A DNA stretch of 64,000 nucleotides, taken from a bacterium 0.1xD8-71. GTDB lineage: Bacteria > Bacillota > Clostridia > Lachnospirales > Lachnospiraceae. Within the stretch, counting starts at the first letter, position 1. Every line of letters starts with the position of its first letter. Both the position numbers and the translations under genes were made by a program. The stretch covers positions 124,001 to 188,000 of the forward strand of contig RAYR01000001.1 of NCBI GenBank assembly GCA_003612405.1. Direction: 5' to 3'. Of the stretch, positions 1-64,000 are shown one piece after another. A model generated the notes under the pieces. That model was not told the origin of the DNA. It did no database searches and saw only the letters and a program-made list of their open reading frames with translations.

Positions 1-1
1 A

Positions 2-2104
2 CCGCTGCCGGAAGAAGGCATTAAGATCAAGGCAGGCAAACTGCGCGGCGTGCCCTCCAATGGGATGATGTGTTCCATTGAGGAACTGGGTTCCAGTCGG
101 GACATGTATCCGGAAGCACCGGAGGAGGGAATCTATATTTTGGACAAGGATGTGCCGGTGGGAGCAGATGCCGTGGAACTATTGGGACTTAGAGATACGG
201 TTTTTGAGTATGAAGTGACTTCAAACCGCGTAGACTGTTACAGTGTGATTGGTATTGCCAGGGAGGCGGCAGCTACTTTCCGGAAGCCTTTTATCCTGCC
301 GGAGGTGACGGTGAAAGGCAATGGCGAAAAAGTGGAGGACTATATCAGTGTGGAGGTGCACGATCAGGAGCTTTGTCCCAGATACTGTGCAAGGGTATGT
401 AAGAATATCAAGATCGGCCCTTCTCCCAGGTGGATGCAGAGACGCCTTGCGGCCAGCGGAATCCGGCCCATCAACAATCTGGTGGATATTACCAACTATG
501 TGATGGAAGAGTATGGACAGCCCATGCATGCTTATGACTTAAGCACCATTGCCGGGCATAAGATTATTGTGCGCAGGGCAAAGGACGGTGATGTGTTCCA
601 GACGCTGGATGGCCAGGACAGGGCTCTGGATGCGGATGTACTGATGATCTGCGATGCAGAGAAAGAGGTTGGTATTGCCGGCATCATGGGCGGTGAGAAT
701 TCCAAGATTACAGATGATGTGACAACTGTACTTTTTGAGGCGGCTACTTTCAATGGCGCCAATATCCGTAAATCTGCCAAGCGAGTGGGACTGCGTACAG
801 ATGCCTCCGGCAAGTTCGAGAAAGGATTGGATCCCCACAATGCGGAGGCGGCCATCAACAGAGCCTGCCAGTTGATTGAGGAGTTCGGCTGCGGTGAAGT
901 GGTGGACGGCATCGTGGATGTGTGCGGACAGATGAAGGAGGAAGTGGTGCTTCCTTTTGAGCCGGAACGGTATAACAGACTGCTTGGCACGCAGGTATCC
1001 AGAGAGGAAATGCTTGCCATTTTCAAGATGATCGAGGTGGCATATGACGAGGCTTCCAACAGCCTGACCGTGCCCACTTTCCGTCAGGATATCTTAAGAC
1101 AGTGTGATATTGCGGAGGAAGTGGCGAGATTTTACGGGTATGATAAGATTCCCACCACCCTGCCCACCGGAGAGGCAACTACCGGTAAACTGCCCTTTAA
1201 ATTACGGATTGAACAGAAGGCAAGGGACATTGCGGAGTACTGTGGTTTTTCCCAGGGAATGTGTTATTCCTTTGAGAGTCCCAAGGTGTTCGACAAACTG
1301 CTTCTTGCACCGGACGATCCGGCCAGAGCGGCCATTACCATTGCCAATCCCCTGGGAGAAGATTTCTCCATCATGCGGACAGTTCCTTTACATGGTATGC
1401 TGACAAGTCTTGCCACCAACTATAACAGGCGCAACAAAGAAGTGCGGCTCTATGAACTGGGCAATATTTATCTGCCCAAGGCGCTGCCGCTTACGGAGCT
1501 GCCGGAGGAGAGAATGGAGTTTACCCTGGGCATGTACGGCGACGGAGATTTCTTCACCATGAAAGGCGTAGTGGAAGAGTTCTTTGACAGCATCGGTATG
1601 AGAAAGAAGGCGGTTTACGATCCGGATGCCGGTAGAAATTATCTGCATCCGGGAAGGCAGGCCAATATTATCTATGAAGGTGTTCTGGTGGGATATCTGG
1701 GCGAGGTACATCCGGAAGTCTGCGATAATTACGACATGAAAACAAGGGCTTATGTGGCGGTGCTTGATATGCCGGCAGTGATCCCTTTTGCAACCTTCGA
1801 CCGTAAGTACGAGGGGATTGCCAAGTATCCGGCAGTGCTTCGGGATATCAGTATGGTGGTGCCCAAGGAGATTATGGCGGGTCAGATTGAATCCGTGATT
1901 GCCCAGCGTGGCGGCAAGATCCTGGAGGATTATCAGCTCTTTGATATTTATGAGGGTGATCAGATTAAGGATGGCTATAAGTCGATAGCTTATTCCATTA
2001 CGTTCCGGGCCAAGGACAGAACCCTGGAGGAAGCAGATGTAACTGCTGCCATGAAGAAGATATTGAACGGATTGGAAAGTATGGGGATTGAACTGAGAAG
2101 CTGA
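2..2104 (+). CDS. pheT: Phenylalanine--tRNA ligase beta subunit, 5' end cut by window edge
   Basis: The frame is open from the first bases, so the gene begins upstream; about 700 of the usual ~800 residues are present. The visible part starts in the N-terminal tRNA-binding (EMAP-like) domain (PSNGMMCSIEELG). It continues through the B3/B4 editing domain and the B5 domain, and ends in a ferredoxin-fold anticodon-binding domain (YPAVLRDISMVVPKE). PheT pairs with PheS, normally encoded just upstream, in the cytosolic (alpha-beta)2 enzyme that charges tRNA-Phe. The first internal ATG at position 50 is not a real start, because conserved residues continue upstream of it. No anomaly is seen. Confidence 0.97.
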   Translation, partial: PLPEEGIKIKAGKLRGVPSNGMMCSIEELGSSRDMYPEAPEEGIYILDKDVPVGADAVELLGLRDTVFEYEVTSNRVDCYSVIGIAREAAATFRKPFILPEVTVKGNGEKVEDYISVEVHDQELCPRYCARVCKNIKIGPSPRWMQRRLAASGIRPINNLVDITNYVMEEYGQPMHAYDLSTIAGHKIIVRRAKDGDVFQTLDGQDRALDADVLMICDAEKEVGIAGIMGGENSKITDDVTTVLFEAATFNGANIRKSAKRVGLRTDASGKFEKGLDPHNAEAAINRACQLIEEFGCGEVVDGIVDVCGQMKEEVVLPFEPERYNRLLGTQVSREEMLAIFKMIEVAYDEASNSLTVPTFRQDILRQCDIAEEVARFYGYDKIPTTLPTGEATTGKLPFKLRIEQKARDIAEYCGFSQGMCYSFESPKVFDKLLLAPDDPARAAITIANPLGEDFSIMRTVPLHGMLTSLATNYNRRNKEVRLYELGNIYLPKALPLTELPEERMEFTLGMYGDGDFFTMKGVVEEFFDSIGMRKKAVYDPDAGRNYLHPGRQANIIYEGVLVGYLGEVHPEVCDNYDMKTRAYVAVLDMPAVIPFATFDRKYEGIAKYPAVLRDISMVVPKEIMAGQIESVIAQRGGKILEDYQLFDIYEGDQIKDGYKSIAYSITFRAKDRTLEEADVTAAMKKILNGLESMGIELRS

Positions 2105-2137
2105 TGACAGGTTGAATCGGAAAATATGGAGGTTATT

Positions 2138-3559
2138 ATGGAACAGAAAAATACTTGGGAAACTTACAATGCAAAACAGCTTAAGGAAGTGGACAGCTTT
2201 GCCAGAGAGTATATGGATTTTCTGGACAACGGTAAGACAGAAAGAGAGTGTATCGACCAGATTGTTAATATGGCGGAGAACGCCGGGTATCAGGAACTGG
2301 AAGCTCTTGTCAAAGCAGGAAAGAAACTGAAAGCCGGTGATAAGGTATATGCCGTGTGGATGAATAAGTCCATTGTCCTTTTCCAGATCGGCACCCGGAA
2401 GATGGTTGATGGCATGAATATCCTCGGAGCCCATATTGATTCTCCCCGTCTGGATGTGAAGCAGAATCCGATGTACGAGGAAGGCGGTTTTGCTTATCTG
2501 GATACCCATTATTACGGAGGCGTCAAGAAGTATCAATGGGTGACGATCCCGCTTGCCATCCATGGGGTGGTGGTCAAGAAAGACGGTCAGACCGTGGAAA
2601 TAAATGTGGGTGACAATGAGGATGATCCGGTGTTCTTTATCTCGGATCTGCTCATTCATCTGGCGCAGGAACAGCTTGAGAAAAAGGCAAATAAGGTGAT
2701 CGAGGGGGAGGCGCTGGATATTATCATCGGCAATAAACCGCTCACCATTGACAAGAAGAAAAAGACAGATGATAAAGAGGAAAAGGCGGAGAAAGACGCC
2801 GTGAAAAAGGGTATCCTCGATATTTTACAGAAAAGCTACGGAATTGAAGAGGAAGACTTTATTTCTGCGGAGCTGGAAGTGGTGCCGGCCGGCAAGGCAA
2901 GAGAGGCCGGGTTTGACCGGAGCATGATCTTAGCTTACGGACAGGACGATCGTGTATGTGCCTTTTCTTCTTTAAAAGCGATGCTGGAAGTCGGAAAGAC
3001 AGAGCGGACAGCCTGCTGTATTCTGGTGGATAAGGAAGAAATCGGAAGCGTGGGCGCTACTGGTATGCAGTCCAGGTTCTTCGAGAACGCGGCGGCGGAA
3101 GTGATGAATCTGCTGGGAGAGTACAGTGAGCTGAATCTGCGCAGATGTCTTGCCCACTCCTGCATGCTTTCTTCCGATGTGAGCAGTGCTTTTGATCCTG
3201 CCTATGCTTCCAGCTTCGACAAGAAAAATGTGGCTTATCTGGGCGGCGGTATGGTGTTTAATAAATTTACCGGTTCCCGCGGCAAGTCCGGATCCAATGA
3301 TGCCAATGCAGAGTATCTGGGGCATATCCGGGCAGTCTTTGAGAAAGAAAAAGTGAATTTTCAGACAGCGGAACTGGGGAAAGTGGATCTGGGCGGCGGC
3401 GGAACCATCGCCTATATCCTGGCACTCTATGGGATGAATGTGATCGACAGCGGTGTTGCGGTGCTGAATATGCATGCACCCTGGGAAGCTACCAGCAAAG
3501 CAGATGTCTATGAGACCAAACGAGGGTATGTGGCGTTCTTGCAGAACGCGGACATGTAA
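2138..3559 (+). CDS. M18 family zinc aminopeptidase
   Basis: This is a cytosolic di-zinc aminopeptidase of the aspartyl/leucine aminopeptidase I family, removing N-terminal residues from peptides. Family motifs are present: [10 protein letters not shown] (first metal ligands), [12 protein letters not shown] (catalytic Glu and ligand), [10 protein letters not shown] and [11 protein letters not shown] near the C-terminus. The length, 473 residues, is normal. Two ATGs compete; 2138 is chosen because GGAGG at 2128-2132 sits 5 bases before it, while the ATG at 2126 lies within that ribosome site. It follows pheT after 33 bases and may be co-transcribed. A charged Lys/Glu stretch near residues 200-215 looks like a surface insertion. 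Confidence 0.93.
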
Positions 3560-3623
3560 GTCCGGCAGGCATGGAAGGACAAAGTTTTGCAGGTCTGCAA
3601 AAGAAGGATATACAGAGGTAACT

Positions 3624-4676
3624 ATGACAGAATTAAAAAAATCCGATTTTTATTTTGAACTGCCGGAAGAATTGATTGCCCAGGATCCACTGGAAGATCG
3701 TTCGTCATCCAGGCTTCTTGTGCTGGATAAGGTAACTGGTAAGACAAAACATCATGTATTTAAAGAAATCTTAGAATATTTAAGGCCAGGCGATTGTCTG
3801 GTCTTAAATAACACCAAAGTACTGCCGGCCAGGCTGTATGGAGTCAAGGAGGATACCGGCGCGGCCATTGAGGTACTGCTTCTGAAACGAAAAGAAAACG
3901 ATGTGTGGGAGACGCTGGTAAAGCCCGGGAAGAAGGCAAGACCTGGCACCAGACTTCTGTTTGGGGACGGATGTCTGCGGGCAGAGGTCTTAGAGGTGGT
4001 GGAAGAGGGAAACCGTCTCATCCGGTTTTCCTATGAAGGGATCTTTGAGGAAATACTGGATCGTCTTGGAGAGATGCCCCTGCCCCCTTATATTACCCAT
4101 AAGCTCCAGGATAAGAACCGTTACCAGACTGTGTATGCGAAGTATGAAGGTTCTGCGGCGGCGCCCACGGCAGGGCTGCATTTTACGGATCAGCTGCTTT
4201 CGCAGATTGCGGACAAAGGAGTAGAGACGGCTTATGTGACGCTCCATGTGGGACTCGGTACTTTTCGTCCGGTGAAAGTGGACAATCTTTTAGAACATCA
4301 TATGCACTCCGAATATTATGAAGTGACCCAAGAGGCGGCGGATAAGATTAACAGGGTGAAGGTGGCTGGAGGCCGGATCATCTGTGTGGGCACCACCAGC
4401 TGTAGAACGGTGGAGAGCGCGGCAGATGAGAAAGGGATGGTACAGGCAGGGTGCGGTAACACAGAGATATTTATTTATCCGGGGTATCAGTTTAAAGTGC
4501 TGGACTGTCTGATTACCAACTTTCATCTTCCGGAGTCCACGCTTGTGATGCTGGTCAGTGCTCTGGCAGGCAGGGAGAATGTGCTTGCAGCTTATCAGGA
4601 GGCCATCAGGGAGCGGTATCGGTTTTTTAGTTTTGGGGATGCCATGTTTATAACAGACAACTGCTTTATATCATAA
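3624..4676 (+). CDS. queA: S-adenosylmethionine:tRNA ribosyltransferase-isomerase
   Basis: QueA transfers and isomerises the ribosyl part of SAM onto 7-deazaguanine in the tRNA wobble position, giving epoxyqueuosine. The 350-residue protein shows the family start ([16 protein letters not shown]), the [13 protein letters not shown] segment, PTAGLHFT and [19 protein letters not shown]. The frame stays open about 150 bases upstream, but family homology begins at the ATG at 3624, which has an AGAGG ribosome site. No tgt gene follows directly; a response regulator gene begins 17 bases later, so queuosine and signalling genes may share a transcript. Confidence 0.96.
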
Positions 4677-4693
4677 AAGGATGTGGACTTGTC

Positions 4694-5395
4694 ATGGAAA
4701 TTTTCTATGTGGAAGATGATGAGGATATTGCCAGGTCTGTCAGGCAATACCTTGTACAGAACGATTACTGCGTATCGGTGTATCCTACCATACAGGAGGC
4801 GAAAGAAGCTTTGACAGCGGATCGTCCTTCTTTGGTATTGTTGGACTGGAATATGCCGGACGGACAGGGAAGCACGCTGTGTAAGTGGATTCGGGACAGC
4901 TGCAAGGATCTGCCGGTCATTTTCCTGACGGTGCGCGGCGATTCCAGGGATATTGTGGATGGGTTTGCCTGCGGGGCGGATGATTATGTGGTCAAGCCCT
5001 TTGCACTGGAAGTCCTGCTTTCACGGATGCAGGCGGTTCTTAGAAGGACGGGAGATACTTCGACAAGATATCTGTCCTGTGACGGCATTATACTGGACAG
5101 GGAAGGGATGCATGTCAGATGTGGGGAGGAAGAGATAGCTTTAAGTCCATCGGAGTACCGCCTGCTTTTATTGCTTATGGAGAACAAAGGCAGGATATTG
5201 AAAAGAGAGCAGATTCTGGAGGCTTTGTGGGACGTTGAAGGGAATTTTGTCAATGACAATACGCTTACAGTTACCCTGAAGCGTCTGCGGGAGAAATTAC
5301 ATCAGCCCGCCTGTATCAAAACGGTCAGAAGTATCGGTTACCGGATGGAAGAAACCATATGCAGGAAAGAAAACAGAAGGACGGAAAATAAATGA
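4694..5395 (+). CDS. OmpR/PhoB-type response regulator
   Basis: The N-terminal receiver domain has the acidic pocket (EDDED, residues 7-11), the phosphoacceptor Asp51 in LVLLDWNMPDG, and the conserved Lys in DYVVKPFALE. A C-terminal winged helix follows, with ALWDVEGNFVNDNTLTV and KTVRSIGYRM. It acts in the cytosol as a DNA-binding activator once phosphorylated. The partner is almost certainly the histidine kinase at 6206, with one unrelated gene between them. A Pho-box-like direct repeat before the ABC transporter genes (7207-7224) is the likely target. Its stop overlaps the next start by ATGA, so the genes are translationally coupled. Confidence 0.94.
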   Translation: MEIFYVEDDEDIARSVRQYLVQNDYCVSVYPTIQEAKEALTADRPSLVLLDWNMPDGQGSTLCKWIRDSCKDLPVIFLTVRGDSRDIVDGFACGADDYVVKPFALEVLLSRMQAVLRRTGDTSTRYLSCDGIILDREGMHVRCGEEEIALSPSEYRLLLLLMENKGRILKREQILEALWDVEGNFVNDNTLTVTLKRLREKLHQPACIKTVRSIGYRMEETICRKENRRTENK

Positions 5396-6204
5396 TAAAG
5401 CTGGAACATGCATATTTATATAAATTACTGGAATTGCCCCAGGAGGTTATAGAATTACTGGATACCTATGGAGAAGAAAGAACAAAGAAAATCCCGGAGG
5501 AGATATATCGTAAACTGTTTGTGCGGGAAAAATGGGATGAAGGGGTCAAGGAGCTTCAAAGTTATCTGGGGGAGGATCCTGCGGGGATGAAGATATTATG
5601 GGAGCAGCTGGATATTCTTTGCTGTTATACTTATGGTGAATATGTGAAACAGGGCATAGGAGAAGATATTTTTGCCGCCACCATGAAATTTTGTACCAGA
5701 TTTTTATATGAACACCATGCAGTCTGGGGAACTTTCAAATATGTGTGGGCATGGTGGTTTCCCAGACAAATGACGCTTCAGGAAATTCGTTTCGGGGCAT
5801 TGGAGTATGAATTTGTCGATGGCAGGGAACGAGAAGTTGCCATTCACATTCCGTCTGATGCGGATATGAGTATGGACTCCATTCAGGCGTCTCTGGCTGC
5901 TTTCTATTCTTTCCGAAAAACCTATCATGCGGACTGGGAGGACGTCAGGCTGACATGCGATACATGGATGTTAATGCCGGAATTGCAGGAGTTTCTTGGC
6001 AAAGACTCCAGGATTGCAGGTTTTCAAAAACTGTTTCAGATTGATCAGATTGACAGGGAAGCAACATGGTATATGGGGTGGATTTATCCGGGATACGATA
6101 TAGTGGATGAAAGTCTGCCGGAAAAGACGCTTCTTCAAAAGATGTTGAAGAAATATCTTTTAGATGGAAAAAAGTTCGGCATTGCAAAGGGGTATATAAA
6201 ATAA
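5392..6204 (+). CDS. Acyltransferase-like protein of unknown role, inside a two-component operon
   Basis: This 270-residue soluble protein has no signal peptide or clear membrane segment. The general shape recalls clostridial proteins annotated as acyltransferase-domain/DUF5596 (N-terminal helical part, GNAT-like C-terminal half). That link is from memory and weak. Trp and Tyr are frequent, for example FKYVWAWWFPR and ATWYMGWIYPGYD. It is coupled to the response regulator by an ATGA overlap and separated from the kinase by only one base, so it is an integral operon member. It could modify the peptide signal, the envelope target or the transporter, but the sequence gives no direct proof. Confidence 0.6.
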   Translation: MIKLEHAYLYKLLELPQEVIELLDTYGEERTKKIPEEIYRKLFVREKWDEGVKELQSYLGEDPAGMKILWEQLDILCCYTYGEYVKQGIGEDIFAATMKFCTRFLYEHHAVWGTFKYVWAWWFPRQMTLQEIRFGALEYEFVDGREREVAIHIPSDADMSMDSIQASLAAFYSFRKTYHADWEDVRLTCDTWMLMPELQEFLGKDSRIAGFQKLFQIDQIDREATWYMGWIYPGYDIVDESLPEKTLLQKMLKKYLLDGKKFGIAKGYIK

Positions 6205-6205
6205 T

Positions 6206-7216
6206 ATGCAGGAAAGAAAACAGATAGGAATCTTAATAGGATTGGTTATGTCCGTCAGTCTGCTGACGGTTTTTTTTACGGCATTATTTGTGGCACTATC
6301 GTATCAGGCAGTATCCGGGAGAATGATATTTTGCATGGCGGCTGGAGTTTTCACGGCAGGAACCTGTTTTGCGGGTACGTTTGTGGGAATGAAGCATTTA
6401 TCCGATCGAAAGATACAGAAACTGACGGATTATCTGGAGAAAATCAATATGGGAAAAGCCGGCGTGCTCATGCCGTCAGGGGAGGATGCACTGTCCAGGC
6501 TTCAGGATGAAATCTATAAGACAGTGACCATGCTGTGTCAGACCAGAGATGAGGCATTGCGGGCTAAGAGTTATTATGCAAAGAACCTGTCTAATATTGC
6601 GCATCAGATTAAAACACCGATTACCGCCATTTCCCTGGCAGTGCAGATGAAACAGGATAAACCGGAAGAACAGCAGGAACAGATTTGCAGACAGGTGACA
6701 CGGCTTACACATCTGGAAGAAGCGTTGCTTTTACTGTCCAGAATCGATGCGGGAACACTTATGTTCAGGAAAGAAAGCGTAGATGTATTCACGCTTTTGA
6801 CGATGGCGGCGGATAATTTACAGGAGCTTTTCCGGCAGGCGCATGTTGACATTTCGATACCGGAACTGGGAGAGAAGACTGTTTATGCAGATTTTGACTG
6901 GACCATGGAGGAGGTGATGAATCTGCTTAAAAACTGTATGGAACATACGCCGCCTGGCGGATGTGTGTATTGTCAGTATGAGCAGAATCCGCTCTATACA
7001 CAGATTATGATATGGGATTTGGGGGAGGGATTTGTGAAAGAAGATATTTCGCATCTGTTTGAACGCTTCTATCGGGGACAAAATGCTGCCAATGGCGGTA
7101 TCGGTATTGGTCTCGCACTTGCAAAGGAGATTGTGGAAAGTCAAAACGGCACCATCCGGGCAGAAAACCGTGCAGAGGGCGGGGCATGTTTTGAAATCCG
7201 TTTCTATTGTCACTGA
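6206..7216 (+). CDS. Membrane sensor histidine kinase, short-sensor type
   Basis: Two membrane helices lie near residues 8-32 and 40-62 with only a short loop between them. This is the intramembrane-sensing layout typical of kinases that work with an ABC transporter. The phosphoacceptor His133 is in NIAHQIKTPIT. The ATPase domain has the N-box NLLKNCMEHT, the G1 box WDLGEGF and the G2 region GIGIGLALAKEI. It should phosphorylate the regulator at 4694. Its last codons contain the first half of the direct repeat in front of the ABC genes. Confidence 0.92.
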   Translation: MQERKQIGILIGLVMSVSLLTVFFTALFVALSYQAVSGRMIFCMAAGVFTAGTCFAGTFVGMKHLSDRKIQKLTDYLEKINMGKAGVLMPSGEDALSRLQDEIYKTVTMLCQTRDEALRAKSYYAKNLSNIAHQIKTPITAISLAVQMKQDKPEEQQEQICRQVTRLTHLEEALLLLSRIDAGTLMFRKESVDVFTLLTMAADNLQELFRQAHVDISIPELGEKTVYADFDWTMEEVMNLLKNCMEHTPPGGCVYCQYEQNPLYTQIMIWDLGEGFVKEDISHLFERFYRGQNAANGGIGIGLALAKEIVESQNGTIRAENRAEGGACFEIRFYCH

Positions 7217-7240
7217 GTTGTCACTTTATTTTGCTATAGT
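7207..7240 (+). promoter_or_regulatory. Pho-box-like direct repeat and -10 before the ABC transporter genes
   Basis: Two perfect TTGTCAC heptamers at 7207-7213 and 7218-7224 are spaced exactly 11 bases apart. They are followed after 10 bases by a -10 element TATAGT (7235-7240), and there is no good -35. This is the geometry used by PhoB-family activators that replace the -35 box. The neighbouring response regulator is the obvious binder. The first heptamer overlaps the stop codon of the kinase gene. Confidence 0.7.
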
Positions 7241-7280
7241 GTAATCATCCGGCAAATGTCTGGAAATAAAAAGACGAGGT

Positions 7281-7976
7281 ATGGTGACAGGGATGGAAAT
7301 TTTAAGATGTGAAGGAATATGCAAAGTATATGGAAGCGGGGAAAATCAGGTGACGGCCTTGGACGGTATTGACCTGTCTGTGGAAGCCGGGGAGTTTGTG
7401 TCCATTGTGGGGGCATCCGGTTAAGGGAAGTCCACGTTGCTGCATATTCTTGGCAGTGTGGACAGGCCTTCCGCGGGTAAGGTCCTGGTAGAAGGCACGG
7501 ATATCGCCGCGTTGAATCAAAAGCAGTCAGCTATCTTCAGGCGGAGAAAAGTAGGTATCATTTATCAGTTCTATAATCTGATTCCCACCCTTACGGTGGA
7601 GAAAAATATTCAGATGCCTCTTCTTCTGGACAAAAGGAAAGTGAACAGGGAATACTTTGAACAAATCGTGTCTTCTCTTGGTATTCAGGATAAACTACAG
7701 GCACTTCCCAACCAGTTGTCAGGCGGTCAGCAGCAGCGGACAGCCATTGCCAGGGCATTGATCTACCGGCCGGCGATTCTGCTGGCGGATGAGGAGCCTA
7801 CAGGCAATCTGGATCAGCGAAATTCCAAAGAGATTATGGATATGCTGCGGCTTTCCAACCGCAATCTGAAGCAGACCATTCTGTTGATTACCCATGATGA
7901 GAAAGCGGCCCTCATGGCAGACCGTATTGTGACCATAGAAGACGGGCGCATTGTAAGTGATGCGAAAAGGGGGTGA
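7281..7976 (+). pseudogene. ABC transporter ATPase with a stop codon inside Walker A
   Basis: Read through, this is a MacB/LolD/BceA-type ATPase. It has A-loop KVYGSGENQVTALDG, Walker A, Q-loop IIYQFYNLIPTLTV, signature LSGGQQQRTAIARAL, Walker B ILLADEEPTGNLD and the H-loop LLITHDEKAA. The codon at 7422-7424 is TAA where the family has Ser (GASG-stop-GKSTLL), a one-base change from TCA. Translation would end after about 43-47 residues. A restart downstream would lack Walker A and could not bind ATP. The start may be 7281 or 7293. It is followed directly by the permease gene. Bacitracin/lantibiotic-type export is the family's usual role. Confidence 0.88.
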
Positions 7977-7981
7977 GCGGT

Positions 7982-9988
7982 ATGTGGAAGACATATTCGG
8001 CAGGCTATATCAAACAGAACCGGGCAATCTGTGCTTCTGTCAGGGTAGCCGCATTTATTGCAGCATTGTTTCTGGCTTTTCTCTGCGGGCTGTTCTATCA
8101 TTTCTGGCAGGATGATGTGGCCGGCGTGATAGAGGAAGAGGGTGCATGGCATGGAAGGATTACCGGAGAATTTGACGAGGAGGATATTTCCATGATCAGC
8201 AGCCTGCCCCATGTGGAAAATGTGTATGTGAATGAAGTGTTGTCCGGGGAAGATGGTATGGTAGTGGATATTATATTTCATCCTGTACGGTCAATCTTAA
8301 CGGATATGCCCGCCATTGCCGCAGCGCTTGGGCTGGAGGAAGAAGCGGTTTCTTATCATTATCAGCTGTTATCTTTGTATTTTGTACGGATTCCGGGGGA
8401 CGAACAACCAAGGCTTGTGATGCCTTTTTATCTGGCCATCATCGTGGCTGTCTGTGTTTCCATGGTACTGGTGATTTACAATGCCTTTGTATTTACCATG
8501 AATACACGGGTGCATCAGTTTGGGATTTTTGCAAGCGTGGGGGCTACACCAATGCAGATTCGGATCTGTCTTTTACAGGAAGCTACGGCCTGGATGCCGG
8601 CCAGAAAGATGAGCCGGATGACGCCCCTGGAGGCAATTCGTGGAAGCGGTGAGATGCAGCCTGTGAAGAAAAAACATTCACCAATCCTTTCTTTCCTGTT
8701 TGGGATAGAAGGGGAATTGGCAGGTAACGCCCTGAAAGCACAAAAAAGAGCATTTCGCACCAGTACCTTATCTCTTACCCTGTCCTTTATGGGGTTCATG
8801 CTCATGCAGTGTTTCTTTACGTTATCGGATATCAGTACGGAGGAAACTTATTTTGCCAGGTATCAGGATGTCTGGGACATTATGGTGACTGTGCAGAATA
8901 CCGGAATAGATAAGATACGGAAAAATGATGTGGCCACACTGCGGGAACTGCCCGGAGTAGAAGATGTGGCTGTGTATCAGAAAGCGGAGGCTGTCTGTAA
9001 GATGCCGGTAACCGGGCTGAGTGGTGAACTGACGGCTCTTGGCGGGCTGGAGGCATTGACGAAGGGACAGGTGATTCCGACAGAGGGATTCCTGCTGGCA
9101 GAGGCTCCAGTTATCGTGCTGGATGATGAAAGTTTCGGGCAGTATTATGGAGAGAGTGCGGAAGGCTCCATTGTGATCAATCGTGTGTGGGACAGTCTGC
9201 ACAGTCATTTCCGGGAACGCGCTTATATCCCCTTTGTACAGGAAGGGCAGGACACCCTTATGCTGTGTGCGAAGCAGGATAAGGGGACAGCCGTGGTTCC
9301 GGTTCTGGCATACACGCAAGAGCCGCCGGTCCTGCGGGAAGAGTATGCGGATTATGGGCTGGTGCAGATTATGCCTTGTTCCTATTGGGAACAGATAAAG
9401 GAACAGATAGGAGGAGCAGGTCAGGATACTTATATCCGTATTCTGGTTGATGAAAATTTATCGTTGGCGGAACTGACAGAGCTTGAGCAGAAAGCGGGAC
9501 AGATACTTGGTGGTGCATCCTATGCAGTAGAAAGTGAGAACCGTCTACAGGAGAAATTTACCAATAACGAGATGATTGCCGGCTATCGGTTTGTGCTGGG
9601 CGGATTCTGTATCCTGCTGGCAGTTATCGGTGTGGCCAATGTGTTCTCTAACACACTGGGATTCTTACGCCTGCGCAAAAGAGAGGTTGCCCGTTATCTG
9701 TCAGTGGGGCTTACCCCGGGCGGTGTGGGCAGAGTATTTGCCCTGGAGGCCCTGGTAATCGCAGGAAGGCCGGTTCTGATTACGGTTCCACTGGTTAGCA
9801 TCCTGACATGGATGATGATCAAAGCCAGTTATCTGCAACCCATTGTTTTCATAAAAAGAGCGCCGATTGGTCCGATTATGATATTTGTCTTATTTATTTT
9901 TGGGTCTGTGGCATCAGCTTATTATCTTGGCGGGAGGAAAGTGCTTCGCAACAATATTTCGGAAGAATTGAGGAATGACATGGTATAA
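7982..9988 (+). CDS. FtsX-type ABC permease with an internal deletion
   Basis: This 668-residue membrane protein has an N-terminal helix near residues 20-42, an extracellular part, a helix near 140-165, a second extracellular domain and C-terminal helices with the FtsX motif (RKREVARYLSVGLTP). In related permeases, two or three helices separate the GATPMQIRICLLQEA segment from WMPARKMSRMTPLEAIR. Here these segments are adjacent (junction near 8581-8590), so roughly 60-75 residues have been lost in frame. The start at 7982 is chosen because GGGGGTG lies 6 bases before it. With the broken ATPase upstream, the transporter is probably dead. Confidence 0.85.
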   Translation: MWKTYSAGYIKQNRAICASVRVAAFIAALFLAFLCGLFYHFWQDDVAGVIEEEGAWHGRITGEFDEEDISMISSLPHVENVYVNEVLSGEDGMVVDIIFHPVRSILTDMPAIAAALGLEEEAVSYHYQLLSLYFVRIPGDEQPRLVMPFYLAIIVAVCVSMVLVIYNAFVFTMNTRVHQFGIFASVGATPMQIRICLLQEATAWMPARKMSRMTPLEAIRGSGEMQPVKKKHSPILSFLFGIEGELAGNALKAQKRAFRTSTLSLTLSFMGFMLMQCFFTLSDISTEETYFARYQDVWDIMVTVQNTGIDKIRKNDVATLRELPGVEDVAVYQKAEAVCKMPVTGLSGELTALGGLEALTKGQVIPTEGFLLAEAPVIVLDDESFGQYYGESAEGSIVINRVWDSLHSHFRERAYIPFVQEGQDTLMLCAKQDKGTAVVPVLAYTQEPPVLREEYADYGLVQIMPCSYWEQIKEQIGGAGQDTYIRILVDENLSLAELTELEQKAGQILGGASYAVESENRLQEKFTNNEMIAGYRFVLGGFCILLAVIGVANVFSNTLGFLRLRKREVARYLSVGLTPGGVGRVFALEALVIAGRPVLITVPLVSILTWMMIKASYLQPIVFIKRAPIGPIMIFVLFIFGSVASAYYLGGRKVLRNNISEELRNDMV

Positions 9989-10024
9989 TAGGGTATTTCT
10001 TTCCTGGTGAAAATAAAAATGCTG

Positions 10025-10075
10025 TTGACTTTGGTACGAAATCGTACTATTATATTATAAGTACGATTTCGTACC
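10025..10075 (+). promoter_or_regulatory. Sigma-A promoter overlapped by a double MarR-type operator
   Basis: TTGACT (10025-10030), a 17-base spacer and TATTAT (10048-10053) form a good promoter. A perfect 16-bp inverted repeat brackets the -10: GGTACGAAATCGTACT (10033-10048) and its exact complement (10060-10075), with 11 bases between. Each arm is itself nearly palindromic (GTACGA-type half sites), so two repressor dimers could bind side by side. The downstream MarR regulator is the likely autorepressor. Confidence 0.85.
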
Positions 10076-10143
10076 ATTTAGTATAAGGTTGTGCAGGAAT
10101 TTACAATGTACAGCATAAATCTGTGTACAGGGAAAGGAGTATG

Positions 10144-10605
10144 ATGCATATGATTTCCAATGGGATTCAGCGATTTAACCATCTGATCGGGGAGATAGAA
10201 GCAGTGTACCATGAGATAGCCTGGAAGCAGGGGCTCTCGGATAGTGTTTTTGAGATTCTGTATACCATCTGTAATTATGGGGACTCTTGTATGCTGAAGG
10301 ATATCTGCCATAACAGCGGTCTTAGTAAACAGACCGTCAATTCGGCTCTGCGCAAGCTGGAGAAGGAGGGAATTGTTTATTTGGAATTGGCGGATGCCAG
10401 GCATAAAAGGATATATCTGACAGAGGAAGGGAAAGACCTGGCCAGACGGACGGCTTTAAGGGTGATTGATGCGGAAAATGATATACTGGCATCCTGGAAG
10501 CAGGAGGATGTGGAGACATACCTTACTCTGACGAAGCGGTATTTACTGGCATTTCAGGAGAAAGCTCAGAATCTGCCGGGCGTATCGGAAGGGAGGTTTT
10601 TGTGA
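10144..10605 (+). CDS. MarR-family transcriptional regulator
   Basis: This cytosolic dimeric winged-helix protein has about 153 residues. The recognition helix region reads LKDICHNSGLSKQTVNSALRK, followed by the wing around DARHKRIYLTEEGKDLA. AAGGAG at 10134-10139 fits a start at 10144 (or 10150); the ATG at 10141 is too close. The gene ends inside the start of the MATE gene, and its own promoter carries the double operator at 10033-10075. It therefore most likely represses both genes and is released by a drug-like ligand. Confidence 0.92.
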   Translation: MHMISNGIQRFNHLIGEIEAVYHEIAWKQGLSDSVFEILYTICNYGDSCMLKDICHNSGLSKQTVNSALRKLEKEGIVYLELADARHKRIYLTEEGKDLARRTALRVIDAENDILASWKQEDVETYLTLTKRYLLAFQEKAQNLPGVSEGRFL

Positions 10606-11930
10606 TGATACAGTTATCAGATCATTTCAATTATCCCCGTCTGCTGCGCTATACGGCGCCGTCCATCATCATGATGGTAGTGACGTCCATTTATGGCGTG
10701 GTAGACGGATTTTTTGTATCTAATTTTGCAGGAAAGACACCTTTTGCGGCCGTCAATTTCATTTATCCATTCCTGATGATCTTAGGCTGTGTGGGCTTTA
10801 TGTTCGGTACAGGCGGCAGCGCATTGATTTCGCTGACATTCGGCATGGGAGATAAGAAAAAGGCAAATGAAGTTTTTTCTCTGCTTGTCTATACTGCGGC
10901 AGCCTGTGGACTGGTATTTGCCCTGCTTGGTTTTGTGTTTGCAGGCCCGGTGGCAGTTCTTTTGGGAGCGGAAGGACAACTGTTAAAGGACAGTATCAGT
11001 TACGCCAGGATCTGTCTTCTTGCACTGCCCTTTTTTACTTTACAATATGAGTTTCAATGTCTGTTTGCAACTGCGGAGAAACCGAAGCTCGGATTGTACG
11101 TGACGGTGGCATCAGGCGTGACGAACATGATTCTGGATGCTTTGTTTGTGGCAGTATTTCACTGGGGATTGGAGGGAGCTGCTGCGGCGACGGCATTGAG
11201 TCAGTTTGTGGGCGGCGTGATTCCGCTTTGGTATTTTGGACATGAAAATTCCAGCCTGTTACGGCTTGTAAAGTGCAGGTTTGACGGGCGGGCTCTGTGG
11301 AAGACCTGTACCAACGGTTCATCAGAGCTGATGAGTAACATATCCATGTCGCTTGTGAGTATGCTTTATAATATGCAGCTGATGAAATATGCCGGGGAAA
11401 ACGGGATTGCTGCTTATGGAGTACTGATGTATGTGAGTTTTATATTCCAGGCAATTTTCATTGGTTATGCGGTGGGGGCGGCACCGGTGATCGGCTATCA
11501 TCACGGTGCACATAATTATGGGGAACTGAAAGGGCTTTTGCGAAAGAGTTTATTGCTGATCGGTGGGTTTTCCATCCTGATGTTTGGGGCAGGACAATTG
11601 TTGGCAAAGCCTCTTTCCATGCTGTTCGTTGGATATGACCAGGAACTTTTGCAGATAACAGTCCGTGCTTTTATGATATTTTCCTTTGCCTTTTTATTCT
11701 CGGGGTTTGCAATCCTGGGCTCTTCCTTCTTTACGGCCTTAAATGATGGGATGACATCGGCGCTTATTTCTTTTTTGCGTACTTTGGTGTTTCAGTGTAT
11801 GGCAGTTTTGGTTTTCCCGGTTTTATGGGGAATCGACGGTATCTGGTTATCCACGGTGGCGGCGGAAATGATGGCAGTACTGATGACGGTGCTGTTTTTG
11901 GTTGGAAAACGTAAAAGATATCATTATTAA
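10605..11930 (+). CDS. MATE-family multidrug efflux transporter
   Basis: This is an inner-membrane Na+/H+-coupled exporter of 441 residues with about twelve predicted helices in two six-helix halves. The start (LLRYTAPSIIMMVVTSIYGVVDG) is typical of the clostridial MATE branch, as is GTGGSALISLTFGMGDKKKA. GGGAGG at 10591-10596 sits 8 bases before the ATG at 10605; a GTG at 10602 is the alternative. It overlaps the marR stop codon and should be co-regulated by that gene product. The substrate is unknown. Confidence 0.93.
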   Translation: MIQLSDHFNYPRLLRYTAPSIIMMVVTSIYGVVDGFFVSNFAGKTPFAAVNFIYPFLMILGCVGFMFGTGGSALISLTFGMGDKKKANEVFSLLVYTAAACGLVFALLGFVFAGPVAVLLGAEGQLLKDSISYARICLLALPFFTLQYEFQCLFATAEKPKLGLYVTVASGVTNMILDALFVAVFHWGLEGAAAATALSQFVGGVIPLWYFGHENSSLLRLVKCRFDGRALWKTCTNGSSELMSNISMSLVSMLYNMQLMKYAGENGIAAYGVLMYVSFIFQAIFIGYAVGAAPVIGYHHGAHNYGELKGLLRKSLLLIGGFSILMFGAGQLLAKPLSMLFVGYDQELLQITVRAFMIFSFAFLFSGFAILGSSFFTALNDGMTSALISFLRTLVFQCMAVLVFPVLWGIDGIWLSTVAAEMMAVLMTVLFLVGKRKRYHY

Positions 11931-12081
11931 AGGATAAGATGGCGTTTTCACACACAATAATAGTCTGTTTTAAAGATTTCTTTACAAAAAGGGATAAATA
12001 GGGTAGGATAGAAAGGAAATGGGGAGACCGCAGAACAGGTTGCCGTGCGGTGAGAATTGCGAAAGAGGATGGTATGGAATT

Positions 12082-12423
12082 ATGGAAGAGAGAAGAAAGA
12101 ACAGACGGTTGGAGCTGTCTTCCAGACTGCTGATCAAAAGACTGGATCAGGATGGTGGAGCCAAAGAAGTTAATATTGAAGTGACGGATGTATCTAAGAC
12201 AGGTGTCGGGTTTTTGTCTGAGGAACCGCTGGAGATAGGTTCTGTATATGAGTCGTTTCTGACAATCTGGACGAAGGAAGTGCTGCATGCTTTTATAGAG
12301 GTTATCCGCATGGAAAAGAGAGCGGACGGCAGATTGTTTTACGGTGCCATTTTCATCGGCATGACGGAGACAGAGGCAAGCAGGATTGAGACTTACAGTA
12401 CCATAGAAACCATGAATGGATAG
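12082..12423 (+). CDS. PilZ-domain protein, probable c-di-GMP sensor
   Basis: This small soluble protein of about 113 residues has both PilZ signatures: an RxxxR-type basic box at the N-terminus (RRKNRR) and a [D/N]xSxxG-type box (VTDVSKTGVGF). PilZ domains bind cyclic di-GMP. The frame extends upstream to 12019, but homology begins at MEERRKNRR (12082). An HD-GYP-like protein elsewhere in the window (40388) gives another hint of c-di-GMP signalling. It sits before a membrane protein and a lipoprotein gene on the same strand, possibly one surface-related operon. Confidence 0.85.
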   Translation: MEERRKNRRLELSSRLLIKRLDQDGGAKEVNIEVTDVSKTGVGFLSEEPLEIGSVYESFLTIWTKEVLHAFIEVIRMEKRADGRLFYGAIFIGMTETEASRIETYSTIETMNG

Positions 12424-12445
12424 AGGATAGAGAGAAATCATTGTG

Positions 12446-12940
12446 ATGAAGGGTAAGAAGAACAAAAATATCGGTCTGGAGATCGTTGTGATTACAGCCT
12501 CGATTCTGGGGCTTATGATGCTTTTGTATTTTGTTATGATCGTATCATTTCAGAATGGGACCGTTTCATCAGATGTGACAAGCAGGCTGGCCGGGCAGAT
12601 TGCCCGGCGTATTTTTACACAGCCGACGCAGGATCAGATTATGACGACAGGGCTGATGATACGTTACGGGGCGCATCTTTTACTGTTTTTTGTGGTAGGG
12701 CTGGTGACTACCTTTGTCAGCATGGTAATTTTCCGCAGATATTATCGTATTCTTGGGGTGATAGGGGCCGGCGCAGTATGTTATCTGTTGGCTTATTATA
12801 CGGAGTATTATAAACAGTTTGTGGAGGGCAGACATTTCAACCAGTCAGATGCCACACTCAACTGGTACGGGAGTGTGGCAGGAATCTTGTGTATGGTGGG
12901 ATCCTATTTTTTGAACCGGCTGTTGGTGAAACTTACGTGA
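12446..12940 (+). CDS. Small integral membrane protein, unknown function
   Basis: The protein has about 164 residues with four likely helices: near residues 8-32, 70-92, 95-112 and 140-160. A longer outside or inside loop after the first helix contains SDVTSRLAGQIARRIF. No family is recognised. It follows the PilZ gene after 22 bases, with AGAGGATAGAGAG upstream. The ATG at 12446 is preferred over the GTG at 12443. By position it could be an output or partner of the PilZ protein, which is inference only. Confidence 0.75.
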   Translation: MKGKKNKNIGLEIVVITASILGLMMLLYFVMIVSFQNGTVSSDVTSRLAGQIARRIFTQPTQDQIMTTGLMIRYGAHLLLFFVVGLVTTFVSMVIFRRYYRILGVIGAGAVCYLLAYYTEYYKQFVEGRHFNQSDATLNWYGSVAGILCMVGSYFLNRLLVKLT

Positions 12941-12997
12941 TATGTTGTAGATGAAAAAGAGAGATTTCAAGCAGAGTCAGTCAGAGAGGATAGTGGG

Positions 12998-14434
12998 ATG
13001 AGAAAGAAGAACGGTGTAAGAGGGACAAGGATTGTAAGAAAGAATAGAATGAGCATCATGCTTTTGTGTCTGAGCATGATGTTTATCTGGGGATGCGGGG
13101 ACAAGAACAGCAGAGAAAATGAGAGACAGGAGCTGGCAGAGGAACTGCCCGTGGAAATGGATTATGGGGAACAGAATATAGAGGATATAGATGAGGGAAT
13201 GACAGGCACGGAAGAATCTGACCAGGCAGAGGAGGAAGCAGAAAAGATACAAGAGGATACATCCGTCAAAGAACTTTCAGAAGAGATGTTGCAGAAAATC
13301 AGAGTCGCCAGAACAAGGCATTATTATGCGGATATTCTGTCCGGACTTTTATGGGCTGGGGAACTGCCCGATATGCAGGTAGAAGTGCAGGATGACTTTT
13401 ATGATACGGTCAGGGACAACAGTTTTGCAGTTACGGATATTGATAATGACGGCAGGGAAGAACTGATTATTTCTTATAGTACGGCTTCTATGGCAGGTAT
13501 GTTTGAAGTGGTGTATGATTATGATCCTGGCAGGAATCAGTTGAAACAGCAGATGTGCATGTATCCTGCCCTGTATTTTTATGATAATGGTGTGATTAAG
13601 GCAGAAGCGTCCCATAATCATTCTAAGGGAGAACTGTGGCCATTTGCCTTATATCAGTATCAAAAGGACAGTGATACCTATGAAATGACAGCATATGTGG
13701 ATACCTGGGATAAAAAACTCACAGATTCCTGGGGAGATCAGTCGTTTCCAGAGGAATTGGATGTAGATGGAGACGGGGTGCTCTACAATATCCAGATGGG
13801 CGACAGCCCGACATCTGATTATGCTGATTATCAGTATAATCAAAGTGACTATGATGCCTTTTATCAGTCCCTGATGCAGTCGACTTATGATATAGGAACC
13901 ACTGCCGATGAGATACAGATTGATTTTAAGCCGCTTACCTATGAGTCCTTTCAGGACTATACTTCCGACTATTTGAAGCTGATGCATGAGGCAGGACAGA
14001 GGGAAGTGGATGCCAGTCAGACGGATATCGGATTTTTGTTTCTGGAAGAGGGGCGGACGCTTGTTGAGGTAGAGCAGTTTCTTACAGATAAATATGGAGT
14101 TGTCATAGAATCTCAGGATGAATATAACGATATTGCCATCGGCCTGTATGAGAACAGGATGGTGTTTGATTTTGTGAATCTTGATGGTGGGGATCTTACC
14201 TATCTGGATGAAAAGGTGGAGGATATCACTGTGTTTGGCGTCTATCCGGGGATGAGTGTGGATAACGCCTGGGAGAGACTGACGGCCTATGGGTTTTATG
14301 CGAATCCGGATGGGGAAGTGGAAAACAGTCTCATCACAGGGGTTGGCATGGGTAACAGAAGCATTTGTTTTGAGGAGGAAGACAATAAAATAAAGAATAT
14401 CATGGTACGGCCATACTGTAAGTATACGGGATGA
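12998..14434 (+). CDS. Putative lipoprotein with acidic repeats and an FG-GAP-like motif
   Basis: The 478-residue protein begins with a basic stretch, a hydrophobic segment (residues 18-31) and a lipobox-like IWGC, so Cys33 is likely lipidated and the protein surface-anchored. A Glu/Asp-rich linker (about residues 35-90) follows. Then comes a domain with ITDIDNDGREELIISY and, further on, LDVDGDGVLY, both of the Ca-binding FG-GAP/EF-hand-like D-x-[DN]-x-DG type. The same motif type occurs in the protein at 25467. The C-terminal part (YDEKVED-like, VYPGMSVDNAWERL) has no family known to me. Confidence 0.7.
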   Translation: MRKKNGVRGTRIVRKNRMSIMLLCLSMMFIWGCGDKNSRENERQELAEELPVEMDYGEQNIEDIDEGMTGTEESDQAEEEAEKIQEDTSVKELSEEMLQKIRVARTRHYYADILSGLLWAGELPDMQVEVQDDFYDTVRDNSFAVTDIDNDGREELIISYSTASMAGMFEVVYDYDPGRNQLKQQMCMYPALYFYDNGVIKAEASHNHSKGELWPFALYQYQKDSDTYEMTAYVDTWDKKLTDSWGDQSFPEELDVDGDGVLYNIQMGDSPTSDYADYQYNQSDYDAFYQSLMQSTYDIGTTADEIQIDFKPLTYESFQDYTSDYLKLMHEAGQREVDASQTDIGFLFLEEGRTLVEVEQFLTDKYGVVIESQDEYNDIAIGLYENRMVFDFVNLDGGDLTYLDEKVEDITVFGVYPGMSVDNAWERLTAYGFYANPDGEVENSLITGVGMGNRSICFEEEDNKIKNIMVRPYCKYTG

Positions 14435-14460
14435 TATTGTTATCTTCCGTGTAAAAATTC

Positions 14461-15558
14461 TCAGCGCGTATGAATCCTGTAATTATTTTCTGTCAGAAGG
14501 CTGACAGCCGCTTCGGTGGCTTTTTTGTCATAAAATTCAATCCGCAGAGCACCTTCCGCCAGTTCTCTGTTATGATTGATGCCGATATTCTTGATACTCA
14601 CATCATGTTTTGCCAGCAGGGCGGCAATCGTAGCGATGGCGCCCGGTTTGTCCGCGATATCCACGGTGAGTACATATTCCGCCTTGATAGGACCGTTGGA
14701 ACTGTTGGTAAAGGAATCCCGGTAGGTACGAGCGGAGTCAAAAAAATCATAGAGAGCGTCTCCATTCCGGCTGTCGATGCAGGCGGACAGTTCTGTGAGA
14801 TACTGGATATAGCTTTTTAACAGACCGGAAATATTGTCTGTGTTTGTCAGACAGATCTGCTGCCACATGGTGGGAGAGGAAGAAGCAATCCGCGTGATGT
14901 CTTTAAAACCGCCTGCGGCAATCATTTTCATGATGCCCTCTTCGGAATCGCAGTTCCTGATCAGGTTGACCAGGGAAGCGGCAATCACATGGGGAAGATG
15001 AGAGATTGCGGCGGTTACATAGTCGTGCTGTTCATAAGGAATGACTAGAGGAATAGCGCCGATGGAGGAGACCAGATTCTGATAAGTCTTCACTTTTTCC
15101 AGGGACACTGTCTCAGAGGGCGTCAGTATATAGTAGGCATTTTCCAGCAAAGAGGCCTTGGAATTCTGATATCCGAACCGCTCGGAGCCGGCCATGGGAT
15201 GTCCGCCGATGAACTGGGACTGTAGATGAAGTGCTTCTATCTGCCGGTGAATCCCCGTCTTAACACTTCCCACATCGGTGAGAATGGTATCAGGAGAAAG
15301 ATATGGCTTTAAAGCAAGCAGATTTTCATCATTGTGTGTGACCGGCGCGCAAAGAAACAGATAGTCGCAGTCATGAAAGGAAGCGTCGATGGCCGGACAG
15401 ATCTGATTGATGACTTGTTCTTTACAGGCAAGTTCCAGAGAGGCGGTATTGATATCGTATGCAATCAGCCGGGACATGGGGAAATGATGTCTGATGGCTT
15501 TGGCAATGGAGCCGCCGATCAGTCCCAGGCCGATAAAACCACAGGTCAGAGTACTCAT
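14461..15558 (-). CDS. tyrA: Prephenate dehydrogenase with C-terminal ACT domain
   Basis: This NAD-dependent enzyme of tyrosine synthesis converts prephenate to 4-hydroxyphenylpyruvate. The Rossmann start GFIGLGLIGGSIAKAI is at residues 7-22. The substrate segment GGHPMAGSERFGYQNS and the helical C-terminal domain (AAISHLPHVIAASL) follow, and an ACT domain (residues ~295-365, EYVLTVDIADKPGAIATIAAL) probably senses tyrosine. The length of 365 is usual. It is the only minus-strand gene in this area, convergent with the lipoprotein gene and divergent from the EF-G paralogue. Confidence 0.96.
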   Translation of the reverse strand: MSTLTCGFIGLGLIGGSIAKAIRHHFPMSRLIAYDINTASLELACKEQVINQICPAIDASFHDCDYLFLCAPVTHNDENLLALKPYLSPDTILTDVGSVKTGIHRQIEALHLQSQFIGGHPMAGSERFGYQNSKASLLENAYYILTPSETVSLEKVKTYQNLVSSIGAIPLVIPYEQHDYVTAAISHLPHVIAASLVNLIRNCDSEEGIMKMIAAGGFKDITRIASSSPTMWQQICLTNTDNISGLLKSYIQYLTELSACIDSRNGDALYDFFDSARTYRDSFTNSSNGPIKAEYVLTVDIADKPGAIATIAALLAKHDVSIKNIGINHNRELAEGALRIEFYDKKATEAAVSLLTENNYRIHTR

Positions 15559-15672
15559 TTATGTGATTACCTTTCTTACAGTTTGTGGATAAATCCGTTT
15601 TTACTATAGCATTTAAAAGCCGGAAAAGCAAGAATTGCAAATCCAAAGTAAAATCCATAAATGTTATTGAAA

Positions 15673-15700
15673 TTGTTGATAAAATTTAGTAAAATATAAA
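15673..15700 (+). promoter_or_regulatory. Putative sigma-A promoter for the EF-G paralogue
   Basis: TTGTTG (15673-15678), a 16-base AT-rich spacer and TATAAA (15695-15700) lie 83 bases before the gene start. The surrounding DNA is markedly AT-rich. An alternative upstream TTGAAA (15667) has poor spacing. Confidence 0.5.
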
Positions 15701-15782
15701 TGCAATTTGATTTTGCGGGCGGAGTAGTGTGATAAGTTTCCGCCGGTTATGAAAGAATAACAGAATTGGAGGATTACAAGAC

Positions 15783-17876
15783 ATGAATGTTTACACAACG
15801 GATAAGATTCGTAATGTGGTTCTGCTGGGGCATGGGGGCTGCGGCAAGACCAGTCTGGTGGAGGCGATGGCCTACCTGTCCGGCATCACATCCAGAATGG
15901 GAAAAGTTGCTGACGGGAATACTGTAAGCGATTTTGGTAAGGAGGAACAGAAACGCCAGATATCCATTACCACTTCTGTTGTTCCCATCGAGTGGGAGGG
16001 CGTGAAGATCAATGTGTTAGACTCTCCCGGTTTCTTTGATTTTGTGGGTGAAGTAGAAGAAGCGGTCAGCGCTGCGGATGCGGCAATCATTGTAGTGAGC
16101 GGCAAAGCAGGTGTGGAAGTGGGCACGGAGAAAGCATGGGAGATCTGCGATAAGTATAAACTTCCCAGATTTGTGTTCGTGACAGATATGGATATTGACA
16201 ATGCGTCTTTCAGACAGGTCGTAGAAAATATGACCGACATGTATGGCAATAAGATGGCGCCGTTCCATCTGCCGATTCGTGAGAACGAGAAGTTCGTGGG
16301 CTATATCAATGTCATTACCGAGCAGGCATATCGTTGGGAAGGCAAAGAAGTGGTAGAATGTGAGATGCCGGAGTACAGTAAGGCGAATCTGCAGCTGTGC
16401 CGTGATACGCTGATGGAGGCTGTGGCTGAGACCAGTGAAGACTTTATGGAACGTTATTTTAATGGCGATACGTTCTCGGAAGCCGAGATTCGTGCAGCCC
16501 TTCGTACCAATGTAATGGATGGCAGTATTGTACCTATGTCCATGGGTTCTAATATACTCTGTCAGGGCGTTTTCACGCTGCTTGACGATATCGTGAAATA
16601 TATGCCGAGCCCGGAGAACAGGGAGCTTGCGGGTGTTGATTTAAAGACCAATGAAATCTTCCAGGCGAACTATGATTTCTCCAAACCGAAGTCTGCGTAT
16701 ATCTTTAAGACCATCGTAGATCCTTTTATCGGTAAATATTCACTGATCAAGGTGTGCTCCGGTGTACTTAAGAGTGATGATGTCATTTATAATGATGAGA
16801 AGGAAGTAGAGGAGAAGATCAGCAAACTTTATGTGATGCAGGGAAATAAGCCTGTTGAGATCAAGGAGCTTCATGCAGGGGATATCGGCGCCATTGCGAA
16901 ACTGACGGCAGCCAGAACCGGTAACACGCTTTCTACCAAGGCAAGAATCATCCGCTATGGTAAGACAGAGATCTCCACGCCTTATACATATAAGCGGTAT
17001 CGGGCTAAGAACAAGGGAGATGTGGATAAGGTATCCCAGGCATTGCAGAAGATGAAACACGAGGATCAGACCTTATGGATCGTCAACGATGGAGAAAATA
17101 AACAGACACTGCTGTATGGTATGGGAGATTTGCATCTGGAAGTTATTGCAAGCCGCCTGTTGAATGAGTACAAGGTGGAGATTGAACTGACGGATCCGAA
17201 GATTGCCTATCGTGAGACCATCAAAAAGAAATCCGATGTGGAGTACAAGTATAAGAAGCAGTCCGGTGGACATGGACAGTATGGACATGTCAAGATGCGT
17301 TTTGAGTCGTCCGGTGATCTGGAAAGTGCCTACACCTTCGAGCAGGAAGTAGTCGGCGGTGCTGTACCGAAGAACTATTTCCCGGCAGTGGAGAAAGGAT
17401 TGCAGGATTCCGTGACAGCTGGGCCTCTGGCAGCTTATCCGGTGGTTGGTGTGAAAGCGGTTCTCTACGACGGTTCCTATCATCCGGTAGATTCTTCCGA
17501 AATGGCTTTTAAGATGGCGACCATCCAGGCTTTCAAAAAAGGTTTTATGGAAGCAGGTCCGGTACTTTTGGAGCCTATCGCAAACTTACAGGTGACAGTG
17601 CCCGATTCCTATACGGGAGATGTTATGGGTGATCTCAATAAGAGAAGAGGCCGCGTACTAGGTATGAATCCGGCAGGTGACGGCAAGACTGTAGTTGAGG
17701 CGGATATCCCGATGGCCAGCCTGAACGGTTACTGTACCGATCTTCGTTCCATGACAGGTGGACGAGGTACTTACAAATATGAGTTTGTAAGATATGAGCA
17801 GGCACCCAGTGATGTACAGGAGAAAGAAGTGGCGGCGAGAGCGAAGGCAGTCGCAGAAGCTAATGTGGATGCATAA
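15783..17876 (+). CDS. Elongation factor G-like GTPase (paralogue)
   Basis: This 697-residue translational GTPase has the EF-G domain order: G domain with P-loop GHGGCGKTS (residues 16-24), switch I around KEEQKRQISITTS, switch II DSPGF, domain II, domain III, domain IV (QSGGHGQYGHV) and domain V (GYCTDLRSMTGGRG). The G4 motif reads TDMD instead of NKMD, so guanine recognition may differ. The gene stands alone, away from rpsL/rpsG/tuf, so it is probably the EF-G2-type paralogue rather than the main factor. GGAGG lies just before the start, and a strong terminator follows at 17903. Confidence 0.9.
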   Translation: MNVYTTDKIRNVVLLGHGGCGKTSLVEAMAYLSGITSRMGKVADGNTVSDFGKEEQKRQISITTSVVPIEWEGVKINVLDSPGFFDFVGEVEEAVSAADAAIIVVSGKAGVEVGTEKAWEICDKYKLPRFVFVTDMDIDNASFRQVVENMTDMYGNKMAPFHLPIRENEKFVGYINVITEQAYRWEGKEVVECEMPEYSKANLQLCRDTLMEAVAETSEDFMERYFNGDTFSEAEIRAALRTNVMDGSIVPMSMGSNILCQGVFTLLDDIVKYMPSPENRELAGVDLKTNEIFQANYDFSKPKSAYIFKTIVDPFIGKYSLIKVCSGVLKSDDVIYNDEKEVEEKISKLYVMQGNKPVEIKELHAGDIGAIAKLTAARTGNTLSTKARIIRYGKTEISTPYTYKRYRAKNKGDVDKVSQALQKMKHEDQTLWIVNDGENKQTLLYGMGDLHLEVIASRLLNEYKVEIELTDPKIAYRETIKKKSDVEYKYKKQSGGHGQYGHVKMRFESSGDLESAYTFEQEVVGGAVPKNYFPAVEKGLQDSVTAGPLAAYPVVGVKAVLYDGSYHPVDSSEMAFKMATIQAFKKGFMEAGPVLLEPIANLQVTVPDSYTGDVMGDLNKRRGRVLGMNPAGDGKTVVEADIPMASLNGYCTDLRSMTGGRGTYKYEFVRYEQAPSDVQEKEVAARAKAVAEANVDA

Positions 17877-17902
17877 GATAGTATGATGAAATGATATGAT
17901 GA

Positions 17903-17932
17903 GGAGAGAGGCGCAGTGTCTCTCTCCTTTTT
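17903..17932 (+). terminator. Rho-independent terminator after the EF-G paralogue
   Basis: An 8-bp perfect stem, GGAGAGAG (17903-17910) with CTCTCTCC (17920-17927), closes a 9-base loop and is followed at once by a T-run. It lies 26 bases after the stop codon. Confidence 0.9.
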
Positions 17933-18046
17933 ATAAATTATAAAATAACAGAAATATCCTTTTCAACTGTCACATGAAATGATAAGATAAGAACAGATTA
18001 TAGGATAGGAATGACGAAAAGATTGTTCTGTAAGGAGGATATTTCC

Positions 18047-20020
18047 ATGGCAATAAATGATTACGCAGCAGCTTTAAAACAAGGACGGCGCAGTTATCGG
18101 GCGGCGCTTTCCAGGGGAGAATATCCTTATCTTCCGGTGTTGGATGAAATGATATCTTATACGGAGGTGGCCGCTTTTGAGAACCTGGGAATCATGGATA
18201 TCCCTCTGTCCAAGATTGTAGGAACCAAGACAGTGGGAAGATCTAATGCTTTTGCCAATAATTTTATGCCGCTCCTTCCGGAAGAGTCGGAATTTGGGAA
18301 TAAGTGGGCGGCCGTATACAATCATCAGATAGATGATGGCATTAACGATCCCATTATTGCTTTTGAATTTATGAATCAGTTTTACGTGCAGGAGGGCAAT
18401 AAGCGTGTCAGTGTCATGAAGTATCTGAAAACCTACAGCCTTGCTGCAAGCGTGACTCGTGTGGTACCCAAAAGATCAGAGGAAACCCGGCTGTATTATG
18501 AATTTCTGGACTTTTATGAAGTATCCCACAGTTATGATGTCTGCTTTTATAAAGAGGGCAGTTATCAGAAGCTGTTAAAATATATGGGGAAGAAAGAGGG
18601 GGAACCCTTCAGCGATGATGACAGAATGAATCTGCACTCTGCCTGTTATAACTTTGAACTTGCTTTTAATAAGGCCAATGGAGAGAAGCTGGATATCAAT
18701 GTTTCCGATGCGTTCCTGATCTATGTGGGTATTTATGGATATCAGAAGGTGGTATCACAGACGGAACAGGAGATAAGCCGTTCTCTTCAGAAGATGTGGA
18801 CAGAGATTACCCTGGCGGATCAGGGCAGTCAGGTAGAACTGGTGCAGAATCCGGAGAATGTCAAAGCGACACTGCTCAACAAACTGATTCCCCTGGGAAT
18901 CCCGGATTCCTTGAAGATCGCATTTATTTATACAAAGACTGCATCTACCTCAAGCTGGGCATATGCGCATGAACTGGGCAGGCAGTATCTGGAGCAGATA
19001 TTTGCAGGCAAAATAGAGACCATGGCTTTTGAAAACGCAGATACGGAGGCAGAGGTGGAGGAAGCCATTGATCTGGCCGTGGCAGCAGGGTGTGAATTGA
19101 TTTTTACAACAGCAACCCAGATGGTAAATCAGAGTGTACGCTCTGCGATTCAATATCCGAAAGTAAAAATATATAATTGTTCCATCAAGATGTCCTATTC
19201 ATCTATCTGCACATATTACGCAAGAATGTATGAATCCAAATTCCTGATGGGCGCTATTGCTGCGGCATTGTCCCGGACTGACAGACTCGGATATGTGGCT
19301 GATTATCCTATTTACGGAACCCTTGCGAATATCAACGCATTTGCACTGGGAGCGAAAATGATCAATCCCTATGTCAAGATACATCTGGAATGGACAAAAG
19401 TGGAAGGAAATGATGCCAGGGAAAGACTCAAACAGGAGGGGATTGTATTTGTGTCCGACACTGATATGATCACCCCACAAAATGCATCCAGAGAATATGG
19501 CCTTTATGTAAAAAGGGAAGAAGGAACCCTTGAAAATCTGGCAACTCCTATCTGGGACTGGGGTAAATTCTACGAGCGGATTATCAGAAATATATTCAGC
19601 GGCGGCAGTACGGAATCTGATGCACAGAAGGGCAAAAAGGCGGTGAATTACTGGTGGGGCATGTCGGCGGATGTGATTGATGTCATCTGTTCCAAGTCTA
19701 TGCCTGTGGGTACGGCAAGACTGATTGAGCTGCTAAAGAATTCCATACGCACCGGAGAATTCCAGCCATTCTGTGGGCCCATTTATTCCCAGAGCGGCGC
19801 TTTACAGTGCAAGAAAGGGGAAAATCTGGAAGCGGATAAGATCATCACCATGGACTGGCTTGCAGATAACGTAATCGGAAGGATTCCAGAAGCGGACGAA
19901 TTAACAGAGGAAGCCAAGGAACTTGTAGAATTTCAGGGAATCAAAGTAGACGAATCCGGCACGGAGAAAAATGCTGCTGTCAGAAGTGAGAGGACAGGTG
20001 AGAACGGAGGCCGGGAATGA
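18047..20020 (+). CDS. Cytoplasmic protein with ParB-like N-terminus and BMP/PnrA-type binding domain
   Basis: About 657 residues. The first ~280 residues have no signal peptide or lipobox and contain a ParB/sulfiredoxin-like patch (QEGNKRVSVMKYL). From about residue 285 the sequence follows the BMP/PnrA nucleoside-binding fold (LKIAFIYTKTASTSSWAYAH, then GAIAAALSRTDRLGYVADYP). Usual BMP proteins are secreted lipoproteins of ABC importers, so a cytoplasmic fusion suggests an intracellular ligand sensor. AAGGAGG 8 bases before 18047 fixes the start; an upstream ATG at 18011 has none. It overlaps the phosphoesterase gene by 4 bases, so the two are coupled. Confidence 0.8.
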   Translation: MAINDYAAALKQGRRSYRAALSRGEYPYLPVLDEMISYTEVAAFENLGIMDIPLSKIVGTKTVGRSNAFANNFMPLLPEESEFGNKWAAVYNHQIDDGINDPIIAFEFMNQFYVQEGNKRVSVMKYLKTYSLAASVTRVVPKRSEETRLYYEFLDFYEVSHSYDVCFYKEGSYQKLLKYMGKKEGEPFSDDDRMNLHSACYNFELAFNKANGEKLDINVSDAFLIYVGIYGYQKVVSQTEQEISRSLQKMWTEITLADQGSQVELVQNPENVKATLLNKLIPLGIPDSLKIAFIYTKTASTSSWAYAHELGRQYLEQIFAGKIETMAFENADTEAEVEEAIDLAVAAGCELIFTTATQMVNQSVRSAIQYPKVKIYNCSIKMSYSSICTYYARMYESKFLMGAIAAALSRTDRLGYVADYPIYGTLANINAFALGAKMINPYVKIHLEWTKVEGNDARERLKQEGIVFVSDTDMITPQNASREYGLYVKREEGTLENLATPIWDWGKFYERIIRNIFSGGSTESDAQKGKKAVNYWWGMSADVIDVICSKSMPVGTARLIELLKNSIRTGEFQPFCGPIYSQSGALQCKKGENLEADKIITMDWLADNVIGRIPEADELTEEAKELVEFQGIKVDESGTEKNAAVRSERTGENGGRE

Positions 20021-20646
20021 AAATCTTAGTGCTGGCCGATCGAAAATCCAAATATTTGTATGATTTCTATGAGCCGGATAAGCTCAAAGACGTTGACCTT
20101 ATCATTTCCTGCGGAGACCTGCCGGCGTCCTATCTGTCGTTTTTTGTCACCCTCTGTAATGTGCCTCTGCTCTATGTCAGAGGCAATCATGATGATAAAT
20201 ATGCGATTGCGCCGCCGGAAGGCTGTATCTGTATTGAAGATGATATCTACGTGCATCAGGGAGTCCGTATCATGGGACTTGGAGGATCCATGGAGTATAT
20301 CCCCAAAGCGGACAACCAGTATACGGAGCAGAAGATGAGAAAAAGACTTCGGAGGATGCAATATAAACTGTGGAGGCATAAAGGATTTGATATTCTGGTG
20401 ACTCATGCGCCGGCCTACCAGATCAATGATCTGGAGGATCTGCCGCACCGTGGGTTTGAGGTTTTCCGGACACTGATGGAGAAATATAAGCCGAAATATT
20501 TCTTTCACGGACATGTACATGCCAATTACAGCAGAAAATTTAAACGGATAGATACCTATGGAGAGACAACCATAGTCAATGGCTTTGAGTATTATATTGT
20601 GGAATATCCGGAGGAGATAAAGGCATCCGCCGCTTCCCTGGAATGA
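20017..20646 (+). CDS. Calcineurin-like metallophosphoesterase
   Basis: This cytosolic protein of 209 residues has the metal-binding motifs LIISCGDLP (GD-x), VRGNHDD (GNHD), a His in VTHAPAY (H-x-P type) and FHGHVHAN (GHxH). The usual first DxH motif appears as LADRKSKY, so the first ligand position is Asp-Arg rather than Asp-x-His. The substrate is unknown; small members cleave phosphodiesters of nucleotides. It is translationally coupled (ATGA) to the ParB/BMP-like protein, which may supply the ligand signal. The 3' end overlaps the convergent kinase-like gene by 55 bases. Confidence 0.88.
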   Translation: MKILVLADRKSKYLYDFYEPDKLKDVDLIISCGDLPASYLSFFVTLCNVPLLYVRGNHDDKYAIAPPEGCICIEDDIYVHQGVRIMGLGGSMEYIPKADNQYTEQKMRKRLRRMQYKLWRHKGFDILVTHAPAYQINDLEDLPHRGFEVFRTLMEKYKPKYFFHGHVHANYSRKFKRIDTYGETTIVNGFEYYIVEYPEEIKASAASLE

Positions 20647-21089
20647 AAAATATAGATATTTTTCATGGATTTATATTTGTCAAGCAATTCATAGATCTGT
20701 GGCAGTTGATCTTTGGGGAAATCAAGGATCCACTGCTTAAATTCTTCATCCAGTTTTGTTTCGAGCCAGGGTAAGTCTTCCCGCATGATACCGATACGGG
20801 ACTTGGCTCCTTGCAGACAGTCTTCTACTGGATAGTCCAGTAAAAAGACGGTATCACATGCCTGTAACCGTATTTCCAGAGTGCGCAGATAGTTACCATC
20901 TATGATCCATTGGTCTTTTTCCAGCAGTTTCTGTAAACTGATATCAAATTCCTCGATGGAAACGGTGGTTTGATCAGGTTTGTGCCATAACATATCCAGA
21001 TAATAGAGAGGCAGATGTACGGTGTCTCTTAGTTTTCTTGCAAAAGTGCTCTTCCCGGCTCCGGGACTTCCAATCACGATAGCTTTTAA
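20592..21089 (-). CDS. P-loop adenylate-kinase-like NTPase
   Basis: This 165-residue soluble protein is of the type annotated 'topology modulation protein' or AAA/adenylate kinase-like. Walker A is IGSPGAGKSTFARKL at the N-terminus. Next come LPLYYLDMLWHKPDQ, which matches the substrate-binding segment of this group, and the Walker B-like CDTVFLLDYP. GAGG 6 bases before the ATG at 21089 decides the start over upstream candidates. Function is unknown; a small-molecule or nucleotide kinase is possible. Its last 18 codons overlap the end of the phosphoesterase gene on the other strand. Confidence 0.82.
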   Translation of the reverse strand, partial: LKAIVIGSPGAGKSTFARKLRDTVHLPLYYLDMLWHKPDQTTVSIEEFDISLQKLLEKDQWIIDGNYLRTLEIRLQACDTVFLLDYPVEDCLQGAKSRIGIMREDLPWLETKLDEEFKQWILDFPKDQLPQIYELLDKYKSMKNIYIFHSREAADAFISSGYSTI

Positions 21090-21229
21090 CATAGGATGCC
21101 TCATTTTCATATGTGGGATTATAGTATCGAGTGTAACCTGAAGTAAATAGATTCTAACAGGTATACGGCAGGATGTCAAAAGGAATCAGGCTGTCTTTGT
21201 ATGTGAATGAACAAAAACAGAAATAATAC

Positions 21230-21260
21230 TTGCTTATGACGTAACGTCATGAAGTATACT
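21230..21260 (+). promoter_or_regulatory. MerR-type promoter with 19-bp spacer and central dyad
   Basis: TTGCTT (21230-21235) and TATACT (21255-21260) are separated by 19 bases rather than 17. The spacer contains a palindrome ATGACGTAACGTCAT (21236-21250). A long spacer with a central operator is the hallmark of promoters twisted into activity by MerR-family proteins. The MerR gene it precedes is itself damaged. Confidence 0.85.
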
Positions 21261-21282
21261 GTGATAAAAGGAGGATGAACAT

Positions 21283-21510
21283 ATGGAAAAACACCGGGCG
21301 ATTCCGCCAGGCTATATGACTGTGGGAGAAGCAGCCAAAAGAATGGATGTCACGGTAAGAACCTTGCAGTATTATGATGCGGAGGGACTGCTTTCACCGT
21401 CGGCTGTAAGCGAAGGCGGACGCAGGCTTTATTCGGGCAAAGATAGCGTCCCTGTCGGAATCCTTAAGGCAGTTAGAAGCCCTGTGGGAGGAAGTATTGC
21501 AGTAAGATAG
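21283..21510 (+). pseudogene. MerR-family regulator remnant
   Basis: The first ~50 residues are a sound MerR DNA-binding domain (MTVGEAAKRMDVTVRTLQYYD, then GGRRLYSGKD). AAAGGAGG and the MerR promoter lie upstream. After LYSGKD the frame loses homology. In the next frame a coiled-coil piece (IASLSESLRQLEALWEEVLQ) matches the usual dimerisation helix, so roughly 50 residues between were deleted out of frame. The effector domain is absent, because an ABC ATPase remnant begins within a few bases. It is non-functional as a full regulator, though the N-terminal domain could still be made. Confidence 0.85.
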
Positions 21511-22117
21511 GGATTCAGCTGCAATCGGCATTTCTTCCGGAGCACATAAAGGCGATGGAAGCTGTGATTCTGTTTTCCAAATGGAACCATACGGCGGTGG
21601 ATTAGTCTATGCTGGAGGCTCTCTGTATCGGTGCTTTTGCCGATAAGCAGTATTATCAATTATCCACAGGACAGAAACGACGGCTATATCTGGCGCTGGC
21701 CCTGGTTGGCAGTCCGAATATTATTTTCCTGGGGAACCCACCGCCGGGCTGGATGTGGAGGGCAGGGCTGCTTTGCACGGGCAGATAAGAAGATTAAAAG
21801 AAGCGGGCAGAACGATCCTGTTAGCCAGTCATGATATGGCGGAGGTGGAGAGCCTGTGTGACCGCATCGCCATATTATCTGAGGGAAAGATTGCTTTTAT
21901 CGGTACGGCATGGGAACTGAATGAACGGGTGGGAAAGCATTATGAAATCATGATCAGAACCCGGGAAGGCATACAAAGCTATGAGGCGGACGACATCGGG
22001 GAAACGCTGCTTGGTCTGCTTGCACGTTATCAAGAGGCAGGAGATGTGATTACGGATATTCAGGTGACCAGAGGTTCTTTAGAACAGCACTTTATGCAGA
22101 TTGCAAAGGGGGAGTAG
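21504..22117 (+). pseudogene. ABC-2 type transporter ATPase remnant, three lesions
   Basis: The recognisable sequence starts inside the ATPase at the Q-loop (KIGIQLQSAFLPEH), so Walker A is gone, apparently by the deletion that joined it to merR. A TAG at 21603-21605 interrupts the frame. At 21731-21734 (GGGG) one base is missing, moving the reading frame from STGQKRRLYLALALVGSP to EPTAGLDVEGR. The C-terminal half (TILLASHDMAEVESLCDRIA) reads intact to the stop. The permease follows after 3 bases. This cannot encode a working ATPase even if the frameshift is a sequencing error. Confidence 0.9.
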
Positions 22118-22120
22118 GAC

Positions 22121-22837
22121 ATGGAAGCATTTTTATACGGGGTATCCTTACAGTGGAAACTGGACATAAGAAGCAGGACACTTCTAACTACCTGCTACAT
22201 TGTCCTGCTGTTGTTTTTTGCGGTGATGGGCGGTGTTTTTACCTCGGTCATGCCGGGAGTCGAACAGACACTGATTCAATCCATGACGGTGTTTGGGGTG
22301 ACCATGGGAGCGCTGATCGGTCTGCCGCCTTCTTTAGTGGAAATCTACGGAAGTGACATTAAGAAAGTATACAAAGCAAACGGAGTGCCTTTGTATCTGG
22401 TGCTGGTGCTGACCACAATTTCTGCACTGATTCATCTGTTTATTATGAGTATCATCATCTATATCCTGGCGCCGCTGTTGTTTGACGCTGTCATTCCGGA
22501 AAATCCGGTAGTTTATTTTAGCGGACTGCTGGTATTTATTCTGGTGTCGCTTGGTATGGCATGTGTAATCGGGTTAGGGGTAAAGGAACAGGCGAAAACA
22601 CCGATGTTTTCGATTCTGATTTTCCTGCCCTCCACCGTGCTTTCCGGGATTATGTTTCCGGTGGAGAGGCTTCCTAAAGTCCTAAGGACGGCCGGCAGTA
22701 TATTTCCAACATCCTGGGGATACCGGCTGATGACACAGGGAGAGGTTGCCATGGTAAATCTATGGCCGCTTCTTTTGATGTTTCTGATATCGGTCATGGT
22801 GTGCATTATTCTGTTACAGAAGGTCAGCAGGCGCTGA
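22121..22837 (+). CDS. ABC-2 type permease, left without its ATPase
   Basis: This 238-residue membrane protein has six likely helices: near residues 22-45, 58-75, 90-118, 128-150, 162-180 and 212-232. The ABC-2 signature around FLPSTVLSGIMFPVERLPK is present. GGGGG lies before the ATG at 22121. It is the intact third member of a merR - ATPase - permease operon whose first two genes are ruined. It might be powered by an ATPase encoded elsewhere, but decay is likelier. Confidence 0.88.
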   Translation: MEAFLYGVSLQWKLDIRSRTLLTTCYIVLLLFFAVMGGVFTSVMPGVEQTLIQSMTVFGVTMGALIGLPPSLVEIYGSDIKKVYKANGVPLYLVLVLTTISALIHLFIMSIIIYILAPLLFDAVIPENPVVYFSGLLVFILVSLGMACVIGLGVKEQAKTPMFSILIFLPSTVLSGIMFPVERLPKVLRTAGSIFPTSWGYRLMTQGEVAMVNLWPLLLMFLISVMVCIILLQKVSRR

Positions 22838-22854
22838 TGCAGGCAAGAAAACAG

Positions 22855-22882
22855 TTGACAAATCCTGCAAGTATAATAAAAT
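22855..22882 (+). promoter_or_regulatory. Putative promoter for leuS
   Basis: TTGACA (22855-22860), a 16-base spacer and TAAAAT (22877-22882) lie 45 bases before the leuS start. With less than 90 bases between genes there is no room for a T-box leader. Confidence 0.55.
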
Positions 22883-22926
22883 TAGAAGAGTATGAGTAGA
22901 ATCTTATAATTTATGGCAGGAAAGGT

Positions 22927-25467
22927 ATGGTCAACAAAATGGCAGAAGTATATAATCACAGAGAAGTGGAGACAAAATGGCAGAAGGTGTGGGATGACGA
23001 GAAGGCTTTTAAGACTTCTGATGATTATTCCAAACCGAAATATTATGCGCTGGTGGAATTTCCTTATCCTTCCGGACAGGGACTGCATGTGGGACATCCA
23101 AGACCTTATACGGCTCTGGACATTGTGGCGAGAAAGAGAAGGATGCAGGGCTATAATGTTCTCTATCCCATGGGATGGGATGCGTTTGGGCTTCCGACAG
23201 AGAACTTTGCCATCAAAAACCACATACATCCTAAAATCGTGACACAGAACAATGTGGCCCGGTTTAAGAGTCAGCTTCATTCTCTGGGATATTCTTTTGA
23301 CTGGGACAGAGAGGTTAATACCACGGATCCCAACTATTATAAGTGGACCCAGTGGATTTTCTTAAAATTATTTAAGGCGGGACTTGCCTATAAATCCGAG
23401 ATGCCCATTAACTGGTGTACTTCCTGTAAGGTGGGTCTTGCCAATGAGGAAGTGGTGAACGGGGTATGTGAGCGCTGTGGTTCGGAGGTAGTACGCAAGG
23501 TTAAGAGTCAGTGGATGTTAAAGATTACAGAGTATGCCGACAAGCTGATAGAGGGCCTTGATACTGTTGACTATGTGGAGCGCGTTAAAGTCTCCCAGAA
23601 GAACTGGATCGGCAAATCCACTGGTGCAGAGGTAGACTTTGCCATCAAGGATAGAGAAGACAAACTGCGGGTGTATACCACACGTTGTGATACCTTGTTT
23701 GGCGCAACCTATATGGTGGTATCACCGGAGCATCCGATCATTGATAAATATAAAGATGACTTAAAGAACTGGGACGAAATCTGCGCCTATCGTGAACAGG
23801 CGGCCAGAAAGTCTGATTTCGAGCGGGCGGAGCTGGCCAAGGACAAGACAGGTGTGTGCATTGACGGCATGACCGCGGTGAACCCGGTTAACGGCAAAGA
23901 GATTCCCATCTTTATCTCCGATTATGTATTGATGAGTTACGGTACAGGTGCCATCATGGCGGTGCCGGCTCATGACGAGAGAGACTGGGATTTTGCCAAG
24001 AAGTTCGGTCTGCCCATCATCGAAGTGGTGGCAGGCGGAAAAGATGTGCAGGAGGAAGTGTACACGGATGTTGCCACAGGGACGTTAGTCAATTCAGATT
24101 TCTTAAACGGACTCAGCGTGGCGGATGCCAAAGAGAAGATGATTGCCTTTCTGGAAGAAAAGGGTGTGGGCTGTGCCAAGACAAACTTTAAACTGCGTGA
24201 CTGGGTATTCTCCAGACAGCGTTACTGGGGCGAGCCAATCCCGATCGTACACTGTGAGAAGTGCGGCTATGTGCCTCTTGATGAGAGTGAACTGCCGCTG
24301 GAACTGCCGGAAGTGGAGAGTTATATGCCCACAGATACCGGAGAGTCTCCTCTGGCGTTGATGACTGATTGGGTCAATACAACCTGTCCCTGCTGCGGCG
24401 GGCCGGCAAAGCGGGAGACCGATACCATGCCCCAGTGGGCAGGGTCGTCCTGGTATTTCCTGCGCTATACAGATCCTGATAATAAAGAGGCACTGGCCAG
24501 CAAAGAGGCACTGGATTACTGGATGCCGGTAGACTGGTACAACGGCGGTATGGAGCATACCACACTGCACTTGCTGTATTCCCGGTTCTGGCATAAATTC
24601 CTCTATGATGAGAAGGCGGTGCCTTGTCCGGAACCCTATGCCAAGAGAACTTCCCATGGCATGATTCTGGGATTGAATCCGCATTGCTTCTCCAATCTGC
24701 CGGCAAAAGAGCAGGAGCAGCTGCTTGCAGAGTATGGCAGTGAGAAAGCGGCCAGAGAGGCTTTGAAAGAGAAACATGGTGAGATGGCGGAACATCCTGT
24801 GGTGAAGATGTCCAAATCTCTTGGAAATGTGGTCAATCCCGATGATATTGTGGCGGACTATGGTGCGGATACCCTGCGTACTTATGAGATGTTCATCGGT
24901 GCTTTTGAACTGAGTGCCGGCTGGAGCGAAGATGGCGTCAAGGGCTGCCGCAGATTCCTGGAGAGAGTGTGGAAATTACAGGATATCCTGACAGATGAGA
25001 TGAATTACTCCAAGGATATGGAGATTAAAATGCATCAGACCATCAAGAAAGTCAGCAATGATTTCGAGAGCCTGAAATACAATACGGCGATTGCTGCCAT
25101 GATGGCGTTAGTCAATGAATTTTATAAGAAAAATACGGTGACAAAGGGTGAGTTCAAGACCCTGATCACATTGCTGAATCCGGTAGCTCCGCATATCACC
25201 GAGGAGTTGTGGCAGGCTGTGGGATTTGAGGGCAGAGTGTATCAGACTGCATGGCCGGCGTATGAGGAGGCCAAGACCGTGGAGTCTACCGTGGAGATTG
25301 CCGTGCAGATCAACGGTAAGACCAGGGCTACCCTGGATATCGGCAAGGACGATCCCAAGGACGAAGTGATTGCCAAAGCGAAAGAAGTCATCGCAGATAA
25401 ACTGACCGGAACCATTGTCAAAGAGATTTATGTGCCGGGCAGGATTGTGAATATTGTGCAGAAATAA
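22927..25467 (+). CDS. leuS: Leucyl-tRNA synthetase
   Basis: This class I synthetase of 846 residues ([15 protein letters not shown] start) charges tRNA-Leu. The HIGH-type motif appears as [13 protein letters not shown] and the KMSKS loop as [10 protein letters not shown]. Zinc-type Cys clusters lie at [21 protein letters not shown] and CEKCGY/CPCCG. The editing (CP1) domain is between them ([28 protein letters not shown]). The C-terminal anticodon-binding and LeuS-specific domains are complete. The start at 22927 follows AGGAAAGG closely; ATG 22939 is an alternative. The following gene overlaps the stop by one base. Confidence 0.97.
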
Positions 25468-26054
25468 TGGGTTTCAACTGGATCCTTTTACAAATACTGA
25501 TAACAGCATACAGTGTTGCAATTCCGGATCCACGGTATCAATTGGCGGCTCATATGCCTCAGGAATTGATTTATATTAATGCAAGTACGGTGCAGGATCT
25601 GAATGGGGACGGTGTACCGGAGGTGTATCTGTCTGCGGGAGGCGGCTGGTGGTATTATGTATATTATTACATGGATGGCAGAGTAGGTTCGGTAGAAGAT
25701 CTGCTGCCCTGGACATACACCAGTGATCTGTGTTATACAGCCGATGGAAGGCTGGTATTGTATGCCTTTCCACATACGGTAGGAACAGCCGATAATCTTC
25801 AGTACAGAGTCTATGAGTGGACATCCACAGGGGGTCACTTAACGGAAGATCTGTGGCATAGGCCGGCGGCAGAGCGGGAGGAAAATAAGGAGCCTGACGG
25901 TTTGGAATATATCTCGTCCCCTGAAGCCATTGATCCTTTTGTCATGAAAGAGTATTCTGACCTGCTGATTACGCAGAAAGAATTTAATCAGAAAGTTGCA
26001 GATCTGGATGAGATTTATGGACAGATTCAGAAGCAGATATTGAATTGGCAGTAA
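25467..26054 (+). CDS. Hypothetical protein with a Ca-binding-like D-x-N-x-DG motif
   Basis: The 195-residue protein has a weak N-terminal hydrophobic stretch (WILLQILITAYSVAI) but no clear signal cleavage or lipobox. TVQDLNGDGVPEVYLS is an FG-GAP-like motif shared in style with the lipoprotein at 12998. The following segment is rich in aromatic residues (GGGWWYYVYYY). The ATG shares its A with the leuS stop codon and no ribosome site of its own is clear, so translation would depend on coupling to leuS. It may be a truncated lipoprotein that lost its export signal. Family unknown. Confidence 0.6.
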   Translation: MGFNWILLQILITAYSVAIPDPRYQLAAHMPQELIYINASTVQDLNGDGVPEVYLSAGGGWWYYVYYYMDGRVGSVEDLLPWTYTSDLCYTADGRLVLYAFPHTVGTADNLQYRVYEWTSTGGHLTEDLWHRPAAEREENKEPDGLEYISSPEAIDPFVMKEYSDLLITQKEFNQKVADLDEIYGQIQKQILNWQ

Positions 26055-26076
26055 AACAGGATGGCGTTAATATGGC

Positions 26077-26119
26077 AAAACCGCTATTACCCGGGAAGGG
26101 TGGCAGCGGTTTTGTTTTT
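26077..26119 (+). terminator. Rho-independent terminator after leuS and its partner gene
   Basis: AAAACCGCT (26077-26085) pairs perfectly with AGCGGTTTT (26105-26113), with an inner ACCC/GGGT pairing, and is followed by further T residues. Confidence 0.85.
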
Positions 26120-26167
26120 GTATGACATTATACCGCATAATTTTATGGATTAAAAAATAAAAAATAC

Positions 26168-26196
26168 TTGCAGTGATGATACTTGTATGTTATATT
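26168..26196 (+). promoter_or_regulatory. Putative promoter before the chimeric hisJ remnant
   Basis: TTGCAG (26168-26173), a 17-base spacer and TATATT (26191-26196). About 130 bases of leader without a gene follow, up to the AGGAGG ribosome site at 26318-26323. Confidence 0.45.
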
Positions 26197-26327
26197 CTAC
26201 CTATCAAAGTACATTCAAGAAATTTCAAGTGCGTAATTCAGGCTTTTCGCCAGACAATTTCCACATTTTATTTCAAGTACAGGCGAAGAGCAGCATATGT
26301 TTTCTCCTGTATAGACAGGAGGAGCAA

Positions 26328-27109
26328 ATGGGGAAAAAGGAAACGAGAATTCTGTCGTTTATCAGGAGGCAGATGTTAGCAGTAAAAGTATTTTTGGAAA
26401 GCATACGTTGTGTGCACAGTTTTTACGGGATTATTCCGGGCTGCTGATACTTGCCAATGTGCAGCCGAATGTGGATTATCCGGCTTATGTAGAGCGAATT
26501 GCAATATTGAGGAATAAATATCAAAACCAGATTGCCATTAAGATGGGACTGGAGTTTGGCATGCAGACCCATACGATTGAGCAGTTTGAAACGTTGTATG
26601 GCAGGTATCCTTTTGATTTTATCATTTTGTCTGTTCATCAGGTGGAGGATAAGGAGTTCTGGACGCAGGATTTTCAGCGGGGCAGGACTCAGAAGGAGTA
26701 CAATGAGCGTTATTACGAGGAAATTCTGAATCTGGTAAAAGGGTATCAACATTACAGTGTGCTGGGACATTTGGATCTGATTGTACGTTATGATGAGATG
26801 GGAGTTTATCCTTTTTCTGATATAAAACCATATGTGGAAGCAATTTTAAGAGAAGTCATACGAAACGGAAAGGGAATAGAGGTGAATACTTCTTCCTATC
26901 GTTATGGACTTACAGATACAACACCGTCCAGAGACATTCTGCGTCTGTATAAGGAACTGGGCGGCAGAATCATTACGCTTGGAAGTGACAGTCATAAGCC
27001 CGACCATCTGGGAGCATATATGGAAGAGACCAAAGAACTGTTAAAATCCATAGGGTTTGATAGCTTTTGCACTTATGATAAAATGCAGCCGGTGTTCCAT
27101 GAACTCTGA
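26328..27109 (+). pseudogene. Chimeric remnant: foreign N-terminus joined to histidinol-phosphatase C-terminal part
   Basis: From about 26465 to the stop the protein is a PHP-family histidinol phosphatase (HisJ-like): GLEFGMQTHTIEQFETLYGR, FIILSVHQVEDKEFW, GHLDLIVRYD and TLGSDSHKPDHLG. The family's N-terminal DxHxHT metal motif and about 50 residues are missing. The upstream piece in the same frame (SIFGKHTLCAQFLRDYSG) recalls the N-terminus of Rpn-like PD-(D/E)XK nuclease-family transposases, a tentative match. It starts at an ATG (26328) with AGGAGG but needs one extra base in the GGGGAAAAAGG run to stay in frame. The C-terminal part could be made from a TTG near 26408 but would lack catalysis. 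Confidence 0.7.
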
Positions 27110-27167
27110 CACACAAAGTACCGGAGCTGCGGTTTGAGCGCTCCGGCACTGAGAATGACAGTATCTC

Positions 27168-27434
27168 TTATCTTTTTCGCAGATTCATCATTTTATTGAT
27201 CCGTTCCAGTTCCTCTGGCGTAGAATATTTCTTGATTGTATCGATAATCGTGTTAATCTCTTCTTCCGTAAAGGTGATATGGTTATCCTTTCCCCTCTTG
27301 GCAACAGCCATCAGAAAAGGCAGCATCTGTTCTTTCTTCATGGACTGACTCTCAAATACAAGAGTCTGTAGAAATTCCAGTTTGGTCTTATCAATATGTG
27401 CGATTGCGGGATCGTTCATCCAGGTATTTGTCAT
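27168..27434 (-). CDS. Small conserved-looking hypothetical protein
   Basis: This is an 88-residue soluble helical protein starting MTNTWMNDPAIAHID, with AAGGAG 6 bases before the ATG at 27434. It contains FLQTLVFESQSMKKEQMLPF and a charged C-terminus (PEELERINKMMNLRKR). No family is recognised. It lies 13 bases after the next minus-strand gene and is probably co-transcribed with it; both contain short 'TPEEL/TPEEI' and methionine-rich helical segments, so they may work together. Confidence 0.7.
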   Translation of the reverse strand: MTNTWMNDPAIAHIDKTKLEFLQTLVFESQSMKKEQMLPFLMAVAKRGKDNHITFTEEEINTIIDTIKKYSTPEELERINKMMNLRKR

Positions 27435-27447
27435 AGAATACTCCTTT

Positions 27448-27993
27448 TCACTGTGTGGGTGGGTTGTTCTGGAACATTTCATACATTGCTTTTTGTTCCG
27501 GGCTGAGCATGTTCATCAGCATATCCAGCATAGGGGCACCCTGAAAAGTGCCAGAACCTTCGTTTCCCTCAGGGGAAGTATCGTTTCCGGAGAAGGGATT
27601 TCCAAAGTCCATATTCATATCAGGAAAGATTTCCTGCATGGCGGACATGGTCTGAGACATTTCCTGCACAGTTTCCAGGGTTTTCAACATATTCTGGAAC
27701 TGCTCCAGCTGCCTGATCTCTTCTGGGGTGGAATAGAGACACAGTTCCCTGCACAATTTGCACAGATCGGGCTTTTCCGGTGTGGACAGCCCGCATCCGC
27801 AAAGTTGGAAAGGATGTCTGCGCACGTAATCCATGGTGTATTGCAGTTCCATATATTTGATGTAGATTGCCAGGTGTTTTTGCATGGAAGGTTCTATGTA
27901 GGGGAGAAGAACCTTGAGTTTCTGGATCTGATTGGTAGTGTATAAGGCATCGAATGTCATAACATTGGACGCGTCTTCATTTTTGTCTGCCAT
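27448..27993 (-). CDS. Hypothetical protein with a Cys cluster and Met-rich helices
   Basis: About 181 residues, starting MADKNEDASNVMTFD with AAAGG upstream. The N-terminal part (DALYTTNQIQKLKVLLPYI) is helical. The middle has a C-x-C-x9-C-x2-C-x3-C cluster (CGCGLSTPEKPDLCKLCRELC) that could bind zinc. The C-terminal part is rich in Met and Pro/Gly (MLDMLMNMLSPEQKAMYEMF). No known family. It is first of a two-gene minus-strand unit with 27168-27434, behind a terminator at 28050. A sporulation role is possible from neighbours but not shown. Confidence 0.7.
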   Translation of the reverse strand: MADKNEDASNVMTFDALYTTNQIQKLKVLLPYIEPSMQKHLAIYIKYMELQYTMDYVRRHPFQLCGCGLSTPEKPDLCKLCRELCLYSTPEEIRQLEQFQNMLKTLETVQEMSQTMSAMQEIFPDMNMDFGNPFSGNDTSPEGNEGSGTFQGAPMLDMLMNMLSPEQKAMYEMFQNNPPTQ

Positions 27994-28049
27994 AGGATAT
28001 GCCTTTCTGATGCCCGTATTTTCTCTATCAGTATATGACACATGAGAGA

Positions 28050-28083
28050 AAAATAGGCTCTAAATAGAGCTAGAGCCTATTTT
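28050..28083 (-). terminator. Perfect 12-bp hairpin terminator after the Cys-rich gene
   Basis: AAAATAGGCTCT (28050-28061) and AGAGCCTATTTT (28072-28083) form a perfect stem with A- and T-tails, able to work in both directions. It separates the Cys-rich gene from the next minus-strand unit. Confidence 0.85.
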
Positions 28084-28125
28084 CCAGATGTGTGTTAAAG
28101 AAGTGTTAAGATGAAACGTGATGGG

Positions 28126-28359
28126 TTAGTTGCAGCAGCAGGATAAAAGGATCAGAATCCAGATCCAGGAACAGCAGTTGTTGTCGTTACCGCCAAAGAG
28201 GCCGTTACCGAAGAAGCTGTTACCGCATCCACATCCGTCGCCATTATTACCGCAGCAGGATAAAAGGATCAGAATCCAGATCCAGGAACTACATCCACAT
28301 CCGTTATTTGCAGTACTGGTATTGTTGCATCCGCAGTGAGTTGCTGTTAAATCACTCAT
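28126..28359 (-). CDS. Cys/Gly-rich repeat peptide with two hydrophobic SWIWILILLSCC units
   Basis: This 77-residue protein starts MSDLTATHCGCNN, with GGAGGG 5 bases before the ATG at 28359. It has two near-identical hydrophobic blocks (SWIWILILLSCC) separated by Gly/Asn/Cys spacers (GCGCGNSFFGNGLFGGND), and ends CCCN. About a dozen Cys residues are present. Similar clostridial peptides are labelled 'chorion class high-cysteine' and may be spore or surface structural peptides; that label is from memory. The duplicated DNA (about 37 bases at 28134 and 28254) shows the repeat arose recently or is kept uniform. Confidence 0.75.
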   Translation of the reverse strand: MSDLTATHCGCNNTSTANNGCGCSSWIWILILLSCCGNNGDGCGCGNSFFGNGLFGGNDNNCCSWIWILILLSCCCN

Positions 28360-28490
28360 GTTAGTGCCCTCCAAATGTTGTTTATGGTTTATCTTATGAG
28401 CAGAGAGGGAAATGGTGACAGAGATTTTAGGAATGTGTTTTGGCTTTTGCGGGGCTTGAAACATATGTTCGGGTGTGGTAAGATAGCAGT

Positions 28491-28985
28491 ATGGGAAAGA
28501 AGGAAGAAGAAACCAAACTGCATATGACTAAGGCGGATGTGGTGGTGATTATCGTCTGCCTTCTGGCAGCGCTTATTCTGGCAGTATATCTATTCAACAG
28601 TCAGGAACAGGGAAAATTACTGCGTATTTCCCATGATGGAGAAACGGTTATAACAATAGAACTGGCAGAAAGTATCAGCAGAGAAAGGCAGGATTCCGAA
28701 TCCGGCGGACGGGGAATTTATTATCTGATTACTTACGAGGAAAATCGTGCCGTGCCGGTCAGATATGAAGAACGTCCGGATATGCCGGTAGGTGTCAACT
28801 ACAATCTGGTGTATATTTCTCCGGAAGAAGTATGGATGGAGGCGGCGGACTGCCGGGATCAGATCTGTGTTCATCACCGGCCCATAGCAGGTAATAGAGA
28901 AAGTATCATCTGTCTGCCCCACAGACTCGTGGTGGAAATTGCAGGTGAAGGGCAGGACGAGGCACTGGATGGGATGGTGAAGTGA
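28491..28985 (+). CDS. NusG-domain-II protein, membrane anchored
   Basis: This 164-residue protein has a single membrane helix near residues 18-38 (VVIIVCLLAALILAVYLF). Its C-terminal NusG domain II fold is recognised by EAADCRDQICVHHRPI and IICLPHRLVVEI. The family lies outside the membrane and is found in Firmicutes next to 'Gx transporter' genes, as here. A role in redox, flavin or quinone-related envelope biology is suspected for the group but not proven. The stop overlaps the start of the next gene. Confidence 0.85.
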   Translation: MGKKEEETKLHMTKADVVVIIVCLLAALILAVYLFNSQEQGKLLRISHDGETVITIELAESISRERQDSESGGRGIYYLITYEENRAVPVRYEERPDMPVGVNYNLVYISPEEVWMEAADCRDQICVHHRPIAGNRESIICLPHRLVVEIAGEGQDEALDGMVK

Positions 28986-29494
28986 TGAAAAGAACAGTGG
29001 AACTTGGCTTTTTACTGGCAGTGGCGCTGATTCTTTCCTATGTGGAATCTTTGATTCCTTTTACATTCGGGATACCGGGAATCAAGCTGGGGCTGCCGAA
29101 TCTGATCGTGTTATTGTTACTGTACAGTGCCAGGATACCGGCAAAGGGGGCAAGAGAAGCTTTGCTGGTGAACGGCTTGCGGATTGTTTTGTCAGGGTTT
29201 CTGTTCGGGAGTCTGTATTCGATTCTCTATGCGTTTGCTGGAGCGCTGTTCAGTTTTACGGTTATGGTGACTGCGCGGAGGTGCAGGTGTTTTTCCATGG
29301 TCGGGGTGAGTGTACTTGGCGGTGTGTTTCATAATATCGGACAGACTGTAGTGGCCATGTTTGTGGTGGAGACCTTTGCCGTCCTGTATTATCTGCCGGT
29401 GCTGCTTGTGGCAGGGGTTATGACGGGAGCGGTACTGGGTATTGCAGGGATGGAGGTACTGCCTTATTTCAGGCAGCATATAGAAGCAAAATAA
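28985..29494 (+). CDS. Gx transporter family membrane protein
   Basis: About 169 residues with five to six helices. The family core LIPFTFGIPGIKLGLPNLIVL appears at the N-terminus, and HNIGQTVVAMFVV further on. These proteins, also labelled heptaprenyl diphosphate synthase component I, resemble small S-components of ECF-type transporters and regularly follow a NusG-II gene. The ATG at 28985 shares a base with the upstream stop. The actual substrate is unknown. Confidence 0.85.
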   Translation: MKRTVELGFLLAVALILSYVESLIPFTFGIPGIKLGLPNLIVLLLLYSARIPAKGAREALLVNGLRIVLSGFLFGSLYSILYAFAGALFSFTVMVTARRCRCFSMVGVSVLGGVFHNIGQTVVAMFVVETFAVLYYLPVLLVAGVMTGAVLGIAGMEVLPYFRQHIEAK

Positions 29495-29551
29495 AAGAAT
29501 ACATTGTCATGCCTTAAAGAAGGCAGTGCAGATGTAGAAACGGGGAGAGAA

Positions 29552-30172
29552 ATGTACGCATATATCAAAGGCACATTGGAAGAGATTACAGAGGATTCTG
29601 TAGTGGTGGAAACCGGGGGCATAGGGTATAATGTGAAGGTATCCACCACGACGGCAGATCTTTTGCCGGGGATTGGCAGTGAAGTCAAGATTTATACATA
29701 TACGCTGGTGAGAGAGGATGCCTTTTCCCTCTATGGATTTTTGACAAGGGATGATCTGGAAATCTTTAAAAAGCTGATTACAGTAAGCGGAATCGGCCCC
29801 AAAGGCGGGCTGGCCATATTGTCGGTGATGAGTGCCGATGCCCTCAGGTTTGCAGTTATGGCCGGGGATGCGAAGGCGATTGCCAAGGCGCCGGGAATCG
29901 GTGCGAAAACGGCAGAGCGTGTGATTATAGATCTGCGGGATAAGATTTCCTTGGAAGATACTCTGAAAGGGCTTGACGGTCCGGCGGATAAGACGGGAGC
30001 GTCAACAGATGACCGGACGGCGGATAATCAGATGAAGCGGGAGGCTATCGAGGCATTGGTGGCATTGGGTTACTCTGCATCGGATGCCACGGCGGCGGTG
30101 AAGAAGGTGGAACTGCATGAGGATACCACGGTGGAGGGGATTTTGAAACAGGCGTTAAAGTATATGCTCTGA
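29552..30172 (+). CDS. ruvA: Holliday junction branch-migration protein RuvA
   Basis: This 206-residue protein starts MYAYIKGTLEEI. It has an OB-fold, two helix-hairpin-helix motifs (TVSGIGPKGGLAILS and APGIGAKTAERVI) and a C-terminal domain III (EAIEALVALGYSASDA) that contacts RuvB. A GGGGAGAG site precedes the ATG. It binds four-way junctions as a tetramer and pairs with RuvB encoded 15 bases downstream. Confidence 0.97.
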   Translation: MYAYIKGTLEEITEDSVVVETGGIGYNVKVSTTTADLLPGIGSEVKIYTYTLVREDAFSLYGFLTRDDLEIFKKLITVSGIGPKGGLAILSVMSADALRFAVMAGDAKAIAKAPGIGAKTAERVIIDLRDKISLEDTLKGLDGPADKTGASTDDRTADNQMKREAIEALVALGYSASDATAAVKKVELHEDTTVEGILKQALKYML

Positions 30173-30187
30173 TGGAGATAGGATAGC

Positions 30188-31186
30188 ATGGCAGGCAGAA
30201 TGATAGAAACGAATCTGATGGAAGAGGATATGAAGATTGAAGGATCGCTTCGGCCTCAGACATTGGTTGACTATATTGGTCAAACCAAAGTAAAGGATAA
30301 TTTAAAGATTTATATTGAGGCGGCGAAACAGCGTGGAGATGCTCTGGATCATGTGCTGTTCTATGGCCCGCCCGGACTTGGCAAGACCACACTGGCAGGC
30401 ATCATTGCCAACGAAATGGGCGTCCATATGAAGGTTACCAGCGGCCCGGCCATTGAGAAACCGGGAGAGATGGCGGCAATCTTAAATAATCTACAGGAGG
30501 GGGATCTTTTGTTTGTGGATGAGATCCACAGATTAAACAGGCAGGTGGAAGAGGTTTTGTATCCGGCCATGGAGGATTATGCCATTGATATTATGATAGG
30601 GAAAGGCGCAACGGCCCGTTCCATCCGTCTGGATCTGCCCCGGTTTACCCTGGTGGGAGCGACCACCAGGGCGGGGCTTCTTACGGCGCCGCTCAGGGAC
30701 CGGTTCGGTATGATTCACCGGCTGGAATTTTATACAGTAGAGGAACTGAAGATTATTATTTTACATTCCGCAAGGATTCTGGGGGTGGAGATTGAGGAAA
30801 AGGGGGCAGTGGAACTGGCCAGAAGAAGCCGGGGGACGCCCCGTCTTGCCAACCGTATCCTGAAGCGCGTAAGGGATTTTGCCCAGGTGAAATATGAAGG
30901 CGTGATCACGGAAGAGATTGCAAAGACGGCCCTGGATCTGATGGATGTGGATAAGATGGGATTAGATCACATGGACAGGAATATTCTGGTTACCCTGATA
31001 GAGAAATTTAAAGGGGGACCGGTGGGACTGGATACTCTGGCGGCGGCGATTGGGGAGGATGCAGGCACTATCGAGGATGTGTATGAGCCTTACCTGATTC
31101 AGAATGGTTTTTTAAACCGTACACCCAGAGGCCGTGTGGTGACAGATGCGGCATATCAACATTTTGGACTTGAAATTCCTTCTTAA
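30188..31186 (+). CDS. ruvB: Holliday junction ATP-dependent helicase RuvB
   Basis: This AAA+ motor of 332 residues has Walker [12 protein letters not shown], Walker [11 protein letters not shown], sensor 1 LVGATTRAG, sensor 2 RGTPRLANR and a C-terminal winged helix ([14 protein letters not shown]). It drives branch migration on DNA loaded by RuvA. Length and motifs are normal. ruvA-ruvB spacing is 15 bases, so they form an operon. Confidence 0.98.
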
Positions 31187-31257
31187 GACAGATATAATAG
31201 ATATAGTGTTAAGCATTTTTATCAGGCGGCATATTTAGTATGGGAGGGGAGAACCCT

Positions 31258-31665
31258 ATGTCAACAAAAACAGATACGGAAGTAATCATTGCCGGTAAGG
31301 TGTTTACACTGAGCGGTTATGAGAGTGAGGAATACCTGCAAAGGGTAGCTTCCTACATCAATAATAAGATAGCAGAGTATAATAAAGTTGATAGTTTTAA
31401 GAGGCAGTCTCTCGATACGCAGAATGTGCTGTTACAGCTTAATATTGCAGATGATTATTTTAAAGCGAAGAAGCAGATCAGTCTTTTGGAAGAGGAATTA
31501 CAGAACAAGGAAAAGGAAATGTATGACTTAAAACATGAGTTGATTGCTTCTCAGATTAAATTGGAGAATACAGAAAAGAGCGTCAAAAACCTTCAGACAG
31601 AGGTGAACGAGAACGCCAAAAAGATAGTCCGTATGGAAACAGAACTAAAGGAACGCAAAAAATAA
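31258..31665 (+). CDS. zapA: Cell division protein ZapA
   Basis: This small FtsZ-ring-associated protein has 135 residues. Its start is the classic ZapA N-domain (TEVIIAGKVFTLSGYESEEYL, residues ~7-27), then a long coiled coil (about residues 60-135) that forms the dimer/tetramer. GGGAGGGGAG before the ATG at 31258 decides the start over 31240. It comes after ruvB and ends before a perfect terminator. Confidence 0.93.
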   Translation: MSTKTDTEVIIAGKVFTLSGYESEEYLQRVASYINNKIAEYNKVDSFKRQSLDTQNVLLQLNIADDYFKAKKQISLLEEELQNKEKEMYDLKHELIASQIKLENTEKSVKNLQTEVNENAKKIVRMETELKERKK

Positions 31666-31670
31666 GAGCG

Positions 31671-31699
31671 GGGAGATGCCGTCAGGCATCTCCCTTTTG
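31671..31699 (+). terminator. Rho-independent terminator after zapA
   Basis: GGGAGATGCC (31671-31680), a GTCA loop and GGCATCTCCC (31685-31694) form a perfect 10-bp stem followed by TTTT. Confidence 0.95.
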
Positions 31700-31733
31700 T
31701 TAAAGTATCAGACTTTGACTTGGGGATTGTAAG

Positions 31734-33986
31734 ATGGATAGAAGAGTGGAACTGCTCGCACCGGCCGGAAATTATGAAGCCTTTACAGGGGCGTTAAATG
31801 CCGGGGCGGATGCAGTATATCTGGGCGGAGAGAAGTTTGGCGCCAGAGCCTATGCAGATAACTTTACAACACAGGAGATATGCCATGCCCTGCACATGGC
31901 ACATTTTCTGGGCAGGAAAATATATTTGACAGTCAATACCCTGTTTAAGGAAAACGAGGCGGCGGGACTGTATGATTATTTATGTCCTCTTTATGAGGCG
32001 GGACTGGACGGGGTAATCGTACAGGATCTTGGTGCTTTTCGTCTGATCCGGAATTGGTTTCCGGAACTTTTACTGCATGTCAGTACGCAGATGACGGTGA
32101 CGGGAGCAGGAGCGGCATCTCTCTTACAGGAACAGGGAGCGGCGCGGATTGTACCGGCCCGGGAATTGTCTCTTTCAGAGGTGCGTGCGATTAAGGAAGA
32201 GACAGGTGTGGAGATTGAGTGTTTTATTCATGGGGCCATGTGTTACTGTTATTCGGGACAGTGTCTTTTCAGCAGTGTGCTGGGCGGCAGGAGCGGTAAC
32301 AGAGGGCGCTGTGCTCAACCTTGCAGGCTGCCTTACCGGATTTATGCGGATGGAGAACAGGTCTCTAAAGAGGGATATCCGCTGAGTCTGAAAGACATGT
32401 GTACGCTGGAATACATTCCGCAGCTGATTGAGGCGGGCATTGATTCCTTTAAGATAGAAGGACGGATGAAAAAGCCGGAATATGCGGCTGGTGTTACGGC
32501 GATTTACCGCAAATATATGGACCTGTATTATCATGTGGGCGCAGAGGGATACAGGGTGGAACCGGAAGATATGGACAGGCTCCGGGGGCTGTATATCCGC
32601 AGTGAGATTCAGACCGGCTATTATGAGAGGCATAATGGCAAAGAGATGATTACTCTGTCAAAACCCGGGTATGCCGGAAGTGATGAACGGCTGCTTGCCC
32701 AGATTCGGGAAGACTATCTTCATGAGCCGGATAAACAGCCGGTTTGTCTGGAGATGGAAGTCAAAGCCGGAGCACCGGTGCGGGTTGTTGTGTCGGGGGA
32801 TGGACAGTCTCAGACACAGGTTGAAATGACAGGAGCCGGACAGGCCCTGGCAAAGATTGAGATTACAGGATGCGCGGCAGAACCGGCGAAGAAGGCGCCC
32901 TTGTGTGTTGAAGATATCAGAAAACAGATGGTTAAGACAGGCAATACCTGCGTGATGGTGTCCCGGTGTGAGATACAATTGGAAGGGGAGGTCTTTTTGC
33001 CGGTGCGGGCCTTGAACCAGCTGCGCCGGGATGCCATGGAGGCTTATGAGAGAGAGATCATCCTGCAAAATGGATTCTGTGACAGAAGAACGGTAAAAGA
33101 TAGAGAAACAAATGGAGGGCCGGCGGCGGAGAAAAAGATAATAGACCAAAAGACCTTGGGTCAAAAGACAGCAGACAGGGCAGCGGCTGTAACACCGGCC
33201 ATGGACTGTCTGGTCACTACTTTTGAGCAGCTTACGGCGGTGTGTGCCCATGGCTGTGAGCGCATTTTTATAGAAAGCGATCTTTTTCTTCATGATTTTG
33301 AACAAATCCGGGAACAGATTCCAGGCAGCTGTTATCTGGCACTGCCTCATATTCTGCGGAGGCGGGATAGGGAGTATCTGGAGCGTCTGACCAGGAGGCT
33401 GAAAGAGGCGGATGGTCTGGTCAGAGGATTTCTGTTGCGCAATCTGGAAGGATTGTCCTATGTGAACCATCTGGAAGGGGATTACGCGGTGATTCCCGAT
33501 ACCGGAATATATTGTTTTAACAGGGAAACCTTGAAATTCTGGAAAGACTATGGAGGGGAATATACCATTCCCTATGAGCTAAATGCCGGGGAGGCATCCG
33601 GTCTTGTTCTCTGTGCAAAAGAACTTGATATGCGTACCACCCTGGTGGTATATAGCAGGATTCCGATGATGGTCACAGCCAATTGTCTGCGAAAGACAGC
33701 CGGAATCTGTCCGCCTAAAAAAGATGAAAGCTGCCAGATCTATCTTGAGGATCGGTATCAGACATCCTTTCCGGTGGCTGTGAACTGTGAGCATTGTTAC
33801 AATATTATCTATAACTCGGTACCATACTCCCTGCACACGAGCGGTAAAGAGGCAGGAAGAATCGGTGCGGATGTCTGGAGGTATGATTTTACGATGGAAT
33901 CTTTCGCCGAATGTCAACAGATCCTTGCCGGTGAGTTTCCTTTTGCAGGGCATACGACAGGGCATTTGAAAAGGGGCGTCGAGTAA
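31734..33986 (+). CDS. U32-family protein (peptidase U32/TrhP-like)
   Basis: This 750-residue cytosolic protein starts with the U32 TIM-barrel core ELLAPAGNYEAFTGALNAGADAV and VNTLFKENE. The signature Cys region (ECFIHGAMCYCYSGQC and RGRCAQPCR) may hold an Fe-S cluster. A C-terminal half of the type seen in long U32 proteins follows, with extra Cys residues (TAGICPPKKDESC, VNCEHCYNIIY). Members of this family modify tRNA (prephenate-dependent hydroxylation) or rRNA rather than cut proteins. It precedes ftsW by 5 bases. Confidence 0.92.
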   Translation: MDRRVELLAPAGNYEAFTGALNAGADAVYLGGEKFGARAYADNFTTQEICHALHMAHFLGRKIYLTVNTLFKENEAAGLYDYLCPLYEAGLDGVIVQDLGAFRLIRNWFPELLLHVSTQMTVTGAGAASLLQEQGAARIVPARELSLSEVRAIKEETGVEIECFIHGAMCYCYSGQCLFSSVLGGRSGNRGRCAQPCRLPYRIYADGEQVSKEGYPLSLKDMCTLEYIPQLIEAGIDSFKIEGRMKKPEYAAGVTAIYRKYMDLYYHVGAEGYRVEPEDMDRLRGLYIRSEIQTGYYERHNGKEMITLSKPGYAGSDERLLAQIREDYLHEPDKQPVCLEMEVKAGAPVRVVVSGDGQSQTQVEMTGAGQALAKIEITGCAAEPAKKAPLCVEDIRKQMVKTGNTCVMVSRCEIQLEGEVFLPVRALNQLRRDAMEAYEREIILQNGFCDRRTVKDRETNGGPAAEKKIIDQKTLGQKTADRAAAVTPAMDCLVTTFEQLTAVCAHGCERIFIESDLFLHDFEQIREQIPGSCYLALPHILRRRDREYLERLTRRLKEADGLVRGFLLRNLEGLSYVNHLEGDYAVIPDTGIYCFNRETLKFWKDYGGEYTIPYELNAGEASGLVLCAKELDMRTTLVVYSRIPMMVTANCLRKTAGICPPKKDESCQIYLEDRYQTSFPVAVNCEHCYNIIYNSVPYSLHTSGKEAGRIGADVWRYDFTMESFAECQQILAGEFPFAGHTTGHLKRGVE

Positions 33987-33991
33987 GTTTT

Positions 33992-35404
33992 ATGGAATTA
34001 TATATCACAGAACTGTCAAAATATGTTATCACATTGTTTATTGCCCTGTATACGCTGGAGTGCTTCCTGGTATTTCGTTTTCAGGAGGAAGAACGGCGAA
34101 AAGGCATCTATATACGCCAGAATTTTCTGATGTTTCTGGTGCATTTTTCATGCTTTCTGGTAATCTGCTTTGAGACAGGCAAGATAGAATATCTGCTTTT
34201 TTATATTTTACAGCAGATTCTTCTGTTCGCCACGATCATGCTGTTCCGGATGATTTATCCGCGGGGGAATAGACTGATTATCAACAATTTATGTATGCTT
34301 TTGAGCATCGGCTTTGTTATCTTGTCTCGTCTTTCTTATGAACGGGCGATCAAGCAGTTTTTTATTGTTACGGTTTCCCTCATGATGAGTATGATGATTC
34401 CTTATTTTATCCATAAGCTCAAGTTCTTAAAGAGTCTTACCTGGGTCTATGCCGGTGTGGGGATTGCAGCGTTGGGAGTGGTGCTGATTTTAGGATCTGT
34501 CACCTACGGATCGAAGATTTCTTATTCTATTGGCGGCGTGACTTTTCAGCCCTCAGAGTTTGTGAAAATCATCTTTGTGTTTTTCCTGGCCAGTGCGCTC
34601 AGTGAATCCCATGATTTCCTGAGAGTTGCAGTGACGGCCGTACTGGCGGGGATTCATGTGCTTATTCTGGTGGCCTCCAAAGATCTGGGCAGTGCACTCA
34701 TTTTCTTTATCGTCTATGTGATGATGGTGTTTATCGCCACCGGTCAATGGGTATATCTGTTATTGGGGGTGGCTGGCGGCAGCGCGGCGGCAGTGGCGGC
34801 CTATCAGTTATTCAGTCATGTGCAGGTGCGGGTACAGGCCTGGCGGGATCCTTTCAGCTGTATTGATGCAGCGGGCTTTCAGATTACCCAGTCACTTTTT
34901 GGTATCAGCAGCGGCGGCTGGTTCGGGCTGGGACTTTTTCGGGGAAATCCGACGGCGATTCCTCTGGTGGAAGCGGATTTTGTATTTTCGGCAGTGGCGG
35001 AGGAACTGGGTATTGTTTTCTCCATGTGTCTGATCTTAATTTGTTTGAGCTGTTTTATCATGTTTATGAACATTGCCATCAAGCTTCAGAATGAGTTTTA
35101 CAGACTGATTGCCTTTGGACTGGGGATTACTTATATTTTTCAGGTGTTTCTGACTATTGGAGGAGGCACCAAGTTCATTCCCATGACCGGTGTGACACTG
35201 CCGTTTATCAGCTATGGAGGCAGTTCCATATTGACTTCGCTGATTATGTTTTTTATTATAGAAGGACTGCATATCATCAGACAGGATGAAGGAGACAGGC
35301 GTGCCAAGAAGAAGAGAAGACGAAGAAGAACTGAATACGAGAAAGCAAGAGACAAAGAAATCGAGACGGATGAAGCAGGAGAAGATGAGGAAGAAGAGGA
35401 ATAA
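33992..35404 (+). CDS. FtsW/RodA/SpoVE-family lipid II polymerase
   Basis: This SEDS membrane protein of 470 residues has about ten helices. Family motifs include FQPSEFVKIIFVFFLASAL, VASKDLGSALIFFIVYVMM and MTGVTLPFISYGGSSILTS. SEDS proteins polymerise peptidoglycan with a partner class B PBP, which is encoded next. The C-terminal tail is strongly charged: a basic run (KKKRRRRR) then an acidic end (DEAGEDEEEEE). Part of that tail overlaps the pbp start region. Whether it serves division, elongation or sporulation cannot be decided here. Confidence 0.93.
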   Translation: MELYITELSKYVITLFIALYTLECFLVFRFQEEERRKGIYIRQNFLMFLVHFSCFLVICFETGKIEYLLFYILQQILLFATIMLFRMIYPRGNRLIINNLCMLLSIGFVILSRLSYERAIKQFFIVTVSLMMSMMIPYFIHKLKFLKSLTWVYAGVGIAALGVVLILGSVTYGSKISYSIGGVTFQPSEFVKIIFVFFLASALSESHDFLRVAVTAVLAGIHVLILVASKDLGSALIFFIVYVMMVFIATGQWVYLLLGVAGGSAAAVAAYQLFSHVQVRVQAWRDPFSCIDAAGFQITQSLFGISSGGWFGLGLFRGNPTAIPLVEADFVFSAVAEELGIVFSMCLILICLSCFIMFMNIAIKLQNEFYRLIAFGLGITYIFQVFLTIGGGTKFIPMTGVTLPFISYGGSSILTSLIMFFIIEGLHIIRQDEGDRRAKKKRRRRRTEYEKARDKEIETDEAGEDEEEEE

Positions 35405-36794
35405 GCAGATTCTCGCTGTCACATATCTTTTTGTTGCAGTATTTCTGGGAATGATGGGATATACCTGTCATTACGCCATTACCCATCAGCAGGAACTGAT
35501 CAACAACAGTTACAACAGCAGGCAGGAAATCCTGGTGGCCCAGAATACCAGAGGAACCATCTATGCGGACGGCCGGCAGGTGCTGGCAAGGACACAGACC
35601 GACGAGGATGGTAAGGAAACCAGGGAATACCCTTATGGGAATATGTTTTCCCATGTGGTGGGATATGCATCCAATGGCCGTTACGGGATTGAAGCATCCG
35701 CCAACTATTATCTGATCAATTCCAATGCAAAGCTTTCCGAGAAAGTGGCAAATGATATGGCCGGGCTGAAATATCCGGGGGATAATGTGGTGACCACGCT
35801 GGATGTGGATTTACAGCAGATTGCTTATGACTCTCTGGGAATCTATAAAGGTGCGGTGATCGTGACAGACCCGTCCACGGGCCGGATTCTTGCCATGGTG
35901 TCCAAACCGGATTTTGATCCCAACGAGATTGAGAAAATCTGGGATGATCTTCTGGAGGACCAGGAGAGCGGCGTGCTCCTAAACCGTGTGACGCAGGGTC
36001 TGTATCCGCCAGGCTCCACCTTTAAGATTGTGACGGCACTGGAATATATCCGGGAAAATCCTGACTCATATAGTCAATATTCGTACCAGTGTAATGGAAG
36101 GTTTACGCTGGGAGAAGAGACGATCAACTGTTATCATGGTACTGTCCACGGCTATGAGGACTTTGGAAAATCCTTTGCCAAGTCCTGCAATGCATCCTTT
36201 GCCAATATCGGTATGCAGCTTGACCGCACAAAATTTGCGGATACGCTGGAAGGCCTGCTGTTCAATCAGGAACTGAAAGTGGGATTTGCCTATAATCAGA
36301 GCAAGCTGGTGGTGGATGAGAATACCGAGGATGCGGATATGATGCAGGCGGCTATAGGTCAGGGGACAACGGCAGTCACACCCCTTCAGATGAATATGAT
36401 CACCTGTGCCATCGCCAATGATGGTATGCTGATGAAACCCTATCTGGTGGATCACGTGGAGACTCATGAGGGGAATGTGATCAAACAGTTTGAAACGGCA
36501 TCTTATAAGCGCCTGATGAGTGAAAAGGAAGCCGGTGTTATGAATGAACTGATGCAGGAAGTGGTAAAAAGCGGTACCGGCACCAAGCTTTCCGGGGCAT
36601 CTTACACGGCGGCGGGCAAGACAGGGTCCGCGGAGTATAACAGTGTGAAGACGGACTCCCATGCCTGGTTTACAGGATTTGCACCGGTGGAGGATCCGGA
36701 ACTGTGTGTGACGATCATTATAGAGGGGGCAGGCTCCGGCGGCGATTATGCGGTGCCTATTGCCAGGCGGATATTTGATGCTTATTTTGAATAG
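35370..36794 (+). CDS. Class B penicillin-binding protein (PbpA/FtsI-like transpeptidase)
   Basis: About 474 residues: a very basic N-terminus, one membrane anchor near residues 18-38, a short dimerisation part and a transpeptidase domain. The domain has active-site SxxK in PPGSTFKIVTALEY, SxN in AKSCNASFANIG and KTGSAEYN near the end. Several in-frame starts (35286, 35370, 35385) all lie within the 3' end of ftsW. 35370 or 35385 is likeliest, the latter with AGGAG close upstream. It is the transpeptidase partner of the SEDS protein. Confidence 0.92.
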   Translation: MKQEKMRKKRNKQILAVTYLFVAVFLGMMGYTCHYAITHQQELINNSYNSRQEILVAQNTRGTIYADGRQVLARTQTDEDGKETREYPYGNMFSHVVGYASNGRYGIEASANYYLINSNAKLSEKVANDMAGLKYPGDNVVTTLDVDLQQIAYDSLGIYKGAVIVTDPSTGRILAMVSKPDFDPNEIEKIWDDLLEDQESGVLLNRVTQGLYPPGSTFKIVTALEYIRENPDSYSQYSYQCNGRFTLGEETINCYHGTVHGYEDFGKSFAKSCNASFANIGMQLDRTKFADTLEGLLFNQELKVGFAYNQSKLVVDENTEDADMMQAAIGQGTTAVTPLQMNMITCAIANDGMLMKPYLVDHVETHEGNVIKQFETASYKRLMSEKEAGVMNELMQEVVKSGTGTKLSGASYTAAGKTGSAEYNSVKTDSHAWFTGFAPVEDPELCVTIIIEGAGSGGDYAVPIARRIFDAYFE

Positions 36795-36810
36795 AATAAT
36801 AGCTTTCAAC

Positions 36811-36850
36811 GTTGCGGCATCCACCAGTGTGCGTGGGTGTCGTTTTTATG
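36811..36850 (+). terminator. Probable terminator after the SEDS/PBP genes
   Basis: A hairpin with G-U pairs, GCATCCAC against GTGGGTGT, is followed by GTTTTT. It lies in the 134-base gap between the PBP and ECF sigma genes. Confidence 0.6.
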
Positions 36851-36928
36851 TTGTTTTTGAAAAAATTGATTTAAGGACTATCTTTTTATGATTCTCATTC
36901 GTTATATAGGGTAGAAAGGAGGATTTCC

Positions 36929-37444
36929 GTGTACAGCGATTTGGGATTAATCCGTAAAATGAAACAGGGCGATGAAGATGCTTTTGCCGTATTTGTCCAT
37001 AAATATTATCCCAAAGTGCTGCTTTACTGTCAGTATCATTGTATGGACAAAGAAGATGCGCGGGATCTGACACAGGAAACCTTTGTCCGTTTTTTCACAA
37101 AACTGCCGGAGTACCACTACAGAGGGAAAAACCTGAACTTTCTGTATACCATAGCCGGCAACCTGTGTAAGGACTGTCTGAGAAAAAGAAAAGAGATACC
37201 TTTGCAGGAGAGCCGGTTAGAGAAAGAGAGATTGCCGGAAGAACGGCAGATGGAGAATGTCCTGAATAAGATTGTGGTGCAGCAGGCATTGGGACAGCTG
37301 CCGGAGGAATTAAAGGAGATAATTATTCTGTATTATTTTCAGGGGCTGAAACTGACAGAGATTGCGGAAACCTTGCACATAGGACTTCCGCTTGTGAAAT
37401 ATCGCTTGCAGAGAGCGAAAAAGCAATTGGAAAAATGGTTGTGA
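36929..37444 (+). CDS. ECF-type RNA polymerase sigma factor
   Basis: This 171-residue protein has region 2 (DEDAFAVFVHKYYPKVLLYC, DARDLTQETFVRFF) and region 4 with helix-turn-helix (LKLTEIAETLHIGLPLVKYRL). The start is GTG at 36929, with AGAAAGGAGG 6 bases upstream. Three genes follow closely (unknown membrane protein, ABC ATPase, permease). The sigma factor probably controls this operon, and the membrane protein at 37458 would be the candidate anti-sigma partner by position. Confidence 0.92.
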   Translation: MYSDLGLIRKMKQGDEDAFAVFVHKYYPKVLLYCQYHCMDKEDARDLTQETFVRFFTKLPEYHYRGKNLNFLYTIAGNLCKDCLRKRKEIPLQESRLEKERLPEERQMENVLNKIVVQQALGQLPEELKEIIILYYFQGLKLTEIAETLHIGLPLVKYRLQRAKKQLEKWL

Positions 37445-37457
37445 AAGGAGGGAAGCC

Positions 37458-38222
37458 ATGAACCAGGAGAGCGGGCGGAAAAGTGAGCAGGGCAGGATGG
37501 CGGCAGAGCTGTGGGAAGAAGAGATAGCAGAAACCATCTGTATGGCAAAAGCGGCCTTTTACAGGGCAGAGCAGGAACGGGTCTTATCCTATCGGGATTT
37601 TCTGTGGATACAGTTGAAGATTATGCCCAAAAGGTGGTGGTTTTTTCAAGTATTGATTTTGTCGATATTGGGGATTGTGATAAAGACTATGCCTTATAAA
37701 GACCTGGCAGCCAGGAGTATGGGCGTGGCGTCGGCATTGTTTGTGATCCTGATGATTCCTGAATTGTGGAAAAACAGAGCTCATGCATGTATGGAAATAG
37801 AGGCAGCTTCCTATTATTCTCTGAAACAGATTTATGCGGCGCGTATGCTGCTGTTTGGGTTGATGGATATCTTTCTAATCACAGTGTTTTGCGGCGCAGT
37901 ATCCACAGGGTTGGATTGGGAGCTTTCGGAATTGATGATTCAGTTTCTGTTTCCTCTTTGTGTTACGGCCTGTATCTGTTTTGGTATCTTGTGCAGTAAA
38001 TATCATTTCAGTGAAACGGCGGCGGTCATCGCCTGTATTGTGTGGAGCGCGGGATGGCTGATGATTGTCTTGGATGAAGGCTTATATGAGAGGCTTACGG
38101 TGCCGGTATGGTCTGTCCTGATGGGGGCGGCGGTATTATTTCTGGCATTTGTTATTTATCGTATCCTGAAAAACTGTAACAACTATCTGGAGGTGGTAAG
38201 AGATGAAAATGGAACTGGATAA
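37458..38222 (+). CDS. Membrane protein downstream of an ECF sigma factor; possible anti-sigma or transporter part
   Basis: 254 residues: a soluble helical N-terminus of about 65 residues, then six helices (near 65-80, 92-108, 135-155, 163-182, 190-208 and 217-236). No zinc-binding anti-sigma motif (HxxxCxxC) is visible. It could be an unusual anti-sigma factor, in which the cytoplasmic N-terminus holds the sigma factor, or a permease-like subunit of the ABC system that follows. The start has AAGGAGGG upstream. The 3' end overlaps the ATPase gene by 20 bases. Confidence 0.7.
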   Translation: MNQESGRKSEQGRMAAELWEEEIAETICMAKAAFYRAEQERVLSYRDFLWIQLKIMPKRWWFFQVLILSILGIVIKTMPYKDLAARSMGVASALFVILMIPELWKNRAHACMEIEAASYYSLKQIYAARMLLFGLMDIFLITVFCGAVSTGLDWELSELMIQFLFPLCVTACICFGILCSKYHFSETAAVIACIVWSAGWLMIVLDEGLYERLTVPVWSVLMGAAVLFLAFVIYRILKNCNNYLEVVRDENGTG

Positions 38223-39090
38223 TCTGACGAAACAATTTGGAGCATTTACGGCGGTAGATCATATCAGCATTACCATGTCCAATGGAGTGTATGGACTGTT
38301 AGGGGTAAATGGGGCGGGGAAAACAACGCTGATGAGAATGTTGTGCACCCTGTTAAAACCAACAGAAGGGACAATTTACTGCAACGGCAGGGATATCTGG
38401 GAGATGGACAGTGACTACCGCAGACTGCTTGGATATCTGCCCCAGGAATTTGGATTCTATCCGGAATTTTCTGTACAGGATTATCTGCTCTATATTGCGG
38501 CGCTGAAAGGAATCCGGCCGGCGGTGGCAAGAAAACGGGTGAAAGAACTGATTATGAAAGTGGGCCTGGCAAAAGAGGCGTCCCATAAAATGAAAAAACT
38601 CTCCGGCGGTATGAAGCGCAGGGCAGGAATTGCCCAGGCCATGCTCAATGACCCGCAGATATTGATACTGGATGAACCCACGGCAGGATTGGATCCCAAC
38701 GAGAGGATCCGCTTCCGTAACCTGATCAGTGAGCTTTCCGAAGAAAGGCTGGTGCTTCTTTCTACCCATATTGTTTCCGATGTGGAGTATATCGCCAATG
38801 AAATCTGGATGATGCAGGAGGGAAAGATCATGCATCAGGGAACGGCGGAGCAGATCATAGCGTCCATGCCGGTGGCGGTGTGGGAGTGCCTGGTGGAGAA
38901 GCAGATGGTATCCGCGCTGACAAAGCGTTATAAGGTTTCCAATCTGAAGACAGAGCCTGCTGGTGTAACTTTGCGGATCATTTCCGGGGAGAAGCCCTGT
39001 GAGCAGGCGAAAAGGGCTGACATCACATTGGAGGATGTATTTTTATATTATTTTGGAGAAAAAGCAGGTGATGAAGATGTTGCGATATGA
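38203..39090 (+). CDS. ABC transporter ATPase (ABC-2 exporter type)
   Basis: 295 residues with Walker A LLGVNGAGKTTLMRML, Q-loop YLPQEFGFYPEF, signature KLSGGMKRRAGIAQAM, Walker B ILILDEPTAGLD and H-loop LLSTHIVSDVE. All key residues are intact, in contrast to the two broken ATPases earlier in the window. The C-terminal extension is typical of drug or bacteriocin-related exporters. It overlaps both neighbours, so tight translational coupling is expected. Confidence 0.94.
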   Translation: MKMELDNLTKQFGAFTAVDHISITMSNGVYGLLGVNGAGKTTLMRMLCTLLKPTEGTIYCNGRDIWEMDSDYRRLLGYLPQEFGFYPEFSVQDYLLYIAALKGIRPAVARKRVKELIMKVGLAKEASHKMKKLSGGMKRRAGIAQAMLNDPQILILDEPTAGLDPNERIRFRNLISELSEERLVLLSTHIVSDVEYIANEIWMMQEGKIMHQGTAEQIIASMPVAVWECLVEKQMVSALTKRYKVSNLKTEPAGVTLRIISGEKPCEQAKRADITLEDVFLYYFGEKAGDEDVAI

Positions 39091-40300
39091 AGTAAAAAAA
39101 GTGTTTTCCAGGACAGGGAGTAAGATTGCGCTCTTGATTCTGACAGCGGCGTTTGCCCTGACAGTTTTTCTGGCTGTTGGCAGTGTGGAGTATGTGGATG
39201 AACAGGGAAATTCCAGCAGCGGCATTGCGGCAGCGCGCCGTCTGTGGGAAGACAAAAATAAGTGGGCTGGTGAGATTAATGAGGATGTGCTCCTTAATAT
39301 GCTTGCAAAAAATCGGGAAATCAATGCCTCTGCGGAGTATTTATCTTCGGATTATATGGAAAATAATAAGGCCTATGCCAGAAAACAGGGATTTTCCGAT
39401 ATCAGGGACATGATGAATTATGCCTTTACAGCTTTTAGAGAGTATGATTATTACCGGGTTGACAGTGTCACGGATGAAGAGGTGGGCAGTTTTTATGAAC
39501 GGCGGATCAGCAATCTGGCAGACTGGCTGGAAAGCGACGAAGCCAAGGATATGTATTCGGAAGAAGAAAAGAAGTTTTTGCTGGCCAGATATCAGGCATT
39601 GAAAACACCTTTTTATTATGAGTATGCGGATGGATGGAAGGCTTTCACGGAGTATGCACCTACGATAATCATGCTGACAGTGCTGATCCTGGGATTTCCC
39701 ATATCCGGTCTTTTTGCCAGTGAATTTCAGTGGAAAGCAGATGCGGTTTTCTTTTCTGCGAAACTTGGAAGAAATAAAGCCGTCCGTGCCAAGATAGGCG
39801 CAGGGATTCTGATTGTTACAGGAATTTACTGGATGGTGGTGTTTTTGTATTCGGCGGTGGTGTTTGGCATCCTGGGAACAGACGGAGCAGACTGTGCGAT
39901 CCAGACCGGACTTGGCGGATGGAAAAGCTTCTATAACATTACTTATTTTGAAAGTTATCTTCTGATCATTTTGGGAGGCTATCTGGGCAGTCTGTTTATG
40001 TTGACTCTGGTGATGTTGGTGTCGGCCAAAACACACTCTGCCGTGATATCGGTAACAGTTCCTTTCGCACTGTTATTTATCCCATCGTTCCTGAGCGGTA
40101 TCTCTGTTTTGTCCAAGGTACTGGGGCTTTTACCGGATCAGCTGTTACAGATGGGGCAGGCAGTCTGCTATTTTAATCTGTATCAGACAGGCTCTGCCGT
40201 GACAGGGGCGGTTCCCATTATCATGACTTTGTATCCGGTATTGTTTTTTGTGATGCTGCCTGTGTTATATCAGGTGTACAGGAAGACACAGATCAAATAA
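39071..40300 (+). CDS. ABC-2 type permease, large extracellular domain
   Basis: About 409 residues. The first helix (residues ~14-34) is followed by a domain of about 140 residues facing outward, then five helices (near 190-210, 235-260, 285-310, 320-345 and 380-400). Start ATG 39071 overlaps the ATPase stop by 20 bases; 39077 is possible. It forms the exporter with the preceding ATPase, in an ECF-sigma-controlled operon. The substrate is unknown. Confidence 0.85.
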   Translation: MKMLRYEVKKVFSRTGSKIALLILTAAFALTVFLAVGSVEYVDEQGNSSSGIAAARRLWEDKNKWAGEINEDVLLNMLAKNREINASAEYLSSDYMENNKAYARKQGFSDIRDMMNYAFTAFREYDYYRVDSVTDEEVGSFYERRISNLADWLESDEAKDMYSEEEKKFLLARYQALKTPFYYEYADGWKAFTEYAPTIIMLTVLILGFPISGLFASEFQWKADAVFFSAKLGRNKAVRAKIGAGILIVTGIYWMVVFLYSAVVFGILGTDGADCAIQTGLGGWKSFYNITYFESYLLIILGGYLGSLFMLTLVMLVSAKTHSAVISVTVPFALLFIPSFLSGISVLSKVLGLLPDQLLQMGQAVCYFNLYQTGSAVTGAVPIIMTLYPVLFFVMLPVLYQVYRKTQIK

Positions 40301-40387
40301 AGAGCTTCCTGCGGGCAGTCACCTCGCGGCAGTCGCCAAATGCCTGCAAGCAGTCACTTGGCTCGTTGCTCGCGGAAATAAAATGAC
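40301..40387. repeat. Intergenic repeat-like segment with GCAGTCAC motifs
   Basis: The gap between two convergent genes holds related short units (GCGGGCAGTCACCTCGCGG, GCAGTCGCCAAATGCC, GCAAGCAGTCACTTGGC), with partial inverted symmetry between GCAGTCGCC and GGC-containing parts. It resembles the dispersed REP-like intergenic repeats of this family of genomes. No coding potential is apparent. Confidence 0.45.
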
Positions 40388-41446
40388 TTAGTAAATCGCC
40401 ACAATCTTAAGGTCGGGCTGTTTTGCGAGATCGATCAGCCCGCCGTCCTCTTTCTGTAATAAAGGCCTTGCCAGAGCAGCCTTGTTAATTTCCTTTATCT
40501 GGGCTTCCTCATCGTTACTCAGCCGCACATTAAAATCAAGCTGTGTGGAGGCGATGCGGTAGAGCAGCGGCCTGAGAATAGCTTCGTCAAATTTCACATA
40601 ACCTTCCTGCTCAAAATTCTCGATCACCTGGAAAGGATTTAACGACTGTCTGTAAGTCCGGGCGGAAGTCATGGCCTCATAAGCGTCTATGACGGCGATA
40701 TATTTTGCAAAAATGTCAATCTGATCACTCTGGAGCCTGGAGGGATAGCCGGAACCGTCGCAGCGCTCATGGTGCATGAGGGTGGCCTTGATCACGTGTT
40801 CGTTCAGGTTCTGGTCTTTTAACAGATTAAAGCCCAGCATGGTATGGGTTTTTAACTTGGCAAAGTCTAAATCCGTCAGCTTGCCAGGCTTCCAAAGCAG
40901 TTCCTGGGGCAGTTCCAGTTTGCCGATATCATAGAAAAAGCCGCATTGAATCAAGAGGAAGATATCCTCCTTGGAGAGTCTCCACCAGGTACCGAACACC
41001 CCGGCGATCAGCGCGGAATTTAAACAGTGCGCATGTGTCATGGCATCTTCCCTGGGCAGCATATTGTATAGAAAATCCAGAAGCTGTTCGCCGCTTCGTG
41101 CACAGGATGTAATCTTCACATACAGATCCATCAGTTTACTCATGCGCACCGGCGTTCTTTTTTCCACAAAATCTGTCATGAGCTGACTATATATGGGCAT
41201 ACAGTCATTGTATGTAAATTCAAAATATTTAAATTCGCTGCTGAGACGCACTTTCTCAAAATGGGTGGTGGCGTAGTCAATGTCTTCTTTAATTGCCACA
41301 CAGATGATAGAGTGTCGTGCCAGTCTGGCAATCACCTTTTCAGTTACCACAGTGTCTTTCGGATAGAGCAGTTCATTCTGATAACTGTAGATATCCTCCC
41401 CGATCACCATGCCGTTTTCCAGAGTCATACGAGCCACATTTTTCAT
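40388..41446 (-). CDS. HD-GYP-domain protein with the catalytic His replaced by Tyr
   Basis: A 352-residue protein: a helical N-terminal part, then an HD-GYP domain (about residues 130-330). MHHERCDGSGYPSRL contains the GYP motif, and KTHTMLGFNLLK and AVIDAYEAMTSARTYR are typical. The HD dyad, normally HDIGK, reads FYDIGK (Tyr172-Asp173; Tyr codon at 40931-40933). Loss of this metal-ligand His suggests altered or lost c-di-GMP phosphodiesterase activity, perhaps leaving a sensor. It has GGAGGGG upstream and is convergent with the ABC permease gene. Confidence 0.88.
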   Translation of the reverse strand: MKNVARMTLENGMVIGEDIYSYQNELLYPKDTVVTEKVIARLARHSIICVAIKEDIDYATTHFEKVRLSSEFKYFEFTYNDCMPIYSQLMTDFVEKRTPVRMSKLMDLYVKITSCARSGEQLLDFLYNMLPREDAMTHAHCLNSALIAGVFGTWWRLSKEDIFLLIQCGFFYDIGKLELPQELLWKPGKLTDLDFAKLKTHTMLGFNLLKDQNLNEHVIKATLMHHERCDGSGYPSRLQSDQIDIFAKYIAVIDAYEAMTSARTYRQSLNPFQVIENFEQEGYVKFDEAILRPLLYRIASTQLDFNVRLSNDEEAQIKEINKAALARPLLQKEDGGLIDLAKQPDLKIVAIY

Positions 41447-41612
41447 AGAAATCCCCTCCTGATTGTATGATAACAGAAAATAATTCTATTGAAAACCCTG
41501 AAAACAGAGGTGCAGAAAGTAAAGTGTAAGATGTTCTGTTTTATTTTCCAAAAGTATGGTAAAATAGACGCAGACTCAGTGTATAAGATATTTGATATCA
41601 CAGGGGAAGTAT

Positions 41613-41942
41613 ATGAAAGTTTATAAAAACCTCTATATTGGGGATACTGTTAAAAAACCCGGTAAAATCATTAAAAAACTGAAACAATATAAGAAACTTC
41701 CGGATATTTATGTGCTTGTCTGCGCGGAGGATAACAGGCAGCTGGAAGTTTATCACAGTCTGATGCTGCAACAATGGTATTATAAGGAAAATCCGCCGGC
41801 AATCCTGGGGATAGCGAAAGGCCAGGAGGAAGCGTTCGGGCTGATTGAGAAGATTGCACAGGAAGCTGTGGCGGCTACCGGACAGGCCGATCTTATGGCT
41901 TATCTGGCAGTGGACAATCCGGACAGCTTTGTGCAAAAGTAG
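41613..41942 (+). CDS. Hypothetical 109-residue protein
   Basis: A soluble protein starting MKVYKNLYIGDTVKKPGKII. It contains LPDIYVLVCAEDNRQLEVYHS and a C-terminal LMAYLAVDNPDSF. AGGGGAAG before the ATG at 41613 defines the start. No known family is recognised. It precedes the DUF2953 and ytfJ genes by 49 bases, so it may be the first gene of that unit. There are no membrane segments. Confidence 0.75.
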   Translation: MKVYKNLYIGDTVKKPGKIIKKLKQYKKLPDIYVLVCAEDNRQLEVYHSLMLQQWYYKENPPAILGIAKGQEEAFGLIEKIAQEAVAATGQADLMAYLAVDNPDSFVQK

Positions 41943-41991
41943 AGGAGCGGATTGTTCCGTATTCTGGTATCTGTAAAAGAGTGGAGAAACT

Positions 41992-42999
41992 ATGCTACAT
42001 ATTATATTGCTTATTCTGAAAATCATAGGCATCGTACTCCTGTGTGTGTTGGGAATCCTGATACTGACGATAATCTGTCTGCTGTATGTGCCCATACGGT
42101 ATCGGATTGAGATTACGAGGCAGGAAGGCGAAGGCCAGCCGCCGGTGGCAGTGTGGATGAAAGCCACCTGGCTGTTGCATTTTGTAAATGTTCTGGTTCG
42201 TTATCCGGCCGAACTTCGGATTCGCGTCAGAGTGATGTTTTTTACTATATGGCGGTCATCGGATGGGGGAGATGGGGACGAACAGGCATCCGGGAAAAAG
42301 AAGAAAAGGTCCAAAAAGAAAAAAGCTTCTGCTAAAGAAGAGTCAGAAGAAGCGGAAGAAAAGATAAAAGAGACAGCAAAAGAGAATGATAAGAGTGAGC
42401 CATTAAGAAGAAGGGAGGATATACAGAAAACTACATTTATGGAAGTGGAGGGACAAGAGGAAGCTGGAACACTAAAGGAAGATGAGGAGGATTCAGAGAA
42501 ATCTCCTTCCTTCACGGACAAGCTCCGCGCCCTGCCGGTTATCATAAAGAAGATTATTTTGAAAATTAAGAGTCTGTTTGAAAATATACAGTACACAATC
42601 CAGGGGTTGTGTGATAAAATAAAATCTATATCGGATAATATACAGTATTACAAAGACGTTGTGGAGAGTGATACCTTTCAGAACGCCTATGGACTCTGTA
42701 AAGAGGAGCTTACTGCAATTTTAAAGTGTCTGAAACCGCAGAAGGTGGAGGGGAATCTGATTGTAGGGATGGATGACCCGGCCACAACCGGAAAGATCCT
42801 TTCTATCTGCGGCATGTTGTATCCCGTTTTGGGCGGACATGTGGATGTGGCTGGTGACTTTGAGAGAAAGCGCATCGAAGGACGTTTGTTTATCAAAGGC
42901 AGGATTCGTTGCTTTACATTCCTGCGGGCGGCAGTACGAATCTATTATAATAAGGATATTAAGAAAGTGCACAGGCTATTGAAGAAGGAGGCAGCATAA
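41992..42999 (+). CDS. DUF2953 membrane protein upstream of ytfJ
   Basis: 335 residues. One N-terminal helix (residues ~5-28) is followed by an IRVRVMFFTIW segment, then a long charged low-complexity linker rich in Lys/Glu (about residues 100-175). The C-terminal domain ends KKVHRLLKKEAA. DUF2953 proteins are regularly found next to the sporulation gene ytfJ, and here the stop and the ytfJ start share a base. A sporulation role is inferred from context only. Confidence 0.85.
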   Translation: MLHIILLILKIIGIVLLCVLGILILTIICLLYVPIRYRIEITRQEGEGQPPVAVWMKATWLLHFVNVLVRYPAELRIRVRVMFFTIWRSSDGGDGDEQASGKKKKRSKKKKASAKEESEEAEEKIKETAKENDKSEPLRRREDIQKTTFMEVEGQEEAGTLKEDEEDSEKSPSFTDKLRALPVIIKKIILKIKSLFENIQYTIQGLCDKIKSISDNIQYYKDVVESDTFQNAYGLCKEELTAILKCLKPQKVEGNLIVGMDDPATTGKILSICGMLYPVLGGHVDVAGDFERKRIEGRLFIKGRIRCFTFLRAAVRIYYNKDIKKVHRLLKKEAA

Positions 43000-43391
43000 T
43001 GGCAGAGAATAATTTTACAGGTGTGATAGATTCCCTGATGAAGGGCATGAACGCTGTGCTTGGCACCAAGACAGTGGTGGGAGATGCAACCCAGATTGGG
43101 GATACGATTATTTTACCTCTGGTGGATGTCAGCTTTGGAGTGGGAGCAGGCGCCAGTGCCAGTGATAAGAAAAACGGCGGAGGCGGCGGATTTTCCGCGA
43201 AAATGACACCCAGTGCAGTGCTGGTGATCAAGAATGGTTCTACCAAGCTTGTGAATATCAAGAATCAGGATACGGTTACCAAGGTGCTTGATATGATTCC
43301 CGATATTGTGGAGAAGTTTACGGCGCCCAAGGAAGAGATGATCGAGGATGATGCGGCAGTGGATATTGCCTTCCCGGAGCAGGACAAATAA
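42999..43391 (+). CDS. ytfJ: Sporulation protein YtfJ/GerW family
   Basis: A 130-residue protein with the family core TVVGDATQIGDTIILPLVDV and a Gly-rich stretch (KKNGGGGGFSAKM) before PSAVLVIKNG. In Bacillus the protein is made in the forespore and is needed for normal germination. Its presence is the best evidence in the window for a spore-forming host. GGAGG lies 7 bases upstream within the DUF2953 gene. Confidence 0.94.
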   Translation: MAENNFTGVIDSLMKGMNAVLGTKTVVGDATQIGDTIILPLVDVSFGVGAGASASDKKNGGGGGFSAKMTPSAVLVIKNGSTKLVNIKNQDTVTKVLDMIPDIVEKFTAPKEEMIEDDAAVDIAFPEQDK

Positions 43392-43469
43392 AGCGAAAGA
43401 CCGCCTTTAGAATCATTTTGGGCAGAAGGTCATATAGTATAGTAAGACCATAAACAGGGATAGCAGCAT

Positions 43470-43610
43470 ATGAAGAAAATGATCGGTTTTGTCGCACTTT
43501 GTGTTGCCTGTGGAATGTTAGTCATGCTTTTTTTGACGAACCGTTTTGTCGGGCTTGTACTGATTGTTCTGCTTATGCTGATTGGGTACAATTTTTTTTG
43601 CTGTGATTAA
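43470..43610 (+). CDS. Very small membrane protein, 46 residues
   Basis: ATG at 43470, TAA at 43608-43610. The peptide begins MKKMIGFVALCVACGMLVML, has two hydrophobic stretches split by TNRF, and ends NFFCCD. The ribosome site is weak (AGGGATAGCAG). Small two-helix peptides between ytfJ-like genes are common in clostridia. Codon pattern and the clean in-frame start support it, but there is no family evidence. Confidence 0.5.
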   Translation: MKKMIGFVALCVACGMLVMLFLTNRFVGLVLIVLLMLIGYNFFCCD

Positions 43611-43638
43611 CAATTGACAGATACGACAGAGGAGTACT

Positions 43639-44178
43639 ATGGAGAAATTTGAGGAAATACTGGTGCACGGCTCCGAGGATGAATTGCAGGAATTAAAATC
43701 CTGGCTTTTCCGGGAGAATATCCGTCTTGCGACAGCGGCGAAAGAGCTGGAACAGATGGAAGAGAAGATTTTACAGGAAAAAGTGCAGTTCCAGGAGGAA
43801 ATGAAAGTTTTAAACCGTAAGATTTCCAGTGAGCAGCAGCGCCTCAGGGAGGACAGCCAGTTTTTTGCCAAGAAGCTGGAGATTTTACAGAATGGCTTTC
43901 AGCAGCTTGACATTGACCGCAGGCGGCTTGATAAAGAGTGGGCAAGACTTTCGGCGGAAAAAGAATTTCTGGAAGAACATAGTGTATATGAGGGTGTATC
44001 CGAGGTGTCCGTTTTTTTCCATGGCGTCAAAAATCCGCTGGCACTAAAAAAAAGATATAAGGATCTGACCAAGATTTTTCATCCGGACAACCTGGCGGGG
44101 GATACCCAGATTATTCAGAAGATCAACAGGGAGTATGAGAGTCTGAAGAGAGAGTATGAAGGGTTTAAACAGGCCTAA
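43639..44178 (+). CDS. Coiled-coil protein with C-terminal J-like domain
   Basis: 179 residues. About residues 10-110 form a long Glu/Lys/Gln-rich coiled coil. The end (KRYKDLTKIFHPDNLAG, then KINREYESLKREYE) is a J-domain helix II-HPD-helix III, so it could call in DnaK. No Gly/Phe or zinc region exists, so this is a specialised J-protein. AGAGGAGT precedes the ATG. The client is unknown. Confidence 0.8.
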   Translation: MEKFEEILVHGSEDELQELKSWLFRENIRLATAAKELEQMEEKILQEKVQFQEEMKVLNRKISSEQQRLREDSQFFAKKLEILQNGFQQLDIDRRRLDKEWARLSAEKEFLEEHSVYEGVSEVSVFFHGVKNPLALKKRYKDLTKIFHPDNLAGDTQIIQKINREYESLKREYEGFKQA

Positions 44179-44179
44179 A

Positions 44180-44245
44180 AGTAAATTTGCTTTGCAAATT
44201 AACTTTGCGAGTTCCGCTTCGCGGACTCGGATAAGCGGAAGGAAT
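44180..44245. repeat. Palindromic repeats downstream of the J-domain gene
   Basis: AATTTGC-TTT-GCAAATT is a perfect short palindrome near 44186-44202. It is followed by an imperfect one, CGAGTTCCGC against GCGGACTCG (near 44209-44230). These have no T-run and are not terminators. The GCG-rich palindromes at 44520-44632 on the other side of rpmB have a similar style. Confidence 0.5.
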
Positions 44246-44249
44246 ATAA

Positions 44250-44277
44250 AAAGACCAGTCCATATGGATTGGTCTTT
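44250..44277 (-). terminator. Bidirectional terminator between the J-domain gene and rpmB
   Basis: AAAGACCA (44250-44257) pairs with TGGTCTTT (44270-44277), with an inner TCCATATGGA palindrome extending the stem. A-rich on the left and T-rich on the right, it suits both converging genes. Confidence 0.85.
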
Positions 44278-44304
44278 CATACATTTACTGTCAGATTTCA
44301 AAGA

Positions 44305-44490
44305 TTAAGCGCGCTCTACTTTGCCGGATCTTAAACAGCGTGTGCACACGTGCAGCTTTTTGCTGGCGCCATTCACTTTACATTTCACATTCTGAATGTT
44401 GGATTTCCAAATTCTGTTGGATCTTCTATGAGAATGGCTTACGTTATTTCCGAAATGAGCGCCCTTACCACAAATATCACATTTAGCCAT
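44305..44490 (-). CDS. rpmB: 50S ribosomal protein L28
   Basis: 61 residues beginning MAKCDICGKGAHFGNNVSH. The two CxxC pairs (CDIC and CTRC) indicate the zinc-binding form, and the length is usual. A GAGGTG-type site precedes the ATG. It is divergent from the Asp23 gene, and rpmB next to asp23 - fakA is a common firmicute arrangement. Confidence 0.97.
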   Translation of the reverse strand: MAKCDICGKGAHFGNNVSHSHRRSNRIWKSNIQNVKCKVNGASKKLHVCTRCLRSGKVERA

Positions 44491-44519
44491 CTTTGCACCT
44501 CCTCACGATTCTTGGTTAT

Positions 44520-44632
44520 GTCTTATGCCCGAGGCCGCGGAGCGAATCTCACAATTGAGAAATTTCCCGGTTATTTTCCGAGGCCGCGAAGCGGAGCTCG
44601 AATCGAGCAACGCTCGATTTATGCAACATTTG
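44520..44632. repeat. Direct and inverted GC-rich repeats in the rpmB upstream region
   Basis: The gap 44491-44787 contains CCGAGGCCGCG(G/A)AGCG twice (near 44529 and 44577). It also has an inverted pair AATCGAGC-AAC-GCTCGATT (near 44601-44619), a small AT-rich zone, and a possible promoter ending TATAAT (44747-44752) for the Asp23 gene. The repeats look like mobile-type intergenic palindromes inserted between the divergent promoters. Confidence 0.55.
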
Positions 44633-44787
44633 TATAATAGCAGAAAGCAGAACATAATGCAAGCATTAATTACATATTTTGGGCATAAAATTTATGCTGT
44701 TGGTAAATATAGTATATTTTTTGTTTCATTTTTTGGTATATCGGGTTATAATAGCAATATATGTTTAGAATAATAAGGAGGTAATCT

Positions 44788-45147
44788 ATGAAAGTCTCTT
44801 CGATGGACACCCATATGGGGAATATTTCTATTGATCAGGAAGTGATAGCCCAGTATGCGGGTACTGTGGCGATGGAGTGCTTCGGCGTGGTCGGTATGGC
44901 CAGTATGAGCGTCAGGGACGGGCTGGTCAAATTACTGAAAAAAGACAGCATGACCCGGGGAATCCAGGTTCTATTAAACAATAATAAACTGACACTTAAT
45001 TTTCATATTATTGTTTCTTACGGTGTGAGTATTCTGGCGGTGGCAGATAATCTGATTGACAGCGTCAAATATAAGGTGGAAGAGTTTACCGGGATTGAGA
45101 TAGAAAAGATCAATATCTTCGTAGAAGGTGTGAAAGTGATAGACTAG
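44788..45147 (+). CDS. Asp23/Gls24-family envelope stress protein
   Basis: 119 residues starting MKVSSMDTHMGNISIDQEVI, with IAQYAGTVAMECFGVVGMAS and the C-terminal YKVEEFTGIEIEKINIFVEGV, all typical of the YloU branch. AAGGAGG is 7 bases before the start. This branch usually precedes fakA (yloV), as here. It is thought to be membrane-associated and linked to envelope homeostasis. Confidence 0.92.
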   Translation: MKVSSMDTHMGNISIDQEVIAQYAGTVAMECFGVVGMASMSVRDGLVKLLKKDSMTRGIQVLLNNNKLTLNFHIIVSYGVSILAVADNLIDSVKYKVEEFTGIEIEKINIFVEGVKVID

Positions 45148-45164
45148 AGGGAGGATCAAATAAG

Positions 45165-46850
45165 GTGGATTCAAATACGATAGACGCCAAGTTGATGGCG
45201 AAAATGTTCCTGGCAGGGGCCAAAAATCTTGAGAGTAAAAAAGAGTGGATCAACGAACTGAATGTTTTTCCGGTGCCGGATGGTGATACGGGCACGAATA
45301 TGACATTGACGATCATGTCTGCGGCCAGAGAGGTTTCTGCACTTTATGATATGGGCGATATTGATATGGTATCCTTGTGCAAGGCCATTTCTTCCGGCTC
45401 CCTGCGCGGCGCAAGAGGTAATTCCGGCGTTATTTTATCGCAGCTGTTCAGGGGATTTACCAAGGGGGTAAAGGAATGTCAGGAGATTACCATTCCTGTA
45501 CTGGCATCTGCTTTTGAAAAGGCGGTGGAGACAGCATATAAGGCGGTTATGAAGCCCAAGGAAGGCACCATCCTGACTGTGGCCAAGGGCGGCGCCATGA
45601 AGGCAAGAGAACTGGCTGATGCGGGTGCCACGGATCTTTCGGAATTTTTATCCCAGGTGATAGCCCATGCGGATGAAGTTCTGGAGCAGACACCGGAGCT
45701 GCTGCCGGTATTAAAGCAGGCCGGAGTGGTTGACTCAGGCGGTCAAGGACTGATGCAGGTATTAAAGGGTGCCTATGACGCCTATCTTGGCAAGGAGATT
45801 GACCTGACACTTGACAAGACAAGTGCTGCCATGGTATCGAAATCCGGTGCGCCCAATTTTGAGGCACAGGCCAATGCAGAGATTAAGTTCGGTTACTGTA
45901 CCGAATTTATCATTATGTTGAACAAGGTGTTTAACATTAAGACAGAGCTGGATTTTAAGGCTTATCTGGAGTCTATCGGTGACTCTATCGTAGTGGTAGC
46001 GGACGAGGATGTGGTAAAGGTGCACGTACATACCAACGATCCGGGTCTGGCAATCCAGAAAGCGTTGAAATACGGTGCACTGTCTAACATGAAGATTGAC
46101 AATATGCGGTTAGAGCATCAGGAGAAACTGTTTAAGCTTTCCCAGAAGGAAGAACCCAAACAGGAAGAAGATGATCTGCCGGGACCGAAGAAAGAGGTCG
46201 GATTTATTGCAGTATCCGTTGGTGAGGGTATCGGGGAAATCTTTAAAGGCCTGGGCGTGGACTATATCATTGAAGGCGGCCAGACCATGAATCCCAGCAC
46301 GGAAGACATGTTAAATGCGATTGATAAAGTGAACGCGGATCATGTGTTTATTCTGCCAAATAATAAAAATATCATTTTGGCGGCCAATCAGGCCCAGTCT
46401 CTTGTGAAGGACAAAAATATTGTGGTGATTCCCACCAAGACTGTGCCCCAGGGCATTACGGCAGTGATCAATTATGTGCCGGATCTTTCGGTGGAGGAAA
46501 ATACCGCCGCCATGATGGAAGAGATGAAGGGTGTGGCCACCGGTCAGGTTACTTATGCAGTAAGAGATACCAATATTGACGGGCAGGAGATCAGGCAGGG
46601 CGATTTCATGGGCCTTGGCGATAAGGGGATTCTCTCAGTGGGAACGGCAATTTCCAGTGTTACCCTCAACATGGTGGAAGCCATGGTGACAGAAGAGATG
46701 GAATTGATCAGTATCTATTATGGTGCTGAGATAACGGAAGAGGACGCCGAGAAGCTGCGGGGGCAGATTGAAGAGAAATTCCCCGATTGTGATATAGAGT
46801 TACAGTACGGCGGCCAGCCAATCTACTATTATATTGTATCGGCGGAATAA
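45165..46850 (+). CDS. fakA: Fatty acid kinase subunit FakA (DAK2-domain, YloV)
   Basis: 561 residues. The N-terminal DhaL/DAK2 kinase domain has NVFPVPDGDTGTNM (metal/ATP Asp residues) and SLRGARGNSGVILSQLF. A middle domain (VDEDVVKVHVHTNDPG, residues ~280-300) and the DegV-like C-terminal domain follow. The start is GTG at 45165, with GAGGGAGG upstream. FakA phosphorylates fatty acids held by DegV/FakB proteins; one such partner lies at 49104. Fully consistent with the family. Confidence 0.93.
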   Translation: MDSNTIDAKLMAKMFLAGAKNLESKKEWINELNVFPVPDGDTGTNMTLTIMSAAREVSALYDMGDIDMVSLCKAISSGSLRGARGNSGVILSQLFRGFTKGVKECQEITIPVLASAFEKAVETAYKAVMKPKEGTILTVAKGGAMKARELADAGATDLSEFLSQVIAHADEVLEQTPELLPVLKQAGVVDSGGQGLMQVLKGAYDAYLGKEIDLTLDKTSAAMVSKSGAPNFEAQANAEIKFGYCTEFIIMLNKVFNIKTELDFKAYLESIGDSIVVVADEDVVKVHVHTNDPGLAIQKALKYGALSNMKIDNMRLEHQEKLFKLSQKEEPKQEEDDLPGPKKEVGFIAVSVGEGIGEIFKGLGVDYIIEGGQTMNPSTEDMLNAIDKVNADHVFILPNNKNIILAANQAQSLVKDKNIVVIPTKTVPQGITAVINYVPDLSVEENTAAMMEEMKGVATGQVTYAVRDTNIDGQEIRQGDFMGLGDKGILSVGTAISSVTLNMVEAMVTEEMELISIYYGAEITEEDAEKLRGQIEEKFPDCDIELQYGGQPIYYYIVSAE

Positions 46851-46865
46851 AACCGGGTTATGAGC

Positions 46866-46899
46866 AAAGACAGTGGGCGTTTTGTCTGCTGTCTTTTTA
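46866..46899 (+). terminator. Rho-independent terminator after fakA
   Basis: AAAGACAG (46866-46873) pairs with CTGTCTTT (46889-46896), followed by more T residues. It lies 15 bases after the stop. Confidence 0.85.
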
Positions 46900-47004
46900 T
46901 GTCTGGCGACATTCTTGCTGATATATGCAGATGGAGTTATAATATAATCTATGATGTGGTAGAAAAAGATCCATAGTGTTGATGCTTTAAAATGGGGAGT
47001 ATTT

Positions 47005-49050
47005 ATGGATATCAAGTCACTTAAGGGGGTCGGGGAGAAAACGGCCGGCCTGTTTCAAAAACTGTACATCACAACAGCGGAAGAGTTGGTGCGCTATTAT
47101 CCCAGGGATTATGAGCAGTTTGCCGGACCTGTTTCACCGGAGAGGGCGCCTTTGGAGGAGATTGCGGCGGTGGCCGGGCAGATTGGGGGAAATGTTTCCA
47201 CCAGACATGTGAGAGGGTTAAGCATCACGACTTTTGAGGCTGTCTGTGAGGGTGTTCGTGTGCATATGACCTATTTTAACATGCCATATTTAAAGAATAG
47301 TTTAAAGCGGGGCATCCCTTACATCTTTCGGGGAAGAGTACAGAGAAAGGGTGTCCATTATGTGATGGAGCAGGCTAAGATCTATAAGCCGGAAGAGTAT
47401 ATGGCGCTGGTGGACCAGCTTTTGCCTCTGTATTCCACGACCAAAGGACTTACTAACAATGCCATCACCAAGGCAGTGCGGCAGGCGGTTTCCCTGGTGG
47501 ATCTGTCTGTGGATCCTCTGCCGGACAAGATCCGGGAAGCGCAGGGCTTTTGTTCCCTGGAGGAGGCTGTGAAGCAGATGCATTTTCCCACAGACCGGGA
47601 GACCTTGGTAAAGGCAAGGGAAAGGCTGGTATTTGATGAGTTCTTCCGCTTTATTCTGGTAATGCGCAGGGTGCGGGATGTGAGTGAGCAGATAAAGAAC
47701 GCCCATCCCATGATTGAGGTGGCGCAGACAGGGCGGTTGATCGAGGCGCTGCCTTATCGGCTCACAGACGCCCAGCTAAGAGTGTGGGGAGAGATTCAGG
47801 CCGATCTGACTTCGGAATACACCATGAACCGTCTGATTCAGGGAGATGTGGGATCCGGTAAGACAATCCTTGCCTTTCTTTCCTTGATCATGTGTGCGGC
47901 TAACGGTTATCAGGGGGCTATGATGGCACCCACGGAAGTACTGGCAAGGCAGCATTATGAGACTTTGGTAAATATGCAGAAGAAGTATGGACTACAGATT
48001 CATCCGGTGCTTCTGACAGGCTCTACACCGGCCAGAGAACGGAAAGAAATCTATGCACAGATAGAGAGCGGCGAGGCGGATATGATTCTGGGGACGCATG
48101 CGCTGATCCAGGAAAAGGTCGTCTATCATAACCTGGCATTGGTGATTACCGATGAACAGCACAGATTTGGGGTAAGACAGCGGGAGAATCTGATGCAGAA
48201 AGGCAATGCCGTGCATGTTCTGGTGATGAGTGCCACGCCGATTCCCAGGACATTGGCTATTATTCTGTATGGGGATCTGCATATTTCCGTACTGGATGAG
48301 CTGCCGGCAGACAGACTGCCCATTAAGAATTGTGTGGTCAATACTTCCTACCGGCAGACAGCTTATAAATTTATAGAAAAGGAAGTGGCTGCCGGCAGAC
48401 AGGTGTATGTGATCTGTCCCATGGTGGAAGAAGGAGAGATGGAGGAGCTGGAGGATGTGGGCTCATATACGTTGAAGCTTAAGCAGGCGCTCTCGCCGTC
48501 CATTCAGATTGCTTCCCTTCACGGCCGCATGAAGCCGGCACAGAAGAACCGGATCATGGAAGAATTTGCGGCCCATCATATAGATGTGCTGGTATCCACC
48601 ACTGTCATTGAGGTGGGCATCAATGTGCCGAACGCCACTGTGATGATGGTGGAGAACGCAGAACGGTTCGGTCTGGCACAGCTACATCAGCTGCGGGGGC
48701 GTGTGGGACGAGGCGACAAACAGTCCTACTGTATTTTTATCAGTAAGTCCGAACGGCCGGAGACCATGAAACGGCTTAAGATACTCAATGAATCCAATGA
48801 CGGCTTCTATATCGCCAGTCAGGATCTTTCCCTGCGGGGGCCGGGGGATCTGTTTGGTATCAGACAGAGCGGAGATTTAAGGTTTGTGCTGGGAGATATT
48901 TATCAGGACGCCGCCCTGCTACAGTGTGCCAGTGACTGGGCAGATAGAATCCTTATGGAAGACAAGGAACTGTCTGGGGAAGAATATCGTACTTTGCGGG
49001 CGGGTTTGGAACAGGATATGATAAATGAGGTTGACTTTAGGACTATCTGA
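47005..49050 (+). CDS. recG: ATP-dependent DNA helicase RecG
   Basis: 681 residues. The N-terminal wedge/OB-fold domain (KGVGEKTAGLFQKL) binds forked DNA. Helicase motifs are I GDVGSGKTILA, II ITDEQHRFGV (DEQH), III MSATPIPRTLA, V VSTTVIEVGINVPNA and VI QLHQLRGRVGRG. RecG remodels stalled forks and Holliday junctions. The start ATG at 47005 has a GGGGAG-type site. Complete and normal. Confidence 0.97.
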   Translation: MDIKSLKGVGEKTAGLFQKLYITTAEELVRYYPRDYEQFAGPVSPERAPLEEIAAVAGQIGGNVSTRHVRGLSITTFEAVCEGVRVHMTYFNMPYLKNSLKRGIPYIFRGRVQRKGVHYVMEQAKIYKPEEYMALVDQLLPLYSTTKGLTNNAITKAVRQAVSLVDLSVDPLPDKIREAQGFCSLEEAVKQMHFPTDRETLVKARERLVFDEFFRFILVMRRVRDVSEQIKNAHPMIEVAQTGRLIEALPYRLTDAQLRVWGEIQADLTSEYTMNRLIQGDVGSGKTILAFLSLIMCAANGYQGAMMAPTEVLARQHYETLVNMQKKYGLQIHPVLLTGSTPARERKEIYAQIESGEADMILGTHALIQEKVVYHNLALVITDEQHRFGVRQRENLMQKGNAVHVLVMSATPIPRTLAIILYGDLHISVLDELPADRLPIKNCVVNTSYRQTAYKFIEKEVAAGRQVYVICPMVEEGEMEELEDVGSYTLKLKQALSPSIQIASLHGRMKPAQKNRIMEEFAAHHIDVLVSTTVIEVGINVPNATVMMVENAERFGLAQLHQLRGRVGRGDKQSYCIFISKSERPETMKRLKILNESNDGFYIASQDLSLRGPGDLFGIRQSGDLRFVLGDIYQDAALLQCASDWADRILMEDKELSGEEYRTLRAGLEQDMINEVDFRTI

Positions 49051-49103
49051 CAGTAAGATTATAAGATAGGATATTTTAGAGAAAGTGGGAGAAACGGACT
49101 TCT

Positions 49104-49976
49104 ATGGCAAAGAAAATCGCAGTGATTACCGACAGTAACAGTGGCATTACCCAGTCTCAGGCAAAGGAGTGTGGACTCTATGTACTGCCGATGCCTTTTA
49201 TGATTGATGACGAGACTTTTTATGAAGATATTACACTGACGCAGGATGCCTTTTATGAGAGGCTGGCAGGCGGAGCAGATGTGATAACCAGTCAGCCCAG
49301 CCCGGATTCTATTTTACAGCTGTGGGATGAGGTGCTTAAAGAGTACGATGAGATTGTGCACATTCCCATGTCCAGCGGACTTAGCGGTTCCTGTCAGAGT
49401 GCCTTGATGCTTTCAGAGGATTATGATGGCAGAGTGCAGGTGGTGAATAACCAGCGGATTTCCGTGACCCAGAGGCAGTCGGCAATGGATGCCCTTGCCC
49501 TGGCTAAGAATGGCATGGATGCGGCCGCTATCCGGCAGTTTCTGGAGGACGATAAATTTAATTCCAGTATTTATATTATGCTGGATACATTATATTATCT
49601 CAAAAAGGGCGGGAGAATCACCCCGGCGGCGGCCGCTTTGGGAACCATCCTGCGCCTGAAACCGGTATTACAGATACAGGGAGACAAGCTGGATGCTTTT
49701 GCCAAGGCCCGGACAGTATCCCAGGGCAAATCCATTATGATCAATGCCATCCGGGGAGATATGGAGAAGCGATTTGGCGGTGCGGCAGCGGATAATATCT
49801 GGTTACAGGTGGCATACACCTATGATCTGGCGGCGGCCGAGCAGCTTAAAAAAGAGGTTATGGAGGTATTTCCGGGATTTGATGTGCATATGGATCCGTT
49901 GTCCTTAAGCGTGGCCTGTCACATCGGGCCTGGGGCACTGGCGGTAGCCTGCTGTAAGAAAATAGGAGCAATATAG
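49104..49976 (+). CDS. DegV-family fatty-acid-binding protein (FakB-like)
   Basis: 290 residues with DegV motifs: AVITDSNSGI at the start, VITSQPSPD, IPMSSGLSGSCQSA and LKKGGRITPAAAALG. DegV/FakB proteins hold a fatty acid while FakA phosphorylates the carboxyl group; fakA lies 2.2 kb upstream with recG between. The C-terminal HIGPGALAV is usual. A terminator follows at 49984. Confidence 0.93.
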   Translation: MAKKIAVITDSNSGITQSQAKECGLYVLPMPFMIDDETFYEDITLTQDAFYERLAGGADVITSQPSPDSILQLWDEVLKEYDEIVHIPMSSGLSGSCQSALMLSEDYDGRVQVVNNQRISVTQRQSAMDALALAKNGMDAAAIRQFLEDDKFNSSIYIMLDTLYYLKKGGRITPAAAALGTILRLKPVLQIQGDKLDAFAKARTVSQGKSIMINAIRGDMEKRFGGAAADNIWLQVAYTYDLAAAEQLKKEVMEVFPGFDVHMDPLSLSVACHIGPGALAVACCKKIGAI

Positions 49977-49983
49977 AGCATAC

Positions 49984-50020
49984 AAAACCCGGAAGTAGAC
50001 AGTAACTGCCGGGTTTTACT
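49984..50020 (+). terminator. Rho-independent terminator after the degV gene
   Basis: AAAACCCGG (49984-49992) pairs perfectly with CCGGGTTTT (50009-50017), with a 16-base loop. Confidence 0.9.
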
Positions 50021-50194
50021 GTGGAACAGGACAGGCAGGATGAAAGGTTTGACAGAGACGATGACAGGATATACAGCAACAGATGATAAGAAAGAAGAGA
50101 GACTGCAAAGGGAATATATGGAGAAAGCCGCTCTGCATGTGGCGGCTTTGAAGGAAGAACTGGGGCGTGTCCCCCGTGGATGTGTGGTTACCTT

Positions 50195-50215
50195 TGGCTG
50201 TCAAATGAATACCGA
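50195..50215. other. Left attachment junction (attL or attR) in miaB
   Basis: Host coding homology ends at the codons for GCQMN (50196-50210), and element sequence follows. The crossover core cannot be fixed without the other end. Large serine recombinases usually use a core of 2-3 bases, so the site is somewhere in or just before this stretch. Confidence 0.7.
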
Positions 50216-50226
50216 ACGCGAGATTG

Positions 50227-50252
50227 AAAAAGCCGCTAAAATGCGGCTTTTT
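50227..50252 (-). terminator. Bidirectional terminator between the junction and the recombinase gene
   Basis: AAAAAGCCGC (50227-50236), a 6-base loop and GCGGCTTTTT (50243-50252) form a perfect 10-bp stem with A and T tails. It ends the recombinase transcript and also stops transcription entering from miaB. Confidence 0.9.
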
Positions 50253-50328
50253 CTGTTTAGGGTAGAAATATAAGGGCAGAGAGTTAAAACGGGCAGGACG
50301 GGGCGCAGGGGAGCGCAGACGGGGCATT

Positions 50329-52047
50329 TTACACGGTGGCGTCGTCCTGATAGACAAAGCGGTTCCGAAGTCCGTTTTTGAATACAATTTCGACGGGATC
50401 CCCGTCCTTTACCGTGATATGATCCACAATCATATTGACGAAATTCTTCAGGACGAGGGCGTCAACGGACGCGGCAAAGTCTGAATAGACGATATGATCC
50501 GCGCCTTGCAGACGGTAGGACAAAAGGAACGACGAAGCGGAGTTCACAAACGACAGTTCCGCCGCCGCCGAATACGATTCATCGGTCAGGGCGTCGGCGA
50601 TCTTGTTATTGATCCGTGTCAGTTGTTCCGTAAGTTCGGAACGGGTGGAAAGATATTCCGCTTCGGACATGGCGTCATCATCGAATAGATACGCCTTTTT
50701 CAGACGGTCGAGGGCGCGGGACAGTCTGGCGGCTTCCGCCCGAAGTCCTGACAGTTCCGGCACATCCTTTTTATCGGAATCAGGCGGCGCGGGAATATAT
50801 GTCACGCCGGAGCCGGGCGCGATCGTTCCACGGATCGCCTGATAGATAATATCCAGATCGGACGGATCAATGTAGCGGATCCGCGAAAATTCGTCCCCGG
50901 ATAACAATATCCGTTCCAGATCGGCGGGCGTTCCTATTTTGGCGCGGCTTTTTGTCGCCTGAACCAGATTCCGAACATAATTGAAAAAGAACGCCCCGAT
51001 AATGACATCAGACGCCCCGGACGCGTCACAAGCGCGGTATGTACGCCGGGACGTACAAACATATAATGACGGCTGAAAACCGTTCAGACGCTTTTTGTCA
51101 AGGCGGCTAACCTGAAACGACGCGCCGCAGTAGGAACACTTCAGGATCCCGCCCGCGAATACATGGACGTGTTTTTTTATGTGTGGATTATGTGGAGTCT
51201 GCGACTTCGCGCCGTTCTCTTTAATAACGGCATTCACGCGTTCCCACAATTCAGGATCCACAAGCGGGGGAAATACGCCGGGAATATAAATGACTTCATT
51301 TTCCGGTTTTTTCGCACCACGCGCGGAACCGCGATAATTATATCTGTAATCGCCTTTATTCATTGGATTATGAAGAAAATTAAGGATCGTTGTCGTCGTC
51401 CATTTTCCGCCGCGCTTCGTCCGAATATCATTGTCATAACAGTAATCGCGGACTTTAGCCGTTGAATGTGTTTCATCATACACACGATAGAGCGTCCGCG
51501 CATTTTCGGATTCAATCGGATCATGTTCCGGGAATTCTGTTTCAGGGTTCCATTTCCACCCGAACGGCATACGCGCCCCGTTCCACTTTCCAGACATGGC
51601 GCGGTCGATCATTACGCCGATGACACGTTCGGACGTCAATTTCCGCTCCAGTTCCGCGAAAACAAGAATGATTTTCAGGACGGCTTCGCCGATAGCGGAC
51701 GAAGTGTCAAACTGTTCGTTTAAGGATATGAAAGTCACGCGGTATTTTTTGAATTCGTCATACATCACGGAAAAGTCAACCAGATTCCGGGATATGCGGT
51801 CAATCTTATAAACGACGACGTGGGATATTTCCCCGGCGCGGATCTTTTTCATCATGCGGAGGAACGCCGGGCGGTCGGTATTTTTGCCGGACTTCCCGGC
51901 GTCCTCAAACAGTTCCATTTTTTCGGCGTGTAAGATATGTTTACAATATGCCGACAGTTCTTTCTTCTGGAACGGCAGGGAATCCTTGTCGATCTGATAC
52001 CCGGTCGAAACACGGGTATATAATGCAACTATTTTCTGTTCATTCAT
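50329..52047 (-). CDS. Large serine recombinase (integrase)
   Basis: 572 residues. The resolvase-type catalytic domain starts ALYTRVSTGYQIDKDSLP, with nucleophile Ser14, and contains KIDRISRNLVDF and FAELERKLTSERV. A Recombinase domain (GKWNGARMPFGWKW), a zinc-ribbon domain (KCSYCGASF and later Cys residues) and a coiled-coil motif near residues 430-490 follow. The true start is ATG 52047, preceded by AAGGAATCAAACC, a leader shared with other element genes. It lies next to the miaB junction and should integrate and excise the element. Confidence 0.95.
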   Translation of the reverse strand: MNEQKIVALYTRVSTGYQIDKDSLPFQKKELSAYCKHILHAEKMELFEDAGKSGKNTDRPAFLRMMKKIRAGEISHVVVYKIDRISRNLVDFSVMYDEFKKYRVTFISLNEQFDTSSAIGEAVLKIILVFAELERKLTSERVIGVMIDRAMSGKWNGARMPFGWKWNPETEFPEHDPIESENARTLYRVYDETHSTAKVRDYCYDNDIRTKRGGKWTTTTILNFLHNPMNKGDYRYNYRGSARGAKKPENEVIYIPGVFPPLVDPELWERVNAVIKENGAKSQTPHNPHIKKHVHVFAGGILKCSYCGASFQVSRLDKKRLNGFQPSLYVCTSRRTYRACDASGASDVIIGAFFFNYVRNLVQATKSRAKIGTPADLERILLSGDEFSRIRYIDPSDLDIIYQAIRGTIAPGSGVTYIPAPPDSDKKDVPELSGLRAEAARLSRALDRLKKAYLFDDDAMSEAEYLSTRSELTEQLTRINNKIADALTDESYSAAAELSFVNSASSFLLSYRLQGADHIVYSDFAASVDALVLKNFVNMIVDHITVKDGDPVEIVFKNGLRNRFVYQDDATV

Positions 52048-52072
52048 GGTTTGATTCCTTTTCAAAAAAATA

Positions 52073-52780
52073 TTATTGTTTCAGGTTGCGCCGTTTCCTG
52101 ATTCCGAAATATAGGCAGACGCCGCCGATCAGAAGTCCGACGAATCCGGTAAAAATATCGGTCGGAAAATTACCGACGCCGCCGATCAGGAACAGGACGC
52201 CGATCACGATCAGGGCGATCGAAGCCGCGCCGCCCTTTTTCTTTTCAGGAGCGGTAGCAGGGGACGGGGCAGATCCAGAATAAGCAGATCCGGCAGCAGG
52301 GGACGACGTGGCAGAAGGAGGAACAGGCGCGACTTCTGGTTCCTGTTCTGCCTGACGTGTGTATATGTAAAGATCGGCAAAAAGTTCGCAGGAATCTTTT
52401 TCAACCTTTAATTTGTCGTCATCCTCATAAAGACGTTTATACTTACCGCCGCCGATCTCAACCTTTACATGGTCAAAGTCGGGAGATTTTAGCAAATTCT
52501 TTACATGACTGCAGGAGCCGCGTTTGACATACCCGATCAGAATTCCTTTAACTTCAACACGAACGGCGTTCGGATCATGTTCGTTCGTGGGTTCTGGAAC
52601 AAGCGAAGCGTTGCAATCATCGAAAGAATATTCAAACACGCGATCGCCGACGTCGTATGTTTCGGAAAGTTCCTTCACGGACAACGAATAATCGTCGTTT
52701 TCATAAGCAATATCTTTCATTATGGAATCTGAATAATGAGAAACGCCCGCAACTTGAAATTTTTCTTTTTTGTAATTCAT
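52073..52780 (-). CDS. HIRAN-domain protein with C-terminal membrane helices
   Basis: 235 residues. Residues ~1-110 contain a HIRAN-like core (LVPEPTNEHDPNAVRVEV, ILIGYVKRGSC), a fold that binds DNA 3' ends in other proteins. A Pro/Ala/Ser linker (about 140-170) and two hydrophobic helices (near 180-198 and 205-225) follow. Standalone HIRAN proteins occur on mobile elements, sometimes near defence genes. It lies 26 bases upstream of the recombinase on the same strand, with AAAGGATG before the ATG. Role unknown. Confidence 0.8.
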   Translation of the reverse strand: MNYKKEKFQVAGVSHYSDSIMKDIAYENDDYSLSVKELSETYDVGDRVFEYSFDDCNASLVPEPTNEHDPNAVRVEVKGILIGYVKRGSCSHVKNLLKSPDFDHVKVEIGGGKYKRLYEDDDKLKVEKDSCELFADLYIYTRQAEQEPEVAPVPPSATSSPAAGSAYSGSAPSPATAPEKKKGGAASIALIVIGVLFLIGGVGNFPTDIFTGFVGLLIGGVCLYFGIRKRRNLKQ

Positions 52781-52807
52781 AAAAATGCATCCTTTCTTGA
52801 ATATAGT

Positions 52808-53146
52808 TTAATATGTATCATCCAGACCGAGAGAACGAAGGAACATATTCCGTTCGCCGTCTGATAATAACCTGAAACGCATTATAATTTGACGTTCAAG
52901 CGGGGAAAGCAAAATTTCTTCGTTATCAGAAGCGGGGTTCGCGCTATCTTCCCAACCCATAAGAAAACCGGGAGAACAACGAAGAACGCGGGAAAGTGCT
53001 TCTATTTTATCAATACCCATGTTTTGAATATCGCCGCTTTCATATCTCGAAACGGTTCCTTCCGAAACGCCTAACGCCTTTGCGACTTGTTTCAAAGTTA
53101 GATTTAATTCCAGACGTCGCCGCTTTATTATCTCTTGAACACTCAC
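52808..53146 (-). CDS. XRE-family repressor, CI-like
   Basis: 112 residues. The helix-turn-helix is at residues ~10-50 (LTLKQVAKALGVSEGTVSRYESG), followed by SPGFLMGWE and a short C-terminal helical part. There is no LexA-type peptidase domain, so release would not use self-cleavage. The start is GTG 53146, with AAAGGTGGT 5-6 bases before it; ATG 53164 lacks a ribosome site. It is divergent from a Cro-like gene with paired operators between them, the layout of a lysogeny switch. Confidence 0.88.
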   Translation of the reverse strand: MSVQEIIKRRRLELNLTLKQVAKALGVSEGTVSRYESGDIQNMGIDKIEALSRVLRCSPGFLMGWEDSANPASDNEEILLSPLERQIIMRFRLLSDGERNMFLRSLGLDDTY

Positions 53147-53182
53147 AATTACACCACCTTTCATATATCAATGAACACATCA

Positions 53183-53212
53183 ATAATATAATAAAACTTG
53201 CAAAAATGCAAT
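53183..53212 (-). promoter_or_regulatory. Repressor-gene promoter overlapped by operator 1
   Basis: On the minus strand, TTGCAT (53211-53206), a 17-base spacer and TATTAT (53188-53183) form a promoter for the CI-like gene. Operator CTTGCAAAAATGCAAT (53197-53212) covers its -35, allowing autoregulation. Confidence 0.75.
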
Positions 53213-53236
53213 AAAAACTTACGGAAAAGAAAAAAA

Positions 53237-53298
53237 CTTGTTGACAATGCAAGTTTATGTGCTATTATACATAATATAAAGACTTGCGTATCCGCAAG
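53237..53298 (+). promoter_or_regulatory. Early rightward promoter with operators 2 and 3
   Basis: TTGACA (53241-53246), 16 bases and TATTAT (53263-53268) form the promoter. Operator 2, CTTGTTGACAATGCAAG (53237-53253), covers the -35. Operator 3, CTTGCGTATCCGCAAG (53283-53298), lies in the leader just before the ribosome site. Shared pattern: CTTGC-N6-GCAAG (operator 2 is one base longer). Confidence 0.8.
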
Positions 53299-53317
53299 AA
53301 GAAAGGAGAAAAATAAC

Positions 53318-53557
53318 ATGGTAGATATCAAAGAAATTAAAGCGCAGTTGAAGCGGGCGGGAATGACACAAACGGAACTTGCAAGAAGCGTTGAAATGGA
53401 TCCTTCTACACTGAACAGAAAGATCAATAATTCAGAAGGCGAAACGCTGACCGTAAAAGAAGCGACACAGATTGCGGAAACGCTAAAAATTCCGCGTGAT
53501 ATGCTGACAAATATTTTTTTTGCTTCAAGACTTGCGGAAACGCAAGTTACAGCATAA
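53318..53557 (+). CDS. Small XRE-family regulator, Cro-like
   Basis: 79 residues: IKAQLKRAGMTQTELARSVEMD is the helix-turn-helix, then STLNRKIN and PRDMLTNIFF. AAAGGAG is 8 bases upstream of ATG 53318. It is the first gene of the rightward element operon. The 3' end contains a perfect copy of the operator (CTTGCGGAAACGCAAG, 53531-53546) within codons LAETQ, so the coding sequence doubles as a binding site. Confidence 0.88.
   Translation: MVDIKEIKAQLKRAGMTQTELARSVEMDPSTLNRKINNSEGETLTVKEATQIAETLKIPRDMLTNIFFASRLAETQVTA
53531..53546. promoter_or_regulatory. Operator 4 inside the Cro-like gene
   Basis: CTTGCG-GAAA-CGCAAG is a perfect inverted repeat, of the same type as operators 1-3 in the divergent control region, 233 bases downstream of operator 3. 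Suitable for looping or roadblock repression. Confidence 0.7.
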
Positions 53558-53575
53558 AAGAAAGGGGTTCAGGAT

Positions 53576-53857
53576 ATGCAGAAAAAAATAAAGAAGTTAA
53601 ACGCGTTCGCTGAAAAAGACTGTAACAAATGCGAACTACGCGCCGCCTGTCATCTTGCAAATGCAGATTGGCAGCAGGCAAAAAGGGATTATCCGTGTTT
53701 TTGGGCGACAGACGGATTAGTTTTAGATATCACGAGCAGATATCACAATGGAAAAGCAGAGGAAAAGCAGCGAACAATCAAGCGTTTGCTGGCGGTCGTA
53801 TTCGTCGAAAGTCTGGCGGTCACAGCTTTAACAGTTTTTCTATTATTTGCCAGATAA
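53576..53857 (+). CDS. Small Cys-rich protein with C-terminal membrane helix
   Basis: 93 residues: KDCNKCELRAACHLA gives C-x2-C-x5-C, then YPCFWATDG, and a hydrophobic end (VFVESLAVTALTVFLLFAR) that should anchor it in the membrane. The leader AGAAAGGGGTTCAGGATATG is identical to that of the gene at 54164. The last 38 bases overlap a minus-strand gene. Unknown function; the Cys set could bind a metal. Confidence 0.7.
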   Translation: MQKKIKKLNAFAEKDCNKCELRAACHLANADWQQAKRDYPCFWATDGLVLDITSRYHNGKAEEKQRTIKRLLAVVFVESLAVTALTVFLLFAR

Positions 53858-54092
53858 CCCCAAACAGAGACGGGACAGAAGAAAAACGATTTTGAGAATG
53901 TTCTTCCAGAATCCGAAGCCCGGCGTCGTTGATCTGAAAGCAGTCATTAGGGAGCCGATCGAAGTATTTAGAGAAATTCAGGTCATATATACTTTGATTT
54001 TCGCGAGTTTTAGGGAATTTTTTCATAGCGTCTAATCGCTTGCGGGGTTTTGAAACGTATTTTAAGAATTTAATTTGTGTTTTGTTAAGCAT
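53820..54092 (-). CDS. Hypothetical protein, first of two reverse genes in the rightward operon
   Basis: 90 residues starting MLNKTQIKFLKYVSKPRKRLD. It is basic, with SIYDLNFSKYFDRLP and CFQINDAGLRILEEH. The latter resembles the wing of winged-helix proteins, so a DNA-binding role is possible. It is transcribed from promoter cassette A (54119-54147), against the surrounding operon, and overlaps the 3' end of the Cys-rich gene tail to tail. Confidence 0.6.
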   Translation of the reverse strand: MLNKTQIKFLKYVSKPRKRLDAMKKFPKTRENQSIYDLNFSKYFDRLPNDCFQINDAGLRILEEHSQNRFSSVPSLFGVIWQIIEKLLKL

Positions 54093-54097
54093 AAAAC

Positions 54098-54155
54098 GCT
54101 GCCTTTCATTTTCTTTCAATCATAGCACAAAGGCGGCAGCAGGACAAGAAAGGGG
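54098..54155 (-). promoter_or_regulatory. Promoter cassette A (copy of cassette B)
   Basis: Reading the minus strand: TTGTCC (54147-54142), 17 bases, TATGAT (54124-54119), promoter for the reverse gene at 54092. Arms GCTGCCTTT (54098-54106) and AAAGGCGGC (54129-54137) flank the -10. About 57 bases are nearly identical to cassette B. Confidence 0.75.
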
Positions 54156-54163
54156 TTCAGGAT

Positions 54164-54349
54164 ATGAAAACAGCAGAAAAGAAAGCCGCCGAAATGGTGC
54201 GGCGGCTTGCAAATGAAAATTTTTCTTTGCCGGATCTGAATGTATCGCTTTCATACATTGGAGAGAGTCAGGGAGAAAAGAAAAAAGAATCCGAACAGTT
54301 CAACCGTTTTCTTCAAGAAGTGGAGAAAAGACGGGGTGCAATTTGTTAA
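54164..54349 (+). CDS. Short charged protein, unknown
   Basis: 61 residues, MKTAEKKAAEMVRRLANENF at the start, helical and highly charged (ESQGEKKKESEQFNRFLQEVEKRRG). The leader AGAAAGGGGTTCAGGATATG repeats that of the gene at 53576. Its 3' end overlaps the minus-strand gene 54300-54632 by 50 bases, copying the arrangement of the module upstream. Coding status rests on the leader and arrangement, not on any family. Confidence 0.5.
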   Translation: MKTAEKKAAEMVRRLANENFSLPDLNVSLSYIGESQGEKKKESEQFNRFLQEVEKRRGAIC

Positions 54350-54632
54350 TCGTGAAAAAGTACGGACGAAGCGCGGAGACAATATCGTCAGTAGCGGAAA
54401 TTTCGTTGCGAAGTGCCTTGAAAGCGTTATCAATAGCAAGGGCAACAAAAGAAGATTCACGATTGTTTAATTGTTCGTGAAAAATGAGTTTTTTACCGGA
54501 TGACACAGAAAGCATATAAACGGCGTCGCGCTCTGATTCTGATTCATAAAACGGATATGAAATCATGACTTCCAAAGCGCAGGAAATTGCCTTTATATCA
54601 TCGTCATTCAAATTAAAATTGATTTTTTTCAT
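54300..54632 (-). CDS. Hypothetical protein, second reverse gene in the rightward operon
   Basis: 110 residues starting MKKINFNLNDDDIKAISCAL, acidic and helical, with FEQLNN-like RESSFVALAIDNAFKALRNE. The left arm of cassette B, read as AAAGGCGGC on this strand, serves as its ribosome site 6 bases before the ATG. It overlaps the end of the gene at 54164. No similarity to the protein from 53820-54092 is obvious although promoters are duplicated. Confidence 0.6.
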   Translation of the reverse strand: MKKINFNLNDDDIKAISCALEVMISYPFYESESERDAVYMLSVSSGKKLIFHEQLNNRESSFVALAIDNAFKALRNEISATDDIVSALRPYFFTINKLHPVFSPLLEENG

Positions 54633-54638
54633 AATATA

Positions 54639-54695
54639 GCCGCCTTTCATTTTCTTTTCATCATACCACAAAGGCGGCAGCGGGACAAGAAAGGA
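54639..54695 (-). promoter_or_regulatory. Promoter cassette B (copy of cassette A)
   Basis: Minus strand TTGTCC (54688-54683), 17 bases, TATGAT (54665-54660). Arms GCCGCCTTT (54639-54647) and AAAGGCGGC (54670-54678) are a perfect 9-bp inverted repeat around the -10. In a plus-strand transcript the same arms could form a hairpin ahead of the gene at 54706. Confidence 0.75.
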
Positions 54696-54705
54696 GAATC
54701 AAACC

Positions 54706-55227
54706 ATGAATAGAAAACCATTTACACCACAGCCGGGAACAGGCTACAGAAATCAGGGCGGCGGAATTTTCGATTGTATCGCAGCGACAGACGAAAGCGA
54801 CGTTTTTATCATGCGGAACCGGGCGTCAGGATGGACGTTCAACGCCCACGGCGTCGGCATTTACGACGATGATTCGATCGACTGGAATTATTCGACGGAC
54901 GGGCATTTTGAAAGCGTCAGCGGGCAGCAGGACAAAGAAAAATTGTCGGTAAAAATGATAGAGTTCCTGCAGGAACAGGTTCCGGCGGCACTATGCACAA
55001 TAGACCGTTTCGGGGGAGCGGATGACTTTATCGGTTGCGGGCATTGTTTTGACGGAGCGGAAGCAAACGGGGAGGAAATGAACTGCGACGATTGCGTCGT
55101 AAACAAGATATTTCAGGAATACGCAAGAGTTCAGAAGGAACAGGAAGAGAGGGAACAACAGACACCGGAAAGCGAGATTTTCAAGTCCGCCGTCCATTGG
55201 TGGGCAAGGAAGCACAAACGGACATGA
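54706..55227 (+). CDS. Unknown Cys-containing protein, probably frameshifted from a MazG-like tail
   Basis: 173 residues as read. The first ~100 residues (GGGIFDCIAATDESDVFIMR, GWTFNAHGVGIYDDD) look like a compact beta domain. A Cys cluster (CGHCFDGAEANGEEMNCDDC) could bind zinc. It ends KSAVHWWARKHKRT. With one added base in the GGG at 55202-55204 the reading continues WWGKEAQTDMMIEEMAEL into the MazG-like domain, so the natural product may be a fusion of about 240 residues. Leader GGAGAATCAAACCATG. Confidence 0.65.
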   Translation: MNRKPFTPQPGTGYRNQGGGIFDCIAATDESDVFIMRNRASGWTFNAHGVGIYDDDSIDWNYSTDGHFESVSGQQDKEKLSVKMIEFLQEQVPAALCTIDRFGGADDFIGCGHCFDGAEANGEEMNCDDCVVNKIFQEYARVQKEQEEREQQTPESEIFKSAVHWWARKHKRT

Positions 55228-55433
55228 TGATCGAGGAAATGGCAGAACTGACAAAGGCTATTCTGAATGAACGCAGGGGGAGAGATCACAATATCGCCGA
55301 GGAAATGGCAGACGTCCGGATCATGCTTGCACAAATGGAAATCATATTCCAGAACGCCGGGGAAGTGGAACAGAAATTCCGGGAAAAGGTCGCGCGGTTG
55401 GATCGACGGTTGCAGGAAAGACGGGGAGTATGA
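55203..55433 (+). CDS. MazG-like nucleotide pyrophosphohydrolase domain
   Basis: The domain GKEAQTDMMIEEMAELTKAI, then HNIAEEMADVRIML, carries the EExxE...ExxD metal-binding pattern of MazG-like all-alpha NTP pyrophosphatases, and ends in a coiled coil (EQKFREKVARLDRRLQER). The homology begins upstream of the first ATG (55224), which overlaps the stop of the previous frame. Either translation restarts there, losing the first helix, or the two frames are one gene. Phage MazG-like proteins are thought to adjust nucleotide pools or alarmones. Confidence 0.75.
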   Translation, partial: GKEAQTDMMIEEMAELTKAILNERRGRDHNIAEEMADVRIMLAQMEIIFQNAGEVEQKFREKVARLDRRLQERRGV

Positions 55434-55711
55434 GCGAACAGGGAAACGGGACGCCGTTAGAAATCGGGTTATCGGTCGATCGGGCGGCGGCAGAGGACGC
55501 CCTGCGGATCCTGAACTGGTATTTTGACGAACGCCCGGATCAATACCTGATCCAGAAGCCGCGAACGGTCTATGACAGCGAGGGAAACGCCCGGACGACA
55601 GTTCGGTATCTGATAAAGCAAAGAGAACAGGCAGAAAGCGAGGAATCAAACCATGCAACAAATGACGATTTTCGATACAGTCAGGGACGAAACGCAGGAC
55701 TGGACGAATAA
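55430..55711 (+). CDS. Hypothetical protein overlapping the methyltransferase gene
   Basis: 93 residues: GLSVDRAAAEDALRILNWYF and PRTVYDSEGNARTTVRYLI. Soluble, mixed fold. It starts in an ATGA overlap with the MazG-like gene and its last 59 bases overlap the start of the C5 methyltransferase gene in another frame, an unusually long same-strand overlap. The overlapping end (ESEESNHATNDDFRYSQ) looks unstructured and may not be conserved. No known family. Confidence 0.6.
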   Translation: MSEQGNGTPLEIGLSVDRAAAEDALRILNWYFDERPDQYLIQKPRTVYDSEGNARTTVRYLIKQREQAESEESNHATNDDFRYSQGRNAGLDE

Positions 55712-57017
55712 GAAAGTCCGGCTGATTGAATTATTCGCGGGAATCGGCGCACAGGCGGCGGCACTTGAAAGAATCGGAGTTGATTTTGAAAAATATCTAA
55801 TATCGGAATGGGACACGGCGGCGACGAGATCATATAACGCGATACACGTCAAAGACTGGACGGATTACAGTCAAGGGATATCAGGAAATGAACTTCCGGG
55901 AATATTATTTGAAATCGGAATATCCACAAATGGAAAAAATCAAATGACAGAAGAACAGATCAGGAGAAAAGGCGAGAAGTGGCAAAGGAAAACGTATAAC
56001 GACTTCAAGGCGACGCGGAATATCGGATCCATAACAAACAGAACAGGGCAGGATCTAAAGATATGCGAACGCGACAAATATTTATACATATTGACATATT
56101 CGTTTCCGTGTCAGGATTTATCAGTTGCCGGAAATTGTAGGGGTATGAAAAAAGGATCAGGGACGCGATCAGGTTTATTGTGGGAGGTTGAACGGCTACT
56201 GACGGAAACAGAAGAACTTCCGCAAATTCTTTTAATGGAGAACGTGACACAGGTTCACAACAAAAGAAACGCCGCTGATTTTAATGACTGGATGAATTAT
56301 CTGCAGAAACGCGGGTATGTGAATTTTATATCTGATATAAACGCGGAGGATCACGGGATCGCACAGCATAGGATCAGGACGTTTGTTGTTTCCATATTGC
56401 GGGGCGGAGGATATCACTTTCCAGAGAAAAAACCGCTTGAAACAACGATAAACGATTATCTGGAAACATCAGTTAATGAAAGATATTACATAAATTCAGA
56501 ACGCGGAAAAGAACTGATTCAGAATTTGATTGAAAGCGGAACGGAAATCAAAGAGTTTCAGGCGATAGACGCGAATGTATCAGATCCAAAGATCATAACA
56601 TCGGCGACGTGTATCAAAACAAAAGTAAGAAGTATTCAAAACAAGAAAAGCGCAGAAACGGCGGTTGTAGAAAAGAGAATACACAGATTAGGAAATTACT
56701 TAGGGCATACGGGCGGAAATTTTGCGGGAACAGTATTCGGCGTGAATGGTTCCGCGCCTACGATAAGAACGCCGACGGGCGGAAATGTTCAGCCGATCAT
56801 CATTGACGCGACAGGAAATGAAATAAGGCTTCGGAGATTAACAGAACGCGAAGAATGGCGTCTAATGGGATTCACGGACGAACAGTTCGACGCGGCACTG
56901 GCGGCGGGGGCAACAAGCAGAGAATTATATCATCAAGCCGGGAATTCTATCGTCGTTCCGGTACTAATGGAAATATTTAGCAACATGAACCTAAAAGAAA
57001 GGATCAAACCATTATGA
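55653..57017 (+). CDS. DNA cytosine-C5 methyltransferase
   Basis: 454 residues: motif I LIELFAGIGAQAAALERIG, motif IV with catalytic Cys153 in FPCQDLSVAG, motif VI LMENVTQ, motif VIII AQHRIRTF, and motif X AGNSIVVPV. About 80 extra residues lie between motifs II and IV (TYNDFKATRNIGSITN). The target-recognition region is between VIII and IX. No restriction endonuclease gene is adjacent, so it is an orphan enzyme, probably protecting element DNA from host restriction. Leader GAGGAATCAAACCATG. Confidence 0.94.
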   Translation: MQQMTIFDTVRDETQDWTNKKVRLIELFAGIGAQAAALERIGVDFEKYLISEWDTAATRSYNAIHVKDWTDYSQGISGNELPGILFEIGISTNGKNQMTEEQIRRKGEKWQRKTYNDFKATRNIGSITNRTGQDLKICERDKYLYILTYSFPCQDLSVAGNCRGMKKGSGTRSGLLWEVERLLTETEELPQILLMENVTQVHNKRNAADFNDWMNYLQKRGYVNFISDINAEDHGIAQHRIRTFVVSILRGGGYHFPEKKPLETTINDYLETSVNERYYINSERGKELIQNLIESGTEIKEFQAIDANVSDPKIITSATCIKTKVRSIQNKKSAETAVVEKRIHRLGNYLGHTGGNFAGTVFGVNGSAPTIRTPTGGNVQPIIIDATGNEIRLRRLTEREEWRLMGFTDEQFDAALAAGATSRELYHQAGNSIVVPVLMEIFSNMNLKERIKPL

Positions 57018-57499
57018 AGGTATCTGAATTTTTGAAAAAAGTCGGGACTATCGAACGCGCGGAAATCTGGATCGAATTCAAGGCAAATAAAAAGGACACG
57101 GATCCGAATCTTGAACGCATGACAGAGAACACGCCGGAGGAAAAAGCGGATCAGATTATCGAACACGCGTCGGGATATACGGTTCAGGAAATAAACGTAA
57201 ATGAAAACGCCGTGATAATTTCGGCGGTAAAGATTGAAAGACGTCCGCCGAAGCCAAAGCCTGAAAAGAAGCAGGACGAAAGGCGGGAGGAACAAAAACA
57301 GGCAATCGCGGAAGAATTGGAACGTCTGGATCAGGCGGTCGCGGTTCTAATAGAAACGATCGTCGCCCCGTTTCGCCGTCCAGGGCGGAGGGAGAGCGGA
57401 AAGCGCGGCGGGATTCTGGAAGCATTAAAGAACACACGGGCAGCAGTCCGCCGGATCCTGACACGGATATTCAGGAAAGGGGGCGGCGCGGATGTGTGA
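57014..57499 (+). CDS. Hypothetical basic protein
   Basis: 161 residues: an N-terminal domain (VSEFLKKVGTIERAEIWIEF, YTVQEINVNENAVIISAV), a Pro/Lys/Glu hinge (RRPPKPKPEKKQDERREEQ) and a basic C-terminal part rich in Arg (PFRRPGRRESGKRGG, RRILTRIFRKGGG). Possibly nucleic-acid binding. Leader AGGATCAAACCATTATG. It overlaps the methyltransferase stop by 4 bases and the next gene by 8. No family known. Confidence 0.65.
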   Translation: MKVSEFLKKVGTIERAEIWIEFKANKKDTDPNLERMTENTPEEKADQIIEHASGYTVQEINVNENAVIISAVKIERRPPKPKPEKKQDERREEQKQAIAEELERLDQAVAVLIETIVAPFRRPGRRESGKRGGILEALKNTRAAVRRILTRIFRKGGGADV

Positions 57500-57680
57500 A
57501 TATTGTAAAACGCCGGGGAAAATGCTTGACGTCATCGAAACAGAAAACCGGATATTCGTCAACATGGCGGGCGCATACATTCAGATTTTCGACGAAGGAT
57601 ATCCGGGGTTTATCCATAATATCCCGATCCGGTTTTGCCCGATGTGCGGGCGTGAATTGAGAGAGGGGGCGGCGGAATGA
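57492..57680 (+). CDS. Small zinc-ribbon protein
   Basis: 62 residues with CEYC at the start and FCPMCGREL near the end, so two CxxC pairs separated by about 43 residues that should bind one zinc. This type is common in early regions of firmicute prophages. It overlaps both neighbours by a few bases. Function unknown. Confidence 0.75.
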   Translation: MCEYCKTPGKMLDVIETENRIFVNMAGAYIQIFDEGYPGFIHNIPIRFCPMCGRELREGAAE

Positions 57681-58177
57681 ATATCGGGGAGCGTATAAAG
57701 AGATACCGGGAAGAAAAGCGGATGACACAGGAGGAAGTCGCCGATCGCGCCGGGGTTACGGCGGTATCGGTTTCAAGGTGGGAAAGAGGGACACGGGATC
57801 CCACATTCCGGGACGTTGAAAAGATCGCGGCGGCGTTGGGCGTCACTATGGAAGAATTGACACGGGAACCAAAGCGCGGAACAGGGCTTCGGAAAATCAT
57901 TGACGGGAAATTATACGACACAGAATCCGCCCTGATCCTGTTCGAGTTCAGACGGAAATATCAGGATCCGTTAAATCCGTTATTTTTCGGTAAAAATATG
58001 GTTCATGTCGAATGGGAGGACGCACAGTATCTAAAAACAGAACGGGGCGCGTATTTGTATTATTGCCCGAAACGGAAAGACCTTCAGGTCGTGACGGAAA
58101 GAGAGGTCAAAGACACGATCCGGAAACTGGACGCCGACGCATATATACGGATATTCGGTCAGGTAGAGGAAGGATAA
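57677..58177 (+). CDS. XRE-family regulator with an added C-terminal domain
   Basis: 166 residues. The helix-turn-helix is near residues 8-60 (MTQEEVADRAGVTAVSVSRWE). The rest (TGLRKIIDGKLYDTESALIL, AYLYYCPKRKDLQVV) is an unknown domain found in phage-type 'toxin-like' small proteins; this second link is a guess. Third XRE protein of the element and located mid-operon, so it may control late or maintenance genes. ATGA overlap with the previous gene. Confidence 0.8.
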   Translation: MNIGERIKRYREEKRMTQEEVADRAGVTAVSVSRWERGTRDPTFRDVEKIAAALGVTMEELTREPKRGTGLRKIIDGKLYDTESALILFEFRRKYQDPLNPLFFGKNMVHVEWEDAQYLKTERGAYLYYCPKRKDLQVVTEREVKDTIRKLDADAYIRIFGQVEEG

Positions 58178-58191
58178 AGGAGGGAAAGCGG

Positions 58192-58404
58192 TTGAAAGCG
58201 GCAGTTATAGCAACAATTATTTTAGTCGTATTATTCGGCGGCGTGGCATATTTAGCAGCCGCAGGGACGCTGATTATATACGCGTTAGGGAATAACAAGG
58301 CAACAAAGGGGAAAAGAACTTTTTTCGGGATTTTGGGCGCGGTTATGTTTTGGAGCGCAATATATACAGTCGTCCAGATTATCAAAATTAAAAACGGAAT
58401 CTAA
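58192..58404 (+). CDS. Small two-helix membrane protein with TTG start
   Basis: 70 residues: two hydrophobic helices (AAVIATIILVVLFGGVAYLA and FFGILGAVMFWSAIYTVVQI) linked by a Lys-rich loop (NNKATKGKR). The likely start is TTG 58192, because AAAGGAGGG lies 7 bases upstream and no ATG/GTG fits. Holin-like in size, but no other evidence supports that role. Confidence 0.65.
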   Translation: MKAAVIATIILVVLFGGVAYLAAAGTLIIYALGNNKATKGKRTFFGILGAVMFWSAIYTVVQIIKIKNGI

Positions 58405-58428
58405 TTTCAAGAAAGAGAGGATCAGAAA

Positions 58429-59385
58429 ATGGGAAATAGTTTAGTTGATTTATTCAGATCGGAAACGGAATTCGACGTCAAAGCGTCGGAAATGTACGGA
58501 CTTATGAGGGAAGCCGCAAAAGCGGAATTTCTTCTGAACGCGGTTAAATGTGACGTTCCGCACACATACGCACGGCAGATTGCCACAGGAAAAAAAGAGG
58601 ACGCGCCGTTCATCGTGGCGGGGATCGACTTATCGTCCGGGAAAGATTGGACGCCGGGGCAGCAGGACACGGCAGCAGACGAAACGCCGGAACAGGAGCC
58701 GGAGCGGGCAGCAGGACAGGACGTCAGGTCGGGATCCGGATCCGTCGGTATTATCAGGAAGCACGAACAGCGCGTCGAATGGATCGACATTCAGGACATT
58801 ATCAGGAAAGGAAACGCGCCCGTATCACTTCCGCCCGGAACGGAAATCAATTTCACATTAAAGAACGGGGATCCGGCGTCGGTCGTCGTCGTGGGCGTGG
58901 ATCATTACGAAAAAGGGGACTGCGTGTTCTGGTTCCGTCGGATCATCGGGCGGCATTGCATGAACAGGGACGACACGAACGAAGGGCGTTTCCCTGATTC
59001 AGACATGAACGCGTATTTGAACGATGAAGTATTCGCCCTGCTGCCTGATGATTTACAGTCCGTGATCGCAGTACATAAAACAGTCCAGAAAACGGCGGAC
59101 GATGATATCGAAACGGAAGGACGCCTGTTCCTTATGTCGGTATATGAGGGACGCGGATCGAATGATTGGGCGGAATATAACGGAATCGACAAACAGTTCC
59201 CGTTTTTCGAGGAACGCCGGAACCGTGTAGCATATGACGAGGACGGGGATCCTGTCTGGTACTGGACTGCCGATCCGTCCGCCGCGAACACGACGACCTT
59301 TTGCCTTTTCAGCTACGGCGGCTCCAGCAACTACTTCTTCGCGTCGGCGGACGGCGGCGTCGCCCCGCTATTCGTCATCAAATAA
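58429..59385 (+). CDS. DUF6273/C-type-lectin-like protein, possible retroelement-diversified target
   Basis: 318 residues. The N-terminal ~50 (MGNSLVDLFRSETEF, EFLLNAVKCDVPHTYARQIA) resemble a conserved phage helical domain. An acidic linker (TPEQEPERAAGQD) precedes the C-terminal DUF6273-like domain (PPGTEINFTLKNGDPASVVV, DMNAYLNDEVFALLPDDLQS, NDWAEYNGIDKQFPFF). The last 40 residues (WYWTADPSAANTTTFCLFSY to ASADGGVAPLFVIK) match the pattern seen at variable C-termini of C-type-lectin-fold retroelement targets. A GC hairpin follows 10 bases after the stop. No reverse transcriptase or template repeat is in the window. Confidence 0.75.
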   Translation: MGNSLVDLFRSETEFDVKASEMYGLMREAAKAEFLLNAVKCDVPHTYARQIATGKKEDAPFIVAGIDLSSGKDWTPGQQDTAADETPEQEPERAAGQDVRSGSGSVGIIRKHEQRVEWIDIQDIIRKGNAPVSLPPGTEINFTLKNGDPASVVVVGVDHYEKGDCVFWFRRIIGRHCMNRDDTNEGRFPDSDMNAYLNDEVFALLPDDLQSVIAVHKTVQKTADDDIETEGRLFLMSVYEGRGSNDWAEYNGIDKQFPFFEERRNRVAYDEDGDPVWYWTADPSAANTTTFCLFSYGGSSNYFFASADGGVAPLFVIK

Positions 59386-59394
59386 TCAGGAATC

Positions 59395-59417
59395 GCGCCG
59401 CCCGGTAGCGGCGGCGC
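59395..59417. repeat. GC-rich hairpin just after the DUF6273 gene
   Basis: GCGCCGCC (59395-59402) and GGCGGCGC (59410-59417) form a perfect 8-bp stem with a 7-base loop and no T-run. It is not a terminator. Hairpins of this size just after the variable region help target homing in known diversity-generating retroelements. Confidence 0.65.
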
Positions 59418-59429
59418 AAGGTGGGGACT

Positions 59430-60124
59430 ATGTTAGACTTCGGATTTTACAATATGGACTGCAACGTCGCCCTGCCGGAGTTCCCGGACGATTATTTCGA
59501 TCTGGCGGTCGTGGATCCGCCGTATGGGATAAAGGTTTTTGCAAAGGACAACGCGTCCAGGTCGAAACTGGCAACGTCAAAAGCCTATAAGGAATACGCG
59601 GGCGGCGATCAGGTCGCCCCGGATCCTGAATATTTCGCGCAACTGAAAAGGATATCGAAAAATCAGATCATTTTCGGCGCGAATCATTTCATGGATAACA
59701 TTGTCGCGGGGTTCGGCGGCGTGTCGTCCCCGTGTTGGATCGTATGGGACAAACAGAACGGGCAGAACGACTTCGCGGACGGGGAACTTGCTTTCACGTC
59801 ATTTCAGACCGCCGTTCGGATATTCCGGTTTACATGGGCGGGTATGCGACAGGGGAACATGAGGGAAAAGGAAATCCGCATACATCCGACGCAAAACCCG
59901 TCGCCCTTTATGACTGGATATTTGCAAATTATACGCAGCGCGGGCAAAAGATAATTGATACACACGTCGGATCCGCGTCGTCCTTAATAGCGGCACACAA
60001 GGCGGGACTGCAGTTCGTTGGTTTTGAACTGGATCGGGAATATTACAAAGACGCCGCCGCCCGGTATGAGCGGGAAACGGCGCAGATATCAATATTTGAC
60101 TTTTTGGAACAGAAGGGAGAATAA
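59430..60124 (+). pseudogene. Beta-class DNA methyltransferase (DPPY), reading frame split
   Basis: The first frame has motif IV VVDPPYGIKVFAKD, then the target domain (NGQNDFADGELAFTSFQTAV) and ends with HPTQNPSPFMTG, off family. The -1 frame gives HPTQKPVALYDW-type continuation and motif I (KIIDTHVGSASSLIAAHKAG, FELDREYY) to the stop at 60124. The order IV - TRD - I makes it beta class (N6-adenine or N4-cytosine). The shift is at 59892-59900 (caa aac ccg). It is either a lost A, a sequencing error, or a -1 programmed shift on the heptamer A-AAC-CCG. AAGGTGGGG supports start 59430. Confidence 0.85.
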
Positions 60125-60128
60125 GGAC

Positions 60129-60404
60129 ATGGAAAAACAGGTCGTAAAACTGGAATCATTATTGACGGTCATTTCCCCGGCGCAGATCGTCCGGATCATG
60201 GACGAAACATTGACGCCGACGGGAAACTTCGTCAATCCTGACGAAATAACGGCGTTCAAGGGAACGGCGGCGAAAGCGTTTCGGGAGTATGCCGGGAAAG
60301 GCGCAACGATCAAACACATATCGCCGGAGGTAGAGCGGGAAACAGGCGCAGCGCAGGGACGTTATATAATGCACGTCTACATATATCAGGATCCGGCGCG
60401 GTAA
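60129..60404 (+). CDS. Hypothetical phage-type protein
   Basis: 91 residues: MEKQVVKLESLLTVISPAQI, then FKGTAAKAFREYAGKGATIK, ending MHVYIYQDPAR. Soluble alpha/beta. It lies 4 bases after the methyltransferase. No family is recognised. Its opening residues MEKQV are shared with the small protein at 61139. Confidence 0.65.
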   Translation: MEKQVVKLESLLTVISPAQIVRIMDETLTPTGNFVNPDEITAFKGTAAKAFREYAGKGATIKHISPEVERETGAAQGRYIMHVYIYQDPAR

Positions 60405-60428
60405 GCGAAAAGAGAGGATCAAACCATA

Positions 60429-60755
60429 ATGAGATTATCGGAACAATTAAAAGTCATAGCGACGACGGACAGGATCCGGATCATTCAAGGGAAACACGGG
60501 AACCGGGAACCACAATTTGATCCGGGCGTAAAAATTCTATATTGCGGGTATATGGGATCGTTGGAATATGCGGAAAATAAGACGGAATTTTTGGCGCAGG
60601 ATCCGGAGGTCGCCCGAATGGTCGCACATATGGAAGTCCGTCACAAGGAATTCAGGGAACGCGGGTTATTCCCGCCGTATGAGCCGGAGATCACGCGGAT
60701 GTATGAATTTAAGGATCTGACAGTTTTCCTATACTATGACATTTATATTCAGTGA
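60429..60755 (+). CDS. Hypothetical phage-type protein
   Basis: 108 residues: MRLSEQLKVIATTDRIRIIQ, then GVKILYCGYMGSLEYAENK and MVAHMEVRHKEFRERGLFPP, C-terminus FKDLTVFLYYDIYIQ. Soluble. Leader GAGAGGATCAAACCATAATG, the same leader type as several other element genes. Small proteins of this kind are common in Lachnospiraceae prophage early regions, without known function. Confidence 0.7.
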   Translation: MRLSEQLKVIATTDRIRIIQGKHGNREPQFDPGVKILYCGYMGSLEYAENKTEFLAQDPEVARMVAHMEVRHKEFRERGLFPPYEPEITRMYEFKDLTVFLYYDIYIQ

Positions 60756-60771
60756 CAGGAAAGGCGGAAAC

Positions 60772-61125
60772 ATGAAACAGGAACCGACAGCCGCAACAAT
60801 GGCAGGGATTTACAAATTATTGGATATGGAACTGTCAGACGTAAACGCGGATATTATACGGGTTCAGGAGAACGCAGCAGCGGAAATGATATCAGAAACG
60901 GCGGACGGGATTCTGGACGAATTAAAAAGGATATTTATAAAAATGCAGGACGTCTGGATATACGGCGACGGTTCCGATCAGGATCCGGAAACGATACACG
61001 CCTGTTTGACTGAAATATACAGAGCGGGGATCCAGATCGCCGGAATGTCGGTCAGACTGGCAGCAATCACAAGACACGGGATTATCCAGTCGGAACCGCT
61101 GAAAAGAATAGACGGCGGATTTTAA
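60772..61125 (+). CDS. Hypothetical helical protein
   Basis: 117 residues, mostly helical: TMAGIYKLLDMELSDVNADI, AAAEMISETADGILDELKRI and IYRAGIQIAGMSVRLAAITR. The start is ATG 60772 with AAGGCGG upstream. Soluble, acidic. No family. Part of the continuous rightward operon. Confidence 0.65.
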   Translation: MKQEPTAATMAGIYKLLDMELSDVNADIIRVQENAAAEMISETADGILDELKRIFIKMQDVWIYGDGSDQDPETIHACLTEIYRAGIQIAGMSVRLAAITRHGIIQSEPLKRIDGGF

Positions 61126-61138
61126 GAGGGCGTGGGGC

Positions 61139-61321
61139 ATGGAAAAACAGGTTGAAAATTTAAGGGCGGAACTTCTAAAAATAGGAATCAAAACAGATCA
61201 GGATCTGCGGGACGCAATCAGGAACCTTCCGCCGTTGAAGTTACATATTATGACGGGCGTTATCGGACAGCAGAAAGGGGCAGGGGATGGACTTAAACGG
61301 GAATGTGATTTATGCAGTTGA
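61139..61321 (+). CDS. Short hypothetical protein overlapping the HAD gene
   Basis: 60 residues: MEKQVENLRAELLKIGIKTD, DLRDAIRNLPPLKLHIMTGV, ending RECDLCS. A GGGCG-type site precedes the ATG. The last 35 bases overlap the HAD gene. It resembles short phage ORFs that begin with a helical LRAELLKIGI segment. Confidence 0.55.
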   Translation: MEKQVENLRAELLKIGIKTDQDLRDAIRNLPPLKLHIMTGVIGQQKGAGDGLKRECDLCS

Positions 61322-61655
61322 TTTTGACGGGACATTATCATTCGGGAGGTTTCCCGGCGTCGGAGATCCGAACGATAATTTGTTCCGGTTCCTGAAAGCG
61401 GAACAGGAGCGCGGGGCGCGTCTGATTCTGAATACTTGCAGGACAGGGGACGATCTGGCGGTGGCGGTGGAGTATTGCCGGGATCACGGACTGGAATTTG
61501 AATTTGTAAACGAGAATTTACCGGAACTAATAGAACTATACGGCGGCGACACGCGGAAAATAAACGCGGATTTTTACATAGACGATAAAGCCGTGAACCC
61601 GATCGCCGGACATTTTACCGTCGTTCCGGCAGGGTTCAATTTCAAAAAGGAATAA
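61287..61655 (+). CDS. HAD-like phosphatase-type protein
   Basis: 122 residues: motif I VDFDGTLSFG, motif II-like LILNTCRTGDDLAV, and motif III/IV-like ADFYIDDKAVNP. This is the capless small HAD type found in phages and possibly acts on a nucleotide or polynucleotide 3'/5' phosphate. GGGCAGGGG lies directly before the ATG. It is followed by a long hairpin at 61658. Confidence 0.82.
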   Translation: MDLNGNVIYAVDFDGTLSFGRFPGVGDPNDNLFRFLKAEQERGARLILNTCRTGDDLAVAVEYCRDHGLEFEFVNENLPELIELYGGDTRKINADFYIDDKAVNPIAGHFTVVPAGFNFKKE

Positions 61656-61657
61656 AA

Positions 61658-61697
61658 GGATCCCGGCGAAAGGCGGGGAGCCATAACGCCGGGATCC
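61658..61697. repeat. Perfect 11-bp stem with 18-base loop in an intergenic gap
   Basis: GGATCCCGGCG (61658-61668) and CGCCGGGATCC (61687-61697) are exact complements. The loop holds a small GGC/GCC pair. No T-run follows, so simple termination is unlikely. It starts 2 bases after the HAD stop; possible RNA control element, or origin-type stem for the Rep gene further on. Confidence 0.65.
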
Positions 61698-61738
61698 AAA
61701 GAATCAAACCATATTTATTATACCAAAGGGCGGGGAAT

Positions 61739-62443
61739 ATGTCAAAACGGAGAATCAGGGACAGAAAGAAAAGGATCAGGAGAATAAAAAGAATCCGGCG
61801 CGTGGTCTTATCAGGAACGGCGGTCGCGTCTGTCGCGGTAGTCGCGATAATTACATATCACACAATAACGCCGGAACAGGATAAAACGCCGGAGTCGATT
61901 GCGGTCATCCAGACGGAGCCGATCGCGCCGGAAATACATATTGACACAGAAAAGCAAGGGGAAACGCCGCGCACATATCAGGACGTCGATTTTGTCCCGC
62001 TGCCTGTCCCGATGACAGACACAGATCAGGAAATTGTTTTCGGTATCTGTCAGGAACACGGCGTCGCGTTCCCGCTTGTCATGGCGATTATAGAACACGA
62101 ATCGCATTTTGACAGGACGGCGCGTTCACAGTCCGGGGATTCCGGCTATATGCAGATAAACGATTGCAACGCGGAACGCCTGTCTGATTTAGGATTTTCG
62201 GATCTGTACGATCTGGAACAGAACGTCGGCGCGGGCGTTTATATCCTGAAAGAATTGTTTTCAAAGTATGAAGGCGACGCGACGTTTGTTCTTATGGCAT
62301 ACAACGCGGGAGAAAAAGGAGCGCGGGACATGAGGGAATCAGGAATCTATGAAACGGAATACACGGTAGAAATTTTGGAACGGGCGGAAGCCTTTTCTTC
62401 ATATATAGATAACGCCACAACAGAAAGAACAGGCGTTCGATAA
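61739..62443 (+). CDS. Lytic transglycosylase (SLT domain), membrane anchored
   Basis: 234 residues: a very basic start (KRRIRDRKKRIRRIKRIRR), one hydrophobic anchor (VVLSGTAVASVAVVAIITYH, residues ~21-40), a linker and the SLT domain. The SLT motifs are IIEHESHF (catalytic Glu), SGDSGYMQIN, ILKELFSKYEG and VLMAYNAGEKGARD. It faces outward and would cut peptidoglycan locally. Such enzymes serve conjugation machines as well as phage entry/tail parts. The leader contains GAATCAAACCAT but the start is further down with GGGCGGGG. Confidence 0.9.
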   Translation: MSKRRIRDRKKRIRRIKRIRRVVLSGTAVASVAVVAIITYHTITPEQDKTPESIAVIQTEPIAPEIHIDTEKQGETPRTYQDVDFVPLPVPMTDTDQEIVFGICQEHGVAFPLVMAIIEHESHFDRTARSQSGDSGYMQINDCNAERLSDLGFSDLYDLEQNVGAGVYILKELFSKYEGDATFVLMAYNAGEKGARDMRESGIYETEYTVEILERAEAFSSYIDNATTERTGVR

Positions 62444-62534
62444 AATGGCAGAGGGGCAAGGCGGCTTCCCGTCCTTGTAATGGGTATTAAGATATCAACC
62501 ATTTTTATATAGAACGCATATCAGGGGGCGGAAC
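62444..62534. other. Intergenic gap before rep, candidate origin region
   Basis: The 91-base gap holds a short inverted pair (CAAGG at 62459 and CCTTG at 62473) followed by an AT-rich stretch with GTATTAAGATATC. Rolling-circle origins often lie just upstream of rep and have this layout. No nick-site consensus can be proven. Confidence 0.35.
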
Positions 62535-63401
62535 ATGGGATCGAGAAAAAAATATATTGATGATTATGATTTTGAGGAATCATATAAAAAATCATTGGAG
62601 GATATGGAGCAGGATCAGATCGATCGTTACCTGAAAGAGAACAGGGCGGGGATTGCATATCAGACAAAGACAACAAAGGCGGGGGATCAACTGGAAGCGG
62701 ATATATACCCGGTATTCGGCAGCAGGAAAGACGCGCCCCGGACAAAGAGGGGGAAAGAGAGCCGCCCGGCACAAAAGAATCTGAACAGCAAAAGGGCGAA
62801 GCGGTATCTGAATAATTTAGTTAGTGCAAATTTCGGGGAAGGGGATCTATGGTGTACGTTCACATATGACGACGCACACCTTCCGGCGGATCAGGATGAA
62901 GCGGATCGGATATTCGGGAATTTCATCAGGAGGATAAACAGGCGGAGGAAAAAGGCGGGACTGGATAATGTGAAATACATATGTGTGACGGAGTATCAGG
63001 AGGAGGAAGGGAAAAAGACGCGTTGTCATCATCACGTCATTATGTCCGGGGATGTGAACCGGGACGAATTAGAAAAGATATGGGGGCAGGGAAAGAGGAA
63101 CCAGACGCGCCGGATCGATCCGGATCCTGACACACATATCGCCGGGATCGTGAATTATATCAGCAAGGATCCAAAAGGGCGGAAGCGGTGGAGGGCGTCA
63201 AAGAACCTGAAAAAGCCGATAGTGACGAAATCCGTCTGTCGGTTCGGGAAAAGGACAGCGGAGCGCATGGCGACAGACCGGGCATATCTGGAGAGCAGGA
63301 TCAAAAAATCATATCCCGGTTATAAATTCATAGACGCGGAAGTCAGGGTAAATGATATCAACGGCGGATTCTACATATACGCCCGAATGGTTCGGGATTG
63401 A
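62535..63401 (+). CDS. HUH-endonuclease replication initiator (rolling-circle Rep-like)
   Basis: 288 residues: a charged N-terminal ~95, then the three Rep motifs in order. Motif I is LWCTFTYDDAHLP, motif II is RCHHHVIMSG (HUH metal site), and motif III is VNYISKDPKG with Tyr and Lys in the Y-x2-K spacing. A single catalytic Tyr is implied. The C-terminal part has no helicase domain, so host helicase would be needed. GGGGGCGG precedes the ATG. It fits rolling-circle replication of an excised circular element, or replication of a small-genome phage type. Confidence 0.85.
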   Translation: MGSRKKYIDDYDFEESYKKSLEDMEQDQIDRYLKENRAGIAYQTKTTKAGDQLEADIYPVFGSRKDAPRTKRGKESRPAQKNLNSKRAKRYLNNLVSANFGEGDLWCTFTYDDAHLPADQDEADRIFGNFIRRINRRRKKAGLDNVKYICVTEYQEEEGKKTRCHHHVIMSGDVNRDELEKIWGQGKRNQTRRIDPDPDTHIAGIVNYISKDPKGRKRWRASKNLKKPIVTKSVCRFGKRTAERMATDRAYLESRIKKSYPGYKFIDAEVRVNDINGGFYIYARMVRD

Positions 63402-63458
63402 AGGAGCCGACGAGGATATAAAGCAAATTCAGGAAAAGAAAAAAAGGAGGATCAAACA

Positions 63459-64000
63459 ATGCTAACTATCACAACAAACAAGACGGAGATCAAAGGGATC
63501 GCCGATCGGAGTATCAAGGAACGGACGCTTCCGATCACGGACTTCTGGACAAAACGGATCGTCAATCTGTTAGGCGCGCCGGATTCCGACAAGAAAGAAA
63601 TCATGCACAATTTGACAGAGGGCAGGACGGGAACGACAGACGCGGAACGGGAAGTCACATTCACGGCGGGCGGCGTGGCGGCGGTTCGGGTAAAGGTCAC
63701 AATCAGGATCGGGCAGCAGTCCGGCTTCGATTGTTTCATCCTGACGATCCGGGACGTTCTGGAAATCCGGGGGAGGGAAAACTTAGAACCGGAACCGGAG
63801 CCGGAACGGGAGGGAGAACCGGAAGTCGTCGGTATGCCAAACGCGCCCGCCGTCCGGGTAATAACAAAACAGATCGGATTCTGTAAGTATTGCGGACAGT
63901 CGCGGATCATTGAAGCACCGGAAGGATTTTCCGCCGCCGACTTGAACGAACAGGCTTCGGACGAGTGCGACTGCGACGAAGCGCGGCGTCAGAGGGAACG
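63459..64000 (+). CDS. Hypothetical protein, 3' end beyond window
   Basis: Open from ATG 63459 to the edge (180 codons). Leader AAAAAGGAGGATCAAACAATG fits the element's leader family. The N-terminal part (IKGIADRSIKERTLPITDFW, VTFTAGGVAAVRVKVTI) is followed by an acidic EPEPEPERE linker. Then a Cys motif (GFCKYCGQS, DECDCD) could bind zinc. No family recognised; the Cys end is similar in style to phage zinc-finger proteins. Confidence 0.65.
   Translation, partial: MLTITTNKTEIKGIADRSIKERTLPITDFWTKRIVNLLGAPDSDKKEIMHNLTEGRTGTTDAEREVTFTAGGVAAVRVKVTIRIGQQSGFDCFILTIRDVLEIRGRENLEPEPEPEREGEPEVVGMPNAPAVRVITKQIGFCKYCGQSRIIEAPEGFSAADLNEQASDECDCDEARRQRE

What the first reader, a model, noticed from the sequence alone, without database searches (positions are those of the whole stretch)
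59262..59417. Candidate diversity-generating retroelement target with hairpin, reverse transcriptase not in the window
The protein ends in a DUF6273/C-type-lectin pattern (YWTADPSAANTTTFC, then ASADGGVAPLFVIK). The middle codons of this stretch are mostly NNC (AGC TAC GGC GGC TCC AGC AAC TAC), as expected when AAC codons of a template are mutated at A. The region is followed by invariant-looking GC-rich DNA and, 10 bases after the stop, an 8-bp GC stem with 7-base loop. These are the variable region, IMH-like end and hairpin of a DGR target. The element codes many C-ending codons in general, which weakens the codon argument.
Basis: partly seen in the sequence, partly recalled or inferred. Interest (0 to 1): 0.75.

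Follow-up and report, generated by a model that had tools for sequence, protein, structure and literature searches.

The report
Self-mutating early gene of gut prophage
The flagged gene end is a real target of a phage element that rewrites chosen stretches of its own genes, and this target sits among the phage's DNA-replication genes rather than its tail genes, which suggests that the phage diversifies a protein working inside the bacterial cell.

Summary
VR1 (window 59257-59367) differs from TR at 14 of 111 positions, all template adenines. In related phages every counted mismatch is at a template adenine (VR1 91 of 91 in 7 phages, VR2 70 of 70 in 5; none at 944 non-adenine sites), although their templates differ from each other at up to 11 non-adenine positions: the remote gene is repeatedly rewritten. 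The hairpin is real and also follows VR2. DGRs, two-target DGRs and a non-structural second target (Quimbyvirus) are published. What stands out is location: 12 of 24 DGR-bearing records scanned have a distal second VR, next to or near methylase, polymerase, SSB or Rep genes wherever neighbours could be read; in phage nd12 that target is fused to DUF3310. I infer an early intracellular binding protein, perhaps for counter-defence; function is untested.

The parts
58429..59385 (+). DGR target gene 1 (318 aa, DUF6273 at residues 178-318)
   Evidence: orthologs aligned; dN/dS 0.16-0.28 outside the VR against six orthologs
59257..59367 (+). variable repeat VR1, 111 bp; 14 mismatches to the template, all at template adenines
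59341..59367 (+). GC-rich 3' end of VR1, 27 bp identical to the template (IMH-like)
59395..59417 (+). hairpin after the stop: 8-bp GC stem, 7-base loop; same stem after VR2 with loop CGACAGC
55653..57017 (+). context: DNA methyltransferase (PHROG 116, E 5.5e-55)
57677..58177 (+). context: HTH transcriptional regulator
59421..60124 (+). context: methyltransferase-like gene (DPPYG motif, named by eye), split here into two overlapping ORFs
   Evidence: single ORF in G032, G100 and G103
62535..63401 (+). context: replication initiation protein
   Evidence: PHROG 3584, E 1.6e-81; PF23343
50329..52065 (-). context: recombinase/integrase-like gene near the left end of the prophage (named by eye)
   Evidence: homologs next to the RT-lysin end in relatives

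Best explanation
Window 59257-59417 is the remote second target of a complete prophage diversity-generating retroelement. SHOWN: template, RT and a proximal VR in a tail-region gene lie about 22 kb away in the same prophage; both VRs differ from the template only at adenines, here and in the relatives counted; each VR keeps to its own phage's template at every non-adenine site; both are followed by a hairpin; the target gene outside the VR is under purifying selection. INFERRED from phage BPP-1 work: the RT copies template RNA with errors at adenines and the cDNA replaces VR1 and VR2 through the shared GC-rich 3' end and the hairpin. INFERRED from context: the VR1 protein is made with the methylase and replication genes and works inside the cell as a DUF6273 binding protein whose surface is diversified to follow a changing host factor, most likely in phage-host conflict. 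My likelihoods: DGR target about 0.97; early, non-virion protein about 0.7; counter-defence about 0.35.
For: Template, RT and VR2 on the same contig. Adenine-only mismatches: 15/15 and 16/16 in this prophage over 112 bp; 91/91 (VR1, 7 phages) and 70/70 (VR2, 5 phages) over the core, 0 at 944 non-adenine sites; VR1 against a foreign template shows 1-14 non-adenine mismatches in 6 phages. dN/dS 0.16-0.28 outside the VR. Hairpins at both VRs. Early context here and of the distal target in Shimadzu, Dulem 34, nd4, Fontainebleau and Toutatis by annotation, and in G100, G103, G120 and MT835491 by ORFs read by eye. DUF3310-DUF6273 fusion in nd12; DUF3310 is implicated in the nucleotide kinase activity of T7 gp1.7 and lies in predicted early regions (PMC10700055, passages).
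Against: No expression, proteomics or activity data. Early position is inferred from neighbours; Lelie's neighbours are all hypothetical. Lack of hydrophobic segments in the distal targets (peak 1.17 or less, 12 of 12) does not discriminate, since most proximal targets are also low. AlphaFold models were poor (pLDDT 48 and 56) and fold searches gave no match at E <= 0.001, so the C-type-lectin fold was not confirmed here. 12 of 24 scanned DGR records have no distal VR. The accessory ORF has no Pfam match and only E 0.49 to Shimadzu's Avd.
Confidence: 0.7

Rival explanations
1. VR1 is a true DGR target, but its protein is a virion component (minor tail or head-decoration receptor-binding protein) whose gene merely lies in the early region; both targets serve adsorption. 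PMC10743442 proposes receptor binding for the comparable targets of nd4 and nd12.
For: DUF6273 occurs in proximal tail-region targets too (weak, E 0.015, in this prophage's VR2 protein; VR2 and VR1 domains are 33-36% identical); most DGR targets of viral clades 1, 4 and 6 are annotated as tail proteins (PMC8144416, passages).
Against: Gene position among methylase/replication genes in several lineages; fusion to DUF3310 in nd12; N-terminal parts differ from the tail protein.
Confidence: 0.25
2. VR1 is a bystander: a duplicated domain that the DGR overwrites but that gives no advantage.
For: The retrohoming needs only local homology and a hairpin (PMC3240598, passages), so stray targets are possible.
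Against: Purifying selection outside the VR, dN/dS 0.16-0.28; distal targets with different N-terminal parts in nine lineages by my grouping.
Confidence: 0.05
3. No DGR: chance C-ending codons plus a terminator-like hairpin.
Against: Template and RT found; adenine-only mismatches, p about 1e-10; no T-run after the hairpin.
Confidence: 0.01

Closest known systems
Roseburia phage Shimadzu DGR (LR596903; the original paper was not held, known through PMC11792537)
   Same: Two VRs on one template, one in a tail fibre gene, one in orf43 next to a DNA methyltransferase and Erf/SSB/Rep; orf43 is 31% identical to the VR1 protein over residues 118-318 (E 5e-15); RT 46% over residues 7-349; hairpin after both VRs
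   Different: N-terminal third of the VR1 protein absent; hairpin sequences and loops differ; accessory protein only E 0.49 similar
Quimbyvirus DGR (PMC8008677, abstract and passages)
   Same: Two targets, one structural, one distal among methyltransferase and defence-related genes, proposed to act in phage-host conflict
   Different: Bacteroides phage; RT in three overlapping frames; second target on the opposite strand; its sequence was not compared here
Faecalibacterium phages Lelie/CP11 and phages nd4/nd12 (PMC11792537 sections 30, 31, 33; PMC10743442 abstract and passages)
   Same: Two DUF6273-type or C-type-lectin targets on one template, the smaller one distal
   Different: VR followed by further coding sequence and no clear hairpin in Lelie, nd12 and nd4; proximal target is a tentaclin in nd4 and nd12; nd12 distal target carries DUF3310
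Bordetella phage BPP-1 DGR (hairpin work: PMC3240598, abstract and passages)
   Same: C-terminal VR followed within about 30 bases by an 8-bp GC stem; loops here contain the letters of the GRNA consensus
   Different: Two targets here, one in BPP-1 (recalled); 7-base loop or bulged stem with a 4-base loop, and the lowest-energy fold does not put GRNA at the apex

Membership tests
Diversity-generating retroelement | Reverse transcriptase gene near the template | tested here: met
   RVT_1 E 2.9e-15 in the 404-aa ORF, 166 bp after the template; YMDD and GSQVSQ motifs seen in the translation, the SQ-type motif as a DGR-RT hallmark is recalled
Diversity-generating retroelement | Template repeat nearly identical to a variable repeat at the end of a coding gene | tested here: met
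   TR, VR1, VR2
Diversity-generating retroelement | Mismatches confined to template adenines | tested here: met
   161 of 161 in 12 VR copies
Diversity-generating retroelement | GC-rich 3' end and hairpin at the target, absent at the template | tested here: met
   27 bp identical end; hairpins at both VRs, template region of this prophage has only an unrelated 6-bp stem
Diversity-generating retroelement | Accessory variability determinant (Avd) | tested here: inconclusive
   203-aa ORF in the right place, conserved in relatives, but no Pfam match at E <= 1 and E 0.49 to Shimadzu's Avd
[quoted passage not shown]
   DUF6273 met; models pLDDT 48 and 56, no fold match at E <= 0.001; lectin fold of DUF6273 targets is reported in PMC10743442
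Diversity-generating retroelement | Retrohoming activity | not testable with these tools
   needs culture or reads; concerted TR/VR evolution is indirect
Two-target phage DGR with a non-structural second target (Quimbyvirus/Shimadzu kind) | Second VR far from the RT, on the same template | tested here: met
   VR1 22.2 kb from the template in the prophage
Two-target phage DGR with a non-structural second target (Quimbyvirus/Shimadzu kind) | Second target lies outside the structural gene block | tested here: met
   head and tail genes follow later (named by eye)
Two-target phage DGR with a non-structural second target (Quimbyvirus/Shimadzu kind) | Second target protein is not in the virion | not testable with these tools
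   needs virion proteomics

The most novel reading that the evidence does not exclude
Many gut phages of Firmicutes share one arrangement in which a single DGR template drives hypermutation of two proteins at once: a tail protein that meets the outside of the host and an early cytoplasmic DUF6273 protein that meets something inside it. That would couple receptor switching to the evolution of a hypervariable intracellular inhibitor, perhaps of restriction or other defences, so that one mutational system works on both barriers that a phage must pass when it changes host.
Probability: 0.35. Interest if true: 0.85.

Novelty: new member of a known kind. Interest (0 to 1): 0.55.

Why it matters
Phage DGR targets are mostly described as tail proteins, and the role of second targets is called unclear in the papers seen. 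Here the second target is demonstrably rewritten (adenine-only changes, in step with each phage's own template), is kept by purifying selection outside the variable part, and lies among replication and methylase genes. If it acts inside the cell, phages use targeted hypermutation against an intracellular host factor, and the conserved gene gives a concrete protein to delete, express and use as bait.

Tried and rejected
Chance C-rich codons and a plain terminator: rejected. Structure: two AlphaFold jobs of low confidence, two PDB fold searches without a match at E <= 0.001, no solved-structure match to the profile at E <= 1. Hydropathy as a test of location was not discriminating. Attachment core: the longest identical stretch between the two assumed prophage ends was 9 bp and unconvincing. 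In one search the row for this prophage's distal VR was mis-registered by one base; searches are used instead. Dropped before the count: the VR2 of Lachnoclostridium An196 (one extra codon), two VR copies with no template on the contig or cut very short (L012, L015), the VR of L097 (no template fetched) and the VRs of L086 and L090 (contig ends, template not on the contig). Kept: the VR of contig 3300006204_000151, which is probably an assembly chimera (see noticed), and a 70-bp VR1 of L014.

Full report
OBSERVATION. The window is G000:C11:124001-188000. ORF 58429-59385 encodes 318 residues with DUF6273 at residues 178-318 (E 2e-11).

THE MISSING PARTS. An RVT_1 search of the 4.1-Mb genome gave one match at E <= 0.001, C11:206026-206553, in a 404-residue ORF about 22 kb downstream of the finding and 18 kb beyond the window. 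Reading that region and comparing it with the flagged stretch gave, in order: a second variable repeat (VR2) at the end of a 375-residue tail-region gene, a 203-residue ORF in the accessory-gene position, the template (TR), and the RT. A genome search with the 111-bp template found three places only: TR, VR1, VR2. The hairpin stem recurs after VR2; near the template the best stem is an unrelated 6 bp.

ADENINE TEST. In this prophage 15 of 15 (VR1) and 16 of 16 (VR2) mismatches over 112 bp lie on the 30 template adenines (p about 1e-10 and 1.5e-11). Relatives were collected and their repeats listed. Over the 111-bp core, 91 of 91 mismatches of VR1 in 7 phages (one only 70 bp long) and 70 of 70 of VR2 in 5 are on template adenines, with none at 538 + 406 non-adenine sites (copies left out are named under Tried and rejected). 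Templates of different phages differ at up to 11 positions where neither has adenine, yet each VR counted matches its own template at every non-adenine site; VR1 against a foreign template shows 1 to 14 such mismatches in 6 phages. The simplest reading is that VR1, though far away, is repeatedly overwritten from the local template. Outside the VR dN/dS is 0.16 to 0.28 against six orthologs; inside it dN exceeds dS in five of six comparisons (one only marginally) and is slightly below in the sixth, on few synonymous changes.

THE PHAGE. Marker genes placed on relatives show four metagenomic contigs (L009, L012, L014, L020) that run from the RT through a lysin into the integrase, as expected of an excised circular or concatemeric genome; in this prophage those ends are about 36 kb apart by the borders I assumed. 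This suggests an active phage family. Of 15 VR copies on IMG/VR contigs of this family, 4 are cut by the contig end (L014, L015, L086, L090), which fits within-sample variation but can also come from the repeats themselves.

WHERE THE TARGET LIES. Around VR1 are a DNA methyltransferase (55653-57017), an HTH regulator (57677-58177), a second methyltransferase-like gene (59421-60124, by eye) and a replication initiator (62535-63401). I scanned 24 DGR-bearing records for template/VR pairs, 10 and 14 (60-base windows, at most 2 non-adenine and at least 5 adenine mismatches, both strands). 12 of 24 have a VR more than 10 kb from the template plus a proximal one within 2.1 kb: this prophage, G100, G103, Shimadzu, Dulem 34, Lelie, Toutatis, nd12, nd4, Fontainebleau, MT835491, G120; I group them as nine lineages (the first three together, Lelie with Toutatis). 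The listed best windows have 0 or 1 non-adenine mismatch. The other 12 show a proximal VR only: MT835543, MT835552, Brigit, Roos, MT835569, ACA1, ANMV-1, G107, G109, G114, G117, G119. Five records were read over 50,000 bases only (Lelie, Toutatis, Brigit, Roos, MT835491) and several contigs are fragments. The records were picked by RT similarity from larger lists (85 phage records, 31 IMG/VR loci), so 12 of 24 is not an unbiased rate. Neighbours of the distal gene: methyltransferase and Erf/SSB/Rep (Shimadzu); adenine methylase and, further on, rep (Dulem 34); DNA polymerase III alpha (nd4); DNA polymerase I and, one gene on, a helicase (Fontainebleau); cytosine methylases upstream and a replication protein downstream within 5 kb (Toutatis). 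By eye from ORFs: methylase and Rep in G100 and G103 (Rep confirmed), helicase- and methylase-like ORFs in G120, an SSB-like ORF about 3 kb away in MT835491. Lelie's neighbours are hypothetical. nd12's distal gene is surrounded by hypothetical genes, but its relative L173 has methylase-, MazG- and Rep-like ORFs by eye. The nd12 distal target is a DUF3310-DUF6273 fusion (E 2.5e-16 and 5.7e-10); Pfam DUF6273 is above its cut-off in the distal targets of Shimadzu, Dulem 34, nd12, nd4 and MT835491 and below it in Lelie and Fontainebleau.

MECHANISM. Shown: template, RT, two VRs, adenine specificity, agreement of each VR with its own template, hairpins. Inferred from BPP-1 work (PMC3240598, abstract and passages): the GC-rich end and the hairpin serve target recognition. 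The loops CGGTAGC, CGACAGC and CGGCAGC contain letters of the GRNA consensus, but the lowest-energy folds pair them differently. Hairpins follow both VRs in this family and in Shimadzu, Fontainebleau and MT835491, only the proximal VR in Dulem 34, and none or only weak 6-bp stems were seen in Lelie, Toutatis, nd12, nd4 and G120, so the hairpin is not universal. Inferred from context only: early expression, intracellular action, diversification against a host factor.

PRIOR ART. PMC11792537 (sections 30, 31, 33) describes Lelie and CP11 with large and small DUF6273 targets of unclear function and cites Shimadzu for a tail protein plus a protein of unknown function. PMC10743442 (abstract and passages) describes nd4 and nd12, notes the DUF3310-like motif and proposes receptor binding; the terms 'early' and 'replication' gave no hit in its main text. 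PMC8008677 (abstract and passages) reports a non-structural second target in a defence-related island of Quimbyvirus. PMC8144416 (passages) finds mostly tail proteins among targets of viral DGR clades. So neither the DGR, nor two targets, nor a non-structural second target is new. In my searches (open-licence library, listings only apart from the papers named) I saw no statement that second targets recur in the replication region across Firmicutes gut phages; the original Shimadzu paper was not held.

VERDICT. Observation confirmed, interpretation supported. A new member of a known kind; the interest lies in the remote early target.

Noticed in passing
window 50040-50273; L003:13715-15205; L009:9872-10147, L012:3029-3304, L014:4622-4882, L020:5777-6037: The prophage seems to sit inside a miaB-like gene (name by eye): the left end holds a truncated N-terminal fragment, and the right-end ORF (496 aa) has a different N-terminus; about the first 90 residues of that N-terminus are also found on four phage contigs beside the integrase (54-82% identity), so the phage may carry a replacement gene head that restores the gene on integration.
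   Followed up: partly
window 59421-60124; after the target gene in L011 and L012: The methyltransferase-like gene next to VR1 is frame-split in three of six phages examined (this prophage, L011, L012), apparently at different places, and is one ORF in G032, G100 and G103; phase variation, decay or sequencing error not told apart.
   Followed up: partly
L009 (IMGVR_UViG_3300006204_000151) 3910-7087: A VR1-type target lies directly before the accessory ORF and RT, in place of the tail target, while another contig of the same sample (L086) ends inside VR2: probably an assembly chimera through the shared VR and hairpin, though a real recombination was not excluded.
   Followed up: partly
L089:4726-4839 (Lachnoclostridium An196 VR2): This VR is 3 bases longer than its template (one extra codon inside the variable stretch), so length also varies.
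   Followed up: no
L101:31285-32178 (phage nd12); L172: DGR target fused to DUF3310; L172 matches the fusion over residues 1-294 at 91%, while L173-L177 match from residue 81 on.
   Followed up: partly
window 61739-62443: A transglycosylase/endolysin-like protein with a hydrophobic N-terminal segment (by eye) lies in the early region between the DGR target and rep; a cell wall hydrolase and an Slt70-like protein also lie near the early target in Shimadzu and Dulem 34.
   Followed up: no
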